Positions 1 through 57,933 of a DNA stretch of 57,933 nt are shown here, one piece after another. The number at the start of each line of letters is the position of its first letter. Position 1 is the first letter of the stretch. The notes below the pieces were generated by a model that was given only the letters and a program-made list of their open reading frames with translations, was not told the origin of the DNA and ran no database searches. The DNA is from a virus. The DNA lies in IMG/VR virus record IMGVR_UViG_3300028767_000024, positions 1-57,933 of that record. One strand, written 5' to 3'. A program made the translations under genes and the position numbers.

Positions 1-131
1 ACAGGGAATCGAAGTGCTGCCACTAACACAGGGGATCAAAGTGCTGCCACTAACACAGGGTATCAAAGTGCTGCCACTAACACAGGGTCTCAAAGTGCTG
101 CCACTAACACAGGGGATCAAAGTGCTGCCAC
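1..131 (+). repeat. 27-bp in-frame tandem repeat
   Basis: A 27-bp unit built around CAAAGTGCTGCCACTAAC is repeated about 4.5 times and runs off the left edge. The copies differ mainly at the codon after GGG (GAT, TAT, TCT), so they are young or homogenised. The repeat encodes the TGxQSAATN units of the truncated gene. Confidence 0.85.
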
Positions 132-330
132 TGTTAATGGGGATGATTCGGTTGCATGTTCGATTGGATACAAAGGAACGGCAAGTGCATCACTGGGATC
201 AGCCATTGTATTGGCTGAACGAGATGATAACTATAAACTGATCACTATTAAGTCTGCCATTATTGACGGAGTAATTTTAAAGGCTAACGTATTTTACACA
301 CTGATTGATGGCGAGTTCGTTGAAGTATAA
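1..330 (+). CDS. Repeat-containing phage structural protein, 5'-truncated
   Basis: The reading frame is open from base 1 and ends with TAA at 328-330, so only the last 109 residues are in the window. The visible N-terminal part is about four and a half copies of a nine-residue repeat of the form TG-x-QSAATN, with x being D, Y or S. It then passes into a unique C-terminal domain containing SIGYKGTASASLGSA and ending in FVEV. Repeats of this kind are seen in fibre or surface proteins of Bacteroidota phages and probably form a beta-stacked rod. It is the first gene of the rightward block. The main uncertainty is how long the missing N-terminus is. A role in the virion or host surface binding is inference. 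Confidence 0.6.
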   Translation, partial: TGNRSAATNTGDQSAATNTGYQSAATNTGSQSAATNTGDQSAATVNGDDSVACSIGYKGTASASLGSAIVLAERDDNYKLITIKSAIIDGVILKANVFYTLIDGEFVEV

Positions 331-347
331 CCATTAGCATTAATTAT

Positions 348-575
348 ATGAACATTTATCAACAGATGATTATCGAGGATACCAAATGTACTCCTGAGAT
401 CGCAGTAGAACTAGAAGAGATTATGCGTAATGACATCTCCCATAGTACGCTTGATTGGCAGACCCGCAAACAATTCCGTAAGGGTTCGAAAGAAGCCAAA
501 GAGATGTACGACTTTATGAACAGTCCTGCCGGTAAAGATTACATGGACGAATTAGAAAAGGAGTACGGATTATGA
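348..575 (+). CDS. Small conserved phage protein (EIMR...STLDW type)
   Basis: A 75-residue acidic helical protein. The central segment EEIMRNDISHSTLDWQ matches a pattern I recognise in many small phage and prophage proteins of unknown function, where a helix ending in MR is followed by a serine or proline, then TLDW or TLDG. The start ATG lies 17 bases after the preceding stop. The gene overlaps the next one by four bases (ATGA), so the two are probably translationally coupled. No catalytic motif is visible. Function unknown. Confidence 0.65.
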   Translation: MNIYQQMIIEDTKCTPEIAVELEEIMRNDISHSTLDWQTRKQFRKGSKEAKEMYDFMNSPAGKDYMDELEKEYGL

Positions 576-754
576 AAGTATTGAAACAATCCGAATTATA
601 CAGACTATCCATAGAAGATAATGGATGGGCTAGAATTGATGATCTACGAATTGATGATCACAGGCTTATTGATAGTGAGCCTTTAATCAGGGAGTTATCT
701 GATATGACTTCTTATGACTTCGATGATGAATGTATGAGTTTATTTAATCTATAA
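572..754 (+). CDS. Small acidic protein of unknown function
   Basis: Sixty residues, rich in Asp and Glu, starting in an ATGA overlap with the gene before it. I do not recognise a family. The codons ATT GAT AGT GAG inside it contain one of the nine TGATAGTGA motifs (670-678) described separately. It belongs to the rightward operon of short accessory genes. Confidence 0.5.
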   Translation: MKVLKQSELYRLSIEDNGWARIDDLRIDDHRLIDSEPLIRELSDMTSYDFDDECMSLFNL

Positions 755-764
755 ATTAGTTGAT

Positions 765-986
765 ATGACAACAACGCAGAGTACTATTAACTTCATGTAT
801 TGGCTTATGAATTACAATTACGGATTCATTGCCGAGGTGTGGTCAGATGAGCCATGGTTAGCGTCACACCTAAATGAGAAATTCAAGGGTAGGACAATAC
901 TTAATTGGTTCTTTGAATTGGATACTGACAATAAGCGCAAGTTGGTAAATTGGGTAAACGAAAATTATTCAGGAGGAATTTTTTAA
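765..986 (+). CDS. Small aromatic-rich protein of unknown function
   Basis: Seventy-three residues with many Trp, Tyr and Phe (for example WLMNYNYGFIAEVW) and no signal peptide. The gene sits ten bases after the preceding stop. Its TAA shares one base with the ATG of the next gene, which shows tight operon packing. No family recognised. Confidence 0.5.
   Translation: MTTTQSTINFMYWLMNYNYGFIAEVWSDEPWLASHLNEKFKGRTILNWFFELDTDNKRKLVNWVNENYSGGIF
971..985 (+). promoter_or_regulatory. Strong Shine-Dalgarno deciding the start at 986
   Basis: AGGAGGAATT lies about ten bases before the ATG at 986-988, inside the end of the previous gene. It is the clearest ribosome binding site in the window and shows that the HTH protein starts at 986, not at an upstream in-frame start at 950. 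Confidence 0.7.
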
Positions 987-1282
987 TGAAACAGACTAAA
1001 TTAAGCCCAAATCAGGATCGACGATGCAAGTTGTCGCCCGAGGACAAGCAAACTATCATCTCTTTAAAAGGATCGCTTACAACGGCTCAGATTGCCAAAC
1101 AGTTCGGGGTAAGCTGGAATTCAATTTACTTCTTGCTCAATCCCGATAAACTTGCAGAGAGCAGGGCTAAGTCGCAAGAGAAGGGCGGAATCAAACGCTA
1201 TTACGACAAAGACAAGCAGATCGCCAGGAATAAAGCGACTGCCGAGTATAAACAACAATTAAAATCGGAGGGTAAATTATGA
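986..1282 (+). CDS. Helix-turn-helix DNA-binding protein
   Basis: A 98-residue protein. Residues about 20-50 form a resolvase/Hin-type helix-turn-helix: LSPEDKQTIISLKG, then TTAQIAKQFGVSWNSIYFLL with the AQIAKQFGVS turn. The C-terminal part is a lysine-rich helix containing RYYDKDKQIARNKATAEYKQ. Small phage HTH proteins with this pattern plus a charged tail are common and are usually unannotated regulators. The start is set by an AGGAGG site. The stop overlaps the next ATG by four bases. DNA binding is well supported by the motif, but the target and whether it activates or represses are unknown. Confidence 0.7.
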   Translation: MKQTKLSPNQDRRCKLSPEDKQTIISLKGSLTTAQIAKQFGVSWNSIYFLLNPDKLAESRAKSQEKGGIKRYYDKDKQIARNKATAEYKQQLKSEGKL

Positions 1283-1608
1283 ACAAGCACAAATTTACAT
1301 CAGGAGAATGGATTAACGGATGGGGTTATGGATTAACCGGCCCAACATGTCCGTGGCAGCCAACAGTAGATGATAACAGAGCATATATCCCTATATCAGT
1401 AGGAAAATCTGCGATTGCTATTGTAGTTCAGCCGGAGAGTAATTCCTTGGATGAGATGAAGGCAAATGCAAAATTAATCTGTAATGCGCCTCTTTTATTG
1501 GACGCATTATTTGAGGCGATTGATCAGCTTGAATCATGGAATCCTGAATCGGAAGATACGTTTACTATGAAAAGAATTCGTGAAACCATTCAAAAAGCAA
1601 CATCATGA
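1279..1608 (+). CDS. Conserved phage accessory protein (ANAKLICNAPLLLDAL family)
   Basis: The 109-residue protein opens with HKFTSGEWINGWGYG, and its middle carries EMKANAKLICNAPLLLDALFEA. This is the hallmark of a widespread phage/prophage family of the form HTPGPWxV...ANARLIAAAPELLEAL, whose function is unknown. ATGA overlaps at both ends place it inside a coupled run of genes. No membrane segment or signal peptide is visible. Confidence 0.7.
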   Translation: MNKHKFTSGEWINGWGYGLTGPTCPWQPTVDDNRAYIPISVGKSAIAIVVQPESNSLDEMKANAKLICNAPLLLDALFEAIDQLESWNPESEDTFTMKRIRETIQKATS

Positions 1609-1799
1609 ATATTAAATTAGGATCCCAAGTAAAGTTTATTCATCCATTCAAAGATGAAGTAAACAAAGATGGGTCGTTTCTTACTTACACAGTGATTGAA
1701 ATTGAGCCCGAAACGAACTGGTGCCGGATACAGGCCAACGTACCGATGAAAATTAAGCCAAGTCAGGTTGCTAATATTAGTGATCTTGAATTGGTATGA
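1605..1799 (+). CDS. Small beta-rich protein of unknown function
   Basis: Sixty-four residues. Alternating hydrophobic strands (KLGSQVKFIHPF, YTVIEIEPE, WCRIQANVP) suggest a small beta-barrel such as an SH3- or OB-like fold, which is inference only. It starts in an ATGA overlap with the upstream gene and is the last gene of that coupled run. The following 33 bases are non-coding. Confidence 0.5.
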   Translation: MNIKLGSQVKFIHPFKDEVNKDGSFLTYTVIEIEPETNWCRIQANVPMKIKPSQVANISDLELV

Positions 1800-1832
1800 A
1801 TTGATAGTGAATCAACATAACAACCCAACACA

Positions 1833-2063
1833 ATGAAAAAGTTAATTATAATACTCGTTTTAATGCTTGGTGTGCTCACATCTCAGGCAGGAATCAAAGT
1901 AAGACACAGTAAGTCTCACGTAGTTCACAAGACTGCAAATAAGATCAGATATTACAAACGCCATCACCAGAATCATATCTTTCAGAGGTATCTGCAAACT
2001 TACCATCCCCACAAGGGAATTTTATCAACAACTTTTCAGCCAAAGGGACAAAGAATATTTTAG
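1833..2063 (+). CDS. Exported basic, His-rich small protein
   Basis: Seventy-six residues. Residues 1-19 form a classic Sec signal peptide: MKK, a hydrophobic run LIIILVLMLGVL, and a small-residue cleavage site TSQAG. The mature part, about 57 residues, is very basic and carries many His and Tyr residues (HSKSHVVHKT, YYKRHHQNH). Such a peptide would act in the periplasm or at the envelope, so possible roles include superinfection exclusion or envelope disturbance. No family is recognised and the role is not established. One TGATAGTGA motif lies in the gap just upstream (1802-1810). Confidence 0.6.
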   Translation: MKKLIIILVLMLGVLTSQAGIKVRHSKSHVVHKTANKIRYYKRHHQNHIFQRYLQTYHPHKGILSTTFQPKGQRIF

Positions 2064-2088
2064 TTATTAACAATTAATAAACACAAAC

Positions 2089-2499
2089 ATGAAAAACGAA
2101 TCAGTAATTGTAAAAGAAATCTGTTATCACGGCAATGAGTATTCAGATGCCCCAAATACAGTAGTATTGTCTTTTAATGCAAACAGCGTTGATCGTATTG
2201 CCCACGTAATGTCATTACTTGAGCACAATAAAGAGAAGCTAATAATTAACTCCATTCGTATTGATGCCTGTCCTTATTCCTTATGGCTTGAATACGATAA
2301 GGATAATTCCGAAACAGAAAACATTGATGCTGCTGATTGGAGAGATGATGGCGGACAGTTTATCATTACTTCGTACGGAATTTACTTTTACTCTCAATCC
2401 AAATGGGATGCATCTGATCAAATCAAGTCTGATTCAATATCCTTTGAAGAAATCATGGAAGGATTTAAAGAAGATTTGATTCCGGCTATTGGAAATTAA
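2089..2499 (+). CDS. Hypothetical acidic protein, 136 aa
   Basis: A soluble 136-residue protein beginning MKNESVIVKEICYHG, with mixed alpha/beta character, several Trp and Tyr residues and a helical C-terminus (SFEEIMEGFKEDLIPAIGN). I recognise no family. The -33 box of the promoter at 2488-2518 lies within its last codons, so the gene ends where a new transcription unit begins. Confidence 0.55.
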   Translation: MKNESVIVKEICYHGNEYSDAPNTVVLSFNANSVDRIAHVMSLLEHNKEKLIINSIRIDACPYSLWLEYDKDNSETENIDAADWRDDGGQFIITSYGIYFYSQSKWDASDQIKSDSISFEEIMEGFKEDLIPAIGN

Positions 2500-2518
2500 A
2501 AATACTTATTTATATTTG
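2488..2518 (+). promoter_or_regulatory. Bacteroidota-type promoter (ATTG-N19-TATATTTG)
   Basis: ATTG at 2488-2491 is followed by exactly 19 bases and then TATATTTG at 2511-2518, matching the known Bacteroides consensus TTTG-N19-TAnnTTTG. Transcription would begin near 2525 and run into the structured region at 2.5-2.95 kb. Confidence 0.7.
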
Positions 2519-2524
2519 TCCTGT

Positions 2525-2654
2525 CGTTTGGAAGCGGCCTTTAAATAAACGGAGATTATGAATTCATGTTTTGCACATACGATTTTTTGTGAATCATGCT
2601 CGGTCATGTCTCCGTCTATAAACCATCAGGACTTCCAATTCCCTGATGGTTTTT
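2525..2654 (+). ncRNA. Candidate 130-nt small RNA or attenuator
   Basis: This segment is bounded by a consensus promoter (2488-2518) and an intrinsic terminator (2621-2654), so it should yield an RNA of about 130 nt. An internal pairing joins CGGAGA (2550-2555) to TCTCCG (2610-2615), which would bury the GGAG in front of a short ATG-initiated ORF at 2558. That layout fits either a stand-alone regulatory RNA or a leader-peptide attenuator for the genes downstream. No known RNA family was recognised. Confidence 0.5.
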
Positions 2655-2674
2655 CATTTTATAATAGGCGATAG
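2558..2674 (+). CDS. Possible 38-aa leader peptide
   Basis: ATG at 2558 is preceded by GGAGATT, one of the few good Shine-Dalgarno sites here, and opens a 38-codon frame rich in Cys and Ser (CFAHTIFCESCS near its start) that ends at TAG 2672-2674. The frame runs straight through the terminator hairpin, which would be odd for an ordinary gene but normal for an attenuator leader peptide. It may equally be a chance frame. Confidence 0.3.
   Translation: MNSCFAHTIFCESCSVMSPSINHQDFQFPDGFSFYNRR
2621..2654 (+). terminator. Rho-independent terminator
   Basis: AACCATCAGG (2621-2630) pairs perfectly with CCTGATGGTT (2642-2651), with an 11-base loop and a following TTTTC run. It is oriented for rightward transcription. 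Confidence 0.8.
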
Positions 2675-2935
2675 GACAAGGGATTCTCACGAAGGTTAGG
2701 GGCTTATCGTAACATTACCGAAACCAAGGGAGGCGCAATCGGTACACCGGGACAAAGAGAGGAGGTGGCGTCAACGACTGTATGAAGTCAAAAGTTGCTC
2801 TCAAATTCGTTAAGCTCATACTGCGACGATGTAAGATGACGGGGACTGGCTCCACAAGCCTGTTGATTTGATTCTTGCAGTCCTAACCATTAACGATGAG
2901 TTTTTGGTTAGGAAGAACTAACTGTAAGAATCAAA
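2655..2935 (+). ncRNA. Candidate multi-stem structured RNA
   Basis: No convincing ORF exists here, but pairing is dense. CGATA (2669-2673) can pair with TATCG (2705-2709). TACCG can pair with CGGTA around 2717-2743. GAGAG (2757-2761) pairs with CTCTC (2798-2802), enclosing CAAC+GACT (2772-2779) with AGTC (2786-2789) and GTTG (2794-2797). A long closing hairpin joins GATTCTTGCAG (2870-2880) to CTGTAAGAATC (2922-2932) with one G-U pair, and nests CCTAACCA (2882-2889) with TGGTTAGG (2905-2912). It is more G-rich than its surroundings. It could be a large phage ncRNA or a leader, and I could not match it to tmRNA, RNase P or a group I intron core. Confidence 0.5.
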
Positions 2936-3026
2936 AAAACTCCACCAAAGCCTGTTAAAACTTCTATTAACTAATACAATAATTAACAACTAATTAAATA
3001 ATATTTAATACTAACTATTAATAATC

Positions 3027-3239
3027 ATGAATCAATACAACGTAATTTATTTAAAGCATGATCAAAAGTCTGATTCATGCATTGTAACTGCTAACCGCAA
3101 ATCTAAAGCAACTTCTCTCGTTCTATCTCAGGTTAAAGATGTTGAAAGGATACTTAGTGCAACCAGAGTGGAGAGGCAGTATTCCTCATTCGATATAAAC
3201 AAATTACTGTATTCAGGATTAAATACGCAAACTGCATGA
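3027..3239 (+). CDS. Small protein of unknown function
   Basis: Seventy residues, soluble, with two predicted strands followed by a helix (KATSLVLSQVKDVERILSATRVE). It is the first protein gene after the RNA-rich leader and overlaps the next gene by an ATGA, so they form a unit. No family recognised. Confidence 0.5.
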   Translation: MNQYNVIYLKHDQKSDSCIVTANRKSKATSLVLSQVKDVERILSATRVERQYSSFDINKLLYSGLNTQTA

Positions 3240-3619
3240 AACCTAGCGTAGTCAAACTCCTCCATATTTCCCTTTCCGTTTGCCCGGATCGACAATTTAT
3301 TATCCTAGGTCAAATTCAAAGTATTGAGCGCTTATTAAAGGTAACCAATACAAAGATCAGGGTAGTAGACAGAACCAAGAGTGAGGATAACGTATCTGTA
3401 TTCAGGGTAGTATTCCGGGATGAGATCAAGAGTCTATTCGACCGCATCTGTTCTGTTCAGGACTTGCTTCATATCTCTGGAAATTTAACGACTGATAGTG
3501 AATCGAATATTGAACTGGATGCAAAATACTTCTTAGCCTTTGACGGGTTAAAGAATGTATTTGATACCTCTGTTACAGCCATACCAACGGATGAATTTGA
3601 TCCTACGAGGGCTTATTAA
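3236..3619 (+). CDS. Hypothetical protein, 127 aa
   Basis: A 127-residue soluble protein, translationally coupled by ATGA overlap to the gene before it. A mixed alpha/beta pattern is visible (LLKVTNTKIRVVDRTKSE, then FRVVFRDEIKSLFDRICSVQDLL), but no recognisable motif. The TGATAGTGA motif at 3493-3501 falls inside and encodes part of TDSES. Function unknown. Confidence 0.5.
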   Translation: MKPSVVKLLHISLSVCPDRQFIILGQIQSIERLLKVTNTKIRVVDRTKSEDNVSVFRVVFRDEIKSLFDRICSVQDLLHISGNLTTDSESNIELDAKYFLAFDGLKNVFDTSVTAIPTDEFDPTRAY

Positions 3620-3671
3620 TTCACATTTAATCCCTGTTGAAATAGTATGTATAACCAAATACATATAAATT

Positions 3672-3956
3672 ATGAATCCAATATTACAAATACCAAACAT
3701 TACTAATCCGCTGGGAAAACATTGGCAGCAACCTGTAAAATCTAAAATCCTATTAGACGAGCATAATGCAGTTATGTCAGAATCCACGCTAAAGCAATTA
3801 CTCGAATATTCTGCATCAAGACCAACAGGCTTATATGCAGGAAAGATGTGGAGATCAGTTGATACGAAAGGGATTAACGCTCTACATTTCTGTTTTGAAC
3901 TTCCAGAAGATCCTGGAGCCGTATATATTCGTTCGCTGCCCATTTTAATACTGTAA
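3672..3956 (+). CDS. Hypothetical protein, 94 aa
   Basis: Ninety-four residues opening MNPILQIPNITNPLGKHWQQP. LDEHNAVMSESTLKQLLEYS fits a helix pair, and the C-terminus is hydrophobic and beta-like (AVYIRSLPILIL). LGKHWQQP followed by a helix with LKQLLEYS recalls small phage proteins of unknown function. It follows a 52-base gap, and the next gene starts five bases after its stop. Confidence 0.5.
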   Translation: MNPILQIPNITNPLGKHWQQPVKSKILLDEHNAVMSESTLKQLLEYSASRPTGLYAGKMWRSVDTKGINALHFCFELPEDPGAVYIRSLPILIL

Positions 3957-3960
3957 GAAT

Positions 3961-4218
3961 ATGGCTTTACTATCAGACGATCAGGACATACAGATAGCAT
4001 TATTCAGAATTGAAACAGGTGGGAATGGGGATTACTACCCACAGATATTTTATAAGGATTCAGAGGGTTTAAATCATACGGTTGGCGTGAGAATAGCCAT
4101 GAGTGGCGGTAATGCTCCCACTGATGTAAAACTTGCCGTTGCTGATCTTTATAGAGCCTTAGAAAAGCATGGACTAAACGAACATCCTATTAACGAACCC
4201 GAAAAATGGGATCTTTAA
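3961..4218 (+). CDS. Hypothetical protein, 85 aa
   Basis: Eighty-five residues, acidic, with no signal or membrane segment. A Gly/Tyr-rich middle (GGNGDYYPQIFYKDSEG) precedes a C-terminal helix (AVADLYRALEKHGL). It sits between two short genes in the rightward block. No family recognised. Confidence 0.5.
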   Translation: MALLSDDQDIQIALFRIETGGNGDYYPQIFYKDSEGLNHTVGVRIAMSGGNAPTDVKLAVADLYRALEKHGLNEHPINEPEKWDL

Positions 4219-4271
4219 AAAGGTTCACCTTGAGTGAGTATTTGGACCAAATTAACATTAAAATTAAAATC

Positions 4272-4490
4272 ATGTCAAGAAACACAGACCCTTTTGCACC
4301 GTGGAATAATCCGATGTACGAAAACGATCCGTTAGCGGCTCACAACAATCCTATGTATAAGGATGACCCATTTAAGCCGTGGAATGAACCTTTTGGATCA
4401 GTGAACGACCTTAACCGAGAAGAGAAATCTTCTTATGGAATAAGGCGAAATTATAGAGATAATTTAGAGGAAGAAGATTACGATTATTAA
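4272..4490 (+). CDS. DPFAPWNNPMY-repeat phage protein
   Basis: Seventy-two residues made largely of three copies of a 15-16-residue unit of the form DPFAPWNNPMYxxDP (first copy DPFAPWNNPMYENDP, second DPLAAHNNPMYKDDP, third DPFKPWNEPFG), followed by an acidic, arginine-containing tail. Proteins with PWNxP units occur in unrelated phages and are of unknown function. The ATG at 4272 is chosen over an upstream in-frame ATG at 4206 because the upstream one overlaps the preceding gene and the repeats begin right after 4272. Confidence 0.6.
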   Translation: MSRNTDPFAPWNNPMYENDPLAAHNNPMYKDDPFKPWNEPFGSVNDLNREEKSSYGIRRNYRDNLEEEDYDY

Positions 4491-4506
4491 CATTAAAACA
4501 AAAATC

Positions 4507-4644
4507 ATGGGGGAAATTAGAAATGAATTAAAACAGGCGTTTAAAGAAGATCCTTGGATAATGATTAAGCTGACGTTGCAGATAATCTTTGTTCTTGGGC
4601 TTAGTGTGGGTATTATTGTGCTTGCAGCCTGCTTAGGAGATTAG
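4507..4644 (+). CDS. Small single-pass membrane protein
   Basis: A 45-residue protein. A charged N-terminus (MGEIRNELKQAFKED) is followed by one hydrophobic segment of about 22 residues (IIFVLGLSVGIIVLAACLG) and a terminal Asp. The gene starts 17 bases after the preceding stop. A small membrane protein next to accessory phage genes could be an exclusion or lysis accessory factor, but nothing in the sequence settles this. Confidence 0.55.
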   Translation: MGEIRNELKQAFKEDPWIMIKLTLQIIFVLGLSVGIIVLAACLGD

Positions 4645-4667
4645 TAATAACCAATAATTAACAAGTT

Positions 4668-4898
4668 ATGAACAAGAAAGAAATCAAACAAATTGAAGAA
4701 GCAAAAGAGTTGATCGAACAGGCTTCGGCTATTATCGATGAGTTAAAGTGCACAAGAGAAAGTTATGCCGAAGAACGTTCCGAGAAATGGGCTGATTCAG
4801 ATGCAGGTCAGGAGTACGTTGATCAGACAGAACGGCCTGAAGGACTGTATGAATCGATCGTAGAGTTAAGCGAACAGTTTGACGAGTTTATATCATGA
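4668..4898 (+). CDS. Acidic helical protein, 76 aa
   Basis: Seventy-six residues, strongly acidic and predicted to be almost all helix (KEIKQIEEAKELIEQASAII, then YESIVELSEQFDEFIS). It ends in an ATGA overlap with the methyltransferase-like gene and is probably co-translated with it. It could be a partner of that enzyme or a nucleic-acid mimic, and neither can be shown from sequence. Confidence 0.5.
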   Translation: MNKKEIKQIEEAKELIEQASAIIDELKCTRESYAEERSEKWADSDAGQEYVDQTERPEGLYESIVELSEQFDEFIS

Positions 4899-5557
4899 GA
4901 ATGCTACGCGGAATCATAGGTTGTGAAGAATCACAGACAGTATGTAAGGCATTTAGAGCGTTAGGGCACGAAGTTTACAGTTGTGATTTACAGCCATGTT
5001 CGGGAGGAGAACCTCAGTGGCATATTCAGGACGATATTCTTAATCACCTGAATGACGGATGGGACTTTGCCATTTTCCATCCCGATTGCACTTTCTTAAC
5101 TGTGTCCGGTAATAAGTGGTTCACTCCTCAGCCAAATAGAGTATCTGGTAAATTAGTTGGACAGGATAGAGTGGATGCAAGGGATAAGGCAGTAGAATTC
5201 TTTATGAAGCTAATAAATGCCCCGATACAGCACATCGCAGTAGAGAATCCTATTGGCGTCATGAGCACGCTTTACCGCAAGCCCGACCAAATTATTAACC
5301 CATTTCAGTTCGGTCATCCTGAGCCAAAGAAAACGTGTCTGTGGCTAAAGAATCTTCCATTACTTACGCCTACTAAAATTGTGGAACCGGAATGGTTTAC
5401 AACTAAGTCTGGTAAGAGGATGCCTACCTGGTCACATAAACCTTCTCCTTCTCCCGAAAGACAAAAGATGAGGTCGGTTACTTTCCAAGGAATTGCTGAT
5501 GCCATGGCAAAGCAATATAGCGAATACTTAATCAACTACTATGAGACGCCACAGTAA
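4895..5557 (+). CDS. DNA C5-methyltransferase-like protein
   Basis: A 220-residue Rossmann-like protein. Residues 5-35 hold a SAM-binding-like start (GIIGCEESQTVCKAFRALGHEVYSCDL), with the acidic residue at the end of strand 2. WDFAIFHPDCTFLTVSG occupies the place of the PCQ catalytic loop as PDCT, and IAVENPIGV corresponds to the ENV/ENP motif. Phage proteins of this type are usually annotated as DNA cytosine methylases or left hypothetical. It is shorter than classical C5-MTases and lacks an obvious target-recognition domain. It would modify phage or host DNA, for instance to evade restriction. The start overlaps the preceding gene by ATGA. Confidence 0.6.
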   Translation: MRMLRGIIGCEESQTVCKAFRALGHEVYSCDLQPCSGGEPQWHIQDDILNHLNDGWDFAIFHPDCTFLTVSGNKWFTPQPNRVSGKLVGQDRVDARDKAVEFFMKLINAPIQHIAVENPIGVMSTLYRKPDQIINPFQFGHPEPKKTCLWLKNLPLLTPTKIVEPEWFTTKSGKRMPTWSHKPSPSPERQKMRSVTFQGIADAMAKQYSEYLINYYETPQ

Positions 5558-5711
5558 TCACTCAAGGTATCCGGTATTCTCGTTAATGTTTATGATCGCC
5601 TTTATCCTGCTACTATTCTTCATTAGTTGCAGGTCATTTCAAAGCATGGAGCAGTATAAGAATTACGAGAAGGATCATCACAGAATCAGACCGGCGCATG
5701 TAGTTAAATGA
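5541..5711 (+). CDS. Small lipoprotein-like membrane protein
   Basis: Fifty-six residues. A basic N-terminus is followed by a hydrophobic run (LMFMIAFILLLFFISC) that ends in a lipobox-like ISC at about residue 31, then a charged 25-residue tail (SFQSMEQYKNYEKDHHR). It overlaps the 3' end of the methyltransferase gene by 17 bases in another frame. A short lipoprotein with a charged tail is the shape of an o-spanin or a surface-exclusion lipoprotein, but this is inference. It is the last gene of the rightward block. Confidence 0.5.
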   Translation: MRRHSNHSRYPVFSLMFMIAFILLLFFISCRSFQSMEQYKNYEKDHHRIRPAHVVK

Positions 5712-5713
5712 AA

Positions 5714-5754
5714 TAAGAAAAACCCGATTCGACATTTCGAGCTTTTCTTTCAAA
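5714..5754. terminator. Possible bidirectional terminator between convergent genes
   Basis: Rightward and leftward gene blocks converge here with only 71 bases between stops. AAGAAAA (5716-5722) and TTTTCTT (5744-5750) can pair around an inner TCGA/TCGA stem, giving A/T-flanked imperfect hairpins on both strands. The pairing is weak, so confidence is low. Confidence 0.35.
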
Positions 5755-5782
5755 CAACTAATTTCAATCATGAAATACAAAA

Positions 5783-5995
5783 CTATTTTTCGACGAACAA
5801 CTCTTTTGTCGGATCAGGCTCGGTTATCGTAACCTTTGTTTCCATTGCCCGGCATAGCGTGAAATATCTTTTGAATAATTCGGGATTTTGATCTACCAAG
5901 TATTTGATCATGTCCGCAATGTCTTCCTTGGACATATAGCCGAAATCGGGTTGCTTAACTTCTTCTTTTGTTTGAACTGTGTCTTTCTTTGCCAT
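5783..5995 (-). CDS. Small phage protein, 70 aa
   Basis: Seventy residues. A lysine-rich start (MAKKDTVQTKEEVKQ) is followed by helices (SKEDIADMIKYLVDQNPELFKRYFTL) and a short beta tail. It is the last leftward gene before the convergence with the rightward block. A -7-like element TATCTTTG lies 37 bases upstream, so it may have its own promoter. Function unknown. Confidence 0.5.
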   Translation of the reverse strand: MAKKDTVQTKEEVKQPDFGYMSKEDIADMIKYLVDQNPELFKRYFTLCRAMETKVTITEPDPTKELFVEK

Positions 5996-6031
5996 TGGAT
6001 TAAGTTTAAAGGATTACTTTTAAGTATGGAG

Positions 6032-6039
6032 CAAAGATA
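6032..6039 (-). promoter_or_regulatory. Weak promoter (-7 box TATCTTTG)
   Basis: On the minus strand TATCTTTG fits TAnnTTTG and lies 37 bases before the ATG at 5995. The position 19 bases further upstream does not carry TTG. It overlaps the TCACTATCA sequence, the complement of the TGATAGTGA motif at 6059-6067. Only half of the consensus is met. Confidence 0.3.
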
Positions 6040-6070
6040 ATATATTTTACTTATATATTGATAGTGAATT

Positions 6071-6664
6071 TTAGAATTTGTAGTTTAATCCAAACTCATA
6101 TCCCTTACTCTTGAAATTTGACAGGTATTTTAAGCCTAATCCTACATTGTAATAGTAAATTCCGACTCCAGCACCTGCGTATCCAAAAGTGTTGTAAGAA
6201 ACGCCTAAAAATGGGGTAAACACCCTCTGTTTTATTATGGTTGTCTGTTTCTCCATAGGAGTGAAGGAATAATCCAGCTTATTGAGTTTGTTATATTGCA
6301 CCTCTGCCCCCACAACGAGTTTTCCAACGGTGCCATTATCAAACATGGTTTTACTATATTTATTTAGCTTAACGTAGTCTGCAATAATTGCTGCTGTATC
6401 AACAATAGAAGCAATATACACGGGCTTCCCGGGGATTCTGATTGTGTCAGGTTTCATAGGCAGAACGGGTTTAGTAGGAATAATCACCTCGTACGGCTTA
6501 TCTACGTACACGGTATTTGTTACAGTTTCGCCTTTTATGTATTTTGTAACTATCGAAGGCTCAGTTTGCCAGCGACCAATAAAGAATCCTATAATCAACG
6601 CTGCAATTCCAATTACCCACCAATACTTTTTAAGTAATTCCATTGTCTTAGTTTTTATATTCAT
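6071..6664 (-). CDS. Inner-membrane anchored protein with outer-membrane-like C-terminus; spanin candidate
   Basis: A 197-residue protein. Residues about 15-31 (WVIGIAALIIGFFIGRW) form one transmembrane helix after a basic N-terminus. Residues 35-100 are a Pro/Lys/Val-rich extended linker (VIIPTKPVLPMKPDTIRIPG). The last 50 residues are amphipathic beta strands, and the extreme C-terminus GYEFGLNYKF fits the outer-membrane beta-signal GxxYxF. A protein tied to the inner membrane at one end and outer-membrane-like at the other would be expected for a one-piece spanin. It lies next to the endolysin gene, which supports a lysis role. An alternative start at 6643 would avoid the 17-base overlap with the upstream gene. 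Confidence 0.5.
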   Translation of the reverse strand: MNIKTKTMELLKKYWWVIGIAALIIGFFIGRWQTEPSIVTKYIKGETVTNTVYVDKPYEVIIPTKPVLPMKPDTIRIPGKPVYIASIVDTAAIIADYVKLNKYSKTMFDNGTVGKLVVGAEVQYNKLNKLDYSFTPMEKQTTIIKQRVFTPFLGVSYNTFGYAGAGVGIYYYNVGLGLKYLSNFKSKGYEFGLNYKF

Positions 6665-6833
6665 TTACAATTTCACAGCCTTGTATGCCCTTTTGAATAA
6701 TATCAATGGCATCACCAACATCCTTAAAGTTGTGATACTTTTCTGAGTGGCATAGAATTTTTCCGTTCTTGGCAATGATTTTAAAGCTCCATTTCTGGTG
6801 AAAGAATCCGTTACGAACAATTATGATTTTCAT
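6648..6833 (-). CDS. DUF1508/YegP-like small protein
   Basis: Sixty-one residues matching the YegP-type motif in layout: a strand (WSFKIIAKNGKIL), then CHSEKYHNFKDVGDAIDIIQ, where family members show RLKAxNGEVIxxSExYxxxxxAxxAIxxV. The family is small, often duplicated in bacteria, and of unknown function. Here it overlaps both the endolysin-like gene upstream and the spanin candidate downstream, so it is part of the lysis cassette. Confidence 0.6.
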   Translation of the reverse strand: MKIIIVRNGFFHQKWSFKIIAKNGKILCHSEKYHNFKDVGDAIDIIQKGIQGCEIVNEYKN

Positions 6834-7252
6834 GATATTGTAATTTTAATTGGGTCGGCTGCATTATTCAGAATATCAAATAGACGAAAGAAAATGTCGT
6901 GAGAGTCGGTTAATTGACCTACGATAGAGTTTTTTCCAACAAGAATACATCCGGCAGTATTAGCAGAAGTTGTTCCGTTGTGTATACGAATACCTTCAAA
7001 CCCTGGCACATTTAGAAGCAAAGGCATGATTCTCTGGAAGCGATTGGACCAATTCAAGATAACCGTATATGTTCCCGACGGAATAGCGGTCTGTGCATAC
7101 ACCTTTTCTTCGCCGGGATCAGTTATATCCCCATCATGGTTGTAATCCCTGTCCCTATCCTCCAGTGTTTCAGAAAATAATACGCCGTCGATAAAAAGTT
7201 TACCGATGGTATATGTCGATCTTCGTGCAATTCTTTTAAGTTTTAGTTCCAT
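6830..7252 (-). CDS. DUF5675-type putative endolysin
   Basis: A 140-residue protein. The region FIDGVLFSETLEDRDRDYN, then IPSGTYTVILNWSNRFQRIMP, then IRIHNGTTSANTAGCILVG matches DUF5675, a family found in phages and resembling the L,D-transpeptidase fold with a conserved His and a downstream GC in HNG...GCILVG (His about 92, Cys about 102). In phages it takes the endolysin position. Here it is flanked by the membrane-bridging protein and a coiled-coil membrane protein, consistent with cell-wall degradation at lysis. It has no signal peptide, so it needs a holin. It overlaps the downstream gene by four bases. Confidence 0.65.
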   Translation of the reverse strand: MELKLKRIARRSTYTIGKLFIDGVLFSETLEDRDRDYNHDGDITDPGEEKVYAQTAIPSGTYTVILNWSNRFQRIMPLLLNVPGFEGIRIHNGTTSANTAGCILVGKNSIVGQLTDSHDIFFRLFDILNNAADPIKITIS

Positions 7253-7254
7253 GA

Positions 7255-7938
7255 TTATTTATTTAGCAAGTCTTCATTTTTCTGTTTCATATAGTCGTTT
7301 CGGTAAAACTTACTTTCCCCCCTTGTGGGATCACTAAGGTAGTGAGAGATTATCCAATAGTAATTTGTGCTGTCTATCGGGTTATTTTTATTCTGAATAA
7401 ATAACTTTTTGTAATAGGCTTCCCTTATGTCATTTATTTCTCTTGCATTTTGAATGGTTAAATATTTGAGTAGCTCTATCTTCTCTGCCTTGTTTTGTAT
7501 TTCTCTGTTATCATACAACACAACGGCACTTAACGCAACAGCAACAAGTAAAACTATCCCTAACACCCACTTTATCAATCCCAAAACTTTTTTTTCAAAG
7601 TTGTCATATTTTTCCTCTTGCTTCCCGGATTGTTTCTCTAAATGCTCTGCATAGGCAGCGTCGTGTTTTAATCCCTGTTCTTCCAGGTATGCTTTTATAG
7701 CATCATCCGTTTTGGTTCCTATCTGAATTATAGCCTTGTCTGTTTTGCGTTCAAAATGTTCTGATAATTCATCTGATTGGATTTCGAAGTTACTCAGCAC
7801 CTCTGCTGCACGAACTTCCAGTAAACCCAGAACGCCATTCGCATGACTGGCTATTCGGTCAAAACAGTTTATACACTCAGGGGTTCTTAGTGATTCCGGG
7901 GTCAGTTCGAGTCTGGGAATCCTTATTTTTTTAGCCAT
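7255..7938 (-). CDS. Coiled-coil membrane protein, 227 aa
   Basis: Residues 1-120 are acidic and helical with repeated HFERKTDKAI/HLEKQSGKQEEK heptad-like stretches. Residues about 127-147 (LIKWVLGIVLLVAVALSAVVL) form one transmembrane helix. The remaining 80 residues are charged and helical. It ends two bases before the endolysin gene, so it is probably translated with it. It could be a lysis regulator or accessory membrane protein, but the holin is more likely the 91-residue protein at 17.6 kb. No family recognised. Confidence 0.5.
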   Translation of the reverse strand: MAKKIRIPRLELTPESLRTPECINCFDRIASHANGVLGLLEVRAAEVLSNFEIQSDELSEHFERKTDKAIIQIGTKTDDAIKAYLEEQGLKHDAAYAEHLEKQSGKQEEKYDNFEKKVLGLIKWVLGIVLLVAVALSAVVLYDNREIQNKAEKIELLKYLTIQNAREINDIREAYYKKLFIQNKNNPIDSTNYYWIISHYLSDPTRGESKFYRNDYMKQKNEDLLNK

Positions 7939-8020
7939 AATTATTAGAGATAAATCTGGTATAAGCCAGAGGGTTCACTTTTGCATGTCGGGATATAAAT
8001 ATAGTATATTATTTTACTTA

Positions 8021-8137
8021 ATGGAATACAGGGCATTAAATTCAAAAGCCTATGATATTAAAGCAAAAGAATTATTTGGGGAATTTGCATGGTTAAATTT
8101 TACAGATAATCAAACGTTAGACCAATCATTATTATAG
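8021..8137 (+). pseudogene. Remnant of an AP2-domain homing endonuclease
   Basis: A 38-codon frame on the + strand whose middle reads KAYDIKAKELFGEFAWLNF. This is the C-terminal helix and end of the AP2 DNA-binding domain carried by phage HNH/GIY-YIG homing endonucleases (pattern AAxAYDxxAxxLxGxFAxLNF), and it aligns with AHAFDQRVRELRGDFARLNF in the endonuclease at 45.0 kb. The rest of the gene is absent. It overlaps the 3' end of the leftward receptor-binding gene, tail to tail. It is most easily read as the leftover of a homing element that deleted, or arrived with, the end of that gene. Confidence 0.65.
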
Positions 8138-9651
8138 GCGCATAGGGCAGGTGTTGTTAGCATACTCCAGTCTTCGTTCAAAATCGCAGTGTATGATCCA
8201 CCTTCAAAGCCATGAATATAGTCTCCGTTTCTAAATTGTGTCTCTGCTAAATTTTCGCTTAACCACTCTACTCCATTTATAACTATTGTGTTATACGACT
8301 TTAAATTATTACCAGTATAAGTCCCTATATATCCGTTTTCGTGGGTTGTGGTAGGATTGCAAAGACGAATAGATGCGGCAGATGTTTTTGACTGCATACA
8401 AATCAGAGCGCTAGCATTATAGTAATTAATTCTATTCATATATGCGCTAACGGCATCGTAGTTGTCATAAATCCATATAATTCCATCATATTTTATCGTC
8501 CATTCGTCTCCAAAATTACCAACTTCAAGTCTTCCCCCACCTCCAATAATAGACAGTCCATACTCGTTGGTTGCTCCTTCGTTTGGTTCTTCCCAATGAA
8601 TTAATCCAATTTCTTTTAATTTACCACCAGCTAAAAGCCATGCATTAAATTCAGAATCAAATGTGTCTATTGAATTTAATAAATCTTCCCAAATACTTTT
8701 ACTTGGCACTACCCATTCATCTGAACTACTCAGATAAGTATAAGTAGCTGCATTGTTTTCATCGTTGTCATATACGCAACCTGCTTCAGTTTCTAATCCT
8801 GCCCATGTTGTATTATCAATAGGATGATAAACACCACCTTCAAAACCATGCACATAGTCACCGTTTTGGTATTTAGTTTCAGCTAAATTACAAGCCAACC
8901 ATTCTTGCGAACCAATGCAAATAGTAGGATAAATTTTTTCATCATTTCCAATATATATCCCAGTTTGACCATCTATTAGAGTTGTTGTTTCTTTTACTAA
9001 TCTAATAGAATAACCATAAGATTTTACATTAGTATATCCACCACTATCTGTAATTAAACTATCATACATTCTATAAAATCCAACAGAACTTCCGCTAACA
9101 GAAGAATTCCACATTTCAAATGTACTACCTATATTACCATAACCATTAATATTTCTATGACCAGAACCAACTGCCGTAAATCCAGTCTCATTAGTTGCTC
9201 CTGTGTTTGGACTTTGCCAATGTGTAAAACCTGTTTCTTTCAACTTTCCACCAGCATTTCCATATCCTAAAAACAATTGCATTGTTAAAATATCTCTATC
9301 GTCTTGACTATTATTATAAGATGGTAATTTCCATCCTATTGAAGCAATACCCCTACTATCAGTTGCAGCATACCAATTGTAAAGGCATCCGTTTGTGATA
9401 GCTTTTAACTGTTTTTGAGTTGCAAACCAGTTATACAATGCGCCGTAGCCACCTGTTTCAATTAGTTTATAGAGTGCCGTTAAAGTAGCATTACTCGCTG
9501 GCATAGTCACCGTAGCAGGATTAGCGTGTGCATCATCCAAAACTGATACATCACCGTCCCAAACATCGAATTCATATCCTTCTGGTGCGGTATCTGCCGT
9601 GATAATTCTAATATCCCCCGTATGTAATCCCGATTCAGTTGTTGTTGCCAT
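8110..9651 (-). CDS. Receptor-binding protein with Fibrobacter major paralogous domains
   Basis: A 513-residue protein. Residues about 12-62 resemble an InlB-type bacterial repeat (APEGYEFDVWDGD, then PATVTMPASNATLTALYK). The rest consists of pieces of the Fib_succ_major (FISUMP) fold: GALYNWFA, GCLYNWYAATDSRG, two copies of LKExGxxHWxxPNxGATNExG, and two copies of a module with EWLA/EWLS, NGDY.HGFEGG and C.Y.ND. These lectin-like folds are typical of variable adhesins. It ends at AYNNDWSNV, where family members continue with TYGALYNWYA, so the 3' end looks cut. It begins after the stop of the 1269-residue fibre gene and is more A+T rich than the genes upstream. Confidence 0.65.
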   Translation of the reverse strand: MATTTESGLHTGDIRIITADTAPEGYEFDVWDGDVSVLDDAHANPATVTMPASNATLTALYKLIETGGYGALYNWFATQKQLKAITNGCLYNWYAATDSRGIASIGWKLPSYNNSQDDRDILTMQLFLGYGNAGGKLKETGFTHWQSPNTGATNETGFTAVGSGHRNINGYGNIGSTFEMWNSSVSGSSVGFYRMYDSLITDSGGYTNVKSYGYSIRLVKETTTLIDGQTGIYIGNDEKIYPTICIGSQEWLACNLAETKYQNGDYVHGFEGGVYHPIDNTTWAGLETEAGCVYDNDENNAATYTYLSSSDEWVVPSKSIWEDLLNSIDTFDSEFNAWLLAGGKLKEIGLIHWEEPNEGATNEYGLSIIGGGGRLEVGNFGDEWTIKYDGIIWIYDNYDAVSAYMNRINYYNASALICMQSKTSAASIRLCNPTTTHENGYIGTYTGNNLKSYNTIVINGVEWLSENLAETQFRNGDYIHGFEGGSYTAILNEDWSMLTTPALCAYNNDWSNV

Positions 9652-9654
9652 AAC

Positions 9655-12600
9655 TTAAAATATTATTTTTCTTATAGGTCTTACATAACCAATTTCAAAA
9701 TCATCATTACCTTCATCGTTTAAATCAGGACTAGTAGGTTGCCAATTAGTTCCATAACTATTATTTGGTAAATAACCAACTCTATAGATTATTTTTTCAT
9801 TATGATATTCATCCCAGTTTCCAGAACTACTACTCCAATAATTAGTTCTTTGTGTAGTACAAATAATAAAATTAATATTAAATAATCTTAAATTAGAAAG
9901 TGAAATATCTAGTTCTTTTGCACTAGGCAAATACCAATCATTGTGTTCACCACCATTGTATTCTCTTGTAAGTTTGGCGGCATATCCACTTTGTCCTTTT
10001 GCATCTAAATCAGCTATAATTAAATCAGTATAAGAACTTCCATTACCTATTGAACTATCATATGAAATTCCAGCAATAGGAATAAAAGGATCAGTATAAT
10101 AGTCATTAAAACAGAATCTTTGTTCTCCACCAATATCTTCTGTACTAATTACTAATATAAAAGAATGATCTGGTTCTATATAACTTACAATTCCACCACC
10201 GTATAAATCACCTATTTCTGGAAACGCAGAAGGCATTGATATTGTTCCATTATTTACAGTAAGCGTATAAGTTTGATCTAATACATTATATAATATATTC
10301 CATTCTCTACCAGTAGAATCAGGTGGTAATTCATCCATTAACATATCTATTGTATCGAGCATATCCTGATCTGTAATTGGTGGATTATCACCCTTAATAT
10401 CCAATAAACAAATATCAGTAGTAGATTCTATATTAGATAGATCAACTGCATGAATCAGGTTATATAGCTGTTCTACATCCATTCCTGTGTTCTTCCAGAT
10501 AATACTCTTGTCACCGTTATTGCCTGTCGGAATATCTGTGCCTGAGCAAATCGTAACTTTTGAATAGGATGCGTCAACATGGGCAATATCAAACAGAGTG
10601 GTTAAATCGCCTGTAATTCCGGTATTGGATATATTAAGATTGTGTGTGACTACTGATAGTGAGCTGCAATCCCCGGAAATAGGTGTGTTCTGAATCTCTA
10701 ACGAATATAGCGGGGTCTTAAACTTATCTGTCGGCATATAGAAGAACTGACCGACAGTATTCTGAATTCCAAGATTAGTGTCGCTCAAATCCACCGATCC
10801 ATTTGCAAGTAGTCCGCCATTATCTGTAAAATAAATCAGTTGTATGGCATTACAGGTAAACGATTCGAATAGGTTTTGTAAATCAGATGCCGGTATATTA
10901 TTGGTAAGCGTTACGGTATAAACTCCGGGCATGGAATATAAATGTGATTGTAGTTGTGGTTGATAAATCATACCCTCAATAATCACATCCGGTTCTCCTT
11001 CTCCGTAATCGATATGAGTTGAATAATTCGCTACCTCATCCTCATTTGGAGTGAAGCTAAAATCAATTGTAGTAGGTTCTGATATCTGAAATACAAAAGT
11101 CAAACTCTTGCTTGTTACATAAGCATCCATCCATCTAACCTGGAGCCGGGGCTGACCGTACTCTACCAAGGCATTTGTGCATCCACGACTACTTCCGCCA
11201 AACCACGTAGGATGGGCGTCGATCTCCACTGTTGGCATACGCTGAAGGCAGGCATACTTAATCATGCCTGTAAAAGATTCATCAGGGACTATCCTGAATA
11301 TCTTTTGGGTTACGGCACCTACCCGTACCAATACCTTGTATTTTTTAACTATACCTGGTTCTCCAGAAAGCCACAATCTATCCGTGCTATCTTCAAGGGT
11401 AATTCCTGTTGGGTAATCTTCCGGTTGTAGGAATGAACGCTCATGCCCGCCCTGCTTATAATAAGTATTTCCGTCAAGCCAATTGCAGATTGCCCCATCA
11501 AAAGTGCCAAGTAAATCGATAGCTAAATGCCCCGAGTTTATTACACATTCAATTTCGATAAAGCAGTATTGACCGTAATGAATCGGAGTCCTGATCTTAG
11601 GGCAACTCTGCCATACTCCATCTGTTGCATTACTCATCGAATCACGATATATGGCACCATCTCTAATCTGCCAGCTTGAATCGTAATTCCAAAACTTACG
11701 CAATAGGTAGGTAGGGTCGTCCGGGTTGTCAAACTGTTGCTCTAATCTAAACGACGGGTTGTATAATAAATTACCTTGTCCTTCCTGCATAAAAGGAACA
11801 TCATAATCGCTTGCGTCAGGATACATGTCAAGCTGAGGATTACCGGATGGATATTCTACTCCACCAAATACAAGTCCGCCCTCGGTTGTGATATTATTCC
11901 CGGCAGAGGGCATGTACTTGTTCTTTCGCATTCCCTGATCCCCATCAGAATTGATATACCGGTTATCGTAGGTAGGGAATAGTCCAAGCACACTGCCATT
12001 TTTATTCAGGTCAAGTAGTGCAAGAAAATCAACATATCTGGCATTCTGAAATATGATGGGTGTGTTTATGTAAACATTTTGCTTCCCTTCCGATGATCTT
12101 CCTAGTGGGGTGATTACATCAAATACGGGAGCCATGTATTTATCAGGGGCAATCGCAACTACAAACGCGGTAGGCTTTGCCGGTATTGTCACTCCGTCTA
12201 TTATTTTGGTTGTACTTAAATGGCATCCTGAGATAGCTTCGAGTTCTACCTTGAATGTAATTACCGGAGGCGGAGTCATTAAATCATACTGATTAGCCTT
12301 TGGGAAAAACTTAAAGTTAGCATACTTCTTTCTACCCTCGGCGTCGTCCATCGGGTACTCAGCTGAATTCATCGCGGCAGTATGGATGTTCTGATCTTTT
12401 GTGCGGGAAATTAACTTCGAACTAAAATCATCTGTTCCATCAAAAAGTCTTCCGAATCCTATCTGATATTTTGTTTTCTTAATGTCATCCCAAGTGTACA
12501 TACCAGAGATAAGATTCTTGTACTGATATATTCCGTCAATAGCCTTTGTAGGATATGAAAAAAAGTTCCATATAGAATCAGCAACTAAAATCATAGTTGT

Positions 12601-13464
12601 GTAAAGGGCTATCCCCTGAAAAATAGTTCCAACAGCCATTGATTCAGGGTTAGTCCACAGCTTATTCATTGCCTCCGATACCTTCTTGAGTACGGGAGTT
12701 TTATTTCCCAGGAGGTAATCAAACAGGTGCGCCAGGTTTAATGAGTTAGAAATAGGCCCAAGAGAATCAGATGCATTGCTGAATTTAGGAACAAAAATAG
12801 CGGCAACATGTGTTAAAAATTCATTAGGATTACCTACCGAGAAACTTACGGGAATATCGCCGTAGTAAACCGTGATATTGTACGAGAATACTGCATCCTT
12901 TGTGCTTGGTCCGGTTAAGTAATCTAGTCCAACCTTAACGCCCAGGCTTGAATCATTTAATACATCATCATTTCCATCCCTCAACATAGCTGATTGGGTA
13001 ATATCAACAAGCATTTTTGATTCGGTCTTTGCCGGGGAGGTGTATTTGTCTACTTCGAATAGTTTGGGCGGAACAGCTATTCCTATTATCTTCTGATTGT
13101 CGACAAGGTATTGTTGTGCGGACTGAGTCTGTGGCATTAATTCTACGGTAGGATCACCGGCAATAAATGGAGTGCCTACAACTGACTTAAAGTAAATTTC
13201 AGGTTCGCCTTCCGAGCCTTCTGTTCCTCCGTAGTTTCTGTAATGATCGGTTTGAAGCGGCAATGTGACGAGGTTAGTCTTTCTTTCCTCATCCGTATTT
13301 CCTTCGCAGTAATCGGGATCAACGTATGGTCCGGCGATGTCGTTATCGCCGTACATGACATCTGATGTAATATTTACTTTTGGCGAGGAAGAATTAATGT
13401 CAATGACATCCATCATCTCGTCTGTCGTCATATTGACCTTCTTAATCCTTCCTCTTGTAGCCAT
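9655..13464 (-). CDS. Large tail fibre/adhesin with PKD-like and DUF1566-like domains
   Basis: A 1269-residue protein. The first 400 residues form an apparently phage-specific module with a hydrophobic stretch (VGTIFQGIALYTTMILVADSIW). The middle holds a carbohydrate-binding-like region. At about 840-895 a PKD-like segment ends in HLYSMPGVYTVTLT. It is followed by irregular leucine-rich-like strands (YSLEIQNTPISGDCSSLSVV). The last 170 residues (NDWYLPSAKELD, NYWSSSSGNW, VRPIRKI) match the DUF1566/Lcl C-type-lectin-like fold. The terminal ~250 residues are encoded by distinctly more A+T-rich DNA. A host-receptor-binding role is inferred from domains and position among fibres. TGATAGTGA occurs at 10654-10662. 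Confidence 0.6.
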   Translation of the reverse strand: MATRGRIKKVNMTTDEMMDVIDINSSSPKVNITSDVMYGDNDIAGPYVDPDYCEGNTDEERKTNLVTLPLQTDHYRNYGGTEGSEGEPEIYFKSVVGTPFIAGDPTVELMPQTQSAQQYLVDNQKIIGIAVPPKLFEVDKYTSPAKTESKMLVDITQSAMLRDGNDDVLNDSSLGVKVGLDYLTGPSTKDAVFSYNITVYYGDIPVSFSVGNPNEFLTHVAAIFVPKFSNASDSLGPISNSLNLAHLFDYLLGNKTPVLKKVSEAMNKLWTNPESMAVGTIFQGIALYTTMILVADSIWNFFSYPTKAIDGIYQYKNLISGMYTWDDIKKTKYQIGFGRLFDGTDDFSSKLISRTKDQNIHTAAMNSAEYPMDDAEGRKKYANFKFFPKANQYDLMTPPPVITFKVELEAISGCHLSTTKIIDGVTIPAKPTAFVVAIAPDKYMAPVFDVITPLGRSSEGKQNVYINTPIIFQNARYVDFLALLDLNKNGSVLGLFPTYDNRYINSDGDQGMRKNKYMPSAGNNITTEGGLVFGGVEYPSGNPQLDMYPDASDYDVPFMQEGQGNLLYNPSFRLEQQFDNPDDPTYLLRKFWNYDSSWQIRDGAIYRDSMSNATDGVWQSCPKIRTPIHYGQYCFIEIECVINSGHLAIDLLGTFDGAICNWLDGNTYYKQGGHERSFLQPEDYPTGITLEDSTDRLWLSGEPGIVKKYKVLVRVGAVTQKIFRIVPDESFTGMIKYACLQRMPTVEIDAHPTWFGGSSRGCTNALVEYGQPRLQVRWMDAYVTSKSLTFVFQISEPTTIDFSFTPNEDEVANYSTHIDYGEGEPDVIIEGMIYQPQLQSHLYSMPGVYTVTLTNNIPASDLQNLFESFTCNAIQLIYFTDNGGLLANGSVDLSDTNLGIQNTVGQFFYMPTDKFKTPLYSLEIQNTPISGDCSSLSVVTHNLNISNTGITGDLTTLFDIAHVDASYSKVTICSGTDIPTGNNGDKSIIWKNTGMDVEQLYNLIHAVDLSNIESTTDICLLDIKGDNPPITDQDMLDTIDMLMDELPPDSTGREWNILYNVLDQTYTLTVNNGTISMPSAFPEIGDLYGGGIVSYIEPDHSFILVISTEDIGGEQRFCFNDYYTDPFIPIAGISYDSSIGNGSSYTDLIIADLDAKGQSGYAAKLTREYNGGEHNDWYLPSAKELDISLSNLRLFNINFIICTTQRTNYWSSSSGNWDEYHNEKIIYRVGYLPNNSYGTNWQPTSPDLNDEGNDDFEIGYVRPIRKIIF

Positions 13465-16400
13465 TATACAGTTGTGTCTCTAGCGATTAATTGTAATTTT
13501 AAATGAAGGTTTCCTGCCGAATCCAAGAATGCTATCCTCGTAGGAGTTCCGGCATCACCAATAGAATAGAAATTAACATTTCCTGACCCTTGCATTTTAT
13601 TTGCATACACATTTACTTCACCTGCTTTGACTTCAACCCAAGATGGAGAAACTTCATCCGATGTTCTTTTTGACAGGACAACAGATGAAGTCTCTGCGTC
13701 TGAAGTAACATGATTCCCGCTTATTTCTACGTGCTGTATCGCGGCAGTGTCATTGACCAGAAGCGTATTGCTTTCAATATCATTGGCACTAAAGTTTTGA
13801 TCGATATCTCCATTGATGTAAGCTGCTCCGATATTTGATCTTGCAATGCCACGTTTTACATTATCCCCTGATGTATTATCGGAATCCAATAAATCGTATT
13901 GAGGAGTATAAAGTATCGGGGTTACATTGAATTTTAATTCTCCTAATTCTTCGTCAAGATATAATGAGTTATCCGTAGAAAGAGCAGTTGTAATAGGACT
14001 TTTATTGACCATCACTCCACCGACATGCCTTGCTTCGTTATCGGTATAGGTTGCAATTGGAATATCGATTGTATCCAAGAACGCTAAGGCGCCAAAAGTA
14101 TAATCTACATTCATGTCAATCCCTTCTCCATACTCATCCGTTACTGCAAAATGAAGCGTATTGTCAGTCTTGGTAATGGCAGTAAGCTGATAATCCGTAG
14201 AACTTCCACCTGACGATACAGATTTTAAAGTGTTGGTTGCAAAGTCATAGAATAATCCTGCACCAACATTAAGGTTCATTATCGTAGTTGCAGCCAAGGT
14301 AGCCGAAGTACGGATATCTGCCGAATAATTAGCCTTTAATGCCAATGCACCTTGACCTAAAGTTCCGCCGGCAGTCCACGAAGGGGTAGGAGTCCATCCT
14401 ATTGCCGGGATAGCCTTAGTTACATTTATCTTAACGGAAGTTCCATCTGTAAGAGCCACTTCGGTTGCTATCCCATCGATAAGTGGTTTCTGTGTAAATG
14501 TGAATGAGTCCTCAGAGTCCTGCTCAATAAGATACACTCCCGTATCCAGATCGTCTAAAACGATATCCTGTACGTTAACTTTTATTTCTTCATCAAGTGT
14601 CTCTAAACCTATATGATCGCCTTCTAAAATAGATTTAAACCTAAGTACGGTACCTGTCTTATCTTTATACCATCCGATTCCGACTCCTACGTTACTTGCC
14701 GCATTGGATTCTCCTCCTCCCGTTCCGGTAGCTGTCACGTCGATTTCATCATTCGCCGTAGACACAAACTGAACTGATCCGTCAGTAGAGATTAATGGCC
14801 TAAATCGTAATACAGGCGCAACGCCTTCCGGGGTATCTGTCACGCGGAACACTTCGGCATAGCTTGCAGTGGTCGACACTACCGCTTCGTTCAGTCCGTC
14901 AACCGCAAGTTGTAAAGAGAAATCAAGATCGTTATCCAAAAGGTTATCTACAATCACGACCCTTGCATCATCCGGTTTAATTCCCTTGATCGGTAAATCT
15001 GACCCCACTTTGGGTAAACTTAAATCAAAAGCGGTAATTGAACCATCATATCTTAGCGCATTTGCCTGTCCTGATGTCGGTGAATTATCTAACTGCACCC
15101 ATGTACTGCCAATTCTACCGTAGTAGTGTCCTGAGTCATAAACAACAACATGATCTGAAGTTGCATATCTTGGTCTTTGTGCTAAATTAATTCCTCCTGG
15201 CACTTTTAATTCAGCCTGTGCTGATACCCATTGTAATCCTGCCTGTGCCGAAAAACCCCTATTGGTATCACCTGTGGCGCCGGAAGATATTTGAATCATC
15301 CCCGTAAGTCCGTCGTCTGATGCGTGAGGAATAATCGTAGAATTAAATGCATTGGCGCCTAACTGTAATACCAGGTCAGATAATCCGTTTCTTACAAAGG
15401 TAACCTTGAATGCATCTGAAGTAGTACCTACATCTGCCGTAGCCTTAGTAACTGCGCTCAAATAGTTATTAGCCCCCGTTGCGAAGTCTACCCAATTGTC
15501 ATTATCGTAATACTGAGGCTTAACTACCCCTCCGGCATCTACAAATTGAACCATTCCGCCTGATGGAGTATTATCTGTATCGAAGGTTCCAATCTTAACT
15601 TCCTGCCCAACATCAAGCCTATTATTAACCCTTAACCATCCTGTTGAAAAGTCACCATACAGCAAGGATCCTAGTCTTTCCAATTCCTGTGATGCGTAAT
15701 TTACATTGCCGACATAGAACTTATTGTTTTCGGATTCAAGCTTCCCTGCATAAGCTCCCACAGCGACCATTCCTGAAACATTGGACGAGATGCTTTGTCC
15801 GGCATAATTTCCAAGTAGGGTATTCCAGCTTCCTGTTGATAGTGATCCTCCTGCCTGCTCGCCTGCAAGAAGGTTGCCCTCCATATTTGCACCCCACGAC
15901 AGGTTCCTGGTAATCCCATGCCCAATTAAGGTATTCTTTCTTCCCAAATACTGAAGCACACTCTTTAGGGTCGCATCTATGCCGTTTTTAGCCTGTATGC
16001 CGGTGAATCCTGTAAAATCTAATGTCTTGGTGGTCTTGTTGTATTTAAAGGATATATCGCCTCCAATCGTGTTATTGTCATCGAACAGGACTTTTTGATC
16101 CCCCGGCAGTGTAATTGTATTCTCAACTGAGTCCAGCCATGCCAATGGTCCCAATGGAACGGTCTTGGTGGTAGAATCATTCATCGTCAGGATTAACGTA
16201 TTTCCTTCGGCCTGTCTTAATGCAGATACCAGAAAATCTTCCTTACGCCATGATGGATTCTTATTTACGTCGAGTTTCCAAATATAATTGCCGGCAGGAG
16301 AATCATTGCCCCTATGTACAATCCCATGTGCGGTTTTGGTATTGAATTCGCCGGACAGATAAGGAAGATACTTGATATAATTCAAATCATTATCCCATAC

Positions 16401-16484
16401 CAAAACTTTTTCATGCTCGGTTATTCCGGGATTCCTGTTTACTCCCCCTATTCTTGATGTCTGGCGTATTCCCCTGAATTCCAT
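13464..16484 (-). CDS. Tail fibre protein, 1006 aa
   Basis: A long beta-rich protein with low-complexity, fibre-like sequence. The segment NTLLGNYAGQSISSNVSGMVAVGAYAG (split across about residues 220-250) is the GNxAG repeat seen in trimeric phage fibres and YadA-like heads. Much of the rest repeats Gly/Thr/Asn-rich strands. It starts MEFRGIRQTSRIGG and ends LQLIARDTTV without a recognisable chaperone domain. Its stop overlaps the start of the 1269-residue fibre by one base. The TGATAGTGA motif lies at 15837-15845, encoding GSLSTG on the gene strand. Confidence 0.6.
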   Translation of the reverse strand: MEFRGIRQTSRIGGVNRNPGITEHEKVLVWDNDLNYIKYLPYLSGEFNTKTAHGIVHRGNDSPAGNYIWKLDVNKNPSWRKEDFLVSALRQAEGNTLILTMNDSTTKTVPLGPLAWLDSVENTITLPGDQKVLFDDNNTIGGDISFKYNKTTKTLDFTGFTGIQAKNGIDATLKSVLQYLGRKNTLIGHGITRNLSWGANMEGNLLAGEQAGGSLSTGSWNTLLGNYAGQSISSNVSGMVAVGAYAGKLESENNKFYVGNVNYASQELERLGSLLYGDFSTGWLRVNNRLDVGQEVKIGTFDTDNTPSGGMVQFVDAGGVVKPQYYDNDNWVDFATGANNYLSAVTKATADVGTTSDAFKVTFVRNGLSDLVLQLGANAFNSTIIPHASDDGLTGMIQISSGATGDTNRGFSAQAGLQWVSAQAELKVPGGINLAQRPRYATSDHVVVYDSGHYYGRIGSTWVQLDNSPTSGQANALRYDGSITAFDLSLPKVGSDLPIKGIKPDDARVVIVDNLLDNDLDFSLQLAVDGLNEAVVSTTASYAEVFRVTDTPEGVAPVLRFRPLISTDGSVQFVSTANDEIDVTATGTGGGESNAASNVGVGIGWYKDKTGTVLRFKSILEGDHIGLETLDEEIKVNVQDIVLDDLDTGVYLIEQDSEDSFTFTQKPLIDGIATEVALTDGTSVKINVTKAIPAIGWTPTPSWTAGGTLGQGALALKANYSADIRTSATLAATTIMNLNVGAGLFYDFATNTLKSVSSGGSSTDYQLTAITKTDNTLHFAVTDEYGEGIDMNVDYTFGALAFLDTIDIPIATYTDNEARHVGGVMVNKSPITTALSTDNSLYLDEELGELKFNVTPILYTPQYDLLDSDNTSGDNVKRGIARSNIGAAYINGDIDQNFSANDIESNTLLVNDTAAIQHVEISGNHVTSDAETSSVVLSKRTSDEVSPSWVEVKAGEVNVYANKMQGSGNVNFYSIGDAGTPTRIAFLDSAGNLHLKLQLIARDTTV

Positions 16485-16490
16485 AGCGAA

Positions 16491-17102
16491 TTAGTTTGGA
16501 TGTATTCTTTCGAACCTGATATATAAATGATCTCCTGCCTTTAATTCATAGTAATTATGCCAGTATAGCGTTGAGGCGATGATATGACAACCTTCCTCTT
16601 CCGGGGTTACTAAATTGTCCGGGTCGTTATCGTTTACTGTTACCATAAGTGAATTCCTGTCTGCAACGTAAATATCAAACGGAAGGGCAACGGTTGTTGG
16701 ATCATCTACCGTAATCAGGATATCGAAATACTCCCAATGCAAACGGGTTGTTTCCTTGATAATGATAATAGGTGGACTAGGCGGATTGATAGGATCGGGA
16801 AGAACCTGTTCTCCAAAAATGACAATCTCCTTGAGCTCGTAATCTAAGAACTCCCGAATACTGGCGCCAAGTCCGACCACGAACTCTTTATTTACCTCTC
16901 CTGATCCTATATAGATTCTATCGTCGATCAGGTTAATTGCCAATAATGCCTTCAGAAAGTAATTAATCTGAATAGAGTCTCTATACCATTGCTGATAGTC
17001 ATTGTTTCCAGCTTCAAGTATGTCGAGCAGCTTATCCGTGTAGTAGATATATACCCTCTTAGCAAGATCAATCTCTGAGTTTAAATAGCCCTGGGTTATC
17101 AT
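16491..17102 (-). CDS. Putative tail/baseplate structural protein, 203 aa
   Basis: 203 residues. The helical N-terminal half (LAKRVYIYYTDKLLDILEAG, then IREFLDYELKEIVIFG) joins through a proline-rich hinge (PDPINPPSPPIIII) to a beta domain (LHWEYFDILITVDDP). The hinge suggests an adaptor between a core and a fibre. It overlaps the upstream gene by four bases and is followed after six bases by the 1006-residue fibre. No family recognised. Confidence 0.45.
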   Translation of the reverse strand: MITQGYLNSEIDLAKRVYIYYTDKLLDILEAGNNDYQQWYRDSIQINYFLKALLAINLIDDRIYIGSGEVNKEFVVGLGASIREFLDYELKEIVIFGEQVLPDPINPPSPPIIIIKETTRLHWEYFDILITVDDPTTVALPFDIYVADRNSLMVTVNDNDPDNLVTPEEEGCHIIASTLYWHNYYELKAGDHLYIRFERIHPN

Positions 17103-17617
17103 ACTCCGAGTAGTTTATTTAAAGCATTAAGAGTGCGGGTTGATTTAATTTCCCTGTCCACGATGTATGAAGTATCAAGCATCGGAAGTCTGTCGAGCAA
17201 TAGTACAAGCCTGAACAAGTCTTCTACCCTGCCCTTATCTGTCTCGGGAACATGTACGCTGCTTGCTCGGCTGAATACGTTGAACTTAATGCCCTGATAC
17301 ACCATGAATCCATAGATATTGGAAACAAAATCATTTACAGCAGCTTTTAATTGTATTGTCCACCATCCGTCGGGAATATAGGTAGTCCCAAAAAAGTTCT
17401 CTTTTGAGAATAGTACCTCTACAAGTCCGTCTTCCACGAACGTTTGTTCCTCGTATGTGTCGAGCTGATATACCCTATTTAATATAGGATCAACTTCATT
17501 TGAGAAATACAGGATAATGGGGGTCCATGCGGTTCTGCTGATACCTGTATAGTCCTTGATGATAATGCTCGTCTGAGAAGCATTAGTTGTTGCGGTTATT
17601 GAAAGTGCTGTACTCAT
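17099..17617 (-). CDS. Putative structural protein, 172 aa
   Basis: 172 residues. An N-terminal beta domain (ALSITATTNASQTSIIIKDYTGI, split) resembles a small Ig-like unit and is followed by helices (VEDLFRLVLLLDRLPMLD). It lies between the holin-like gene and the 203-residue protein with tight overlaps, so it is probably part of the tail-tip or fibre-attachment set. The function is inferred only from position. Confidence 0.45.
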   Translation of the reverse strand: MSTALSITATTNASQTSIIIKDYTGISRTAWTPIILYFSNEVDPILNRVYQLDTYEEQTFVEDGLVEVLFSKENFFGTTYIPDGWWTIQLKAAVNDFVSNIYGFMVYQGIKFNVFSRASSVHVPETDKGRVEDLFRLVLLLDRLPMLDTSYIVDREIKSTRTLNALNKLLGV

Positions 17618-17628
17618 ATCGTCGTATT

Positions 17629-17904
17629 TTAATTAACCGGATTATTTTCAGTTGTGCTCGTTGTTTTTGTTGTAATTGAACTATCGGTCTTTGTTGCCTT
17701 TATATTGCTAAACCACTCTGGCATCGTAAGTCCTGCCAGCCCGAAAGCCAGTCCGACAATAGCCCATATCAGTATCTCGTTAATGCTTGGTATCTGAACC
17801 GCCCTGTTAAGCATCCAGAGACACCAGAAGAATCCTAACCGCTTGCTTGAAATATGGCCTTCCCTGTCTTCGATAAGTGTAGCCAACCATAGAAAAAATT
17901 TCAT
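17629..17904 (-). CDS. Putative holin
   Basis: A 91-residue protein with two hydrophobic segments (about residues 25-42, GFFWCLWMLNRAVQ, and 45-62, ILIWAIVGLAFGLAGL), a charged N-terminus (IEDREGHISSKRLG) and a polar Thr/Ser/Lys tail. The motif G-x-x-SSKR before the first helix is shared by small phage holin-like proteins I recognise from Bacteroidota phages. It would open the inner membrane for the endolysin at 6.8 kb. It opens a cluster after a 174-base non-coding gap that contains a terminator for the gene upstream. Confidence 0.6.
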   Translation of the reverse strand: MKFFLWLATLIEDREGHISSKRLGFFWCLWMLNRAVQIPSINEILIWAIVGLAFGLAGLTMPEWFSNIKATKTDSSITTKTTSTTENNPVN

Positions 17905-17931
17905 AACGTCTATATTTAATCATTATAATCG

Positions 17932-17941
17932 ATTCGCAGTT
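17932..17941 (-). promoter_or_regulatory. Shared intergenic 10-mer AACTGCGAAT
   Basis: On the minus strand AACTGCGAAT lies in the gap upstream of the holin-like gene, followed by CGATTATAAT. The same 10-mer occurs on the + strand at 49459-49468, upstream of the rightward gene at 49511. It could be part of a phage-specific promoter or operator. Two copies are thin evidence. Confidence 0.25.
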
Positions 17942-18034
17942 TAGTCAATATCTTAATACTTTTTTTCATAATGAATTATTTTTATTGCTTGTAATCTATA
18001 TTGTGAAAAGGTTCAAATTGCCCATAGTTGAACT

Positions 18035-18069
18035 AAAACTATCCCGCCAAAATATGACAGGATAGTTTT
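18035..18069 (-). terminator. Rho-independent terminator after the repeat fibre
   Basis: AAAACTATCC and GGATAGTTTT form a perfect 10-bp stem with a 15-base loop, just after the stop of the leucine-rich-repeat fibre (18079). On the minus strand the distal arm ends in TTTT. It separates that gene from the holin-like gene. Confidence 0.75.
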
Positions 18070-18078
18070 ATAATAGAT

Positions 18079-19599
18079 TTACACCTGTGTAATATTAACC
18101 AAAGTGTTATTATCAATCAGATATTGAATATCTCCATCAGGATTACCAACATTATTTGTCATTAGGTATGAAGGAACTGTCAGGTTAATTACTGCATTAC
18201 CTGCGATGCCATAAAATACATTATCCTCACCTGTTGTATTTCCAATTGTAGGAGCTATATAATTAGATAGATCAATGTTTATCAGGGAGGTGCAACCTGC
18301 GAAACAACTATCTCCTGCTGTGGTGACACTACCTGTTGAAGTTAGAGATGTACAACCTGCGAAACAATTACTTCCTGCTGTGGTAACATTATCTATTGAA
18401 GTCAGGGAGGTACAACCTTGGAAACAATATTCTCCTGCTGTAACTACACTACCTGTTGAAGTTAGAGATGTACAACCATTGAAACAATAATTTCCTGCTG
18501 TGGTGACACTACCTGTTGTAGTCAGTGAGGTGCAACCATTGAAACAACTTTCTCCTGCTGTGGTAACGCTTCCTGTTGAAGTCAGTGAGGTGCAACCATA
18601 GAAACAATATTCTCCTGCTGTAACTACACTACCTGTTGAAGTTAGAGATGTGCAACCTGCGAAACAACTTTCTCCTGCTGTGGTAACATTATCTATTGAA
18701 GTCAGTGATGTGCAACCTGCGAAACAACCAAATCCTGCTATGGTAACGCTTCCTGTTGAAGTCAGGGAGGTGCAACCATAGAAACAATATTCTCCTGCTG
18801 TAACTACACTACCTGTTGAAGTCAGAGATGTGCAACCATTGAAACAATTATTTCCTGCTGTGGTGACACTACCTGTTGTAGTCAGTGAGGTGCAACCATA
18901 GAAACAACTATCTCCTGCTGTGGTGACACTACCTGTTGTAGTCAGTGAGGTGCAACCATAGAAACAATATTCTCCTGCTGTAACTACACTACCTGTTGAA
19001 GTTAGAGATGTACAACCATTAAAACAATAATTTCCTGCTGTGGTGACACTACCTGTTGAAGTCAGGGAGGTGCAACCATAGAAACAATTATTTCCTGCTG
19101 TGGTGAATTTAGCACCTGTGATTTCAGTTAAACTTGAACCTCCTTCATCATAATCACCAAAAGCATAATATCCTGCATAAACCACATCGTTAAATGTACC
19201 TGTAATAAGTGCTGAATTACTAAAAGCAAAATCAGAAATATACCTGAATACTCCTGTGTCCGTAATTGAAATAATGTGAGCGTTTCTGCGAAACAGACTG
19301 TCTTTCAGAATTGACCCCGAACGTCCCGTTAATGTAACAGAATTCCCATCTACGCTAACTGCGGTAAACGGTACTCCAAAGTTTGGAAAGTCCAAAAAAG
19401 CGTTCCAGTCTGATAATGAATTGACATCTGCAACTGGTATGTTTGCAGGATTTGTAACGTCATCAAACTCTAAGGTTATTGTTTTGCTTGCCCCGTAGAG
19501 TTCGGCAAACATTGCGTTTACTGCTTCAAAACCTGCACGGATGGTATCTCCCAATCCGTCATTGGCTGCATCACCAATATTAATTGTGTACTGTCCCAT
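18079..19599 (-). CDS. Tail fibre with BspA-type leucine-rich repeats
   Basis: A 506-residue protein. The N-terminus MGQYTINIGDAANDGLGDTI followed by FEAVNAMFAELYG is the attachment motif found on many phage fibre proteins. After a beta linker come 14 near-identical 20-residue units of the type CFxGCTSLTSTGSVTTAGxx, the BspA/TpLRR (LRR_5) repeat that forms a solenoid used for host-surface or protein binding. The units vary at a few fixed places (third residue Y, N, A or Q; TSTGS, TTTGS or TSIDN; VTTAG or VVTAG). A short beta cap ends the protein. It has its own terminator downstream. The repeats predict rapid change in copy number. Confidence 0.75.
   Translation of the reverse strand: MGQYTINIGDAANDGLGDTIRAGFEAVNAMFAELYGASKTITLEFDDVTNPANIPVADVNSLSDWNAFLDFPNFGVPFTAVSVDGNSVTLTGRSGSILKDSLFRRNAHIISITDTGVFRYISDFAFSNSALITGTFNDVVYAGYYAFGDYDEGGSSLTEITGAKFTTAGNNCFYGCTSLTSTGSVTTAGNYCFNGCTSLTSTGSVVTAGEYCFYGCTSLTTTGSVTTAGDSCFYGCTSLTTTGSVTTAGNNCFNGCTSLTSTGSVVTAGEYCFYGCTSLTSTGSVTIAGFGCFAGCTSLTSIDNVTTAGESCFAGCTSLTSTGSVVTAGEYCFYGCTSLTSTGSVTTAGESCFNGCTSLTTTGSVTTAGNYCFNGCTSLTSTGSVVTAGEYCFQGCTSLTSIDNVTTAGSNCFAGCTSLTSTGSVTTAGDSCFAGCTSLINIDLSNYIAPTIGNTTGEDNVFYGIAGNAVINLTVPSYLMTNNVGNPDGDIQYLIDNNTLVNITQV
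18275..19100 (-). repeat. 60-bp tandem repeat array, 14 units
   Basis: Fourteen 60-bp units, each encoding 20 residues with the core GCTSLT. Neighbouring units are often less alike than units two or more steps away, as though unit types had been shuffled. The DNA copies are nearly identical, so expansion and recombination are probably recent. Some short-read assemblies could collapse this array. Confidence 0.85.
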
Positions 19600-19611
19600 T
19601 TTTTATAAAAT

Positions 19612-20034
19612 TTAAAGGTTGTTGTATAAAATTGTTATTTTTTGATTTGTCAGATCAAACTGTTCCCTGATAGCCGAAACCACCCCATTAACCGTCACTT
19701 CCTGACTTGAATCACAGGTGACAAGTGTACTATCACAGGTTATTGAAGGTGGTTCAGAAGGGTTCACATTTGCCCCAAGTTGTGTGTTTATTGCCTTTAC
19801 TGCAAGTTCAGCGCTATCCAATAATTCCCCATTAACTTTTATTTCGCTGAATTTTTCGTACAATATCGCAGGAGAATTAGTATTTCTATTCCTAATGCCG
19901 ATATATGGTTCATCTTCTCCGGGCACAGACACTGATCTTGCCGTATAAGATTTCCTGTAACAGACTTTTCCTTTGCCTGTGTCGGAAGAGCTTATACTAA
20001 AAGTATTATCATCTATGCTATCGATATAGATCAT
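19612..20034 (-). CDS. Small structural protein, paralogue of its upstream neighbour
   Basis: 140 residues opening MIYIDSIDDNTFSISSSD, with a middle segment YTARSVSVPGEDEPYIGIRN. Both align in order with the 91-residue protein just upstream (MIYIENVDANTFKMHGEN, YEARSTRLSLDDEPLITVAH). The C-terminus carries an extra Ser/Thr/Asp region and a final helix. The pair looks like a tandem duplication within the fibre region. Function unknown, presumably structural. Confidence 0.5.
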   Translation of the reverse strand: MIYIDSIDDNTFSISSSDTGKGKVCYRKSYTARSVSVPGEDEPYIGIRNRNTNSPAILYEKFSEIKVNGELLDSAELAVKAINTQLGANVNPSEPPSITCDSTLVTCDSSQEVTVNGVVSAIREQFDLTNQKITILYNNL

Positions 20035-20306
20035 GCCGGAGTAGTTTTCATCATTGTATTAAATGCTACGACTGCTTCCTGGGCTGTTTCAAAAGCTACA
20101 GAATCAATCTCAATCTCATCGAATGATTTAAGCACGACGATCCTTGTTCCAAGCTGAGTATGGGCAACGGTAATTAATGGCTCATCGTCAAGCGATAATC
20201 TCGTTGATCTTGCCTCGTAATCTTTGGGATATGTTTCTGCCGGAATGTCTGTATTCTCGCCATGCATCTTAAAAGTATTGGCGTCAACGTTTTCGATATA
20301 AATCAT
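20031..20306 (-). CDS. Small structural protein, 91 aa
   Basis: Ninety-one residues, beta-rich with a terminal helix (AFETAQEAVVAFNTMMK). It is similar throughout to the first 90 residues of the downstream gene, which it overlaps by four bases. It is the first gene after the giant internal protein and a 58-base gap. No family recognised. Confidence 0.5.
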   Translation of the reverse strand: MIYIENVDANTFKMHGENTDIPAETYPKDYEARSTRLSLDDEPLITVAHTQLGTRIVVLKSFDEIEIDSVAFETAQEAVVAFNTMMKTTPA

Positions 20307-20364
20307 AGCGTTTTAATTTTATATGGTTTAAATTTATAATTATTTTTCTATTAATTGCGGACAT

Positions 20365-23300
20365 CTAATTTTTTCTTAATCGTGGTCTATTCGACATGCT
20401 ATTGCCTCTACTTGCGGGCAATCTCATTGGTTGTTGTCCTTGCTGTCTTAATAACAATCGACCCGTTCCTGCGCCTACACCCGAAGATGAACCTGCACTC
20501 TGATTAACCACGGGCGATAATTGCCCCTGAATCCATCCTGATACCGGGTTAGGCATAGAATATATCATCATCAAATTAAGCCCATTGCCGACCTTTAAAT
20601 ACTGCTCCTTGGAAACATACCCACCTTCATAGGCTTTTCCTAGTGCGTCCCATATTGCGCTTCCTGATTCAACCAAACTCCATGCATCATGAAACATAGA
20701 TGCTGATGGACCCGGGAGCACGGAAGATATAATTTGCTTTGCCTGCCCCCTGCTCGGAGTCCTGAGCATATATAATTCGTCGTTGGCATATCCGAGAATA
20801 TAATCAATCCAATCGCTTTTAACTCCGGCTGCGTCAAGTCCAAGGGATGTGGCATTAAATAGTTCATGGTACAATCCCTGTGCTCCACCCATCGTAAGAC
20901 TGGCGATAGATGCTATTCCGTTTACTACCCATGCATCGAGACTACCCAGCTGCTGTGCCTGCTTCTGAGTGTTTGCGTCAACACTTCCTAATGTCGCGGA
21001 CTGTACCGCATACTTTACCCCTACATTCGTAACAAGCCTTGTTTGCATGTATAAAAAGTTACTTACTGGAATGGAAACCATGTCCCTGATCCCCATCCAT
21101 TGAGTTGCAGATAATCCTTTTGTATTTGGATCACCACCCCTTGTAGCCCTATACCACCCAATCTTAAACTGCGACCATTCATTACGGTTAAATCCCTGAA
21201 GCCCGTCAATGGTCTTTACAATGACCGAAGATGGGTCATACTCATGCCGAAAGAATCTGGTCATCTCAGGTTGAGACATTGGATTTTTAGAGTTAAATAA
21301 TTCCTCAGTTCTTCTCAGTCCCCATGAGGTTGCGTGTTCTACGTCTTCCCTTGCCTGCTCCCTGAAAATAGGATCACTGTTGTATTTTTTAATGTCAAAC
21401 TTATGTCCTGTTCTGTCATAATACTCCTTGGCCATAAGCGAAGAAAATACCCTTCTTCCAACCTGTGTGTCGGAGAAAGTAATAATATTCATAGCTCCAT
21501 GCTCGAGAGCAGATGGAATTTTACTTGTAAAGAAGTTCTCGTTCGCGTCCTGATCCCACCTACTGAAATGTTTATCTCCAAAATAGTCGTCCATAATGGA
21601 ACTGTATTCGACGGGGTGCCTGTTGTATTCTCCGTAAAAACCCAAGGCATCCTTGGCACTAATAGCTCCCCTGAGTAAATTTGAAGCTGACTCTGCCAAT
21701 ATCCTGTTTGGATTGGCTATAAGGGCTTTCTTTTTTGCGGCCAAAAGCCTGTCGTATGTTTTTTCTGCTGTATTATAAATCTCACGCTTACGTCCGTTAA
21801 GCACAAATGCTGTCCGACTGACAAGACCCTTTTGAAATGCCACCCCTAATGTGTACATAGGGGTTTTTTTATCGGTGACTACTTTCCCGAATGCGCTTTT
21901 TATAGCATTGCTGTTTGCCCTGAGTTCAGGGAGCACGAAGTAGTTACGAGTCATTTCGTCTAAGTGAGCCTTACCGACAACACTAGGATTGGTTTCGATC
22001 ATGTATAATCTGTTCTCCCTGGCAAACGTGGCGCCGGCAATCATCTTGGGCTGAGTCCATCCGATATTCAATTCATGGGTCAGGTCATCAGATTGCAGGA
22101 ATCCTGATTTCTTATATTCCTTTAACGGGAAATAATCTTCACCTAAGTCTGTGTAAGTCCTGCCATTTCGCATTGTGGCAACCTCGGCCATTCCGTTCAT
22201 GGACTGGTAAACATTTCTTGTACCCTGAATATAGTTCCAACGCCTAGGGTCAACTATCTTTAAGTGATCCTGATATCTCTGAACGTCCAATAATTCTTTT
22301 CCGTCTATGGTCTTAGTAGCTCCAATTTCCCTTGCATCAGAAAGCAGTTTATCATACGTTCTTTTTTTATCAGCGAACTCAACCTTGTCTTTTGCCTTAT
22401 TGAAATTGGCAGTGTAGTTTTCTCCGAACATGTGATCGAGAATACTCAGGTCGCTCAACGGATCTTTGAGAGAGCTACGGAAACTTGACTCTGCCAAAAT
22501 CATCCCCATGTAATTCAACTCTTCTCGTTCTTTGGAATACTTAGTTTTCCCCGAGAATCCTCTGAGCTTATTTTGAGTACTACTCACGCTGCCTTGCCCT
22601 AGTCCTTTAAACAAAGCCTTCTCTTCTTTAAGGAATTTTTCTTCAACTTCTTTTTTGTACCGGCTTGATTGTATAATGGAGTTACCTACATCTGAAAACG
22701 TGCGGGATAGCCCATCGTTTTTGCCTAAGTTTCCAAGAATAACTTCCAACTCCCTGGGGTTTAAAGACCTGACGTATTCATAAATCTGCTTCTCGGTTTT
22801 ATCTTTCAGCCATTCATTTCCCTTCTTTGATTTCTCATATACGGCGGCGGCGGAATCCATGTATTTACGCAGGATTTCCTTAGTCTTTATTTTTTCAAGA
22901 AGCATTGCCGATTCAGGAGTGAACCCATCTACCTTCAGGTTTTTTACAAACTGCATGTAGGAATCCATGTCTACCCCATCAAGAGCTTCGATGTCAGACT
23001 TCTTTGCATTTAATAAAGTAAAGATGAGTTCTCTTGCTTTATCTCCTACGCTTTTCACATCCTGAACATTAATGCCTTTTCTTTCTGCGACGATCTTATT
23101 TGAGAATGCCGCCTTAAAATCTTCAAGTTCTTTTTCGAGCTTGCCTGATACTCCGGCGATATCCTCGCCCTTACTGCCAATTAACTTTATGGCAGAATCC
23201 AACTCCTCAGTTGTCAGTAATCCCTGATCATTCAGTTCAGATAACCTTACTCTTGCCCGGTCTAATGCCCTTGACATTTTTACATACCCTGACATGCTCG

Positions 23301-26300
23301 TAATTTCTCCAACCTTTTCGCCAAGGCTTGCCATGCTGGTTAAAAGGTCGGCATAAGTCTTTGCTTCCTTGATTTTAATGACACCTTCGTCAAAATGAGA
23401 TACCTGAAAGTAAGCCTCAATCACGGCATTCAAATCAGGAGTTTTCTGATCCCTTGTTTTGATCTTGGAAATTATTGCATTGAAATCAGCAAGCTCTTCA
23501 ACCGTCAAATCCTTAGGATTGATTTTCAATATCTCTTCAACCATAGATTTAGCTGTTCCGAAACCTGCATTCTTACCTAGATTATAGCTCTTGATTACCT
23601 TTAGCGTGTTCTTTGCTTTCCAAACAGCTTCTTTATATTCTGCCCCATCAAGAACATTATATACGTAATCGAGAAGGTGCTCCATTTTGGTATCTGTGGA
23701 AGCATTACTTAGTCGGTTGATAATTGACCTGTATTGCCCGGGATTAATCTTCTTTACGTCAGCCTTCGAGTTGTAATTCTTGATCATATCCTTGATCTGT
23801 GCGCCAAGGTCTTTGAATTGATCCTTAATGGACTTACCGCTTTTATTTGCTGATAGTGATTCAAGCCTGATCTGATCCTTTAATCCTGCCATTTCCGACA
23901 GGGTAACTTTGGTTTCAGGAGATTCAGATGGAAGTTTCATTCTTTGCTTTCTCTCGTCTTTGATTCGCTGCTTGGCTTCTTTTTGAATGTCCTTATATTC
24001 TTTGATCGATTCGTCAATTAAATCATCAGGGATTTCAATTTTATTATCCTTGAAATAATTTTTAACCGCGTCAACTAAGTCCCGTCCTTTGACTCCAAGT
24101 TTTAATGAGATGGCACGAGTCACATCTTTGATAACCGTTCCCCACCTAGCTCTTTCTTCTCCGGTAAAAGAAGTTTTGGCACCGGTCAAAGAAGCAATAT
24201 CAGATGCAGCCTTTGCCAATAAATCATCAGCTTCTTTTAATTTTGCTGCACGTTTTTCTTCCTTTGTAAGCTTAACAGGAGCCTCGATATTCTGAGGCTC
24301 AACTGTTGGATTTTCTACTTGCAGCCCTTGCCCTTTGGAGGCATCTTGACTGGTGCTTTCTTTGCCATTTTCAGTGGTTTTAGATGTTAGTACTTGTTCA
24401 TTATTTATATTCGGTTCAACTTTTTGTGAACTTAAATCAGCAGGTTTAGATATATCTGTTTGATTTTCAGTAGGAACTTCTGGATTTTCGGGAACTTTTT
24501 TTACTTCCGTGTCGGATATGTTTACAAATTCCTCTTTATTTGCCTGTACTGACTGAGCGTCTTGAAACTTAGATATCTCATTCCCTAATCGCTCTTGCTC
24601 TTTTTCGATTTGTTCAAGTGTAAATTTTCTGAGATCAGAAGATTTCATTATCTCTAAATCCTTGTAATTCTTATAGAGTTCATCAGCCGCTTCTTTTAAC
24701 GCAGCATTTATAACGGGTTCGTTATTTTTCAGCTTATCGAGTACGCCCTGAGTATCTTCTGATAAATCTACTTTTGGTGACTTTGGAAGATTCAGTCTGG
24801 TCTGTGCATTAGCAAGTGCAGCTTCTTTGTCTTCGCTGTTATTTGCTTTAAGAATCTCAATCTGAGAATTAAAGTCGGTTTTTATCTCATCGGCCTTAAT
24901 TGGATCTTCCGTCTTTGCAACCTTTCCATCTCTTTGTGCTTCGAGAGTAGCCACTTGCCCTGCTACTTCGGCATCTTTTTTTGCCTTAGCTTCTGCTTCT
25001 CTGTCTGCCTTAGCTTTATCAACCGTCTTTTTAGCCTTACCGATTGCAGTTAAAACGCTTTCTACGTAAGTTGTTTCTTCATCCGTTCTTTCGAGTGGGC
25101 TTTTATTCCATCCGCCCTGAAGATTTATGCCAATTCCCTTTTTGCGTAATTCTTTGGTGGTTTCGAAAAATCCTTCCTGAGTATTGGAGAAATTAATTGC
25201 TTCCTTCCTGCGTATTGCGTCAAGTACGGTTTGAAGATGATCTGAAATTTCCTGTGGATTAGCCGATGTAGCTACTTCAAGTAAGTTTCCATCCTTATCA
25301 AAAGTTTTAATCCTTGATATTCCGTTTTCAGTCTTAGCCTCTGCGGTAACTGCATTATCGGTTAAATCAAATCCTGTGATCAGATTTCTTGTGCCTTCTC
25401 CGTTTGGATCAAGGGCATAGGCAATTTTTACCTTTAGTGTTGCGGGAATATTCTTGTCGCTTAAATTAAATTTTCTTTCTTCTACGGCTTTCCATAACTC
25501 TTCTTTAGTGGCGTATCCCGAAGCGTTTAATTCATCGAGAGTTACACCTGTTTTTGAGAAGCTATTATATCTGTCGTATGCCAATTCGGGTCTGCGAGAT
25601 AGCGGGTTCTCGTTAAGTCCACCAACTCCATATTTATGCATCATCCCGAACATCAGGTTGCTTTTTGCGAAATCCTGCCATGTCGTAGGAGTTTTATCTC
25701 CTTCAAGCATCTTTCCGCCAATAGTGAATGCTGCAACCTCAGATTCGAACCCTGCAAGCTTTATTCCTTTATCTAATGCAATCTGAAGTAATGGCTTATC
25801 CGTAAATGAAGCAGCGTATTTCCCTGCCTGGGAAGATAATAATCCCATCGGCCCAACTGCCATACCAAGTAGCATCGGATTCTTTCCGCTTTTAATGGTT
25901 TCTTCCAAGTTGATTTCACCAATAGATTTACCGGCCTCAAGTTGTGATAATACATTCTGAGTTGCTGCATGTCCGGCAAGTGCTGTTCCTGATCCGAGCA
26001 TGGTACTACCTACCTGGTTCCCGATATTCATTATTGCATTTTTGACTGCCCAATCAGCAGCTTCTCCCTTTACCCCTGAGAGTAAAAGTTTCTTACTCAT
26101 TGCGTCTCCGGCACCTGCCAATATCTTTGTAGCTGAACTTAATGCCCTTGCGCCTTCCATTGCGGCGGGAACTGCCTTCCATAGTGTGCTTCCAACTTTA
26201 CCAAATCCCGAGAATATCGGTAAGTCTACTAATACTCCAACTCCAAATGCTGCGATATCTTCAAGTGAGTTTGGATTATAATTCTTTAGCCAAATATCTG

Positions 26301-27780
26301 ATTCCTGTTGTTTTTGTCTCCATTCTCCTATTGGACTTGTAGCTACTAATGCTGAAGTTACAGATGCAGGCTGTCCGGTTAATTTGGAAACTATTGGTGC
26401 AGCCAACCTTGCTCCGGCTGTCGGGTCTTGCATTAACGCCATGAATTGAGTAGCTGAACCAATAACTGACTTAGTAAAACTTCTTGCCTGAAATTCAAGC
26501 GCATCAGAAGTGGTTTTAGTACTACCATCTTTCTTTAATGTCGTATCATTTCCGCCACCTTCAGGAGTAATTCCTGCCGAAGTCGGTACATAATTTGCAA
26601 TTTTCTGTAAATATTCAGGAGAGAACATGGTTGTTTTCTGTGCATCCGATATAGCTATTTGCTGCATAGCCGTATTGTCTCCTGCGGCTGCGTATTTAGC
26701 CTTAAAATCGACGATCTTAGGATACATTGGGCTTGTAGGTGACAATGCCCCACCTTCCTGAAACGCGCTCTCTAAGACGTTATTTTGAGCCTGATTTGCG
26801 GCGGTAGATACTAAGTTCTGCGCATGGGAAATATCGGCATCAAGCGTTGATTTAATCGGTTGAGCTATAGTCCTGTCTTTATTAAATGATTCTATCTGAT
26901 ACTTTAAATCAGGATTGTCTTTTTTAATATTCTCGATTCTAGTTTCAAACGGAGTAATAGTCCCTTGATTGTACGTGGATGATAAGTCTGCAATAAATTT
27001 ATTTCCGTTGCCATCAACTACAATTCTGCCAACATGGTCGATGGATGACCCGTTTGTTTTGAAGAATATTACATCCCCGTCCTTAGATTTATCCTCGGGT
27101 ATGTTTTTTACAGTAGTCAGTGTACTTAATTTTGATGCGCTCGTGGTTATGGGGTCTAACCCTAAACCATTGGTTTTGTTCAGGGATGCGATTACGGCAC
27201 CTGAACAATCACTTTCTGTGACTTTAGTCTTGCCATACATCGAATCATTACCAACACCCTTAGCCCCTAATTTATAAGATTTCCCTACAACAGAATCAGC
27301 GAACGAATCTGCTGTATCCGTGCTTATTACGCCAATATAATTTGGCATTGGAAGCGCTTTCCCTTTAACTGGAACTGCCGTTGTTATTTTGTCGTTAGGC
27401 TTAATCAAAGGACGCACAGGTTCTTCCTTAATTATTGGCTGTGGGTCAGAATTATCCATTTCATCCGTACTCCTATAAAGAGAATTTGAAGGATAATAAT
27501 TAGAGTTATCTATCGGTTTCTGTGGCGTAGATTCTATTTTTGTTGTAATAGGGGCTGGAGTTGCAATAGCATCAGTAGAAGTGTCCATTGAGGCAGGTGC
27601 GATCTCCTTCGGATCAATTATGGGCTGATTTGCCATTCCGGTAGTGTCCACGGATTCATTGTACTGTGGGTATTTATCCACTATTTTTTTAACCAAAACA
27701 TTGTCATCCAAAGATTCATACTGAGGATATTTTGCCTTGATTTTTGATGCAAACTCGCTGTATGATAATTTATCTGGCAT
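20365..27780 (-). CDS. Giant internal virion/DNA-ejection protein with NlpC/P60 peptidase
   Basis: 2471 residues. Residues 5-40 hold a short repeat, YSEFASKIKAKYPQY then DDNVLVKKIVDKYPQY, which I recognise at the start of giant Bacteroidota phage proteins. A proline-rich linker leads to an NlpC/P60 cysteine peptidase with Cys192 in SDCSGAV and His249 in IDHVGRI. The next 2000 residues are mostly helical, with Lys/Glu-rich coiled coils (about 900-1300) and Gly/Ala hydrophobic stretches (near 550-650 and 2250). The C-terminus is basic. Position after the 254- and 532-residue proteins parallels T7 gp14-gp15-gp16, where the last carries a wall hydrolase and threads DNA into the cell. No DxDGD polymerase motif was seen. 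TGATAGTGA occurs at 23851-23859. Confidence 0.7.
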   Translation of the reverse strand: MPDKLSYSEFASKIKAKYPQYESLDDNVLVKKIVDKYPQYNESVDTTGMANQPIIDPKEIAPASMDTSTDAIATPAPITTKIESTPQKPIDNSNYYPSNSLYRSTDEMDNSDPQPIIKEEPVRPLIKPNDKITTAVPVKGKALPMPNYIGVISTDTADSFADSVVGKSYKLGAKGVGNDSMYGKTKVTESDCSGAVIASLNKTNGLGLDPITTSASKLSTLTTVKNIPEDKSKDGDVIFFKTNGSSIDHVGRIVVDGNGNKFIADLSSTYNQGTITPFETRIENIKKDNPDLKYQIESFNKDRTIAQPIKSTLDADISHAQNLVSTAANQAQNNVLESAFQEGGALSPTSPMYPKIVDFKAKYAAAGDNTAMQQIAISDAQKTTMFSPEYLQKIANYVPTSAGITPEGGGNDTTLKKDGSTKTTSDALEFQARSFTKSVIGSATQFMALMQDPTAGARLAAPIVSKLTGQPASVTSALVATSPIGEWRQKQQESDIWLKNYNPNSLEDIAAFGVGVLVDLPIFSGFGKVGSTLWKAVPAAMEGARALSSATKILAGAGDAMSKKLLLSGVKGEAADWAVKNAIMNIGNQVGSTMLGSGTALAGHAATQNVLSQLEAGKSIGEINLEETIKSGKNPMLLGMAVGPMGLLSSQAGKYAASFTDKPLLQIALDKGIKLAGFESEVAAFTIGGKMLEGDKTPTTWQDFAKSNLMFGMMHKYGVGGLNENPLSRRPELAYDRYNSFSKTGVTLDELNASGYATKEELWKAVEERKFNLSDKNIPATLKVKIAYALDPNGEGTRNLITGFDLTDNAVTAEAKTENGISRIKTFDKDGNLLEVATSANPQEISDHLQTVLDAIRRKEAINFSNTQEGFFETTKELRKKGIGINLQGGWNKSPLERTDEETTYVESVLTAIGKAKKTVDKAKADREAEAKAKKDAEVAGQVATLEAQRDGKVAKTEDPIKADEIKTDFNSQIEILKANNSEDKEAALANAQTRLNLPKSPKVDLSEDTQGVLDKLKNNEPVINAALKEAADELYKNYKDLEIMKSSDLRKFTLEQIEKEQERLGNEISKFQDAQSVQANKEEFVNISDTEVKKVPENPEVPTENQTDISKPADLSSQKVEPNINNEQVLTSKTTENGKESTSQDASKGQGLQVENPTVEPQNIEAPVKLTKEEKRAAKLKEADDLLAKAASDIASLTGAKTSFTGEERARWGTVIKDVTRAISLKLGVKGRDLVDAVKNYFKDNKIEIPDDLIDESIKEYKDIQKEAKQRIKDERKQRMKLPSESPETKVTLSEMAGLKDQIRLESLSANKSGKSIKDQFKDLGAQIKDMIKNYNSKADVKKINPGQYRSIINRLSNASTDTKMEHLLDYVYNVLDGAEYKEAVWKAKNTLKVIKSYNLGKNAGFGTAKSMVEEILKINPKDLTVEELADFNAIISKIKTRDQKTPDLNAVIEAYFQVSHFDEGVIKIKEAKTYADLLTSMASLGEKVGEITSMSGYVKMSRALDRARVRLSELNDQGLLTTEELDSAIKLIGSKGEDIAGVSGKLEKELEDFKAAFSNKIVAERKGINVQDVKSVGDKARELIFTLLNAKKSDIEALDGVDMDSYMQFVKNLKVDGFTPESAMLLEKIKTKEILRKYMDSAAAVYEKSKKGNEWLKDKTEKQIYEYVRSLNPRELEVILGNLGKNDGLSRTFSDVGNSIIQSSRYKKEVEEKFLKEEKALFKGLGQGSVSSTQNKLRGFSGKTKYSKEREELNYMGMILAESSFRSSLKDPLSDLSILDHMFGENYTANFNKAKDKVEFADKKRTYDKLLSDAREIGATKTIDGKELLDVQRYQDHLKIVDPRRWNYIQGTRNVYQSMNGMAEVATMRNGRTYTDLGEDYFPLKEYKKSGFLQSDDLTHELNIGWTQPKMIAGATFARENRLYMIETNPSVVGKAHLDEMTRNYFVLPELRANSNAIKSAFGKVVTDKKTPMYTLGVAFQKGLVSRTAFVLNGRKREIYNTAEKTYDRLLAAKKKALIANPNRILAESASNLLRGAISAKDALGFYGEYNRHPVEYSSIMDDYFGDKHFSRWDQDANENFFTSKIPSALEHGAMNIITFSDTQVGRRVFSSLMAKEYYDRTGHKFDIKKYNSDPIFREQAREDVEHATSWGLRRTEELFNSKNPMSQPEMTRFFRHEYDPSSVIVKTIDGLQGFNRNEWSQFKIGWYRATRGGDPNTKGLSATQWMGIRDMVSIPVSNFLYMQTRLVTNVGVKYAVQSATLGSVDANTQKQAQQLGSLDAWVVNGIASIASLTMGGAQGLYHELFNATSLGLDAAGVKSDWIDYILGYANDELYMLRTPSRGQAKQIISSVLPGPSASMFHDAWSLVESGSAIWDALGKAYEGGYVSKEQYLKVGNGLNLMMIYSMPNPVSGWIQGQLSPVVNQSAGSSSGVGAGTGRLLLRQQGQQPMRLPASRGNSMSNRPRLRKN

Positions 27781-27783
27781 AGC

Positions 27784-29382
27784 TTATAATATTCCTAGTG
27801 GATCAACTTCTTTTGGCTTTGGTGCAGTATTTGGCGTAGGCTCAGCCTTCTTCCCATCCTTCAACTCAATCGCATTTTTATAATTGGTTTCCGAGATGGA
27901 ATTTTCTTTATGGAATTTAAGAAGTGCCTTTACGTCTTCCGGCTTAGTCCAATCAAAAACATGAGACACGGGATTGCTTGGGTTGGTTTTGTCGATTATT
28001 TCAATATTATTTGAACCTTTACCCATATCTCCCCATATCACGCTAGTTTTTCTGACCTCGTATTTTGCCGGGTCCAAGTCAGCGCTTAACGCGTCAATTG
28101 CTCTTTTATATCCGGGCTTAGATTCATATCCGGGATCGGTAGGCTTCATAGGATTACCTTTTTCGTCTACGCTCGGCATTTCTTTCTTCCTATTGTCTTT
28201 CGACAATAAGTTCGCAATATTGGCATTCTCGAGAGGCGCATCAATTTTCACGGGATCAATTAATGGCTGTTCTGTCTTGATGTTAGTAGGCTTCTTTACC
28301 TGATAGATAGGTGCCAACATCGAGTTATATGCTAATTTTGCTGCACGTACTTCTTCCTCGGATGAATTCGCATCCAATACGGGTATTCTTTTTTGATCTC
28401 CATTGGGCATAAAAATAGTTACAGAACCTTTCATCCTTCCGGTAGTAGGATCTTTTACCCAAGCCGGATTTGATCTTGAAGAACCGCCTATTTTATTCAC
28501 GTAATTATCAAGTGAGCCCGAATCTCCATAAAGAGTAGCCTGCATGACCTTATTGGCATCAATATAATCATTTGGATCAGTTTGTTTTCCACCCGATCTC
28601 GGTTGATTTGCCCTGATGTATTTTTCCTTAGTAATATCCCTAAGCCTGATATCAACCAATTTCTGTGCGTCTGCTATTTTATCGGGAGTATTTAGCCTCT
28701 TATTGGCTAGGATTATTTTTGCAGCATCAGCGGCTTCTTTACCGAATGTTTCAATAATCTGTTCCTTTTCTCCCGGTTTTGCATAAGCCATTTTTTCGTT
28801 GAATCGTTTACTGATATCATCAAGCATTTTGCCATCGTCAGCCATTACGATCTGTGCTCCCGTCCAATCACGAAGTTTCATTAATCCTAATGTACTCTTG
28901 CCGATATTTCCATCCTGTGCCCATTTTGCCATATTAGCAGCCGTAGTCTCAACATCCATATAGTCATTAGCCTTTGGGTCTTGCAATTTCTTCCATAATT
29001 CGGCATAGGCTAATACATTTGCCTTTTTATTGGCAATATCTGTTTCCATTTCCCGCTGATCCCTTTTCATTTCAAGTATTACGGTAGTCGGAAATTTACC
29101 ATCGTACTGCTTGTATTTTTCAGCATATTTATCGGTCATATCCTGAACTGCCTGAACGTGATCTTCCTGAATTTTATCCGACAAGCCCTGTACGGTTTCA
29201 AAATCCATAGCCTTTAGCATCATAGCCTCATTCTCACTGATCGTAGCCTTTTCTGCTGCTATTTCCTGCTTCCTGCTCTTAATCATGTTCTGTGTAATCG
29301 CCATGATCGGGGTAGCTAAGTCCATTGCAAACGGAGTTGCCGTTGGCGGAAGACCTGAGCCGGTATCCATGAAGTTTGCCAT
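27784..29382 (-). CDS. Putative internal core/ejection protein, 532 aa
   Basis: 532 residues, mainly helical, with a Gly/Pro-rich N-terminus (DTGSGLPPTATPFAMDLATP), long charged helices (EIAAEKATISENEAMMLKAM) and a proline/lysine-rich C-terminus (KPKEVDPLGIL). It lies between a small Gln/Asn-rich helical protein and the giant peptidase protein with two- and three-base gaps, the place of T7 gp15. The role in the ejection conduit is inferred from order, size and composition. No membrane segment is visible. Confidence 0.5.
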   Translation of the reverse strand: MANFMDTGSGLPPTATPFAMDLATPIMAITQNMIKSRKQEIAAEKATISENEAMMLKAMDFETVQGLSDKIQEDHVQAVQDMTDKYAEKYKQYDGKFPTTVILEMKRDQREMETDIANKKANVLAYAELWKKLQDPKANDYMDVETTAANMAKWAQDGNIGKSTLGLMKLRDWTGAQIVMADDGKMLDDISKRFNEKMAYAKPGEKEQIIETFGKEAADAAKIILANKRLNTPDKIADAQKLVDIRLRDITKEKYIRANQPRSGGKQTDPNDYIDANKVMQATLYGDSGSLDNYVNKIGGSSRSNPAWVKDPTTGRMKGSVTIFMPNGDQKRIPVLDANSSEEEVRAAKLAYNSMLAPIYQVKKPTNIKTEQPLIDPVKIDAPLENANIANLLSKDNRKKEMPSVDEKGNPMKPTDPGYESKPGYKRAIDALSADLDPAKYEVRKTSVIWGDMGKGSNNIEIIDKTNPSNPVSHVFDWTKPEDVKALLKFHKENSISETNYKNAIELKDGKKAEPTPNTAPKPKEVDPLGIL

Positions 29383-29384
29383 CG

Positions 29385-30149
29385 TTAGTGGTTTGGGGGA
29401 TTATATTTTACCTGATTTCCCGCATTGATAGCCCATTCGGGAGTTTGCTCAAATTGATTCACATAACTGTTCGGGTTGTATTGAGCGCCATTTGCTGCGT
29501 TATTCATCCATGAAGGGGACTGCCCTGCAAACATATCCTTTACGTTTGCCTGTGCCCCATCTAATCCATGCTGTAATTTCCAAAGTTCCTTTTCTTTATT
29601 CAGCGCATCCTTTTCCCACTTAGCCGTTCCGATTGCCATACCTGCTCCGATAGCTGATCCTATATTCTGATTTCCTGCCTGTCCGGTCATAGATGAAGTT
29701 TGTAATGCCTGAATGTATGGAAGGTATTCGTTCTGTCTCCATCTTTCAGTTTCGTACTGCCCGAAAGTATTTAATGCCTGCTGTTGCTGTGCCTGATTCT
29801 GTTGATAAAATTCCGAACCCTTGGCAGCAATATCTTTGTAAAAATTATCCAAGTTATTCTGTACTCCTGGAAGTACGCCCATTACATCAGAAGACGACCC
29901 TGCCGTTCGCTGTGCATTTTCAATCGTTTGAGACGCATTACTTCTTGCCTTGGACTGATAAATATCTGCGCCAGGGATGTTGGTCTGGGAAGCTAATTGA
30001 TTAGCCTTATCGAGCATCATATTTACGGACGAAGGAATCTGGTATGGAGTGAAATTCTTTTTAGCATTTGATGCCTGAATTCCTGATACCACCTTTTGTC
30101 CTATCCCAAATACTCCTTGCGCTAAGGCAAGTAATGTCATTGTATCCAT
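29385..30149 (-). CDS. Putative internal virion protein, gp14-like, 254 aa
   Basis: 254 residues. The N-terminus LLALAQGVFGIGQKVVSGIQA is a hydrophobic Gly-rich helix. It is followed by Gln/Asn-rich helices (YQQNQAQQQQALNTFGQYE) and a Gly/Ala segment (NIGSAIGAGMAIGTA). Short, Ala/Gly/Gln-rich proteins with such an N-terminus are typical of the first ejection protein (T7 gp14, P22 gp7), which enters the outer membrane. It is encoded directly after the nozzle gene. Confidence 0.55.
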   Translation of the reverse strand: MDTMTLLALAQGVFGIGQKVVSGIQASNAKKNFTPYQIPSSVNMMLDKANQLASQTNIPGADIYQSKARSNASQTIENAQRTAGSSSDVMGVLPGVQNNLDNFYKDIAAKGSEFYQQNQAQQQQALNTFGQYETERWRQNEYLPYIQALQTSSMTGQAGNQNIGSAIGAGMAIGTAKWEKDALNKEKELWKLQHGLDGAQANVKDMFAGQSPSWMNNAANGAQYNPNSYVNQFEQTPEWAINAGNQVKYNPPNH

Positions 30150-30155
30150 TGCGCG

Positions 30156-33100
30156 CTATTTTGATGTTAAAAACTTAATCTCTACCTCTTTCAATGTATA
30201 ATCACCTATACTGTCATCCGAGGTAATGGTAACTGTCATTGTTTCTCCGGTCATTTCCTGTCCGTTATACAACCTGTTTAATTCGGTCACCCCATTACGT
30301 CCTAAAATGTTTCTCAGTATCGGGGAATACAGCCTGTTTTCTTTTGTCCTAATAATTGCAGGTCTTAAAATAGATTTCTGCACAGGATAATTAGTTCCTG
30401 CTGCAATATCGAACTGAACATCCCAAACGTTATCAGGACTGCTCATCTCGATATTCGAAAACTTATTGGCATCTCCGGCACCCGCATTAACCACAAATGA
30501 TATGCTTGGCGTCTTGGTATCCCCATAAAATTCATTCGGATTGCCAATATTGTGCTTCCACAACTTGCCTTGATAAAACGAAAATAATTTGTCTCCATAC
30601 CAAGCAAAATTATCAGAACAGTTAACGTGGGGCTTGATTTCTGCCCTGAAAATGAATCCTTTCAATTCTTCCTTTTCGAAGAACGCATAGGTTTCGCTTT
30701 CGTTTCCGTTGATAAATGTAATTAAAACTTCTTCATATTTAGAATCAACTGCAACAATTACATCAGTATAATTTGTAGAATTCCTTAATTCGTCAGCTTT
30801 TGCCTTGAATTTAGTATTCAACTTGTAATATTCTGATAGTGACATTTGCCCGTTTGGAGAACTTCTAATAAAATCTCCGGTAGTCTGGTCAAAGTAATAC
30901 AGGTTCCGGTCGTTGGATGCAGTCGACCTCGGGTATGATGTGCCATGTAATGATTCAGCTTTATTGATCGTTCCAAACACCTGATCAGAGATAACAGTAA
31001 GGTTTGATCCGTCAGCCTGTTTTATGGCAGTTTTGCCCACGTAAACCGACGTTTCCTTATGTTCCTGTATAACCTTTAATACTTCGCCAACCTCTCGCAT
31101 TCCGGTTATTTTGCCGTAAGATTGGCTTAGGGTTAAAAATGGGGTCTGGGCAAGAAATACGTTCAGTAAGTTGTATTCTGAATCTTCGATGTAATTTTCA
31201 GAACGGACTACACGATGTAATTCTTTCTGCTTGACTTCGCCGGCAATCTTTATGACTGCACGACCCTGATTCATACAATTCGAAACATAGAAATCCGAGT
31301 AGGATGAGTCCTCTACGACGATAGATCCGTCTGTGGTTTTTCGATTCCTCATATACACGTCTCCGAAAGTAAAATAACCTGACGCGGGAGTGGTTAAGTC
31401 ATCGGATTGAATAATATTGTTTGAGGAATGTCTCCTTATGGCGGTTCCTGCATCAAGTATTGGGAAACTATCTCCGGTTTCATATAGGATATTACCTTCA
31501 AATTCAAAGTTTGGCCGATATATTTCTATGCCAGAAACATTGTCTATAATGCCATCCACCAGAAATCCGCTCTCCTTTAATTTGGGATTAGCAGGATCGG
31601 GATCAGGGCCGAGGTTATCGTATTCTCTTACGAGTGGCCCTGTAATTTCATAACTTAAATCGCTGATTGTACTTCCGATTCTGCCAGACTGATAAAACAT
31701 CTTTGCTCTGTCTCCCTTAATCCATACATAGTCAGAAATAATAGTCTTGTTGTTATCGTCCTTGTATTTTTTAATTGCCTGATTTATCTTTAAGAACGTA
31801 TGTCCTGCCGGTACTCCTCCTGTACCTCCTGATACAAACTCAACTCCCACTATATCTAAAAAGTAGGTATAACTCATATTTTTCTGATATACGAATCGAT
31901 AGGATGCTGCTTCTATTGGCGGACGATTGAATATTGACCATGATATTTTTGACACCTGGTCGTAATTGTCTGTAAGTACAGGATAGGGAACAAATATAGT
32001 AGTGTCATTATTGACAATATTGTATCTTCCGAACTCGTCATTATATACAATTCCAAACTTATGATACTGCCCGCGCTTAAATGAAATGGCAGATGCTATG
32101 GAACTAAGTTCTATTTCTGCCGTAAATCCTGTTACGTCGGACACCCCGGGACTTCTAATTACGGTGATATTTATTCCATCTGTTCCATATTCGGATACCT
32201 GACCGTGCGCCAGCCTGTCGTTGCCAAACAGGGAACCATAGATGGCATCCCTTATAGCCTCAATGCCGGGGTCGGCACCCAATACCGGGTATGTCGCATC
32301 AATGTAAGTTCCATCTCCAAACTTAACCCTTATCCGGTAGGTTGAATTAAGCGTTGCCGGGGAAGGAAATGTCACCCTGTGGTCTGCGCGAGTTCTGGTC
32401 GATGTGATGACGGTTGATGGCAAGGAAATGTATGACTGACCAAAATCAAGGTTCTCAAATGAATGTGTTAATTCCAGTCTCCCGGTAACAGAATCATACC
32501 CTTTTGTAGGCATGGACATGGCAGAATATTTGCCATCCAAAAGCAATATGTCGCCTGCACACAAGGGAACATCATCACAATACCGGGTTCCTATTTCCGT
32601 ATTGATGTTGCGTATGTACTCGTTATTTAAAAATGTTACCTCGTAGGCCGAATTTTCTTCTATAATTCTTGTCTTATCGCTGTCCAGAAGATCAATTATT
32701 TTGAAAATATTGAATTCTCCCGTATTCTGTTCTGACGCAATCCTGGCCGCTATGTTGATTTTTTTAACTAGATGGTTTCCAGTTAATAACGAAACCTTTA
32801 TGGCATTATTTGTTGAAAAATCAGCAACCCATTCGCCGGTAGATGTTAAGTCTCCTTCCGGTAGCGGAACTTTGCTGATCTCTGAATAGGCTGATTCCTG
32901 ATTGTCCTCGTAAACAAAATTATACTTGAATTGGAATAGTTTTCCCCGAAGGTTATTGAAGTTCACGGTTAGTCCGGCCTCTTCGGTGACGCTCGTATAA
33001 GCCACCTCCGGCGCGAATTGAGGTGGTCTTTTAATTAACGGGAAGATAATGTCTTTGGCAGGCATGTCATCTGCCGTATAAGAATCTCCATCAAGCGAAT

Positions 33101-33563
33101 TAGTAAAATTTACAGCCTTCTCAATATTGAATGACTTTGGCTGTTGCGAGCCATTTATCCAATACAATCTCCCGTCAGCCACAGATGCCTTTATAATTGC
33201 ATCCTCAAATTCTAATTCAGGATTGAATCCTCCAAGGGGATACCACACTTTCTGAACTGTATCGGTATTTACAAAGTATCTGTAAATAGAATGATCCCCC
33301 AAGCTATTTAATACGAACCAAATCAGTGATTCAGTCTTATAGTCAGCAGTCCACCCAATACACTTGTTTACTCCGGCAGGCAAAGTCATGTCTGCAAGAA
33401 CATTTCCTTTTAGCTTCTTATTGAACAGAGAATTTCCGTCAAGCTCATTAGGGCGCAAGTTTAGTCTATCTCGCACCCAACCTCTCGACGTATCTATGTA
33501 TTTGTCGCCTGAATCTGTATCTATGGCGTGACTGAGGGGCGCTACTTGGGCTTTGAGTGACAT
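30156..33563 (-). CDS. Tail nozzle/muzzle (stabilisation) protein
   Basis: 1135 residues, beta-rich. The opening, with RGWVRDRLNLRPNELDGN and KCIGWTADYKTESLIWFVLNS, then QFKYNFVYEDNQESAYSEISKV, matches the layout of crAss-like stabilisation/muzzle proteins and is functionally comparable to T7 gp12 and P22 gp10. Beta-propeller-like strand repeats dominate the rest. It would form the distal end of the short tail. It lies between the connector genes and the ejection proteins, as expected. TGATAGTGA at 30834-30842 encodes MSLSE on the gene strand. Confidence 0.7.
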   Translation of the reverse strand: MSLKAQVAPLSHAIDTDSGDKYIDTSRGWVRDRLNLRPNELDGNSLFNKKLKGNVLADMTLPAGVNKCIGWTADYKTESLIWFVLNSLGDHSIYRYFVNTDTVQKVWYPLGGFNPELEFEDAIIKASVADGRLYWINGSQQPKSFNIEKAVNFTNSLDGDSYTADDMPAKDIIFPLIKRPPQFAPEVAYTSVTEEAGLTVNFNNLRGKLFQFKYNFVYEDNQESAYSEISKVPLPEGDLTSTGEWVADFSTNNAIKVSLLTGNHLVKKINIAARIASEQNTGEFNIFKIIDLLDSDKTRIIEENSAYEVTFLNNEYIRNINTEIGTRYCDDVPLCAGDILLLDGKYSAMSMPTKGYDSVTGRLELTHSFENLDFGQSYISLPSTVITSTRTRADHRVTFPSPATLNSTYRIRVKFGDGTYIDATYPVLGADPGIEAIRDAIYGSLFGNDRLAHGQVSEYGTDGINITVIRSPGVSDVTGFTAEIELSSIASAISFKRGQYHKFGIVYNDEFGRYNIVNNDTTIFVPYPVLTDNYDQVSKISWSIFNRPPIEAASYRFVYQKNMSYTYFLDIVGVEFVSGGTGGVPAGHTFLKINQAIKKYKDDNNKTIISDYVWIKGDRAKMFYQSGRIGSTISDLSYEITGPLVREYDNLGPDPDPANPKLKESGFLVDGIIDNVSGIEIYRPNFEFEGNILYETGDSFPILDAGTAIRRHSSNNIIQSDDLTTPASGYFTFGDVYMRNRKTTDGSIVVEDSSYSDFYVSNCMNQGRAVIKIAGEVKQKELHRVVRSENYIEDSEYNLLNVFLAQTPFLTLSQSYGKITGMREVGEVLKVIQEHKETSVYVGKTAIKQADGSNLTVISDQVFGTINKAESLHGTSYPRSTASNDRNLYYFDQTTGDFIRSSPNGQMSLSEYYKLNTKFKAKADELRNSTNYTDVIVAVDSKYEEVLITFINGNESETYAFFEKEELKGFIFRAEIKPHVNCSDNFAWYGDKLFSFYQGKLWKHNIGNPNEFYGDTKTPSISFVVNAGAGDANKFSNIEMSSPDNVWDVQFDIAAGTNYPVQKSILRPAIIRTKENRLYSPILRNILGRNGVTELNRLYNGQEMTGETMTVTITSDDSIGDYTLKEVEIKFLTSK

Positions 33564-33588
33564 ATTATTAGGGTGTCAACAGTGAATA

Positions 33589-33891
33589 TTAATCTTCAAT
33601 GATCTTGTAAAATCCTGATTTCCAATACTTTCCTTTAATGGACTTGTCGTGTTCTTCGAGGGATGCAATTTTGGCGGTTGCCTGCCCGTAAGATAATCCT
33701 GTTGCAACAACTTTGCCGTCTTTAATCTGAACCGCATAAGCCTTACCGAAATGTTTTGTATCAACTTTGGGTGTAGGTTCAACTGTAATAGGTTTAACCA
33801 CCGCATCTTCGGCGATAGGATTAGGTGCAGATTTTGGTGTAATTAAAACTTTTGTCCCAACTTCGTTTTGAGTCACTTTTTTCTTTGCCAT
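33589..33891 (-). CDS. Small Lys/Pro-rich virion-associated protein
   Basis: 100 residues. A basic, disordered N-terminus (MAKKKVTQNEVGTKVLITPK, then PITVEPTPK) is followed by a compact beta/alpha domain (AYAVQIKDGKVVATGLSYGQATAKIASLEE, split) ending in a basic tail. The domain resembles a small DNA- or protein-binding unit. It lies between a connector and the nozzle gene. No family recognised. Confidence 0.5.
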   Translation of the reverse strand: MAKKKVTQNEVGTKVLITPKSAPNPIAEDAVVKPITVEPTPKVDTKHFGKAYAVQIKDGKVVATGLSYGQATAKIASLEEHDKSIKGKYWKSGFYKIIED

Positions 33892-33902
33892 AATAATTAT
33901 AT

Positions 33903-34619
33903 TTAAGTCCGCCCGAAAAGAGCGTCCCTGATTTCGTACATGTTTCCGGGTTCGTAAAGCAGCGCCATATAATCCTCCCGGAACTTATCAACTTGGGCTT
34001 GATCATCCCTGAGCACCATATTGGTAACTCTGACAGGAATACTCTTAGCCATGAATTTATGAGCAACAGAAGCAACGATAAAATCTCTTGCCTCGGCAGG
34101 GATAAATATGTCACCGCCTAAGTTCAGTCCGGTTGTTCGGAACCTGATTACCACCTTGCTTCGAATGACTGAAGTTGTGTCTTCAATTCCGTTATTTGTC
34201 TGCCTGAAATTACGAACAAAGAACCTCGAATGCTCCCGATCTTCCTTCCAATAGCCTCCGCCTGTTAAGACTTGATCGGGATTAATTGGGAAGATACTTT
34301 TACTGTCGTAAATTCCATCGCTCATGTCTTCCGGCCTTACCTGCATGTCAGGTAACTTTTCAAACGGATCAAATACCCCATTTCTGTAAATTCCTACTGT
34401 GATTAATTTAACTGATTCGTCAGGAATTTGCCCGGTATTATTGTCGTCGATCTCAGCTTTGCGCTCGTAATAAACGTCAGATAGATGTACGTTAATCCTG
34501 CGATATTCATCCAATGCCCACTGACGAGCTTTTAGCTGGTATCTCTTATTTGCCTCATCTCCGATTTCAAGTAGGATTGAAGCTACCACAGTGTCGAGCA
34601 ATACAAAGTTATCGGGCAT
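33903..34619 (-). CDS. Tail connector/ring protein, 238 aa
   Basis: 238 residues. A helical N-terminus (LKARQWALDEYRRINVHLSDV) is followed by a beta core (SVKLITVGIYRNGVFDPFEK) and a C-terminal helix pair (AEARDFIVASVAHKFMAKS). The size and place between the capsid module and the nozzle fit T7 gp11-like tail adaptor or crAss ring proteins. It ends eleven bases before the Lys-rich gene. Family-level identity was not established. Confidence 0.5.
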   Translation of the reverse strand: MPDNFVLLDTVVASILLEIGDEANKRYQLKARQWALDEYRRINVHLSDVYYERKAEIDDNNTGQIPDESVKLITVGIYRNGVFDPFEKLPDMQVRPEDMSDGIYDSKSIFPINPDQVLTGGGYWKEDREHSRFFVRNFRQTNNGIEDTTSVIRSKVVIRFRTTGLNLGGDIFIPAEARDFIVASVAHKFMAKSIPVRVTNMVLRDDQAQVDKFREDYMALLYEPGNMYEIRDALFGRT

Positions 34620-34625
34620 AATTTA

Positions 34626-35234
34626 TTATTTAACGTCGTCATTAACACTGTCTGTCGGGCGAATACCTACAAGTTGCAGAACAGTCTTAATCGCTTCTGC
34701 TTCACCCATAGGAAATTCAATATTGTCTGTCATTGCCAAATCTTCAAAGTGCGGAATCATTTTAACTACCACGCTTGAAATCAACTTCATTTTAGCTGAG
34801 GTGTAAACCAAAAATATCATCGGTCCACTCAGGTAATACATCCCGTCTCCGGTTCTGAATACTTCGAGTAAACGGTAAGTGTCCATTGCATCTTCGGTCG
34901 TTCTATCGAGGGATATATACCCGCCAAGAGGACGAACCGATCTTACTCCCATTCCATCGGGTAATTCAAATGGAAGTGCGGTTAGCGTTACGTGTCTTAA
35001 TGCCGGTATAGCTGAATCCTGGGCAACGGGTAATGTGTATTTCTTGCTGTAAAAATCAAAGTCGGTTGTCATCAGATTCCGGGGATCAGTAAAATACTGT
35101 TTCAGCATGGACGAATAAGCCAAACTGATTTGATATTCAATGTCTTTAGGATGAGATTGTTTGAGGGAGTCCTGCGTCTGACCCTGCTTGTTGATCTCAA
35201 ACTGTACTGCTTCTATGAGTGCGCCCTTGATCAT
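34626..35234 (-). CDS. Head-tail connector protein, 202 aa
   Basis: 202 residues. A helical start (IKGALIEAVQFEINKQGQTQ) leads into beta strands (YTLPVAQDSAIPALRHVTLTAL, split) and a helical end (GEAEAIKTVLQLVGIRP). It overlaps the upstream gene by four bases and leaves six bases to the downstream one. The small alpha/beta architecture and the position downstream of capsid suggest a ring or adaptor subunit. Confidence 0.5.
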   Translation of the reverse strand: MIKGALIEAVQFEINKQGQTQDSLKQSHPKDIEYQISLAYSSMLKQYFTDPRNLMTTDFDFYSKKYTLPVAQDSAIPALRHVTLTALPFELPDGMGVRSVRPLGGYISLDRTTEDAMDTYRLLEVFRTGDGMYYLSGPMIFLVYTSAKMKLISSVVVKMIPHFEDLAMTDNIEFPMGEAEAIKTVLQLVGIRPTDSVNDDVK

Positions 35235-35896
35235 TTACCGGTTACGATTAGTTTATTAGCTAGTTGAGTAACTTCCTGTCTTTCGATCGTCACTCCCATA
35301 TCCTGCAAAATCAGATGTAAAATATCCAACTTACAGCCATCATTCCATTCAAGCTCGGTAGATGCAGTTTCATCATACTCCAATTCTAAAGTGCCTTCAT
35401 TGGTTGTCAAAACGAATACCGGATCTGTTGGTAACCGGTATCCTAAAACGTGGATATTCCCGGACGCAACATTCAGTATTTTCAAACCACCGGCAACTAC
35501 ATAAACTACAAGGTCGGTAGCTGTCGGGGGTTTAATATAGCTTTTCAATCTGCCAGATACTTCCTGTAATGAAATAAGTTCGCTGGAACCGTGGGCGTTA
35601 GTCGGAGAATAAAAGTTCTCGACGTAATACAGACCCGGAATATCTACCATCCCAATATTTGATACGGCGTAAAAATCATCGATCAAAAATGGAGACAGGT
35701 CGTGTTGTGACATCCTCGTTACACCAACGCCTATTTGCTGTGTATTTAAAGACTTATCACTTGGCAATTTTGAGGTAAACAGAAGAATGTTCTTCGCTTT
35801 TAACTGAAGCTCAAACTCTTCCCCTGAAATTGCATTTGCGTAAATATCCTTATTTACAATCAGGTTCAATAACCGGTATAGATTAAAATTTGTCAT
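35231..35896 (-). CDS. Head-tail connector protein, 221 aa
   Basis: 221 residues. The N-terminal helix (NLYRLLNLIVNKDIYANAIS) and central beta strands (SGRLKSYIKPPTATDLVVYV) precede a C-terminal helix (DILHLILQDMGVTIERQEV). It is encoded three bases after the 301-residue gene and overlaps the next by four, making a tight connector operon. Function inferred from position. Confidence 0.5.
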   Translation of the reverse strand: MTNFNLYRLLNLIVNKDIYANAISGEEFELQLKAKNILLFTSKLPSDKSLNTQQIGVGVTRMSQHDLSPFLIDDFYAVSNIGMVDIPGLYYVENFYSPTNAHGSSELISLQEVSGRLKSYIKPPTATDLVVYVVAGGLKILNVASGNIHVLGYRLPTDPVFVLTTNEGTLELEYDETASTELEWNDGCKLDILHLILQDMGVTIERQEVTQLANKLIVTGK

Positions 35897-35899
35897 AGT

Positions 35900-36805
35900 T
35901 TATTGTGCTGTTTCGAGCAGTTTTAACTTTGCCTGCAATATCGAATACTTAATTTCATTTTTCAGTATTTTCTTTGGCAGTTCGATCCCGTAATTCTCGG
36001 CTTCCTGCATGATGTTTTTTAAAGTCCATCCTTCAGGCAACGGAAGTATCGGGTATTCCACATCGTCAATGATGATCGAGCCGTCTTTAGCAACAGGTTC
36101 GGGTTTAATAACCTTATCCAACGCCTTTTTAAGCGAGTTCATAGCCTCCGCATTGCCATTCTTTGCCTGCAATATAGCCAAGTCCCAAATACGCATTGAG
36201 TTTGCCCTTATTGGAGCAGCTTCGTCGTAGCTGAATTTACCGTCAAGGAAATAAACGAATACCTGTGCGAGTTCATCTTCCGAGATATTTCTCAGGGCAA
36301 TAGCTACATCAGCTTGCAATGCCATTGTATCCCATTTTGCCTGAATCTCAACATCCTCGTCAACGAGCTTTAAAATACCCTTGTCAAAGAAGTTTGATGC
36401 CTTGAAGAAGAACCATGCTTTATCCGTGTTTTTTTCGTCAATAGAATAAATGTCGTAGATTTTCTCATGCGACTCATTCCAGCGTAATCTTCCGTTTGTC
36501 TTTTCAGGAGGTGATGCTGAATATCGAATATCGATTGCACCCGCACCCTGTATCCCGTCGAATCCACTGTCGTAATAACTTGCCCGAAGCGGGATTGCCA
36601 TTGGAGGACATGGTTTCCATGAGGTTTTACTCTCATTCCACTGCCTTGACCATTCCCGTTTAAACAACAGTACCGGCGGCGTGGTGCCTTTTCTGAATTT
36701 ATCAAAGAGTTTTTTTAGCTCCTGCAAGTCAGAGTAATATTTTCTTTCCATCGAAGTTCCGTTTTGTTTGGGAACCAACTGAACACCATCAATGTAAATA
36801 GCCAT
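35900..36805 (-). CDS. Structural protein following the capsid gene, 301 aa
   Basis: 301 residues. The first 170 are beta-rich with many aromatics (FKREWSRQWNESKTSWKPCP). The last 130 are helical, with a SAP/LEM-like end (NIMQEAENYGIELPKKILKN). It is separated from the capsid gene by a 72-base gap holding a terminator. It could be an adaptor or a capsid-associated protein, and I recognise no family. Confidence 0.45.
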   Translation of the reverse strand: MAIYIDGVQLVPKQNGTSMERKYYSDLQELKKLFDKFRKGTTPPVLLFKREWSRQWNESKTSWKPCPPMAIPLRASYYDSGFDGIQGAGAIDIRYSASPPEKTNGRLRWNESHEKIYDIYSIDEKNTDKAWFFFKASNFFDKGILKLVDEDVEIQAKWDTMALQADVAIALRNISEDELAQVFVYFLDGKFSYDEAAPIRANSMRIWDLAILQAKNGNAEAMNSLKKALDKVIKPEPVAKDGSIIIDDVEYPILPLPEGWTLKNIMQEAENYGIELPKKILKNEIKYSILQAKLKLLETAQ

Positions 36806-36831
36806 AATTTATTTTTTAAAGGTAGTTAAAA

Positions 36832-36855
36832 GCCGGTGAGTCGTAACCCACCGGC
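36832..36855 (-). terminator. Hairpin terminator after the major capsid gene
   Basis: GCCGGTG (36832-36838) pairs with CACCGGC (36849-36855). On the minus strand the stem is followed by TTTT. It lies 23 bases after the capsid stop and would partially end transcription there, favouring capsid mRNA over the connector genes. Confidence 0.7.
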
Positions 36856-36877
36856 AGAAGTTAGATCAATATTAAGA

Positions 36878-38305
36878 TCAAACGTCAGTTCTCAGAACGA
36901 GAATGGTTTGATTCATATTAACAAAGATATTCATAGCTTCGGTAAGGGTGTACTCCGAAGAGTTATCCCAATCAGAAGAGAATGGAATTCCCCATCCGTT
37001 TACGCCTGCCTTATCACCCGTAATTAACCGGCGATTTTCTCCGCCATAATTCAGGAAGCCAAGGGTAAAGTTAGAAAGAGAAGCAGTCTTGGATGCAAGC
37101 ATAGAGCCATTAGGAAGACCCTGATTGATGGTTGCAGTAACTTTAGCGTCAGGGAAGATCATTCCAAGAGACTCGAAGTTATAACCGGCAGCACCGTACA
37201 GTTTTGGATTGCTGAACTCAGGAATGCGAACAATACGGGTAGTGAACCCATTTTTCGTGATCTGAGATACGCCGAATCCAATACCCTGCATTTTAGTGTA
37301 CAGGTCGGTTCCGCCTGAATATTCTTTAACCATATTCAAGGTAGCATTTTCAACGCCAAGTCCTAATTCGTTTCCAATAAGGAACATGCCTGATTGCCCT
37401 GCTACACCCTGAGATGCAAGCAAGAATGGGATGATGTCAAAATTATCCTCGGTAAACGAACCGGTATAATATTGTTTCATCGATTCAGCAATCATGGTAG
37501 GCAGTAATCCGTTATTACTCAGAACAACATTTGCTTCACCCTGCTCGTTAGCCTGGGTCCATCCGCCTGAGTGGGTAATCTTATAACCCATAAGTGCGGC
37601 ATCACTCAACTGATAACGTAAACGAAGCTGTGCATCGAGACGAGAACGTGCCTTTAAATTACCCAGAGAAGCGATTGCATCAAGTTCTTTCAATGCGCCC
37701 TGTCCACCCTCGTAGTTTATGGTTTCCTTCATAATACGGGTATTGTATTTCTGAGAGTAGAATTGGTCAATCAAACCGGCAGGCTGTTGAGTTCCGGCTG
37801 CAAACATAGAACCTCCGACTACCAACTCCTGAGTTACAGGAATGGCTACTGCCAACTGCTGTCCGGCAAGAAGCGGAACCAAGGTGTGAACCCAATGGTC
37901 GGTATCATAAGTTTTAACAGTACAACGATACGACTGCGGAATTTCTGCCGAGGTCATATATTTTGCAGGAATATGCACAACAAATCCTACACGGAGGATA
38001 TTTTTTGTTGACAAAAGAGTCAAAGACGCATTAGCCCCGGCGGCTTCAATCTGCGTTTTCACATCAATAGTGTCAAGAAAATAACCCTTGGTCAAAACGG
38101 TCATTTCACGGGTAGAGATATCGATGGTTCTTCCGGCAGCCATTTGTGCATCCCAGAATGTTAAACCTCCGTAGGGTTGGATTACTTCTCCATAATACTG
38201 AGGAGCAAGAGAAGTATCATTAATGGCGAAATCCTCACGCCAAGCTTCGGTGTATGCGCCCTGCCCTACGTGTGATACGACTGCGGGGCCTTTTGGTGTA
38301 CTCAT
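36878..38305 (-). CDS. Major capsid protein
   Basis: 475 residues, mixed alpha/beta, with the composition and length of an HK97-fold capsid protein (YYGEVIQPYGGLTFWDAQMA near the N-terminus, then LGNLKARSRLDAQLRLRYQL). It directly follows the acidic scaffold-like gene and precedes a terminator and the connector genes, which is the standard order portal-scaffold-capsid-connectors. I did not identify an E-loop or a cleavage site with certainty. The call rests mainly on order, size and composition. Confidence 0.75.
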   Translation of the reverse strand: MSTPKGPAVVSHVGQGAYTEAWREDFAINDTSLAPQYYGEVIQPYGGLTFWDAQMAAGRTIDISTREMTVLTKGYFLDTIDVKTQIEAAGANASLTLLSTKNILRVGFVVHIPAKYMTSAEIPQSYRCTVKTYDTDHWVHTLVPLLAGQQLAVAIPVTQELVVGGSMFAAGTQQPAGLIDQFYSQKYNTRIMKETINYEGGQGALKELDAIASLGNLKARSRLDAQLRLRYQLSDAALMGYKITHSGGWTQANEQGEANVVLSNNGLLPTMIAESMKQYYTGSFTEDNFDIIPFLLASQGVAGQSGMFLIGNELGLGVENATLNMVKEYSGGTDLYTKMQGIGFGVSQITKNGFTTRIVRIPEFSNPKLYGAAGYNFESLGMIFPDAKVTATINQGLPNGSMLASKTASLSNFTLGFLNYGGENRRLITGDKAGVNGWGIPFSSDWDNSSEYTLTEAMNIFVNMNQTILVLRTDV

Positions 38306-38330
38306 AGTAAAATAAGTTTTAAATTAATAA

Positions 38331-39500
38331 CTAACGTCTTTCCTCAATCATTTCCATGACTGCCTGAGCTTGCGGACTCAGCTTGGCTTCCGTAGTCTTA
38401 ATTGGTGCAGGCTCGTCTTTTTTGATCGGGCTTGCATTGTTAGACTTCTGACGAAAGGCACTCTGTTCTTGTTCCCGAATGAATTTTTCGTGGGCCACAG
38501 AAATCTTCTTACGATTATTCACGTAAGCTAAATCCTGAACAGCTTCCCATAATTCAGCCTTACCTCTTTCTGTCGATAAGTCGTACTCACCTGACAGAAT
38601 GGTGTCGGAAATAAAATCTTCGTACTCTTTGCGTTCCTCGGAATTCATGTCGAGAACGTACTTGAATCCATCTGTAATTTCCAGTTCTTTCAGGTCGGCT
38701 GCCAATGCCTTGCTTATAGGGGCAAGATTCGTCCGCTTTGCAGCTAAGTCCTCCTTGCTGCGCAAACTTTCCTGCTCGTATTCTGCTAAAATATCGGTAT
38801 CCCCACTGACGGGTATCTGGATATCACCTCCAAGTTTGGATAAAACCTTTCTTTCTGCGGCTGCGGCATAATCGATTTGATCCTTGTCATCCTCTGACAA
38901 AGAATCGTATCCCTCAGTTACATTATCCGGGTCTAATCCCATGCTGCGTAATTTCAACCTTAGCGGGTTTCTGGCACCTACCGGGGCATCTAATCTTGCA
39001 GCAAGTTCTAACACTTCGAGTGACGGTAATTCAGCGATGTTACTGTGTAACACCTTGCTTATAACAGCTTCTTTCCCCTTGTATTCTTCGCTTTTACTGA
39101 GCTGGGCAACTTTATAGGCTGCCTCATCAGGGAAGTACGAGAGGATATTTTGAGATGATTTGATTTTTTCGACTAATTTCGGAATAAGTTCGATATGTTT
39201 CTGCGCTGATTCCAGATTCGAGAACTTAGCCTTAAATGATTCTACCTCGGCTTCTGTGGTAAATTCCATGCCAAACAGTTTACTGGCAATGGCTAATTTC
39301 TTTTCTACGGGAAGTTTGTCGATGTCAACTTCCGGCTGTGCAATTTCTTCTACTACTTCGGCTTCAGTTTCCTGAACCTGCTCCTCGGTCTGTTCGACAA
39401 CTTCTTCAGTCTGTTCTTCGACCTGTTCCCCGGTTTGCTCCAATACTTCTGTTTCGGTTTGGGTTCCGAGATTGTTTAAATAATCTTCTAATCCTGGCAT
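38331..39500 (-). CDS. Scaffolding protein
   Basis: 389 residues. The first 60 are a very acidic Glu/Gln/Val/Thr-rich segment (EVLEQTGEQVEEQTEEVVEQ). The rest is helical and charged (YDSLSEDDKDQIDYAAAAER), and the C-terminus is a helix ending AVMEMIEERR. The acidic, helical, low-complexity make-up between portal and capsid genes is typical for phage scaffolds. No protease motif was seen. Confidence 0.7.
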   Translation of the reverse strand: MPGLEDYLNNLGTQTETEVLEQTGEQVEEQTEEVVEQTEEQVQETEAEVVEEIAQPEVDIDKLPVEKKLAIASKLFGMEFTTEAEVESFKAKFSNLESAQKHIELIPKLVEKIKSSQNILSYFPDEAAYKVAQLSKSEEYKGKEAVISKVLHSNIAELPSLEVLELAARLDAPVGARNPLRLKLRSMGLDPDNVTEGYDSLSEDDKDQIDYAAAAERKVLSKLGGDIQIPVSGDTDILAEYEQESLRSKEDLAAKRTNLAPISKALAADLKELEITDGFKYVLDMNSEERKEYEDFISDTILSGEYDLSTERGKAELWEAVQDLAYVNNRKKISVAHEKFIREQEQSAFRQKSNNASPIKKDEPAPIKTTEAKLSPQAQAVMEMIEERR

Positions 39501-39510
39501 AAATTTATTT

Positions 39511-41931
39511 TTAAGTTTGTTGCGTCATCATTTGTTGTGGCATTTCTGCCGGTTGTGCTTGTTGTTCTTGTGGCTGAGGCGACCCTTGTGCGCCTTGTTG
39601 AGGCATGCTGCCTAATCCTAGCATTTGATCAGGTGTTTTTCCCCACTTAACAGTAAATTGACTCCACCACTCACGATTTAAAAATTCCATATTGTAATCT
39701 TGATCCTGCTTGGCGGCCTGCTGTTTCATTACTTCAAGCTGTTTCAATTGGTCGTTCTGAGCCTTGATAGCCTCTAATTTGGCTGCCTGTTGCTTTTCGG
39801 ATTTCTTTTCCATCATATATCCAAGCACCATTCCAATACGGCGCAGATTTTGGCGCTGATGAATCATGTCCATTATATGAATTCCCTCTGCTATATTACT
39901 TGGACTTCCATCGGGATTAGGTGCCATAAATTGCTGCACCATCGCCATAATATTTCTTTTTTCTTCCGTAATGTCCTGAGCCTCAATGGTTATGCCATAA
40001 GATACATGATTCTTTTCTGCATCGAGTACGGCCTTCATTCTTGTTTCTCCAATTACCTCGGCATAAGAATCTGCTATGACTTTATTCAAATGACAATACT
40101 GCCTGATCCGGTAGCATACATTTACCGAAACATCTTCCTGTAAATCGGTCACTGCCCTGACGATATTATTGATAATCTCATTAGTGCCCTGAACCGAAAT
40201 CTGCATGTTGAATTTGGCTACGTTCGGGTCAGCCTGTTCTCCTGTCGAGATTCCTGAAATTCCAGAAGTGGTTTCAATTAACGACAACTCTTTTGACATT
40301 GCCTCGAATTGAGCGCGAATGTTTTCGTGAGATGAATTATTTATTGGAATAACCGGCGGTGAAGCTGATCTCCCAAAGCCTGATAGTGAATTGTTTTTCT
40401 TGTATAACAGAAATGAACTCTGTTTGTAGAATTTTAACACTTCAAGCGCATCCCAACTTTTATCCTTACCGATGGATATTTCTTTCAATGCACCCACATC
40501 AACAGCAAATCCATTGGCTATTGCCTGTGCGATTGCATGTTGTGCCTTAATCCATGCCAATTGAAATCCTTTCAAGAACGGCTTAATCTGTACAATAATC
40601 GGCGTAGTTGCCAGCATAACACCGCGATAACTCAACCTTGGCATTCCAAATTTATCCTTGGCGATATATTCACTTTTACCCCAATCAAATACATAATCAG
40701 TACCGACTACCCACGAACATTTACGGACGTACCTGATCTGATTATCCATTAATGTTTCGTCATCATGTACTTCTCCGCGATATTCTTTTTCTCTTCTTCT
40801 TCCGAACTGATCAGTAAATCTCAGGTATTGCTCATTGTCAATATCAATCCATTCTGTGCTGAATACCGGTATCTTAAAGGCGTCAAAACTTGCATAAGAT
40901 GATGATCCCTCTCCAACTTGTTTATTGTAGTTTTCCCATCTATCCTGGGTAGGGTTTCCGTATTGCCCAGCATAAGACCTTGCCAATGCTGATGCGTCTT
41001 CCCATGATAAACCCAATCGTTGCCGGATAACAGATATCTCGATCAAATCATTGTCGTACCCAAATTCCGAGTTCTTAAATGATTTCCTTGAAGAAAACTG
41101 CATCCCCGAATGTGCGATGTCCTTATACTCAACAACAACACGGTTAATCTCTCTGTCGAATCTCTCCCTGATAATTGCATAACCATTAGTCAAAAGATCA
41201 TCCTTAACCTTTTCTGCAACCTCTTTATCCCAATCAGAAATTTCAAAGGTGTGCTTAATCAAATCTTCCATCGCAATCGAATACGGCACCCTGATACCAC
41301 CATTAGCGGCATAAAGTTCTAATTCGTCAAGATTGCGGGGCATGAAGTCAGGTTCGGATACACCTATACCTGCTGCTGCCATTTGGGAATCAACCCATTT
41401 CTGATTTTCTTTATAAAACCAAAGTTTATATTTTTCTGATTCCTCAGTTTTGATCGAGAATGAATCAATAGCACGAACAGCCATTTCGTAATACATAGAC
41501 CGGCTGTGCTCATTTATTTTAGTCTTGATTTTTGGGGCAACGCTTACGGGCGATAAATCCAAGTTCGCCCAAGCTTTTCTTCCTGATGATGGAGTCTGTC
41601 CGTTAATGTCGCGTACATCCTTTCCTGTTGCATCAAAGGCGCTCTCAGGAGTAGGATCATTACTTGTGCCAAATATTAAATCAACTGCAAATCTTGTGTC
41701 GTGAGTTCCATTTGACCATCTGCGGTTTTCTTCAATCGTATTTCGGGTAGCAGTAGTCATCCATGTTCTCCCGTTCAGGTGAAGGTTGTAAATTTTCTCA
41801 CACCACATCTTATGGTACTCTTCTGTCTTTTTATCGACAGGGATATTTTGATCAGGATAGACGAATGACCCTTCTTTGTAGTGGGCTTCCTTTTGAACTT
41901 TTAGTTTCTCGTTAGTCTTAATAACTGCCAT
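39511..41931 (-). CDS. Portal protein
   Basis: About 806 residues. Landmarks include a Trp/Tyr-rich N-terminal region (MWCEKIYNLHLNGRTWMT), SGISGISTGEQADPNVAKFN, then a long helical stem/crown (VTDLQEDVSVNVCYRIRQYC) and a Gln/Met/Pro-rich C-terminus. It lies immediately downstream of TerL, in the usual order. I chose the ATG at 41931, two bases past the TerL stop, because the upstream in-frame start at 41937 is TTG. The TGATAGTGA motif at 40381-40389 encodes NSLSG here. Confidence 0.75.
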   Translation of the reverse strand: MAVIKTNEKLKVQKEAHYKEGSFVYPDQNIPVDKKTEEYHKMWCEKIYNLHLNGRTWMTTATRNTIEENRRWSNGTHDTRFAVDLIFGTSNDPTPESAFDATGKDVRDINGQTPSSGRKAWANLDLSPVSVAPKIKTKINEHSRSMYYEMAVRAIDSFSIKTEESEKYKLWFYKENQKWVDSQMAAAGIGVSEPDFMPRNLDELELYAANGGIRVPYSIAMEDLIKHTFEISDWDKEVAEKVKDDLLTNGYAIIRERFDREINRVVVEYKDIAHSGMQFSSRKSFKNSEFGYDNDLIEISVIRQRLGLSWEDASALARSYAGQYGNPTQDRWENYNKQVGEGSSSYASFDAFKIPVFSTEWIDIDNEQYLRFTDQFGRRREKEYRGEVHDDETLMDNQIRYVRKCSWVVGTDYVFDWGKSEYIAKDKFGMPRLSYRGVMLATTPIIVQIKPFLKGFQLAWIKAQHAIAQAIANGFAVDVGALKEISIGKDKSWDALEVLKFYKQSSFLLYKKNNSLSGFGRSASPPVIPINNSSHENIRAQFEAMSKELSLIETTSGISGISTGEQADPNVAKFNMQISVQGTNEIINNIVRAVTDLQEDVSVNVCYRIRQYCHLNKVIADSYAEVIGETRMKAVLDAEKNHVSYGITIEAQDITEEKRNIMAMVQQFMAPNPDGSPSNIAEGIHIMDMIHQRQNLRRIGMVLGYMMEKKSEKQQAAKLEAIKAQNDQLKQLEVMKQQAAKQDQDYNMEFLNREWWSQFTVKWGKTPDQMLGLGSMPQQGAQGSPQPQEQQAQPAEMPQQMMTQQT

Positions 41932-41933
41932 GA

Positions 41934-44270
41934 TCAATAGTTATAAGTAGTTGCGCCTAAGCTAAATACCTCATCTGAATCACCGAAATCTTTCGACATG
42001 ATCTCAGCATAAGGGCTTTCATCCCCAAATAATGCCTCGATCACAGCAGAAAGTCCATCATACCCGGTAAGCTGTTCCATTGAGGATATTTCATCAGCTT
42101 CTTTCATCCACTCTTTGACCTTCTGAATTCGTGAGTGAAATGTAATAAAATTTCCTAATAATGCGAATCCATCCTTTTTATTTTCTGGTCCCATGTGAGT
42201 TCCCGGTTTTGCAGCCTTTCTCATGTCTCCCTGTGCAGATATTTCTACGTCATAATTCAGGTATCCGCCCATTCTCCATTCGATCAATCTTTCCCATACT
42301 TCTGATCTGTTGCGCTCACAATGTATCAATCCTCCATAGTAAATAGCTGCCATTAAAGCCTCGTTTGCAGCTTCTATGGATGAAGATAGCCTTTCCCGAA
42401 AGAATGCCACAATCTGTCTTGTTGTCCATTCTGCGGGATTATCGGACTTATCAATTTCCTTATCGCGTTTGCGTAAAACACAGATACCGGTGTCAGATTT
42501 TTTAGTATGACCGCCCTTAATATGAACTGCTTCTGCATTATTCGAAAATTGAGCAGGGTCTAATCCTACGATAAATTTAGGATCAGCAGGTCGGTTTACA
42601 AGTATCTCATCATCTTCAATCGCACTGTAATCCATCATTGACGACATCCTGTTTGCTGTTCCATAAGGCATCTCGTAGGAAATCACCCATCGACCATCTG
42701 CACATTCGTTGAACCCAACAATATAGTGCGCTTTGTCAATCCAATAGAAATTACCTCGCTTGGATTGAGATTTATTTTCAAGTTCGATAATTTTTTCTCT
42801 GAGCTTGTCGTTATCAAGCCCCAACTGTCCCGATACTCCTGTCCAGCACTCATCGTAGTCTTCGGGGAATTTACGGACAAAACTCTTTAGGTCACTCATC
42901 TTCTTCGGATCATCGGGCACGTTTAAATCCTTGCGTTTATTCCGAATATAAGCCGAGCTCCCAATTCTGCTTTCGAAACCTGCCTGAATCTGTCTTGGAG
43001 TTGGTTTCTCATAAACAGGATTGCCCCATGCATCAATAAATCCTTCCAAACAAAACGAACTTGGCATATAACAAAGGGATAATCCAGACGTTGTTTGTCC
43101 GTCAGCTTTTCTCTGGTAAAAATTTGAACTGTCTGCCATCTCCTTAAAATCTGCCCCACCCTCATTCATTTGTTCTACCGTGGATGGGTGCATGCAGAAT
43201 CCGATAATCTTTGATCCGCCACCAAGAGACATTGTTTCTTTGTTGATCTGCCAACGTGTTTGTACATTTCCGGTTCTCTTTCCTTTACCTTGTTCGTCGT
43301 ATCCTGCCGCAAGTATCATTTTTCCGTCATTAGCGAGGTCTTCTGCTGATTCGGTATAGTTTATCATGCAATCAAGAGTTTCGATGTCTGTGGGCATAGA
43401 AGCGGTAAATTCTAACTGTTTGACCACATTCATTCCACCCTTCCAAATTGGCTTAAGGAATAAATACCAACTATTCCAGGCGGGAATCAGTTTCTTCCTA
43501 AAATGTGTTTCTGCGTTTTCTCCTCCAAGGCTCACGATAGTGCCCAATTTATCGGCACCACGCTCACTTGTCATTATCCGGGTTATGATATGGCAGTATT
43601 CATTTGTCAATCCTCCGCGCCTATCTTTAGGCTCAATAGTTCCGAAGAATGTTCTCTTTCCTACATCTGCCATCCGGTAAACAAGTTTGCCATTTTCGTC
43701 CATAACCTTATAAGCAATGCCTTCTTTATCCAAGTCAGCAAACGTTTCGGTAGTATTCCAAATGTAATGGCGAAACAGGAAGCGGTATAATCCCTTTTTA
43801 CGATACTCAGGATATTGATAACCCTTCTCGGTTGTCATTCGATGAATATTCAGATATGAAAAATACCAACCCGGAATGAACGTAGGCTTACCGTCAATAT
43901 AACACCAATACCCGTAATTCATGAAGTAAATGAATCGCTTAATAAAGTTGATTTCATCTACGTAATTATTTCGGTCAGCTTCAAGTGTATTCCAATACGC
44001 CTGTAATATGTTTACCCCATTAGCCGACCTTACTGAATCCTGAAAGTCGCGTAGTATTTTCTTTTGAAGTGCCATCAATTTTATTGGCATCTCGAATCTA
44101 TTGAATTTTTGATCGTCAGGATGTAACCCAAATCCGTCAATTAGTGAAAGTTTTGGTGGTGCAGGTAAACTTATACGAATTGGTCGTAAATTCTTGGAGT
44201 TGAAGTTTACGACAAAAGACCGGTCTGCATCGGTATAAAGTGGGGAATATTTGCAGTAGTCATCGCTCAT
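41934..44270 (-). CDS. terL: Large terminase subunit
   Basis: 778 residues. The place of Walker A, EPKDRRGGLTNE at about 213-224, has the GG but neither Lys nor the usual GKS/T. Walker B is ILAAGYDEQGKG with Asp325-Glu326. The RNase H-like nuclease shows FIVGLDPAQFS (Asp571), IHCERN (Glu652) and a C-terminal acidic DGLSAVIEALFGDE. This is the packaging motor that cuts and threads DNA. It starts four bases inside the upstream gene and precedes the portal. The degenerate Walker A is shared by some Bacteroidota phage terminases, as far as I recall, and does not suggest a broken gene because the rest is intact. Confidence 0.85.
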   Translation of the reverse strand: MSDDYCKYSPLYTDADRSFVVNFNSKNLRPIRISLPAPPKLSLIDGFGLHPDDQKFNRFEMPIKLMALQKKILRDFQDSVRSANGVNILQAYWNTLEADRNNYVDEINFIKRFIYFMNYGYWCYIDGKPTFIPGWYFSYLNIHRMTTEKGYQYPEYRKKGLYRFLFRHYIWNTTETFADLDKEGIAYKVMDENGKLVYRMADVGKRTFFGTIEPKDRRGGLTNEYCHIITRIMTSERGADKLGTIVSLGGENAETHFRKKLIPAWNSWYLFLKPIWKGGMNVVKQLEFTASMPTDIETLDCMINYTESAEDLANDGKMILAAGYDEQGKGKRTGNVQTRWQINKETMSLGGGSKIIGFCMHPSTVEQMNEGGADFKEMADSSNFYQRKADGQTTSGLSLCYMPSSFCLEGFIDAWGNPVYEKPTPRQIQAGFESRIGSSAYIRNKRKDLNVPDDPKKMSDLKSFVRKFPEDYDECWTGVSGQLGLDNDKLREKIIELENKSQSKRGNFYWIDKAHYIVGFNECADGRWVISYEMPYGTANRMSSMMDYSAIEDDEILVNRPADPKFIVGLDPAQFSNNAEAVHIKGGHTKKSDTGICVLRKRDKEIDKSDNPAEWTTRQIVAFFRERLSSSIEAANEALMAAIYYGGLIHCERNRSEVWERLIEWRMGGYLNYDVEISAQGDMRKAAKPGTHMGPENKKDGFALLGNFITFHSRIQKVKEWMKEADEISSMEQLTGYDGLSAVIEALFGDESPYAEIMSKDFGDSDEVFSLGATTYNY

Positions 44271-44968
44271 TGGTCGCCTATGAATTTTAAAACAGGAATC
44301 TCATAATTTGATCCATAAGGGGTAATATCAACGACAGGTTCTCCGCGCTCTTTTTTAGTTATCAACTGTTCGGGACGAAGATCAAGACTTTTTCTATATG
44401 AGTCTTCGTAGAGCAAATTAACCAACGTTCGATCCTCCATTCCTGAAAATATTTTATAATTTAACTTATCAATATCTTCACGTATATCTTCCGCATTTTG
44501 TTTTGCTTTTTGTAGGTCTGACGGCTTATCGTAGTTATATTTCTGTAAATCTTTCATTACATTATAATACATTTCGTTGTACACCGAATGCATCAGCCAA
44601 TCTGAATCCCACTGTATGAATAGGTATAACATTATCAAGTCTGAAAATTGCGGATTCTTATTGAATATTATCGACTCAGACTCTACAGTAAATTTAAGTA
44701 GATTCCCATCATTAATCGTTGGAAATCCGGCTCTGATAGCACTTTCCTTTTTTTTCTGAATCCACCTAGACTTAAATTCTATGGCTATATGCGAATTCTT
44801 ATCATACGCAAATACCATATATCTCACAAGCATAGGAATAGTTATCCCAAGTGGCGGATCAATTTCTGAAACCAAATCACTAAACCCTCTGTCCAAATTA
44901 TATAACTCACTAATAATGTCATCATCAGTAGCGCCTGTTTGGATTAGACATCTTCCGTTTCCTGCCAT
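44267..44968 (-). CDS. Protein upstream of TerL, candidate small terminase
   Basis: 233 residues, helical, with no recognised HTH. The N-terminus contains IDPPLGITIPMLVRYMVFAYD, and its middle is a charged coiled coil (LQKAKQNAEDIREDIDKLNY). It overlaps TerL by four bases and sits directly downstream of the promoter at 44984-45014. Small terminase subunits are very divergent and usually encoded here, so that is the best guess, but no motif proves it. Confidence 0.4.
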   Translation of the reverse strand: MAGNGRCLIQTGATDDDIISELYNLDRGFSDLVSEIDPPLGITIPMLVRYMVFAYDKNSHIAIEFKSRWIQKKKESAIRAGFPTINDGNLLKFTVESESIIFNKNPQFSDLIMLYLFIQWDSDWLMHSVYNEMYYNVMKDLQKYNYDKPSDLQKAKQNAEDIREDIDKLNYKIFSGMEDRTLVNLLYEDSYRKSLDLRPEQLITKKERGEPVVDITPYGSNYEIPVLKFIGDQ

Positions 44969-44983
44969 AAATTATCGTTTTGT

Positions 44984-45014
44984 CAAAACTAATAAATATA
45001 TTTTATATTTCACA
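44984..45014 (-). promoter_or_regulatory. Late promoter candidate (TGTG-N19-TAGTTTTG)
   Basis: On the minus strand TGTG is followed by 19 bases and TAGTTTTG (44984-44991), matching TTTG-N19-TAnnTTTG with one mismatch. The start would be near 44977, nine bases before the ATG at 44968. It would drive the packaging and capsid operon. Confidence 0.5.
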
Positions 45015-45572
45015 TACACTATTATCCGGGAAATTTAACCGAGCAAAATCACCGCGCAATTCACGCACACGCTGGTCAAATGCATGAGCAGCGTCTATTT
45101 CATTATCGAAATATCCTAAATGCAATTGCTTACCATTATAATGTAACCACGCCCTCCATCGCCCATCTCTTTTAAACCATGAAACTCCCCTATATTTTGA
45201 TGTAGCCAATTCGTGTTTTAGCCCAGTGCACGTTTCAGATGCCCTGTTTTTATCTTCGTCTGTCCAAACCCTCCTTAATCCGCCTATTCTCAACTTTTTA
45301 TCCTCGTCACTTAAACTTTTCCAAAATTCAATATGAGAATCACTTAGTCTTTTTTTTGCAATTTCAGTGGCGTGACCTCCGGTTAACTTTATTGACGCTT
45401 TAGCTGCCGCAATCCGCCTACTTTCTTTAGATCTTTGTTTTAGTGCAATAATAATTTTATCAACCGCTTCCTTTTTATGCCTCCATCCGGCAGGACTACC
45501 ATCTCCGCCCTTAGTCCCATTGGTTAAGTTTTCTCCGTAGCTGATATCCAGTATCGTTCCCTTTCCTGCCAT
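45003..45572 (-). CDS. NUMOD3/AP2 half of a frameshifted homing endonuclease
   Basis: 189 residues, but the frame probably begins within a longer gene. Residues about 9-27 (ISYGENLTNGTKGGDGSPAG) continue the GIY-YIG protein encoded in the next frame upstream. They are followed by NUMOD3-like helices (KRLSDSHIEFWKSL) and an AP2 DNA-binding domain (SKYRGVSWFKRDGRWRAWLH, then HLGYFDNEIDAAHAFDQRV, ending RLNFPDNS). The apparent ATG at 45572 is not needed if the two frames were once joined. It ends in the gap before the terminase promoter. As it stands, it is either the C-terminal half of a broken endonuclease or part of a programmed frameshift product. Confidence 0.7.
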   Translation of the reverse strand: MAGKGTILDISYGENLTNGTKGGDGSPAGWRHKKEAVDKIIIALKQRSKESRRIAAAKASIKLTGGHATEIAKKRLSDSHIEFWKSLSDEDKKLRIGGLRRVWTDEDKNRASETCTGLKHELATSKYRGVSWFKRDGRWRAWLHYNGKQLHLGYFDNEIDAAHAFDQRVRELRGDFARLNFPDNSVCEI

Positions 45573-45820
45573 TCCTGCCTGCGAACCTTTTCGATAATGA
45601 TCAATTCAGGGTATAAGTCTAATTTCATCAATTCGTTCAACCATCTTGATTTGCGCGTGTTCGTATTTGCTTCATATCGATGGTCAGTAAATCTTTTTTG
45701 GGGATGTATTGATTTCCCAACATACCTAATTTCGCCGGATATAGGGCACTTTAGTCCATATATAAAACAATAATAATTAACCAAACCCCCTTTTTCTTCA
45801 TTGATTTTTAGCTTATCCAT
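45524..45820 (-). CDS. GIY-YIG catalytic half of a frameshifted homing endonuclease
   Basis: 98 residues from the ATG at 45820. FIYGLKCPISGEIRYVGKS is the GIY-YIG core, QKRFTDHRYEA supplies the conserved Arg, and WQERERYWIS carries the catalytic Glu. After YWIS the frame runs into ATEKT and stops, while YGENLTNGTKGG, the expected continuation, is found in the -1 frame beginning at the same bases (45540). One missing base near GC at 45540-45541 would restore a single GIY-YIG/NUMOD3/AP2 protein. The upstream frame to 45949 starts with TTG and lacks homology, so I take the ATG at 45820. A terminator-like hairpin sits directly before it. Confidence 0.7.
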   Translation of the reverse strand: MDKLKINEEKGGLVNYYCFIYGLKCPISGEIRYVGKSIHPQKRFTDHRYEANTNTRKSRWLNELMKLDLYPELIIIEKVRRQEWQERERYWISATEKT

Positions 45821-45832
45821 TTTTTTTAAATT

Positions 45833-45873
45833 AAAAACCCACAACCAGAGGAACGAGCTCCGGCAATGGGTTT
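45833..45873 (-). terminator. Two-part hairpin before the homing endonuclease ATG
   Basis: On the minus strand AAACCCA pairs with TGGGTTT, and inside it CCGGAG pairs with CTCTGG (one G-U). The structure is followed by TTTTTAATTT and then the ATG at 45820. It can end read-through transcripts or hide the ribosome entry site of the endonuclease gene. Confidence 0.6.
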
Positions 45874-45972
45874 CGTGAGTTATTACTAACTCAATATCTT
45901 CATGTAAATCTCGTTCATTTACCCGACCAAGATATAAAACTATTTTCAAAATCTACGCTCATATATAAATAA

Positions 45973-45996
45973 AAAGGCATCCCGAAGAATGCCTTT
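45973..45996 (-). terminator. Rho-independent terminator
   Basis: AAAGGCAT (45973-45980) and ATGCCTTT (45989-45996) form an 8-bp stem with an 8-base loop, 20 bases after the stop of the 240-residue structural gene. The minus-strand product ends in TTTTTATTTAT. Confidence 0.8.
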
Positions 45997-46016
45997 AAAT
46001 ATGAGATCAAATAAGA

Positions 46017-46739
46017 TTACTCGGCAGCTACAGTCAATGAGACCGTCCAGTTTTTACTTGTGATGCCATCGCTTGCAACTAATGCGTACACAACAGGTGT
46101 GGCAAAGCTGTTACTTGTGGCAGCACTTGTCTGCGCGGTAACTCCGATATTGGTAGACGATGATCCGCCGGTGCCGCTCCTCGTCCAAGTTGCGACCTGT
46201 GTGGTGCTTGTGCCAAATGGGGCTGTCAACGATACGGTTTTTGCAGCAACATTTATCGAGCTTGTGCTTCCGACCACAGGAATTGTAAATGTCAAAAAGT
46301 CAGCAGCATTACTTGCAACCAAAGTTGCTAACGTGCTATTGATATATTTCGTTTTGTTCTTAAACTGCCCGTCAGCAAAAATAAATGCAACTGCGGCGGT
46401 TTTAGTTCCTGAAATGTTTACGTAGGTATCTTTCAGTGAAATAAGATATTTCTCATTAAAAGATGTTGCAGTGGTTACGCCGGTAGTAGTGTCAAATACG
46501 TTGACGGTAAGCAAGGTAATTGCCGAATCGGTAGCGACCAAAGAATCAACTGCTGCCTTATTAACCGTAAGCGTAAGCGACTCTGGCTCCCAATTAGATG
46601 TAGCCTCATTCACATATCGAACTACGGCATAACCGGCCGAATTCTGATAATAATACACAATATTGCGAAGATTAATCGCAATTGTCTCGTTCGGAGTGAC
46701 CGATATTCCATTCTTTGAACTAACTGTTACTGTTTTCAT
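46017..46739 (-). CDS. Ig/cadherin-like structural or decoration protein
   Basis: 240 residues rich in Thr, Ser, Val and Ala. The C-terminal third (TFTIPVVGSTSSINVAAKTV, ending NWTVSLTVAAE) resembles a bacterial Ig/cadherin-like surface domain found in Bacteroidota adhesins and phage decoration or fibre proteins. The gene is monocistronic, with a perfect promoter 42 bases upstream and a terminator 20 bases downstream. This suggests high and independent expression, as for a decoration or head-fibre protein. The exact place in the virion cannot be read from the sequence. Confidence 0.5.
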   Translation of the reverse strand: MKTVTVSSKNGISVTPNETIAINLRNIVYYYQNSAGYAVVRYVNEATSNWEPESLTLTVNKAAVDSLVATDSAITLLTVNVFDTTTGVTTATSFNEKYLISLKDTYVNISGTKTAAVAFIFADGQFKNKTKYINSTLATLVASNAADFLTFTIPVVGSTSSINVAAKTVSLTAPFGTSTTQVATWTRSGTGGSSSTNIGVTAQTSAATSNSFATPVVYALVASDGITSKNWTVSLTVAAE

Positions 46740-46780
46740 TTTATAAAATTTACGTCACATACTTTATTGTCTGGACAAAG

Positions 46781-46811
46781 CAAATATAAACTTTTATTTC
46801 AGAAATACAAA
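46781..46811 (-). promoter_or_regulatory. Consensus Bacteroidota promoter (TTTG-N19-TATATTTG)
   Basis: On the minus strand TTTG (46808-46811) is followed by exactly 19 bases and TATATTTG (46781-46788), a full match to TTTG-N19-TAnnTTTG. The transcript would start near 46774 and encode the protein at 46739. It is the best promoter seen in the window. Confidence 0.8.
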
Positions 46812-46829
46812 TACGACTTAACCTATAAT

Positions 46830-49418
46830 TTAAAGTACCGAGTACATAAAAGTAAAATATATAGTACTTGTTTGTCCTACTCCTGCGCTTGTAAAGAAAA
46901 TTCTTGCCCTGTCATTGGTTGAATCTCCATTTATATACAGGTTTACGCTTGCTGTGCTATCCATAGTTCCGGTTCCATTCAAATCAGTTGCAGCCGACAA
47001 GTTAGATGCAACCGGAAGAGCTATGTCTACCTGGGAAGCTACGGCAAGGGTATTTGTAATCGTTACAGTTCCGAATACAGTTACTCTATTACCTACCCTC
47101 GTGTAAGTTGAGTTGTTTGGAGTTGACGAAGTAATATTGGTGACATTCGTGGTTGCTGGGGTGTAAGTACCAGAAGTAATTCCAATACTAGCCAAAGTAC
47201 TCCAACTAAGATTACCACCTGAATCACCTGTGGCTATTGTGTTTGCGGCTGCTCCTGTGGTGAATTTGGCGGTTGAAGATTGAAGTAAACCATTAAAATA
47301 CCCACTACCATTAACAGCAAGTTTATTGTTGTATATTTCAGTTCCTGAGGAGTAACCGATGCCGACGTTGCCGCTCGCTAAAAATGTCGCAAGATTACTC
47401 ACTAACCCTCCAACACCGGGAACAGCTGAATTACTAGTATTATCAATTGTTAATGCTTCAGAAACCCTATTTGCGAAAATAGAATAATGTGCAATTGCAT
47501 CACCCCTAAATTTAATTTCTCTGTTATCAATAAGAATACTTTGTGCTGTACCACCTGAACCAACAACCTGCAATTTCGCCCAAGCATCCATCGTCCCGAT
47601 GCCGACGTTGGTTCCATCCGTATAAATAGGACTATTTCCCAACCCACTTGCATCTGTAAATTTTGGTATGTAACCTGATGTGCCTGTGCCTGTGATGGGA
47701 TTGGTTAGTAATGGTTGATAATAACTACCATGCTGACCATCTAATAAATCAGCATTAAGATTTGTATTAAGAGTAGTACTTGCCACAGTCAAAGGGCTAG
47801 TACCTGTTGCAACTGTGGATTGTAGAACATTAGCCTTTGCTGTTCCGCTTATAGTTGAATTAGCAGGCTGTGTAGAAGTACCATTTTGAATGTAATTAGC
47901 AGAACCACTTGCAGGTGCAGCACCAACATTACTATAACTTAATCCATGTGCACCGAAAGCATAAGTAGTTGCGCCCGTTGCCTTAAGGAAATATCCTGTG
48001 GTTAGACCACTTACAGTATGTCCTGTGGTGTTAATTAATGCGTGTGCTGTAGGTGTCCTTGCGTCACTTAATCTTGAATCATTACCTTGCGTAAATGTAC
48101 CAGAAGTGGTTCCGAATGAACCTGCCTGTATTATACCTGCTGTACCAGTTATTAATGGTATAGAAATCGTTGTCCCTAAGTAGCCTGCATTAGTTATATT
48201 TCCATGTGTATGTGAAACGGGAGTTCTTGCATCTGACAGCCTACTGTCGTCGCCTTGAGTTATCTTGCCTGTTGTAATTCCAAAGTTTGATGCCCAATTA
48301 CCCCATCCATAAGCGGTATTGTAATTAGAATGATTATATGTAGATTCATGTCCAGATACAGCACTTGCAGCCGCACCACTTGAATCAAAATCGGTAGTTG
48401 CACTTGCAGCCGCAGTACCAAAAGTTCTTCCTTCCAAGACTGTTCCTGTTGTACTTCCCATTGGTAAATCAGATGTTGCTATTACTTTTGTTTTCAGGGA
48501 TAATGTTGCTGAATCGTAATAAGTAAACTTCCCATTAGTAGGCGTTTCCTCGATTGTAGCAATCTTTAAAAGTGAGCCAACATCCCCTACTCTTGCATAT
48601 CCGTCTTTATCAAATACAAGGTTACCATCATTCGTACCATCGTATAGTTTTGCCAGAATTCCTGCGTATTGTCCTGGCGCAAGTCCAGATACAGCTCCAT
48701 CTCTAAGTATTATTTGATCTTTTGTTGTGTAGACCTGTTCAGCATGAGTGACATAACTTACCCCTACTTGGGATATATTTTCAACATGAAGTGTACCACC
48801 TGAATCCAAACTAACTACATGCAATCCGTTTGCTATCTGGGTATCGGTATTCTGAGTATGTATTTTAGCAATTTCAGTATCCGCAACAAGTGAACTTCCC
48901 GAAACTGTATTTACTTTTAATTGAAGCTGATCGTATAGTAGTTTTGCACTTCCGTATTGAGTGTCAGTCGAACCGCTTGATATGGAAGTCACCTTATTAG
49001 ATGCGACTTCATATCCTGCGCCAGTCCAAGGCGTACCAGTTACGTAACCTACAAGTGAATGATCGCCCCAGCCGTATGCAGTTTCCCCGTGAGCAATATG
49101 GGTGTGATCGTAAGCGGCTTCATGTGCAGTCACGTCGCTGGAATATTGAACAAAATCAGCGTCTTCTATGCCACCCGTAAATCTATATTTAGTAAATGTT
49201 CGTGTAGAAAATCCTGCAATACAATCCTGAAATGATATTGTACCCGTCGGGGAAACGATGGTAATATCAACCCCAATCGGCCTATTATATGTAAGTACCC
49301 TTAATAGGTATTCCGGTATAGATTCGATGACAAAGCCATAGTCCCCCTGCCTGACATTTGACAGCTTGGCATTAAGAGGCAGTCTTGATGATACCAACAT
49401 CTGTTCTAGTGCGGTCAT
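46830..49418 (-). CDS. Tail fibre/appendage protein, 862 aa
   Basis: 862 residues, rich in Gly, Thr, Ser and Asn, with fibre-like repeats such as GDDSRLSDARTPVSHTH and GNDSRLSDARTPTAHAL, and LNADLLDGQHGSYYQP. These HxHxxA and SDARTP patterns are typical of phage side-fibre shafts. The N-terminus (LSNVRQGDYGFVIESIPEYL) should attach to the virion. The last 130 residues (TYTPATTNVTNITSS, then RVGNRVTVFGTVTITNT) form a C1q/jelly-roll-like beta domain suited to receptor binding. A hairpin occupies its 5' leader at 49422-49445. Confidence 0.65.
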   Translation of the reverse strand: MTALEQMLVSSRLPLNAKLSNVRQGDYGFVIESIPEYLLRVLTYNRPIGVDITIVSPTGTISFQDCIAGFSTRTFTKYRFTGGIEDADFVQYSSDVTAHEAAYDHTHIAHGETAYGWGDHSLVGYVTGTPWTGAGYEVASNKVTSISSGSTDTQYGSAKLLYDQLQLKVNTVSGSSLVADTEIAKIHTQNTDTQIANGLHVVSLDSGGTLHVENISQVGVSYVTHAEQVYTTKDQIILRDGAVSGLAPGQYAGILAKLYDGTNDGNLVFDKDGYARVGDVGSLLKIATIEETPTNGKFTYYDSATLSLKTKVIATSDLPMGSTTGTVLEGRTFGTAAASATTDFDSSGAAASAVSGHESTYNHSNYNTAYGWGNWASNFGITTGKITQGDDSRLSDARTPVSHTHGNITNAGYLGTTISIPLITGTAGIIQAGSFGTTSGTFTQGNDSRLSDARTPTAHALINTTGHTVSGLTTGYFLKATGATTYAFGAHGLSYSNVGAAPASGSANYIQNGTSTQPANSTISGTAKANVLQSTVATGTSPLTVASTTLNTNLNADLLDGQHGSYYQPLLTNPITGTGTSGYIPKFTDASGLGNSPIYTDGTNVGIGTMDAWAKLQVVGSGGTAQSILIDNREIKFRGDAIAHYSIFANRVSEALTIDNTSNSAVPGVGGLVSNLATFLASGNVGIGYSSGTEIYNNKLAVNGSGYFNGLLQSSTAKFTTGAAANTIATGDSGGNLSWSTLASIGITSGTYTPATTNVTNITSSTPNNSTYTRVGNRVTVFGTVTITNTLAVASQVDIALPVASNLSAATDLNGTGTMDSTASVNLYINGDSTNDRARIFFTSAGVGQTSTIYFTFMYSVL

Positions 49419-49421
49419 GTC

Positions 49422-49445
49422 GTAAGTTTTATTCGATAAACTTAC
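49422..49445. repeat. 8-bp inverted repeat next to the fibre start
   Basis: GTAAGTTT (49422-49429) and AAACTTAC (49438-49445) lie three bases before the ATG at 49418. The stem would cover the ribosome entry region of the fibre mRNA. On the + strand it is followed by AATTTTTTA, so it may end antisense transcripts. It may also be a DNA operator. Confidence 0.45.
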
Positions 49446-49483
49446 AATTTTTTAGGTGAACTGCGAATACATTGAATTATTTT

Positions 49484-49491
49484 TATCTTTG
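49484..49491 (+). promoter_or_regulatory. Possible promoter (-7 TATCTTTG) for the rightward gene
   Basis: TATCTTTG fits TAnnTTTG and lies 20 bases before the ATG at 49511. No TTG is found 19 bases further upstream. That position carries CTGC from the AACTGCGAAT element (49459-49468). Only the -7 half is convincing. Confidence 0.35.
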
Positions 49492-49510
49492 GTAATTAAA
49501 ATTTACGATT

Positions 49511-49768
49511 ATGCCGTTAAAGAAGACAGCTATTTATTATCATAATCATCCTGAAGCCAGAAAAAAGAAATTATATTATGACCTGAAGTACGAGTCTACC
49601 CCGGAGCGCAAGAAATATCGGTCGTTACTCGCTATTGCTAGGCATAAAAGAGGATTAACTCATAAAGCCGGTGACTTATCACATACAAAAAATCACACGC
49701 TCGTGCTTGAAAATAGATCACGCAATCGCGCAAGGCAGGGTAGCGGAGGGGGGTCGACCTTAAAATAA
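49511..49768 (+). CDS. Conserved basic phage protein (SHTK/RSRNRAR type), rightward
   Basis: 85 residues, strongly basic. The pattern KKTAIYYHNHPEARKKKLYYD, then RKKYRSLLAIARHKRG, then DLSHTKNHTLVLENRSRNRA matches a small protein I have seen in many short-tailed phages (tyrosine pair, PEARKKK, later DxSHTK and xxNR), often of unknown function and sometimes reported in virions. It is the only rightward gene in the leftward half. Candidate promoter elements precede it. It ends right at a terminator hairpin that serves the converging gene. Confidence 0.6.
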   Translation: MPLKKTAIYYHNHPEARKKKLYYDLKYESTPERKKYRSLLAIARHKRGLTHKAGDLSHTKNHTLVLENRSRNRARQGSGGGSTLK

Positions 49769-49769
49769 A

Positions 49770-49796
49770 AAGGGCACCCGATATATAGGCACCCTT
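49770..49796 (-). terminator. Rho-independent terminator (leftward-specific)
   Basis: As minus-strand RNA, AAGGGUGCC pairs fully with GGUGCCCUU (two G-U pairs) around UAUAUAUCG, followed by UUUAUUUUA. On the + strand the same arms have A-C mismatches, so it works mainly for the leftward gene ending at 49819. Confidence 0.7.
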
Positions 49797-49818
49797 GCTT
49801 GGATTTGCAATTCAAGGC

Positions 49819-50490
49819 TTACTCAACAGTGCAGAGCACCATAAATCTTGGAACTGCATATAAGTCTTCTTCCAGCACTTTATTCAAGTCCCCCTCAATC
49901 TTATACGGACTCATTCCTACCATGATTTTAACCTGATCTCCTGCTTCCCACGGAGTAGTTGTGTTTCTTCGTGGAATTGTAGATACCGCATCTTTATCGG
50001 GTAGCTGTTTAATTTTCCATATATCAGTAATTTCCTGAGTCTTTGAATACGATAATGCAGTAACTGTTTTTGATACCGGAGATAAAAGTACATATCCGTT
50101 AATCGGCGTTATTACACCATTCCTAACCCTGATCAAAATGCCATGATAATCAATTAAAGCGTATTTCTCTCCGTCACATACAAGTATCTGCATATCCATA
50201 CAGACGGTTAAATTCCAGAATACGGTATCGCCAATTTCAAGTTCATTTTCAGTATCGTAATCGAATCCGTATCTGCTGATCAGCCTTGGTAATCTGACAA
50301 CTTCTCCGTGACGCGGAATAAAATCGGATACGTTGTGACCAGTACTGTCCGACCACGCACCTTCATGAATTGAACTCTTGATTGTAATTCCAGATTTGGT
50401 CTGCATCTCGTCAAACGTGTCCTTGATTTTGATCAGGCACTTGTTCATTACAGGACGACCTAGCCCATTGACGCTGATTTCATTCCTCAT
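49819..50490 (-). CDS. Tandem GroES-like protein (two cpn10-type domains)
   Basis: 223 residues that read as two GroES-like barrels. In domain 1 (about 14-124) NKCLIKIKDTFDEMQTKSGI matches the DRVLVKxxxxEExTxGGI strand-turn, RHGEVVRLP matches GKVVAVG, and ELEIGDTVFWN then CDGEKYALIDYHGILI matches VKxGDxVLF...GEEYLLLxExDILAV. In domain 2 (about 125-222) NGYVLLSPV, EAGDQVKIMV and NKVLEEDLYAVPRFMVL repeat the pattern. It overlaps the single-domain GroES gene by eleven bases. It probably works with host GroEL and the small GroES to fold phage proteins, as gp31 does in T4. The fusion is unusual. Confidence 0.55.
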   Translation of the reverse strand: MRNEISVNGLGRPVMNKCLIKIKDTFDEMQTKSGITIKSSIHEGAWSDSTGHNVSDFIPRHGEVVRLPRLISRYGFDYDTENELEIGDTVFWNLTVCMDMQILVCDGEKYALIDYHGILIRVRNGVITPINGYVLLSPVSKTVTALSYSKTQEITDIWKIKQLPDKDAVSTIPRRNTTTPWEAGDQVKIMVGMSPYKIEGDLNKVLEEDLYAVPRFMVLCTVE

Positions 50491-50764
50491 CCTCTACCAA
50501 AATTAAATCGTTTTGAGCAACTAAGTCCATGCCGTCAACTTTGGTTATGATTACATCATGCTTGTAAATCACGATATCACCAATTTCAACTTCCATTGGA
50601 ATACTAGGAAGTCCTCCGCCGATTTCTTTTACTACTGCCCTGATTGGCAGGTTCGATTTACTACTCATTCCTAGTGGAATAATGATACCAGCCTTAGTCG
50701 TTTGTTCCTTCTGCTTCGACTCGCAACGGAGACAAAGTATGAGAAGGTTCTTTAATTTTGTCAT
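50480..50764 (-). CDS. GroES-like co-chaperonin
   Basis: 94 residues. LLILCLRCESKQKEQTTKAG then IIIP fits the first GroES strand and the mobile-loop region. Next come IRAVVKEIGGG (GxVVAVGxG), VEIGDIVIYKHDVI (VKxGDxVLF) and NDLILVEDEE (xDILAV). The length matches the family (94-100). Phage co-chaperonins replace or support host GroES in folding the capsid protein. The gene overlaps the upstream one by 71 bases in another frame and the tandem protein by eleven bases. The loop is slightly longer than in host proteins. The call rests on motif order rather than any search. Confidence 0.65.
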   Translation of the reverse strand: MTKLKNLLILCLRCESKQKEQTTKAGIIIPLGMSSKSNLPIRAVVKEIGGGLPSIPMEVEIGDIVIYKHDVIITKVDGMDLVAQNDLILVEDEE

Positions 50765-50990
50765 CTTCGTAACTGTTTATTACAATGTCTTTTAATTTAA
50801 CGTCCTGTACTTCCCCGTTAATAGGATTAAAAATGTATGCTACCATATACTGTTCCGATGTAGCGTATTCTCCTGAGCCCTGAGAAAATGTTTCCTGACA
50901 GATGGTTATTACCTTGCATAAACAATCTGAACTAGGCTTCTCGTCGTCAGGATCCTCAAAAACTTTGATGTACGCGTCAATTATTTTCAA
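50694..50990 (-). CDS. Hypothetical protein with TTG start, 98 aa
   Basis: 98 residues, acidic, beta-rich at the start (KIIDAYIKVFEDPDDEKPSS), with CLCKVITICQE and a disordered acidic end. The apparent start is TTG at 50990, one base from the stop of the HNH endonuclease, and the frame stays open a little further upstream. It may therefore be the 3' part of a gene cut by the endonuclease insertion. It overlaps the GroES-like gene by 71 bases. Function unknown. Confidence 0.45.
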   Translation of the reverse strand: MKIIDAYIKVFEDPDDEKPSSDCLCKVITICQETFSQGSGEYATSEQYMVAYIFNPINGEVQDVKLKDIVINSYEDDKIKEPSHTLSPLRVEAEGTND

Positions 50991-50991
50991 T

Positions 50992-51579
50992 TTAATTATT
51001 TTTAGTTGTTAACTTCCAGATAAATCCACCAGCCATTTCCGACCTTCCGTGTGTGCAGTTCGATATACTCGTTCCTAATATTCCAGTGTTTTCCGTAGCG
51101 TATCTTATGCAATCAAAGGTGTTGATTAATTCTCCTTTTAAATCTCTCTGTTCTACAATCTTTCGCGCAAAGCTAAATTCTCCTAGCTTACCCTTCCCTG
51201 ACGATACCCTTCCCCCAACTCTATATGCGTGAATACAATCCTCTGACTTAGTGGCCCATTCTAAATTAGACGCGTAGGGATTAAGTCTATTGCTATCTAT
51301 GTGATTAACGCATGGTTTATTTTTCGGATTAGGAATAAACGCGATTGCGACAAGTCTGTGCACCCGGTGCACCATGAATTTTCCGTTGTTGTCGGTTAGA
51401 TTTACGGTCCAGTATCCAGTAGTCGCTATTTGCTGAACCTTTAGCCTAGCTTTCATTGTGGCCAGACAGTATCCTCTCCTCACCTGTCTCTCGTATCTCC
51501 AAACCCTACCAAGATTACTAACCTGATATAACCCTTCATAACCAACTACATCTTTCCAAATTTCTTCTTGATTTTCCAT
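50992..51579 (-). CDS. NUMOD4-HNH-NUMOD1 homing endonuclease
   Basis: 195 residues from the ATG at 51579. EIWKDVVGYEGLYQVSNLGR is NUMOD4. HRLVAIAFIPNPKNKPCVNH then IDSNRLNPYASNLEWAT is the HNH nuclease (His in RLVA, Asn-His in VNH, Asn in SNLEW). The tail, NTFDCIRYATENTGILG then SEMAGGFIWKL, is NUMOD1 for DNA binding. The open frame reaches 51927 but overlaps the DnaA-like gene in another frame and lacks homology, so I use 51579. A start at 51672 is possible. The element is mobile and interrupts the order between the DnaA-like gene and the GroES genes. Confidence 0.75.
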   Translation of the reverse strand: MENQEEIWKDVVGYEGLYQVSNLGRVWRYERQVRRGYCLATMKARLKVQQIATTGYWTVNLTDNNGKFMVHRVHRLVAIAFIPNPKNKPCVNHIDSNRLNPYASNLEWATKSEDCIHAYRVGGRVSSGKGKLGEFSFARKIVEQRDLKGELINTFDCIRYATENTGILGTSISNCTHGRSEMAGGFIWKLTTKNN

Positions 51580-51706
51580 ATTAAAATACCCATACCAATC
51601 ACAAGGGCGATCCAGTCCTGCGAAGTTGCAGATAGGCAATGTGACTAATATGGGATTTTTAAATGTTTTCATAACTGAATCGCGATACAAAGATATAAAA
51701 ATATTT

Positions 51707-52204
51707 CTACTTAGTGAAATTAAAGCGTAATTTTTCAATCGACTCCTCAGCCTTTTCGATAGCTTCAATAACTTCGGCATCAGTACATTCATCTGAAAGA
51801 AATGCATTAGCTCTATCCATGAGCCTGACAAATACTGCATTTTGTTCATGGATAATACCGTAGAGTCCGTAATCCTTGGCAGTAGAAAAATTATTGCGCG
51901 TATTGGATTCTTCTTCCTGGTGTTCAAAACACGTTTTCAAATACTTATCAACCATCTGTTTAAATGGTGCATCGTATTCAGACCTGTCGTCCAGAACTCT
52001 TTTACTATGGGAAACAGAACAATGCCCTTTTAATCCAAATCTTTTTGCATTATCGTCCTGACACATCCTATGGCTCTGTTCCACATAAACCATACATAGC
52101 ATCCTGGCAAGGACTTCTTCTCCTTTCCTGGTCTTGGTAAACATTTTTTGAATGTTCGCCCCGGTCGTCTTTGCAGCTAAAAGCTCATGAAATTTATAGG
52201 TCAT
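51707..52204 (-). CDS. DnaA domain IV-like DNA-binding protein
   Basis: 165 residues. Residues about 30-75, ARMLCMVYVEQSHRMCQDD then NAKRFGLKGHCSVSHSKRV, fit the C-terminal helix-turn-helix of DnaA (ARxxAMYLxRELT...IGxxFGxxDHTTVLHAxxKI), including the FG-H-S-V core that contacts DnaA boxes. There is no AAA+ ATPase part. The rest is helical with an acidic C-terminus. It lies in the replication cluster and might bind an origin or occlude host DnaA boxes. It precedes the HNH element. Confidence 0.6.
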   Translation of the reverse strand: MTYKFHELLAAKTTGANIQKMFTKTRKGEEVLARMLCMVYVEQSHRMCQDDNAKRFGLKGHCSVSHSKRVLDDRSEYDAPFKQMVDKYLKTCFEHQEEESNTRNNFSTAKDYGLYGIIHEQNAVFVRLMDRANAFLSDECTDAEVIEAIEKAEESIEKLRFNFTK

Positions 52205-52215
52205 CTTATTATTAA

Positions 52216-52998
52216 TTAGAGATCATAAAAAGATAAAATGGATGACAATTTTTTATTCAGCACACAGTAGGCGCACTTACCACAAGGCGTACTCGGAATA
52301 TCGTGATTCTTTACCGCCATCACATGATCAATATTCATCCTTACCTGCTCTAGTGCCATATCCATTTCGAGAACCGGGACCTCAATTATTTCAATGTCGA
52401 TTGGGTTTTCCTTAGATATTGCAGCAATGAATGCAGGGAGAAGTTCCCCTGTGTTAATTCTCACGATTTCTCGGTAGATTGCTAATTGCTGACAGTATCC
52501 GCCGGCTTCAATGAAGTTTACTTTCATGTTGCCGTTCCATACACGTTCACGGATTGATTTCGTGGTTTTTAAGTCCACTAGACATCTGCCGGGATGATAG
52601 GAGTCAATCTTGATTTTCCACGGCACATTAAACATTACGCCAGTCATAATGACTTGTTTTTGCCCGTTCATAAAATCCATGAAGAACTCGTCGGATTCGG
52701 CTCTTGCGATCATTTCTTCTGCTAATTTAAAGGGGGCTTTTAACTCGCCTTTAAGGGTAAACATATCATTGTTTAAAAACTTAAATTCAGGAAGCGTATG
52801 TTCAAAATGAGCGTCACAAAAACTCCCAATCTGAAATGCTATATTCGGTTCATCTACCCATTCGCCACGAAGTTTTGCTAATGCCATACTTTCACATCCG
52901 GGATATATTCCACTTCCAATAAATGAGTTATATTGAGAATTGGACATATAAAGGGCGTCTGATTCTTTGCTGAAGTAGTTATCTTTGGTCAGTATCAT
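52216..52998 (-). CDS. PD-(D/E)XK exonuclease, recombination partner
   Basis: 260 residues. YFSKESDALYMSNSQYNSF then GCESMALAKLRGEW is the N-terminal part of the DUF3799/RecE-like family. FQIGSFCDAHFE supplies a conserved acidic pair, WKIKIDSYHPG gives the catalytic Asp, and CLVDLKTTKS gives the D-x-K of the PD-(D/E)XK core. CGKCAYCVL near the C-terminus is a cysteine cluster like those of Cas4/AddB-type Fe-S nucleases. It overlaps the coiled-coil gene by four bases, with the annealing-type protein beyond it. It would resect double-strand ends for annealing. Confidence 0.7.
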   Translation of the reverse strand: MILTKDNYFSKESDALYMSNSQYNSFIGSGIYPGCESMALAKLRGEWVDEPNIAFQIGSFCDAHFEHTLPEFKFLNNDMFTLKGELKAPFKLAEEMIARAESDEFFMDFMNGQKQVIMTGVMFNVPWKIKIDSYHPGRCLVDLKTTKSIRERVWNGNMKVNFIEAGGYCQQLAIYREIVRINTGELLPAFIAAISKENPIDIEIIEVPVLEMDMALEQVRMNIDHVMAVKNHDIPSTPCGKCAYCVLNKKLSSILSFYDL

Positions 52999-54221
52999 AG
53001 CGCCTCAATTTTAGTAACCGCCCATTTTTTGAATAGCTCAAATTTAGCATCGATTTCTTGCGCTACGATAATGGATTCCATGTTTGAAAGCTTCAGTTCG
53101 GGAAGAGTGCAATTGTTAATCCATAGAACCATTTTTGTCTTGTCGGGCGCTTTTAATGCCTGTTTTTCGGCAGCAATACGTTCAGCCTCCTTTATCTTAG
53201 CTTCGGCTAATACTCTTCGTTCTTCGGCTTCTTTCTTGGCAATTTGATCCTGTAATGCTTTCCGCTCTGCCTCAGCTTTTTCTCTTTCGATTCTTGCCTT
53301 TTCTTCGATAGCATCCTGAATTCGTTTTGCTTCTGCACGCTCTTTGGCGAGAATGGCGTCCTGTTTTTCTTTTTCGATACGAGCCTTTTTGTCAGCTTCC
53401 GCTTTCTGTTTTGCGAGTAGATCGGCCTGACGTTTCCGTTCTGCCTCGGCCTTCTTTTCTCTTTCGATAGCTTCGGCTTTCAGCCTTTCGTTCTCCTGAT
53501 GGATTCGCGCCTGTTCAGTTTCGTATGCCGTCTTTTTGCCTTCGAGATATATAAGATGCTGAGTATAATCTTCGGTTGACATTATACCAAGATTAACCAC
53601 TGAGTATATTTCCTCCTGAAATTGAATGTACTTATACAACTCAACCTGCCGTTCTCTTCCGAGTTTATCAATGCGTTCGTTCTCAATAAGTAATTCTTCA
53701 GCTTCCCTATCAGCTTTAACTTTTGCATCGAAAGCTACTTTAATTCCAACCAAGTAGTTCTGATAAATACTTTCGGGCATCTCGCCTAATCGATCAGGAA
53801 GTAGAAATTCAGAAGTGTATTGAAGCAATTCCACCTTCCGTTCTGCCGCAATCTTAGCAATCTTCTCGGCTTCCTGAATGGCAAAGTGTTTCTCAATCTT
53901 TTCCAGGTTCTCTTCCATCTGCTCAACCGGTAGTGTTTCCTTATTCTTCCACGCATCAACAAACTGTCCGGCACGAAGGAAGTACGCTTTCTGTGTTTTA
54001 TGAATTTCGCCGATACCGGTTCTGACTTTGACTAATTTCAACCTGAGTTCCCGTGCTTCAATGCAGGTTTCTTTATTAATCTCCTTGGTTAAAAGAAGAT
54101 TGTAAACTTCCTGATAACCTTCGCGTTCTGCAATCTTGGGTAAAAACGCTTTTTCGATTTCAACTGCGCTTGAATCTGACAACCCGTATTCTTTTGGGTC
54201 AACTTTTGCTAATTCGTTCAT
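52995..54221 (-). CDS. DUF1351-like coiled-coil protein of the recombination module
   Basis: 408 residues. The N-terminal 130 residues (IAEREGYQEVYNLLLTKEIN, then ARELRLKLVKVRTGIGEIHK) resemble DUF1351-like proteins often placed next to RecT-type genes. Residues about 240-355 form an Ala/Glu/Lys/Arg coiled coil (ERLKAEAIEREKKAEAERKR). A compact C-terminal domain ends KKWAVTKIEAL. It lies between the exonuclease and the annealing-type gene, so a role in recombination is probable. Confidence 0.6.
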   Translation of the reverse strand: MNELAKVDPKEYGLSDSSAVEIEKAFLPKIAEREGYQEVYNLLLTKEINKETCIEARELRLKLVKVRTGIGEIHKTQKAYFLRAGQFVDAWKNKETLPVEQMEENLEKIEKHFAIQEAEKIAKIAAERKVELLQYTSEFLLPDRLGEMPESIYQNYLVGIKVAFDAKVKADREAEELLIENERIDKLGRERQVELYKYIQFQEEIYSVVNLGIMSTEDYTQHLIYLEGKKTAYETEQARIHQENERLKAEAIEREKKAEAERKRQADLLAKQKAEADKKARIEKEKQDAILAKERAEAKRIQDAIEEKARIEREKAEAERKALQDQIAKKEAEERRVLAEAKIKEAERIAAEKQALKAPDKTKMVLWINNCTLPELKLSNMESIIVAQEIDAKFELFKKWAVTKIEAL

Positions 54222-54238
54222 GTCTGTACTGTCTTAGA

Positions 54239-55057
54239 TTAATTTACCTCTTCCGGTTTAACTTCTTCCTTCTTGGTTTCTTTGGACAGAGGATTGACTA
54301 CTTCATGTTTGGTCTTAGCCTTACGAAATGCGGTATCTACATCTGTATCTCCGTCCTTGATTGCAGTTCCAATTCCGATGAGAACCACCAAGTCGTCAGG
54401 TGTAATGTGATCGATTGAAGCCTTACCGATTGCACCAAGAATTTCAGCTTCGGTTAATGAATACGAATCTTTCAGCGCATCAATTACCTGTTTTCTTCGG
54501 GTAAGCAATTTGGTCTTATCGGATACGTCGCCGGTAATCTTACTTTTAGCCTCGTTATAAACTTTATCTACGATGGCTTTAGGGATAACGGACAAGATGG
54601 CGTTACGAAGCGCGATTGAATTACCGGCATTTCCTGTCACGACGATCATGTCGTCATTCATTCTGCCGGTCTTTGTCATGATCGATCGCTTAACCTCAAC
54701 CTTTATTGCGAGGTTATTTTCAAGATCAAAACATACTGCCTGACATGTTACTTGCTTTGCATCCACTCCAATAACCTTGGCCTCAATTCTCAGGTTTCCC
54801 CAACTCTGGGCAAGAATTTTTGCAAGATGAACACTTGGGCCGGTAATTGACTTACCTCCTCTTGGCACCGAATAAGTACATGTTGCTGCCGTTTCCTTAT
54901 CGAGAGTAACCACAGCTATTGCATTCTCAATTGCCCGTTTCATATTTCTCCCGTACAGCTTTGCAGTAGCAATCTGAACGTCAATCTGAGCCTTGTCCTG
55001 CGAATAAACTATATCCGCATTTACTTCTTCTACGTGAACTAAATCTTCTGATTCCAT
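54239..55057 (-). CDS. Single-strand annealing-type recombination protein (putative)
   Basis: 272 residues. TCTYSVPRGGKSITGPSVHL then AKILAQSWGNLRIEAKVIG matches a pattern I recall from phage proteins placed next to DUF3799-type exonucleases and predicted to be recombinases (PRGGKxIxGPSxRLAEIxAxxWGN). The region MIVVTGNAGNSIALRNAILSV is equally characteristic. The acidic C-terminus (SKETKKEEVKPEEVN) is what an SSB-like partner tail would show. I do not assign it to Redbeta, RecT or Erf with certainty. It follows a 22-base gap after the zinc-ribbon gene. Confidence 0.55.
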   Translation of the reverse strand: MESEDLVHVEEVNADIVYSQDKAQIDVQIATAKLYGRNMKRAIENAIAVVTLDKETAATCTYSVPRGGKSITGPSVHLAKILAQSWGNLRIEAKVIGVDAKQVTCQAVCFDLENNLAIKVEVKRSIMTKTGRMNDDMIVVTGNAGNSIALRNAILSVIPKAIVDKVYNEAKSKITGDVSDKTKLLTRRKQVIDALKDSYSLTEAEILGAIGKASIDHITPDDLVVLIGIGTAIKDGDTDVDTAFRKAKTKHEVVNPLSKETKKEEVKPEEVN

Positions 55058-55078
55058 GTCTATTTATTTATTGGTTAA

Positions 55079-55309
55079 TTATTCTCCATCTTCAAAATAA
55101 CCTTCTTTTCTAAGGCAGTCGTCGCATTTGTAAAATATACAATCTACCTCATCATGAAGTTTTTTATCAAACCTAAATCCGGTAACTTCATTTCGTGATT
55201 CGTAGGTCGTTTCATTTCCGCAGAAATGACAGGGCGGATCATCTTCCTGGTTCCAAGGAGCGTCTGGACTAAAATATGCGCCTGCCGGGTAATAGTCTGC
55301 TTCTGTCAT
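55079..55309 (-). CDS. Zinc-ribbon-like small protein
   Basis: 76 residues with two Cys pairs, CHFCG and, about 30 residues on, CIFYKCDDC, which fit a zinc ribbon. The N-terminus is acidic and aromatic (EADYYPAGAYFSPDAPWNQE). It overlaps the upstream gene by four bases. No specific family. Probably binds nucleic acid or protein. Confidence 0.6.
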   Translation of the reverse strand: MTEADYYPAGAYFSPDAPWNQEDDPPCHFCGNETTYESRNEVTGFRFDKKLHDEVDCIFYKCDDCLRKEGYFEDGE

Positions 55310-55506
55310 TTTGTATGAATTTTATCAAGTTCTGCTGTAAGTTTATAAATTTCTGATATAGCAAAGTTAATACCATCAATTTTTGCTTGAATTCTTATCA
55401 CAAAAGAAGAATTGTCTTTCCACTGTTCTTGTTCTTTCTTTAAATCCAATTCCCAACAACTACGTTGGTAGGTTAATGTCCTGATCAAATAGTCTAAGTA
55501 TTCCAT
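55306..55506 (-). CDS. Small helical protein, 66 aa
   Basis: 66 residues, predicted to be two helices in a hairpin (LIRTLTYQRSCWELDLKKEQ, then AKIDGINFAISEIYKLTAEL). It overlaps the downstream gene by four bases. No family recognised. Confidence 0.5.
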   Translation of the reverse strand: MEYLDYLIRTLTYQRSCWELDLKKEQEQWKDNSSFVIRIQAKIDGINFAISEIYKLTAELDKIHTK

Positions 55507-55517
55507 TTTACTTACTT

Positions 55518-55823
55518 TTAAATTAAATTAGCCTTCAACCACCGTTCGCCTTTCCATCCTTTTATCCATTGATTGTTGTCACAGAATAAAACGGAACCTG
55601 CCTTTGGATAAAATACAACTCTACCCCATTCATTAGTGTAAATTTTAATCCTATCCTCATATTCTTCAACTAAATATAACGCCCTTAATGCAGGCATAAC
55701 TTCTTCTTCGAACTTCTCTTTCCTTTCGGCTCTTTCAATCTTTCTAATCCAATTACAATCCCGTTCGTCATTGTCTGAATTATCCTCGGACATCTGCTGT
55801 TTTAACCGCTCTGATTCCTTCAT
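55518..55823 (-). CDS. Conserved phage protein, 101 aa
   Basis: 101 residues. The charged helical N-terminus (IRKIERAERKEKFEEEVMPA) is followed by a beta pattern, EWGRVVFYPKAGSVLFCDNN then QWIKGWKGERWLKANL. This recalls a small phage protein family with EWGxxxYYPKAxxL...WIxxGxxWI, function unknown. Its ATG overlaps the stop of the upstream gene by four bases. Confidence 0.6.
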   Translation of the reverse strand: MKESERLKQQMSEDNSDNDERDCNWIRKIERAERKEKFEEEVMPALRALYLVEEYEDRIKIYTNEWGRVVFYPKAGSVLFCDNNQWIKGWKGERWLKANLI

Positions 55824-55960
55824 TTTAATCCTTTTAAAATGTTTATCGCAACATCAATTGCTTCTCCTATTTCTTTCGGACCAGGTAACTCTACATCGTC
55901 ACTACCCCTGCGCCATTTATTGTAAATTACCAGTATTTTTAATGCTTCTTGTAGGTTCAT
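55820..55960 (-). CDS. Small conserved phage protein (YNKWRRG type)
   Basis: 46 residues: LQEALKILVIYNKWRRGSDD then LPGPKEIGEAIDVAINIL. I recognise this as a short phage protein with the pattern ALxxLxxYNxWRRG...MPxPxEIGxAIDxAI, common next to replication genes and of unknown function. Its stop overlaps the next gene by ATGA, and a consensus promoter lies 21 bases upstream, so it is the first gene of its operon. Confidence 0.65.
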   Translation of the reverse strand: MNLQEALKILVIYNKWRRGSDDVELPGPKEIGEAIDVAINILKGLK

Positions 55961-55980
55961 ATCGTTGAATTATTTCTGCA

Positions 55981-56011
55981 CAAATATATATATATTTATT
56001 GACTTGGCAAT
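55981..56011 (-). promoter_or_regulatory. Bacteroidota-type promoter (ATTG-N19-TATATTTG)
   Basis: On the minus strand ATTG (56008-56011) is followed by exactly 19 bases and TATATTTG (55981-55988). The start would be near 55974, about 14 bases before the ATG at 55960. It should drive the zinc-ribbon and recombination genes. Confidence 0.7.
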
Positions 56012-56044
56012 GGGTAATCGTAGTTTAAAATGATTATAAATAGT

Positions 56045-56683
56045 CTAATATTTTTTAGTCCTCCATGGGTCACTTATTCCACGTCTAAGCATCTCGTTTT
56101 TAAGTAGATCCTTGTATTTATTATGAACTTCCCTTATCTGCTCCATGGTAAGTTCGGGATCATTCATTCTGTCCTCCAATTTCGTCACAGTTCCTTCTCC
56201 ATGAGTTCGCTCTATCCATTGTGCCATGGCTTCCTGATTTCCGGCGAAATGTTTATTTTCCTGCAAGCTCTGTGGTGCCAGATTTGTAAATTCAAACTTA
56301 AGTGCCGGATACTTGTCCGAACGAATGTAATGCCCTGTTTGCAATCGTTTATCATTTACTTTATACTTCAGTTCGGGATTAGTGGCGCAATGAACCCATA
56401 AATTATCGTCCGCATATTTTAGGCAAATAAATCTACTTACCAACTTCCATGTCTGGTTATGATACCCTTTTTTTGCCTCATCCTTTCGATCCTGACGAGC
56501 TTTCTCTAACTCCGCAGTAGTTTGTACCCTTTGATCTTCTAACTGTCTTAAAACGGCTAAAATCGCGTGATCCTCGCAATAGGGTTTAAACTTACCTTCA
56601 CGAGTCGGATCAGGCATTCGGGTTTTATCGCATCCTGGTTCTTTGCAGATATTTTTTAGCTTTGGTAGTTTTTTGGTTCTCAT
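56045..56683 (-). CDS. NinG-like recombination endonuclease
   Basis: 212 residues. The N-terminus CKEPGCDKTRMPDP, then PYCEDHAILAVL, is a cysteine/histidine metal site. LQTGHYIRSDKYPALKFEFT then NLAPQSLQENKHFAGNQEAM is the NinG (lambda Rap) signature with the GHY and N-x-x-PQ motifs. Such enzymes resolve branched DNA during recombination. It overlaps the AP2-like gene by four bases and belongs to the replication and recombination block. Confidence 0.75.
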   Translation of the reverse strand: MRTKKLPKLKNICKEPGCDKTRMPDPTREGKFKPYCEDHAILAVLRQLEDQRVQTTAELEKARQDRKDEAKKGYHNQTWKLVSRFICLKYADDNLWVHCATNPELKYKVNDKRLQTGHYIRSDKYPALKFEFTNLAPQSLQENKHFAGNQEAMAQWIERTHGEGTVTKLEDRMNDPELTMEQIREVHNKYKDLLKNEMLRRGISDPWRTKKY

Positions 56684-56883
56684 TTCTTTGGTTTTAAAAT
56701 ATTAATTGGCGGTAATCCGAATTCAATACAGAACCTATCATAACATAGGGCAGCTTCTCTCTCGGATTTACAGCACTTCTTTTTATAAACATACTTATGC
56801 ATCAACTGAGCCATGTAACACACGTACTTACCGTTTAAGATAATCGGATACACGCCCTTAAATTTGGATTTTGGTAGGGTCAT
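56680..56883 (-). CDS. AP2-like stand-alone DNA-binding protein
   Basis: 67 residues. SKFKGVYPIILNGKYVCYMA then SEREAALCYDRFCIEFGLPP fits the AP2/ERF-type fold of phage proteins (SKYRGVxxxxxGKWxAxI... EExAAxAYDxxxxxxG). Unlike the AP2 parts in the homing endonucleases here, it has no nuclease attached. The function could be DNA binding at the replication genes, and it could also be a domesticated piece of an endonuclease. Confidence 0.55.
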   Translation of the reverse strand: MTLPKSKFKGVYPIILNGKYVCYMAQLMHKYVYKKKCCKSEREAALCYDRFCIEFGLPPINILKPKK

Positions 56884-56886
56884 TTT

Positions 56887-57933
56887 CTAAAATGGTTTAT
56901 CGTCTTCGTATTCAAAATTAGAATTTACCGGCATCTTTGAACTCACGTTTTGTATGTCGGGATAATCTTCGTACTGAGGATTCATATCATAGAACTGAGT
57001 CATGTCCTCGTTTGCTCTTATCGGTATGTCATAACACTTTCCGCGACGATGCTTTGCAATAGATAAAATCAAATCATCATTCTCGTCCTTGAATGGGAAT
57101 AGGATTATATCCGTGTCCTGCTCTAAACTTCCTGATTCCCTGAGATCACCCTTTCGTGGCTTTGCTCCGGCACCCCTTGTTTCTACTTCACGGTTAAGTT
57201 GGGCCAATGCCATTAGCGGCACATGACAATCAAGAGTAACACTTTTAAGGGTTCTGCTTATTTTGCTTATTTGCTGTTCCCTTATCTTGGATTCTTCTTC
57301 GGGAGGAATAAGCTGAAGATAATCAGCAAATACCATGTCGCACTTGCCGGACTTGATATTTTTTTTTGTGTTGGATTTTATCTTGCCAGATTTAATGTCA
57401 GATTTGTCATACCAAAGTATAGGTAGTTTTCTTAAAATCTGATTAGCCCTATTTATTTCATCCCAATCCAATTCAGTAAACTTGGCGTCCCTCACTTTGG
57501 TTCTACTTACGCCTGACTCGCCGGAAAGAATTATTCGATATAAGTCTTCAGAGTTCATTTCGTATCCGTAAACGTTCACCCAAAATCCAGCCTTAGCCGC
57601 TACAACTATAAATCTAAGCATTAACGAAGTCTTTCCTACAGATGGTCTTGCCGCAAGGATTATAAAGTTAGGTGATCTCCACCCAGAAGTCCCCTTATCC
57701 AATTCAAAAAATCCTGTTGGTATTCCGATCAGCTTTCCTTCTTTGGCTTTTTCGTAATCTTCCTTCAACTCTTCTATGGTTTTTTCCGCCACGGCTTCCG
57801 TAGACTTACAGCCATCTGCGCCACCGGAACCATTACTTAAATTTTCAATAGAACTTTCAGCAAACGCAAGAAGATCATCTACGTCCTGCGTGTCATCGTA
57901 TGCCTGAGTCTGAATCATGGTTCCAATTCTAAT
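56887..57933 (-). CDS. dnaB: Replicative DNA helicase, DnaB type, 5'-truncated
   Basis: The frame remains open to the right edge, so the protein is partial. The first residues in view (IRIGTMIQTQAYDDTQDVDD) fit the linker between the N-terminal and ATPase domains, so the N-terminal domain lies outside. The ATPase domain has GIPTGFFELDKGTSGWRSPN then AARPSVGKTSLML (Walker A), MVFADYLQLI (Walker B), and LAQLNREVETR followed by RKGDLRESGSLEQDTD (arginine finger and H4 region). It acts as the hexameric fork helicase of the phage. It ends three bases before the AP2-like gene. Confidence 0.85.
   Translation of the reverse strand: MRIGTMIQTQAYDDTQDVDDLLAFAESSIENLSNGSGGADGCKSTEAVAEKTIEELKEDYEKAKEGKLIGIPTGFFELDKGTSGWRSPNFIILAARPSVGKTSLMLRFIVVAAKAGFWVNVYGYEMNSEDLYRIILSGESGVSRTKVRDAKFTELDWDEINRANQILRKLPILWYDKSDIKSGKIKSNTKKNIKSGKCDMVFADYLQLIPPEEESKIREQQISKISRTLKSVTLDCHVPLMALAQLNREVETRGAGAKPRKGDLRESGSLEQDTDIILFPFKDENDDLILSIAKHRRGKCYDIPIRANEDMTQFYDMNPQYEDYPDIQNVSSKMPVNSNFEYEDDKPF

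Follow-up and report, generated by a model that had tools for sequence, protein, structure and literature searches.

An overlapping pair of phage genes for a single and a probable double GroES protein, and the mixed co-chaperonin lid that they may form

Results

The GroES gene pair and its conservation

The window, that is, the whole stretch of DNA analysed here, is virus record IMGVR_UViG_3300028767_000024, with a length of 57,933 bases. Two GroES-type genes lie next to each other on its minus strand, preceded by a short open reading frame (ORF). The features of this locus are as follows:

50694..50990, minus strand: ORF of about 98 aa that overlaps the start of the single GroES gene (ORF listing)
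50480..50764, minus strand: single-domain GroES/Cpn10 co-chaperonin, 94 aa (Pfam PF00166)
50657..50716, minus strand: putative mobile loop (KQKEQTTKAGIIIPLGMSSK) of the single GroES, in which a G-I-I-I motif resembles a GroEL contact (alignment, position and motif)
50480..50490, minus strand: 11-nt overlap between the stop of the single GroES gene and the start of the tandem gene (ORF coordinates)
49819..50490, minus strand: probable tandem GroES protein, 223 aa, two barrels head to tail (PHROG 3188 on the N-terminal half, together with AlphaFold2 and Foldseek)
50122..50457, minus strand: barrel 1, residues 12-123 (single-GroES profile alignment)
50371..50400, minus strand: mobile loop of barrel 1, TKSGITIKSS, residues 31-40 (alignment of five homologs)
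49846..50115, minus strand: predicted barrel 2, about residues 126-215 (AlphaFold2 strands and a full-length match to tandem co-chaperonins; sequence at WEAGDQV only)
50023..50073, minus strand: loop of barrel 2 at the place where a mobile loop is expected, residues 140-156 (alignment and the model of the L096 homolog)

A preliminary description of this DNA had reported both GroES-type ORFs and quoted several motifs from them; all were recovered on the minus strand at the coordinates given above. It had also described a tandem barrel adjoining a single one, and this arrangement is real and kept in relatives. Closer relatives are rare (L094, L095, L096 and L102/L106), with a terminase large subunit (TerL) that is 52-65% identical to that of the window. 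When these were searched for the same gene pair, it was found in four further members of the clade: L094, L095, L096 and L102 all keep the tandem gene, whose product is 39-49% identical to the 223-aa protein in alignment, and in each of them a single GroES frame precedes the tandem gene and overlaps its start with its own stop (by 11 nt in L094, 8 in L095, 11 in L096 and 4 in L102). Homologs of the 94-aa protein, 36-41% identical to it, occupy the same place in L095 and L096. A tblastn search of 50,697 phage records with the 94-aa and 223-aa proteins gave no match, and a scan of genome contigs with the tandem family found no relative.

The overlapping frames in the window and in the four relatives suggest that translation of the two genes is coupled. 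We also considered a frameshift that would fuse the 94-aa and 223-aa frames, and rejected it: the offset is +1 in four of the phages, but in L102 the two frames share a plain overlap of 4 nt (ATGA), and coupling is hence the simpler reading.

Short ORFs of 89-104 aa are found at the place of the 98-aa ORF in all four relatives (L094:4841-5149, L095:3913-4227, L096:7057-7335 and L102:9206-9475), and a '(F/Y)-N-P-x-x-G-E'-like stretch recurs at this place. Neither 50694..50990 nor its L096 counterpart has a family match in Pfam or PHROG. This ORF of about 90-104 aa, which stands before the single GroES gene in five phages, is possibly a third member of the operon. On the other side of the pair, a plus-strand ORF of 85 aa (49511-49768; PHROG 6437, of unknown function) runs opposite to its neighbours, between the tandem GroES gene and a tail-type gene.

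The 94-aa protein

With 27.4 bits, the 94-aa protein exceeds the Pfam Cpn10 cut-off of 21.1 (PF00166; E 3.5e-6), and a profile built from three homologous sequences, with it among them, matches solved GroES structures, the best at 3e-7. Its match to PHROG 931 is weak (2e-4), and it falls far under the NCBIfam equivalog cut-offs. By its sequence, the ORF is a Cpn10/GroES protein. GroES-type lids bind GroEL via a mobile loop that carries a hydrophobic tripeptide. When the corresponding region of the 94-aa protein was aligned with that of E. coli GroES, TKSAGGIVLTGSAAAKS, the hydrophobic GroEL-contact tripeptide was found to be present, with TTKAGIIIP standing opposite TKSAGGIVL of E. coli. From this position and motif we infer that 50657..50716 encodes the mobile loop. 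The protein thus belongs with the bacterial GroES (Cpn10) proteins by Pfam score and mobile-loop motif, and is unlike them in being phage-encoded and divergent.

In L102, the single GroES (L102:9423-10004, plus strand) continues beyond the lid part into a fused C-terminal segment of about 95 aa, in which a CxxC...CDC stretch resembles a zinc ribbon.

The two halves of the 223-aa protein

Residues 13-122 of the 223-aa protein cover positions 5-94 of the 96-position PHROG 3188 profile, 'co-chaperonin GroES' (E 4e-6), and all five members of the 223-aa family match this profile (best 9e-10). Against barrel 1 (residues 12-121), a single-GroES profile scores 53.0, while the maximum among 60 column shuffles is 18.1. 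In the barrel-1 loop, G34 is invariant and G-[IV]-x-[ILA] is found in all five homologs. A Pfam search with the whole 223-aa protein gave no match, and its second half has none in Pfam, PHROG or NCBIfam. Against barrel 2, the single-GroES profile scores 22.5 (shuffle maximum 14.9), but the alignment is limited to 19 columns around WEAGDQV. At the level of sequence, then, barrel 1 is proven and barrel 2 only suggested. The loop of barrel 2 keeps a conserved hydrophobic pair (TALSYS, KAMEFA, FLEYTN), and the canonical G-I-x-I/L motif is absent from it in the alignment of five homologs; since its mobile loop is without that motif, barrel 2 may not bind GroEL.

AlphaFold2 (AF2) was run without templates on the 223-aa protein of the window (pLDDT 65.8, pTM 0.66) and on its L096 homolog (pLDDT 63.0, pTM 0.67). 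Confidence is moderate, and in each run no more than two of the five models exceed about 47; the two models disagree in the 133-162 region, and loop 141-154 of the L096 model is of low confidence. In each of the two models, barrel 1 ends in a strand (118-123) that continues into the first strand of barrel 2 (126-129) with no linker, as is expected for neighbours in one ring. Foldseek places 7ekq_R, the 'Cpn20 co-chaperonin subunit', at the top of the PDB matches for both models (E 2.2e-4 and 3.4e-5, about 228 columns), and 7ekq_Q, 'Chaperonin 23', ranks second and ninth. E. coli GroES matches each of these two chains twice, and the remaining credible PDB matches are single GroES chains. In a viral structure library, the best matches are full-length proteins of 183-304 aa, including the 200-aa 'chaperonin cpn10' of Cellulophaga phi18:3. 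We regard a weak hit in a PDB sequence search, phage gp85 (8y6v; E 0.16), as a chance match.

The models support a second barrel and a Cpn20-like tandem architecture, and we conclude that the 223-aa protein is likely to consist of two GroES barrels head to tail. The two GroES-like barrels of the preliminary description are therefore borne out strongly for barrel 1 (PHROG 3188 and the profile) and moderately for barrel 2 (AF2 and the short profile match), and the structure prediction that it had proposed gives the tandem co-chaperonins Cpn20/Cpn23 as the best full-length PDB matches.

The terL neighbourhood

Downstream of the GroES pair, and in the same orientation, lie terL and genes that accompany it:

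44267..44968, minus strand: 233-aa gene directly upstream of terL (ORF listing)
41934..44270, minus strand: terminase large subunit, terL (PHROG 6681, 2.8e-41)
39511..41937, minus strand: portal protein (PHROG 6547, 2.2e-46)
36878..38305, minus strand: candidate major capsid protein, 475 aa, a possible client (size and position only)

The candidate capsid gene is placed after terL, the portal gene and a 389-aa gene, as in the gene order of phi46:3, elemo and phi38:1; its 475-aa product has no family match. The tandem gene lies upstream of terL in the same orientation, at 5.5 kb in the window and at about 1-4 kb in L094-L096. The gene at 44267-44968 was considered as a third GroES gene before terL and rejected, the 233-aa protein being without a GroES match; a counterpart of 228-231 aa stands before terL in L094, L095, L096 and L102.

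In the window, homing endonuclease genes (NUMOD4/HNH and GIY-YIG-type; 50992-51927, 45003-45572 and 45524-45949, all on the minus strand) are immediate neighbours of the GroES operon and precede the terL block. The corresponding places in the listed relatives are free of them, except for a 191-aa HNH-type ORF in L094. A structural-type protein is encoded between the GroES pair and terL (46017-46739, minus strand; L095:8794-9297, L096:8736-9308), and its C-terminus varies, with Thr-rich tandem repeats (TTTTTTEEEV, TTTTTTAAP) in the relatives and another tail in the window.

A wider family of tandem genes before terL

The TerL of the window shares 23-28% identity with its counterparts in Cellulophaga phi46:3 (Pachyviridae) and phi38:1 (Pervagoviridae), in the Flavobacterium elemo phages and in MW202828. 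All of these phages encode a protein of 180-200 aa just before terL, annotated as 'co-chaperonin GroES' or 'chaperonin cpn10', and as hypothetical in MW202828. PHROG 13932 (200 positions) describes this protein (phi46:3 gp092, phi38:1 gp089, elemo gp30 and MW202828); its profile is matched neither by the 223-aa protein of the window nor by any of the five members of that family at E <= 1. Pfam Cpn10 recognises the second half (1.5e-9 for phi46:3 gp092 and 2.1e-6 for phi38:1 gp089), which is the mirror image of the window family, and single-GroES profiles match both halves, with scores of 27.8 and 35.9 against shuffle maxima of 15.3 and 16.8. In the phi46:3-like loci L170 and L146, a G-x-x-Phi-type loop is present in both barrels, with GSIFIPD in barrel 2. 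When the two tandem families were compared by HHalign, only barrel 1 was supported (29.1; highest shuffle 19.9); between the two second barrels the score was 14.8, a value reached by 6 of 60 shuffles. Judged from position, the two families are likely, rather than provenly, orthologous.

The profile of the 180-200-aa family matches at least 571 IMG/VR stretches. We also chose 61 distant loci by TerL, independently of the tandem-gene search and with enough upstream DNA; a tandem gene precedes terL in 60 of them and ends 0.3-1.1 kb before the TerL match. Among the loci whose upstream DNA was long enough, L127, with a TerL 33% identical to that of the window, is the only one to lack a tandem gene at this place; elsewhere in its record, G012, is a lone canonical single GroES (1.2e-18). 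L127 is a possible outgroup for dating the tandem fusion.

The preliminary description had set the tandem barrel against phage co-chaperonins of a single domain. As a general statement this contrast fails, because several families of Bacteroidota phages have long 'co-chaperonin GroES' genes of the tandem type, with PHROG 13932 proteins in Pachyviridae, Pervagoviridae and Elemovirus. Like the PHROG 13932 type of Bacteroidota podoviruses, the 223-aa protein is probably tandem-type and is encoded upstream of terL, and its model has a full-length structural match to phi18:3 cpn10; unlike that type, it has a longer barrel 1 and, in the window clade, an adjoining single GroES gene that overlaps its own. 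'Chaperonin cpn10' is given as a core protein of the Pervagoviridae by Bartlau et al. (PMC8776804), and GroEL is reported in phi38:1-related marine genomes by Nishimura et al. (PMC5332604); the searched text of these two papers has no mention of a double domain, and no description of a phage protein as tandem was found in the open-access PMC literature. The window clade is apparently a divergent branch of a phage family that is already annotated, apparently uncharacterised, and Cpn20-like in architecture.

Sixteen records longer than 50 kb carry the tandem gene (the window, the L094 and L096 records, G006-G009, G013-G017 and the four named phages). In these records, which may be fragments, a single GroES, counted by Pfam or by homology to that of the window, is found in 15 of 16 (G008 being the sole exception) and GroEL in 10 of 16. 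GroEL was not found in the records, possibly fragments, of the window, its close relatives or phi46:3; these phages would then depend on the GroEL of the host. The single and tandem genes are adjacent in the window clade only. They are kilobases apart in the other families, and in Pachyviridae, Elemovirus and Pervagoviridae the single gene is often beside groEL and the tandem gene beside terL.

Discussion

Plastid Cpn20/Cpn21/Cpn23, with Cpn10/Cpn11, resemble the window pair, with its probable two barrels head to tail and a single-barrel partner encoded alongside, and for the models of the 223-aa protein and its homolog Cpn20/Cpn23 give the best structural match over the full length. The window pair differs from the plastid type in that it lies in a phage record (terL, portal) and at about 9-19% identity; moreover, its barrel-2 loop has diverged in the window clade, whereas Pf-cpn20 keeps mobile loops in both domains (PMC3542282). 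In plastids, a functional ring of seven domains is built from three Cpn20 and one Cpn10 (PMC3542282, citing Tsai et al. 2012; PMC5780408), and the chains of 7ekq (one Cpn11, one Cpn23 and two Cpn20) also add up to seven barrels. The mixed ring put forward in the preliminary description has its precedent there. According to a 2013 study, tandem co-chaperonins are confined to plastids and algae, apart from a relative in the apicoplast (PMC3542282). T4 gp31 is, as the window pair would be, a phage-encoded GroEL lid, with a larger chamber for the capsid protein gp23; it is a single-barrel homo-heptamer (PMC6318259), unlike the 223-aa protein, which is not single-barrel.

On balance, we think it probable that this phage co-chaperonin pair makes a mixed lid of seven barrels that works with host GroEL on a virion client. 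The overlapping frames would yield the single-barrel GroES (94 aa) and the head-to-tail double GroES (223 aa), and we infer that the two co-assemble, for example as one single and three doubles to give seven barrels; an overlapping single-plus-double gene pair would supply the exact parts of a plastid-type ring. The mobile loops would dock the mixed lid on GroEL of the host, since none is seen in the window record, and the lid would enclose a folding space that suits a virion protein encoded in the adjoining terL-portal-capsid module. By analogy with T4 gp31, the client may be the capsid protein, and the place of the genes beside that module fits.

A broader proposal, which we put forward only tentatively, is that Bacteroidota podoviruses, by independent evolution or by acquisition, came to meet the seven-fold mismatch as plastids do, with a pseudo-symmetric 1+3 lid of seven barrels for host or phage GroEL, in which a non-equivalent barrel 2 tunes the chamber for a virion client. 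If this is true, hundreds of aquatic phages would have some version of the 1+3 lid at the core of their packaging module. Hundreds of phage sequences have a tandem GroES gene beside terL, in most cases together with a single GroES and frequently with GroEL, and asymmetric co-chaperonin rings can therefore be studied in cultured flavophages (Cellulophaga phi38:1 and phi46:3; Flavobacterium elemo). Such work could show how lids with an even number of barrels serve a seven-fold chaperonin, and why a phage lid is needed for capsid folding.

Co-occurrence of the two proteins does not prove that they mix, because plastid Cpn20 also works as a homo-oligomer (PMC3542282). The two proteins might make separate lids, the single GroES a normal heptamer and the tandem protein a homo-oligomer of six or eight barrels for a different client or stage. 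Such an arrangement has a precedent in plastid Cpn20, which forms tetramers and works alone with its eighth domain excluded (PMC3542282; PMC5780408), and it agrees with the distance between the two genes in Pachyviridae, Elemovirus and Pervagoviridae. In the window clade, however, the genes overlap and the pair is conserved in five phages, which favours joint production, and we regard separate lids as rather unlikely.

Other readings give the tandem protein a different role or fold. Its near-fixed position just upstream of terL (60/61 loci) and the divergence of barrel 2, which has no visible canonical G-[IV]-[IV]-L loop in MW202828 and elemo, would suit a GroES-derived head-assembly or packaging factor that is no longer a GroEL lid; 7ekq, too, shows that a partner other than GroEL, namely ClpP, can be bound by a tandem co-chaperonin ring (PMC8889267). 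Yet barrel 1 keeps the canonical mobile-loop motif (TKSGITI and variants), L170 and L146 keep it in both barrels, and a single GroES co-occurs in nearly all genomes, so that a loss of the lid function seems improbable. Residues 126-223 could also be a beta domain of another kind, joined to one GroES barrel, as might be read from the lack of a Pfam, PHROG or NCBIfam match to the second half, the alignment of the single-GroES profile over 19 columns only and the differences between the AF2 models in the 133-162 region. We consider this very improbable: both modelled homologs match Cpn20/Cpn23 over their full length, and in the related family it is the second half, in phi46:3 gp092 and phi38:1 gp089, that Pfam identifies as Cpn10.
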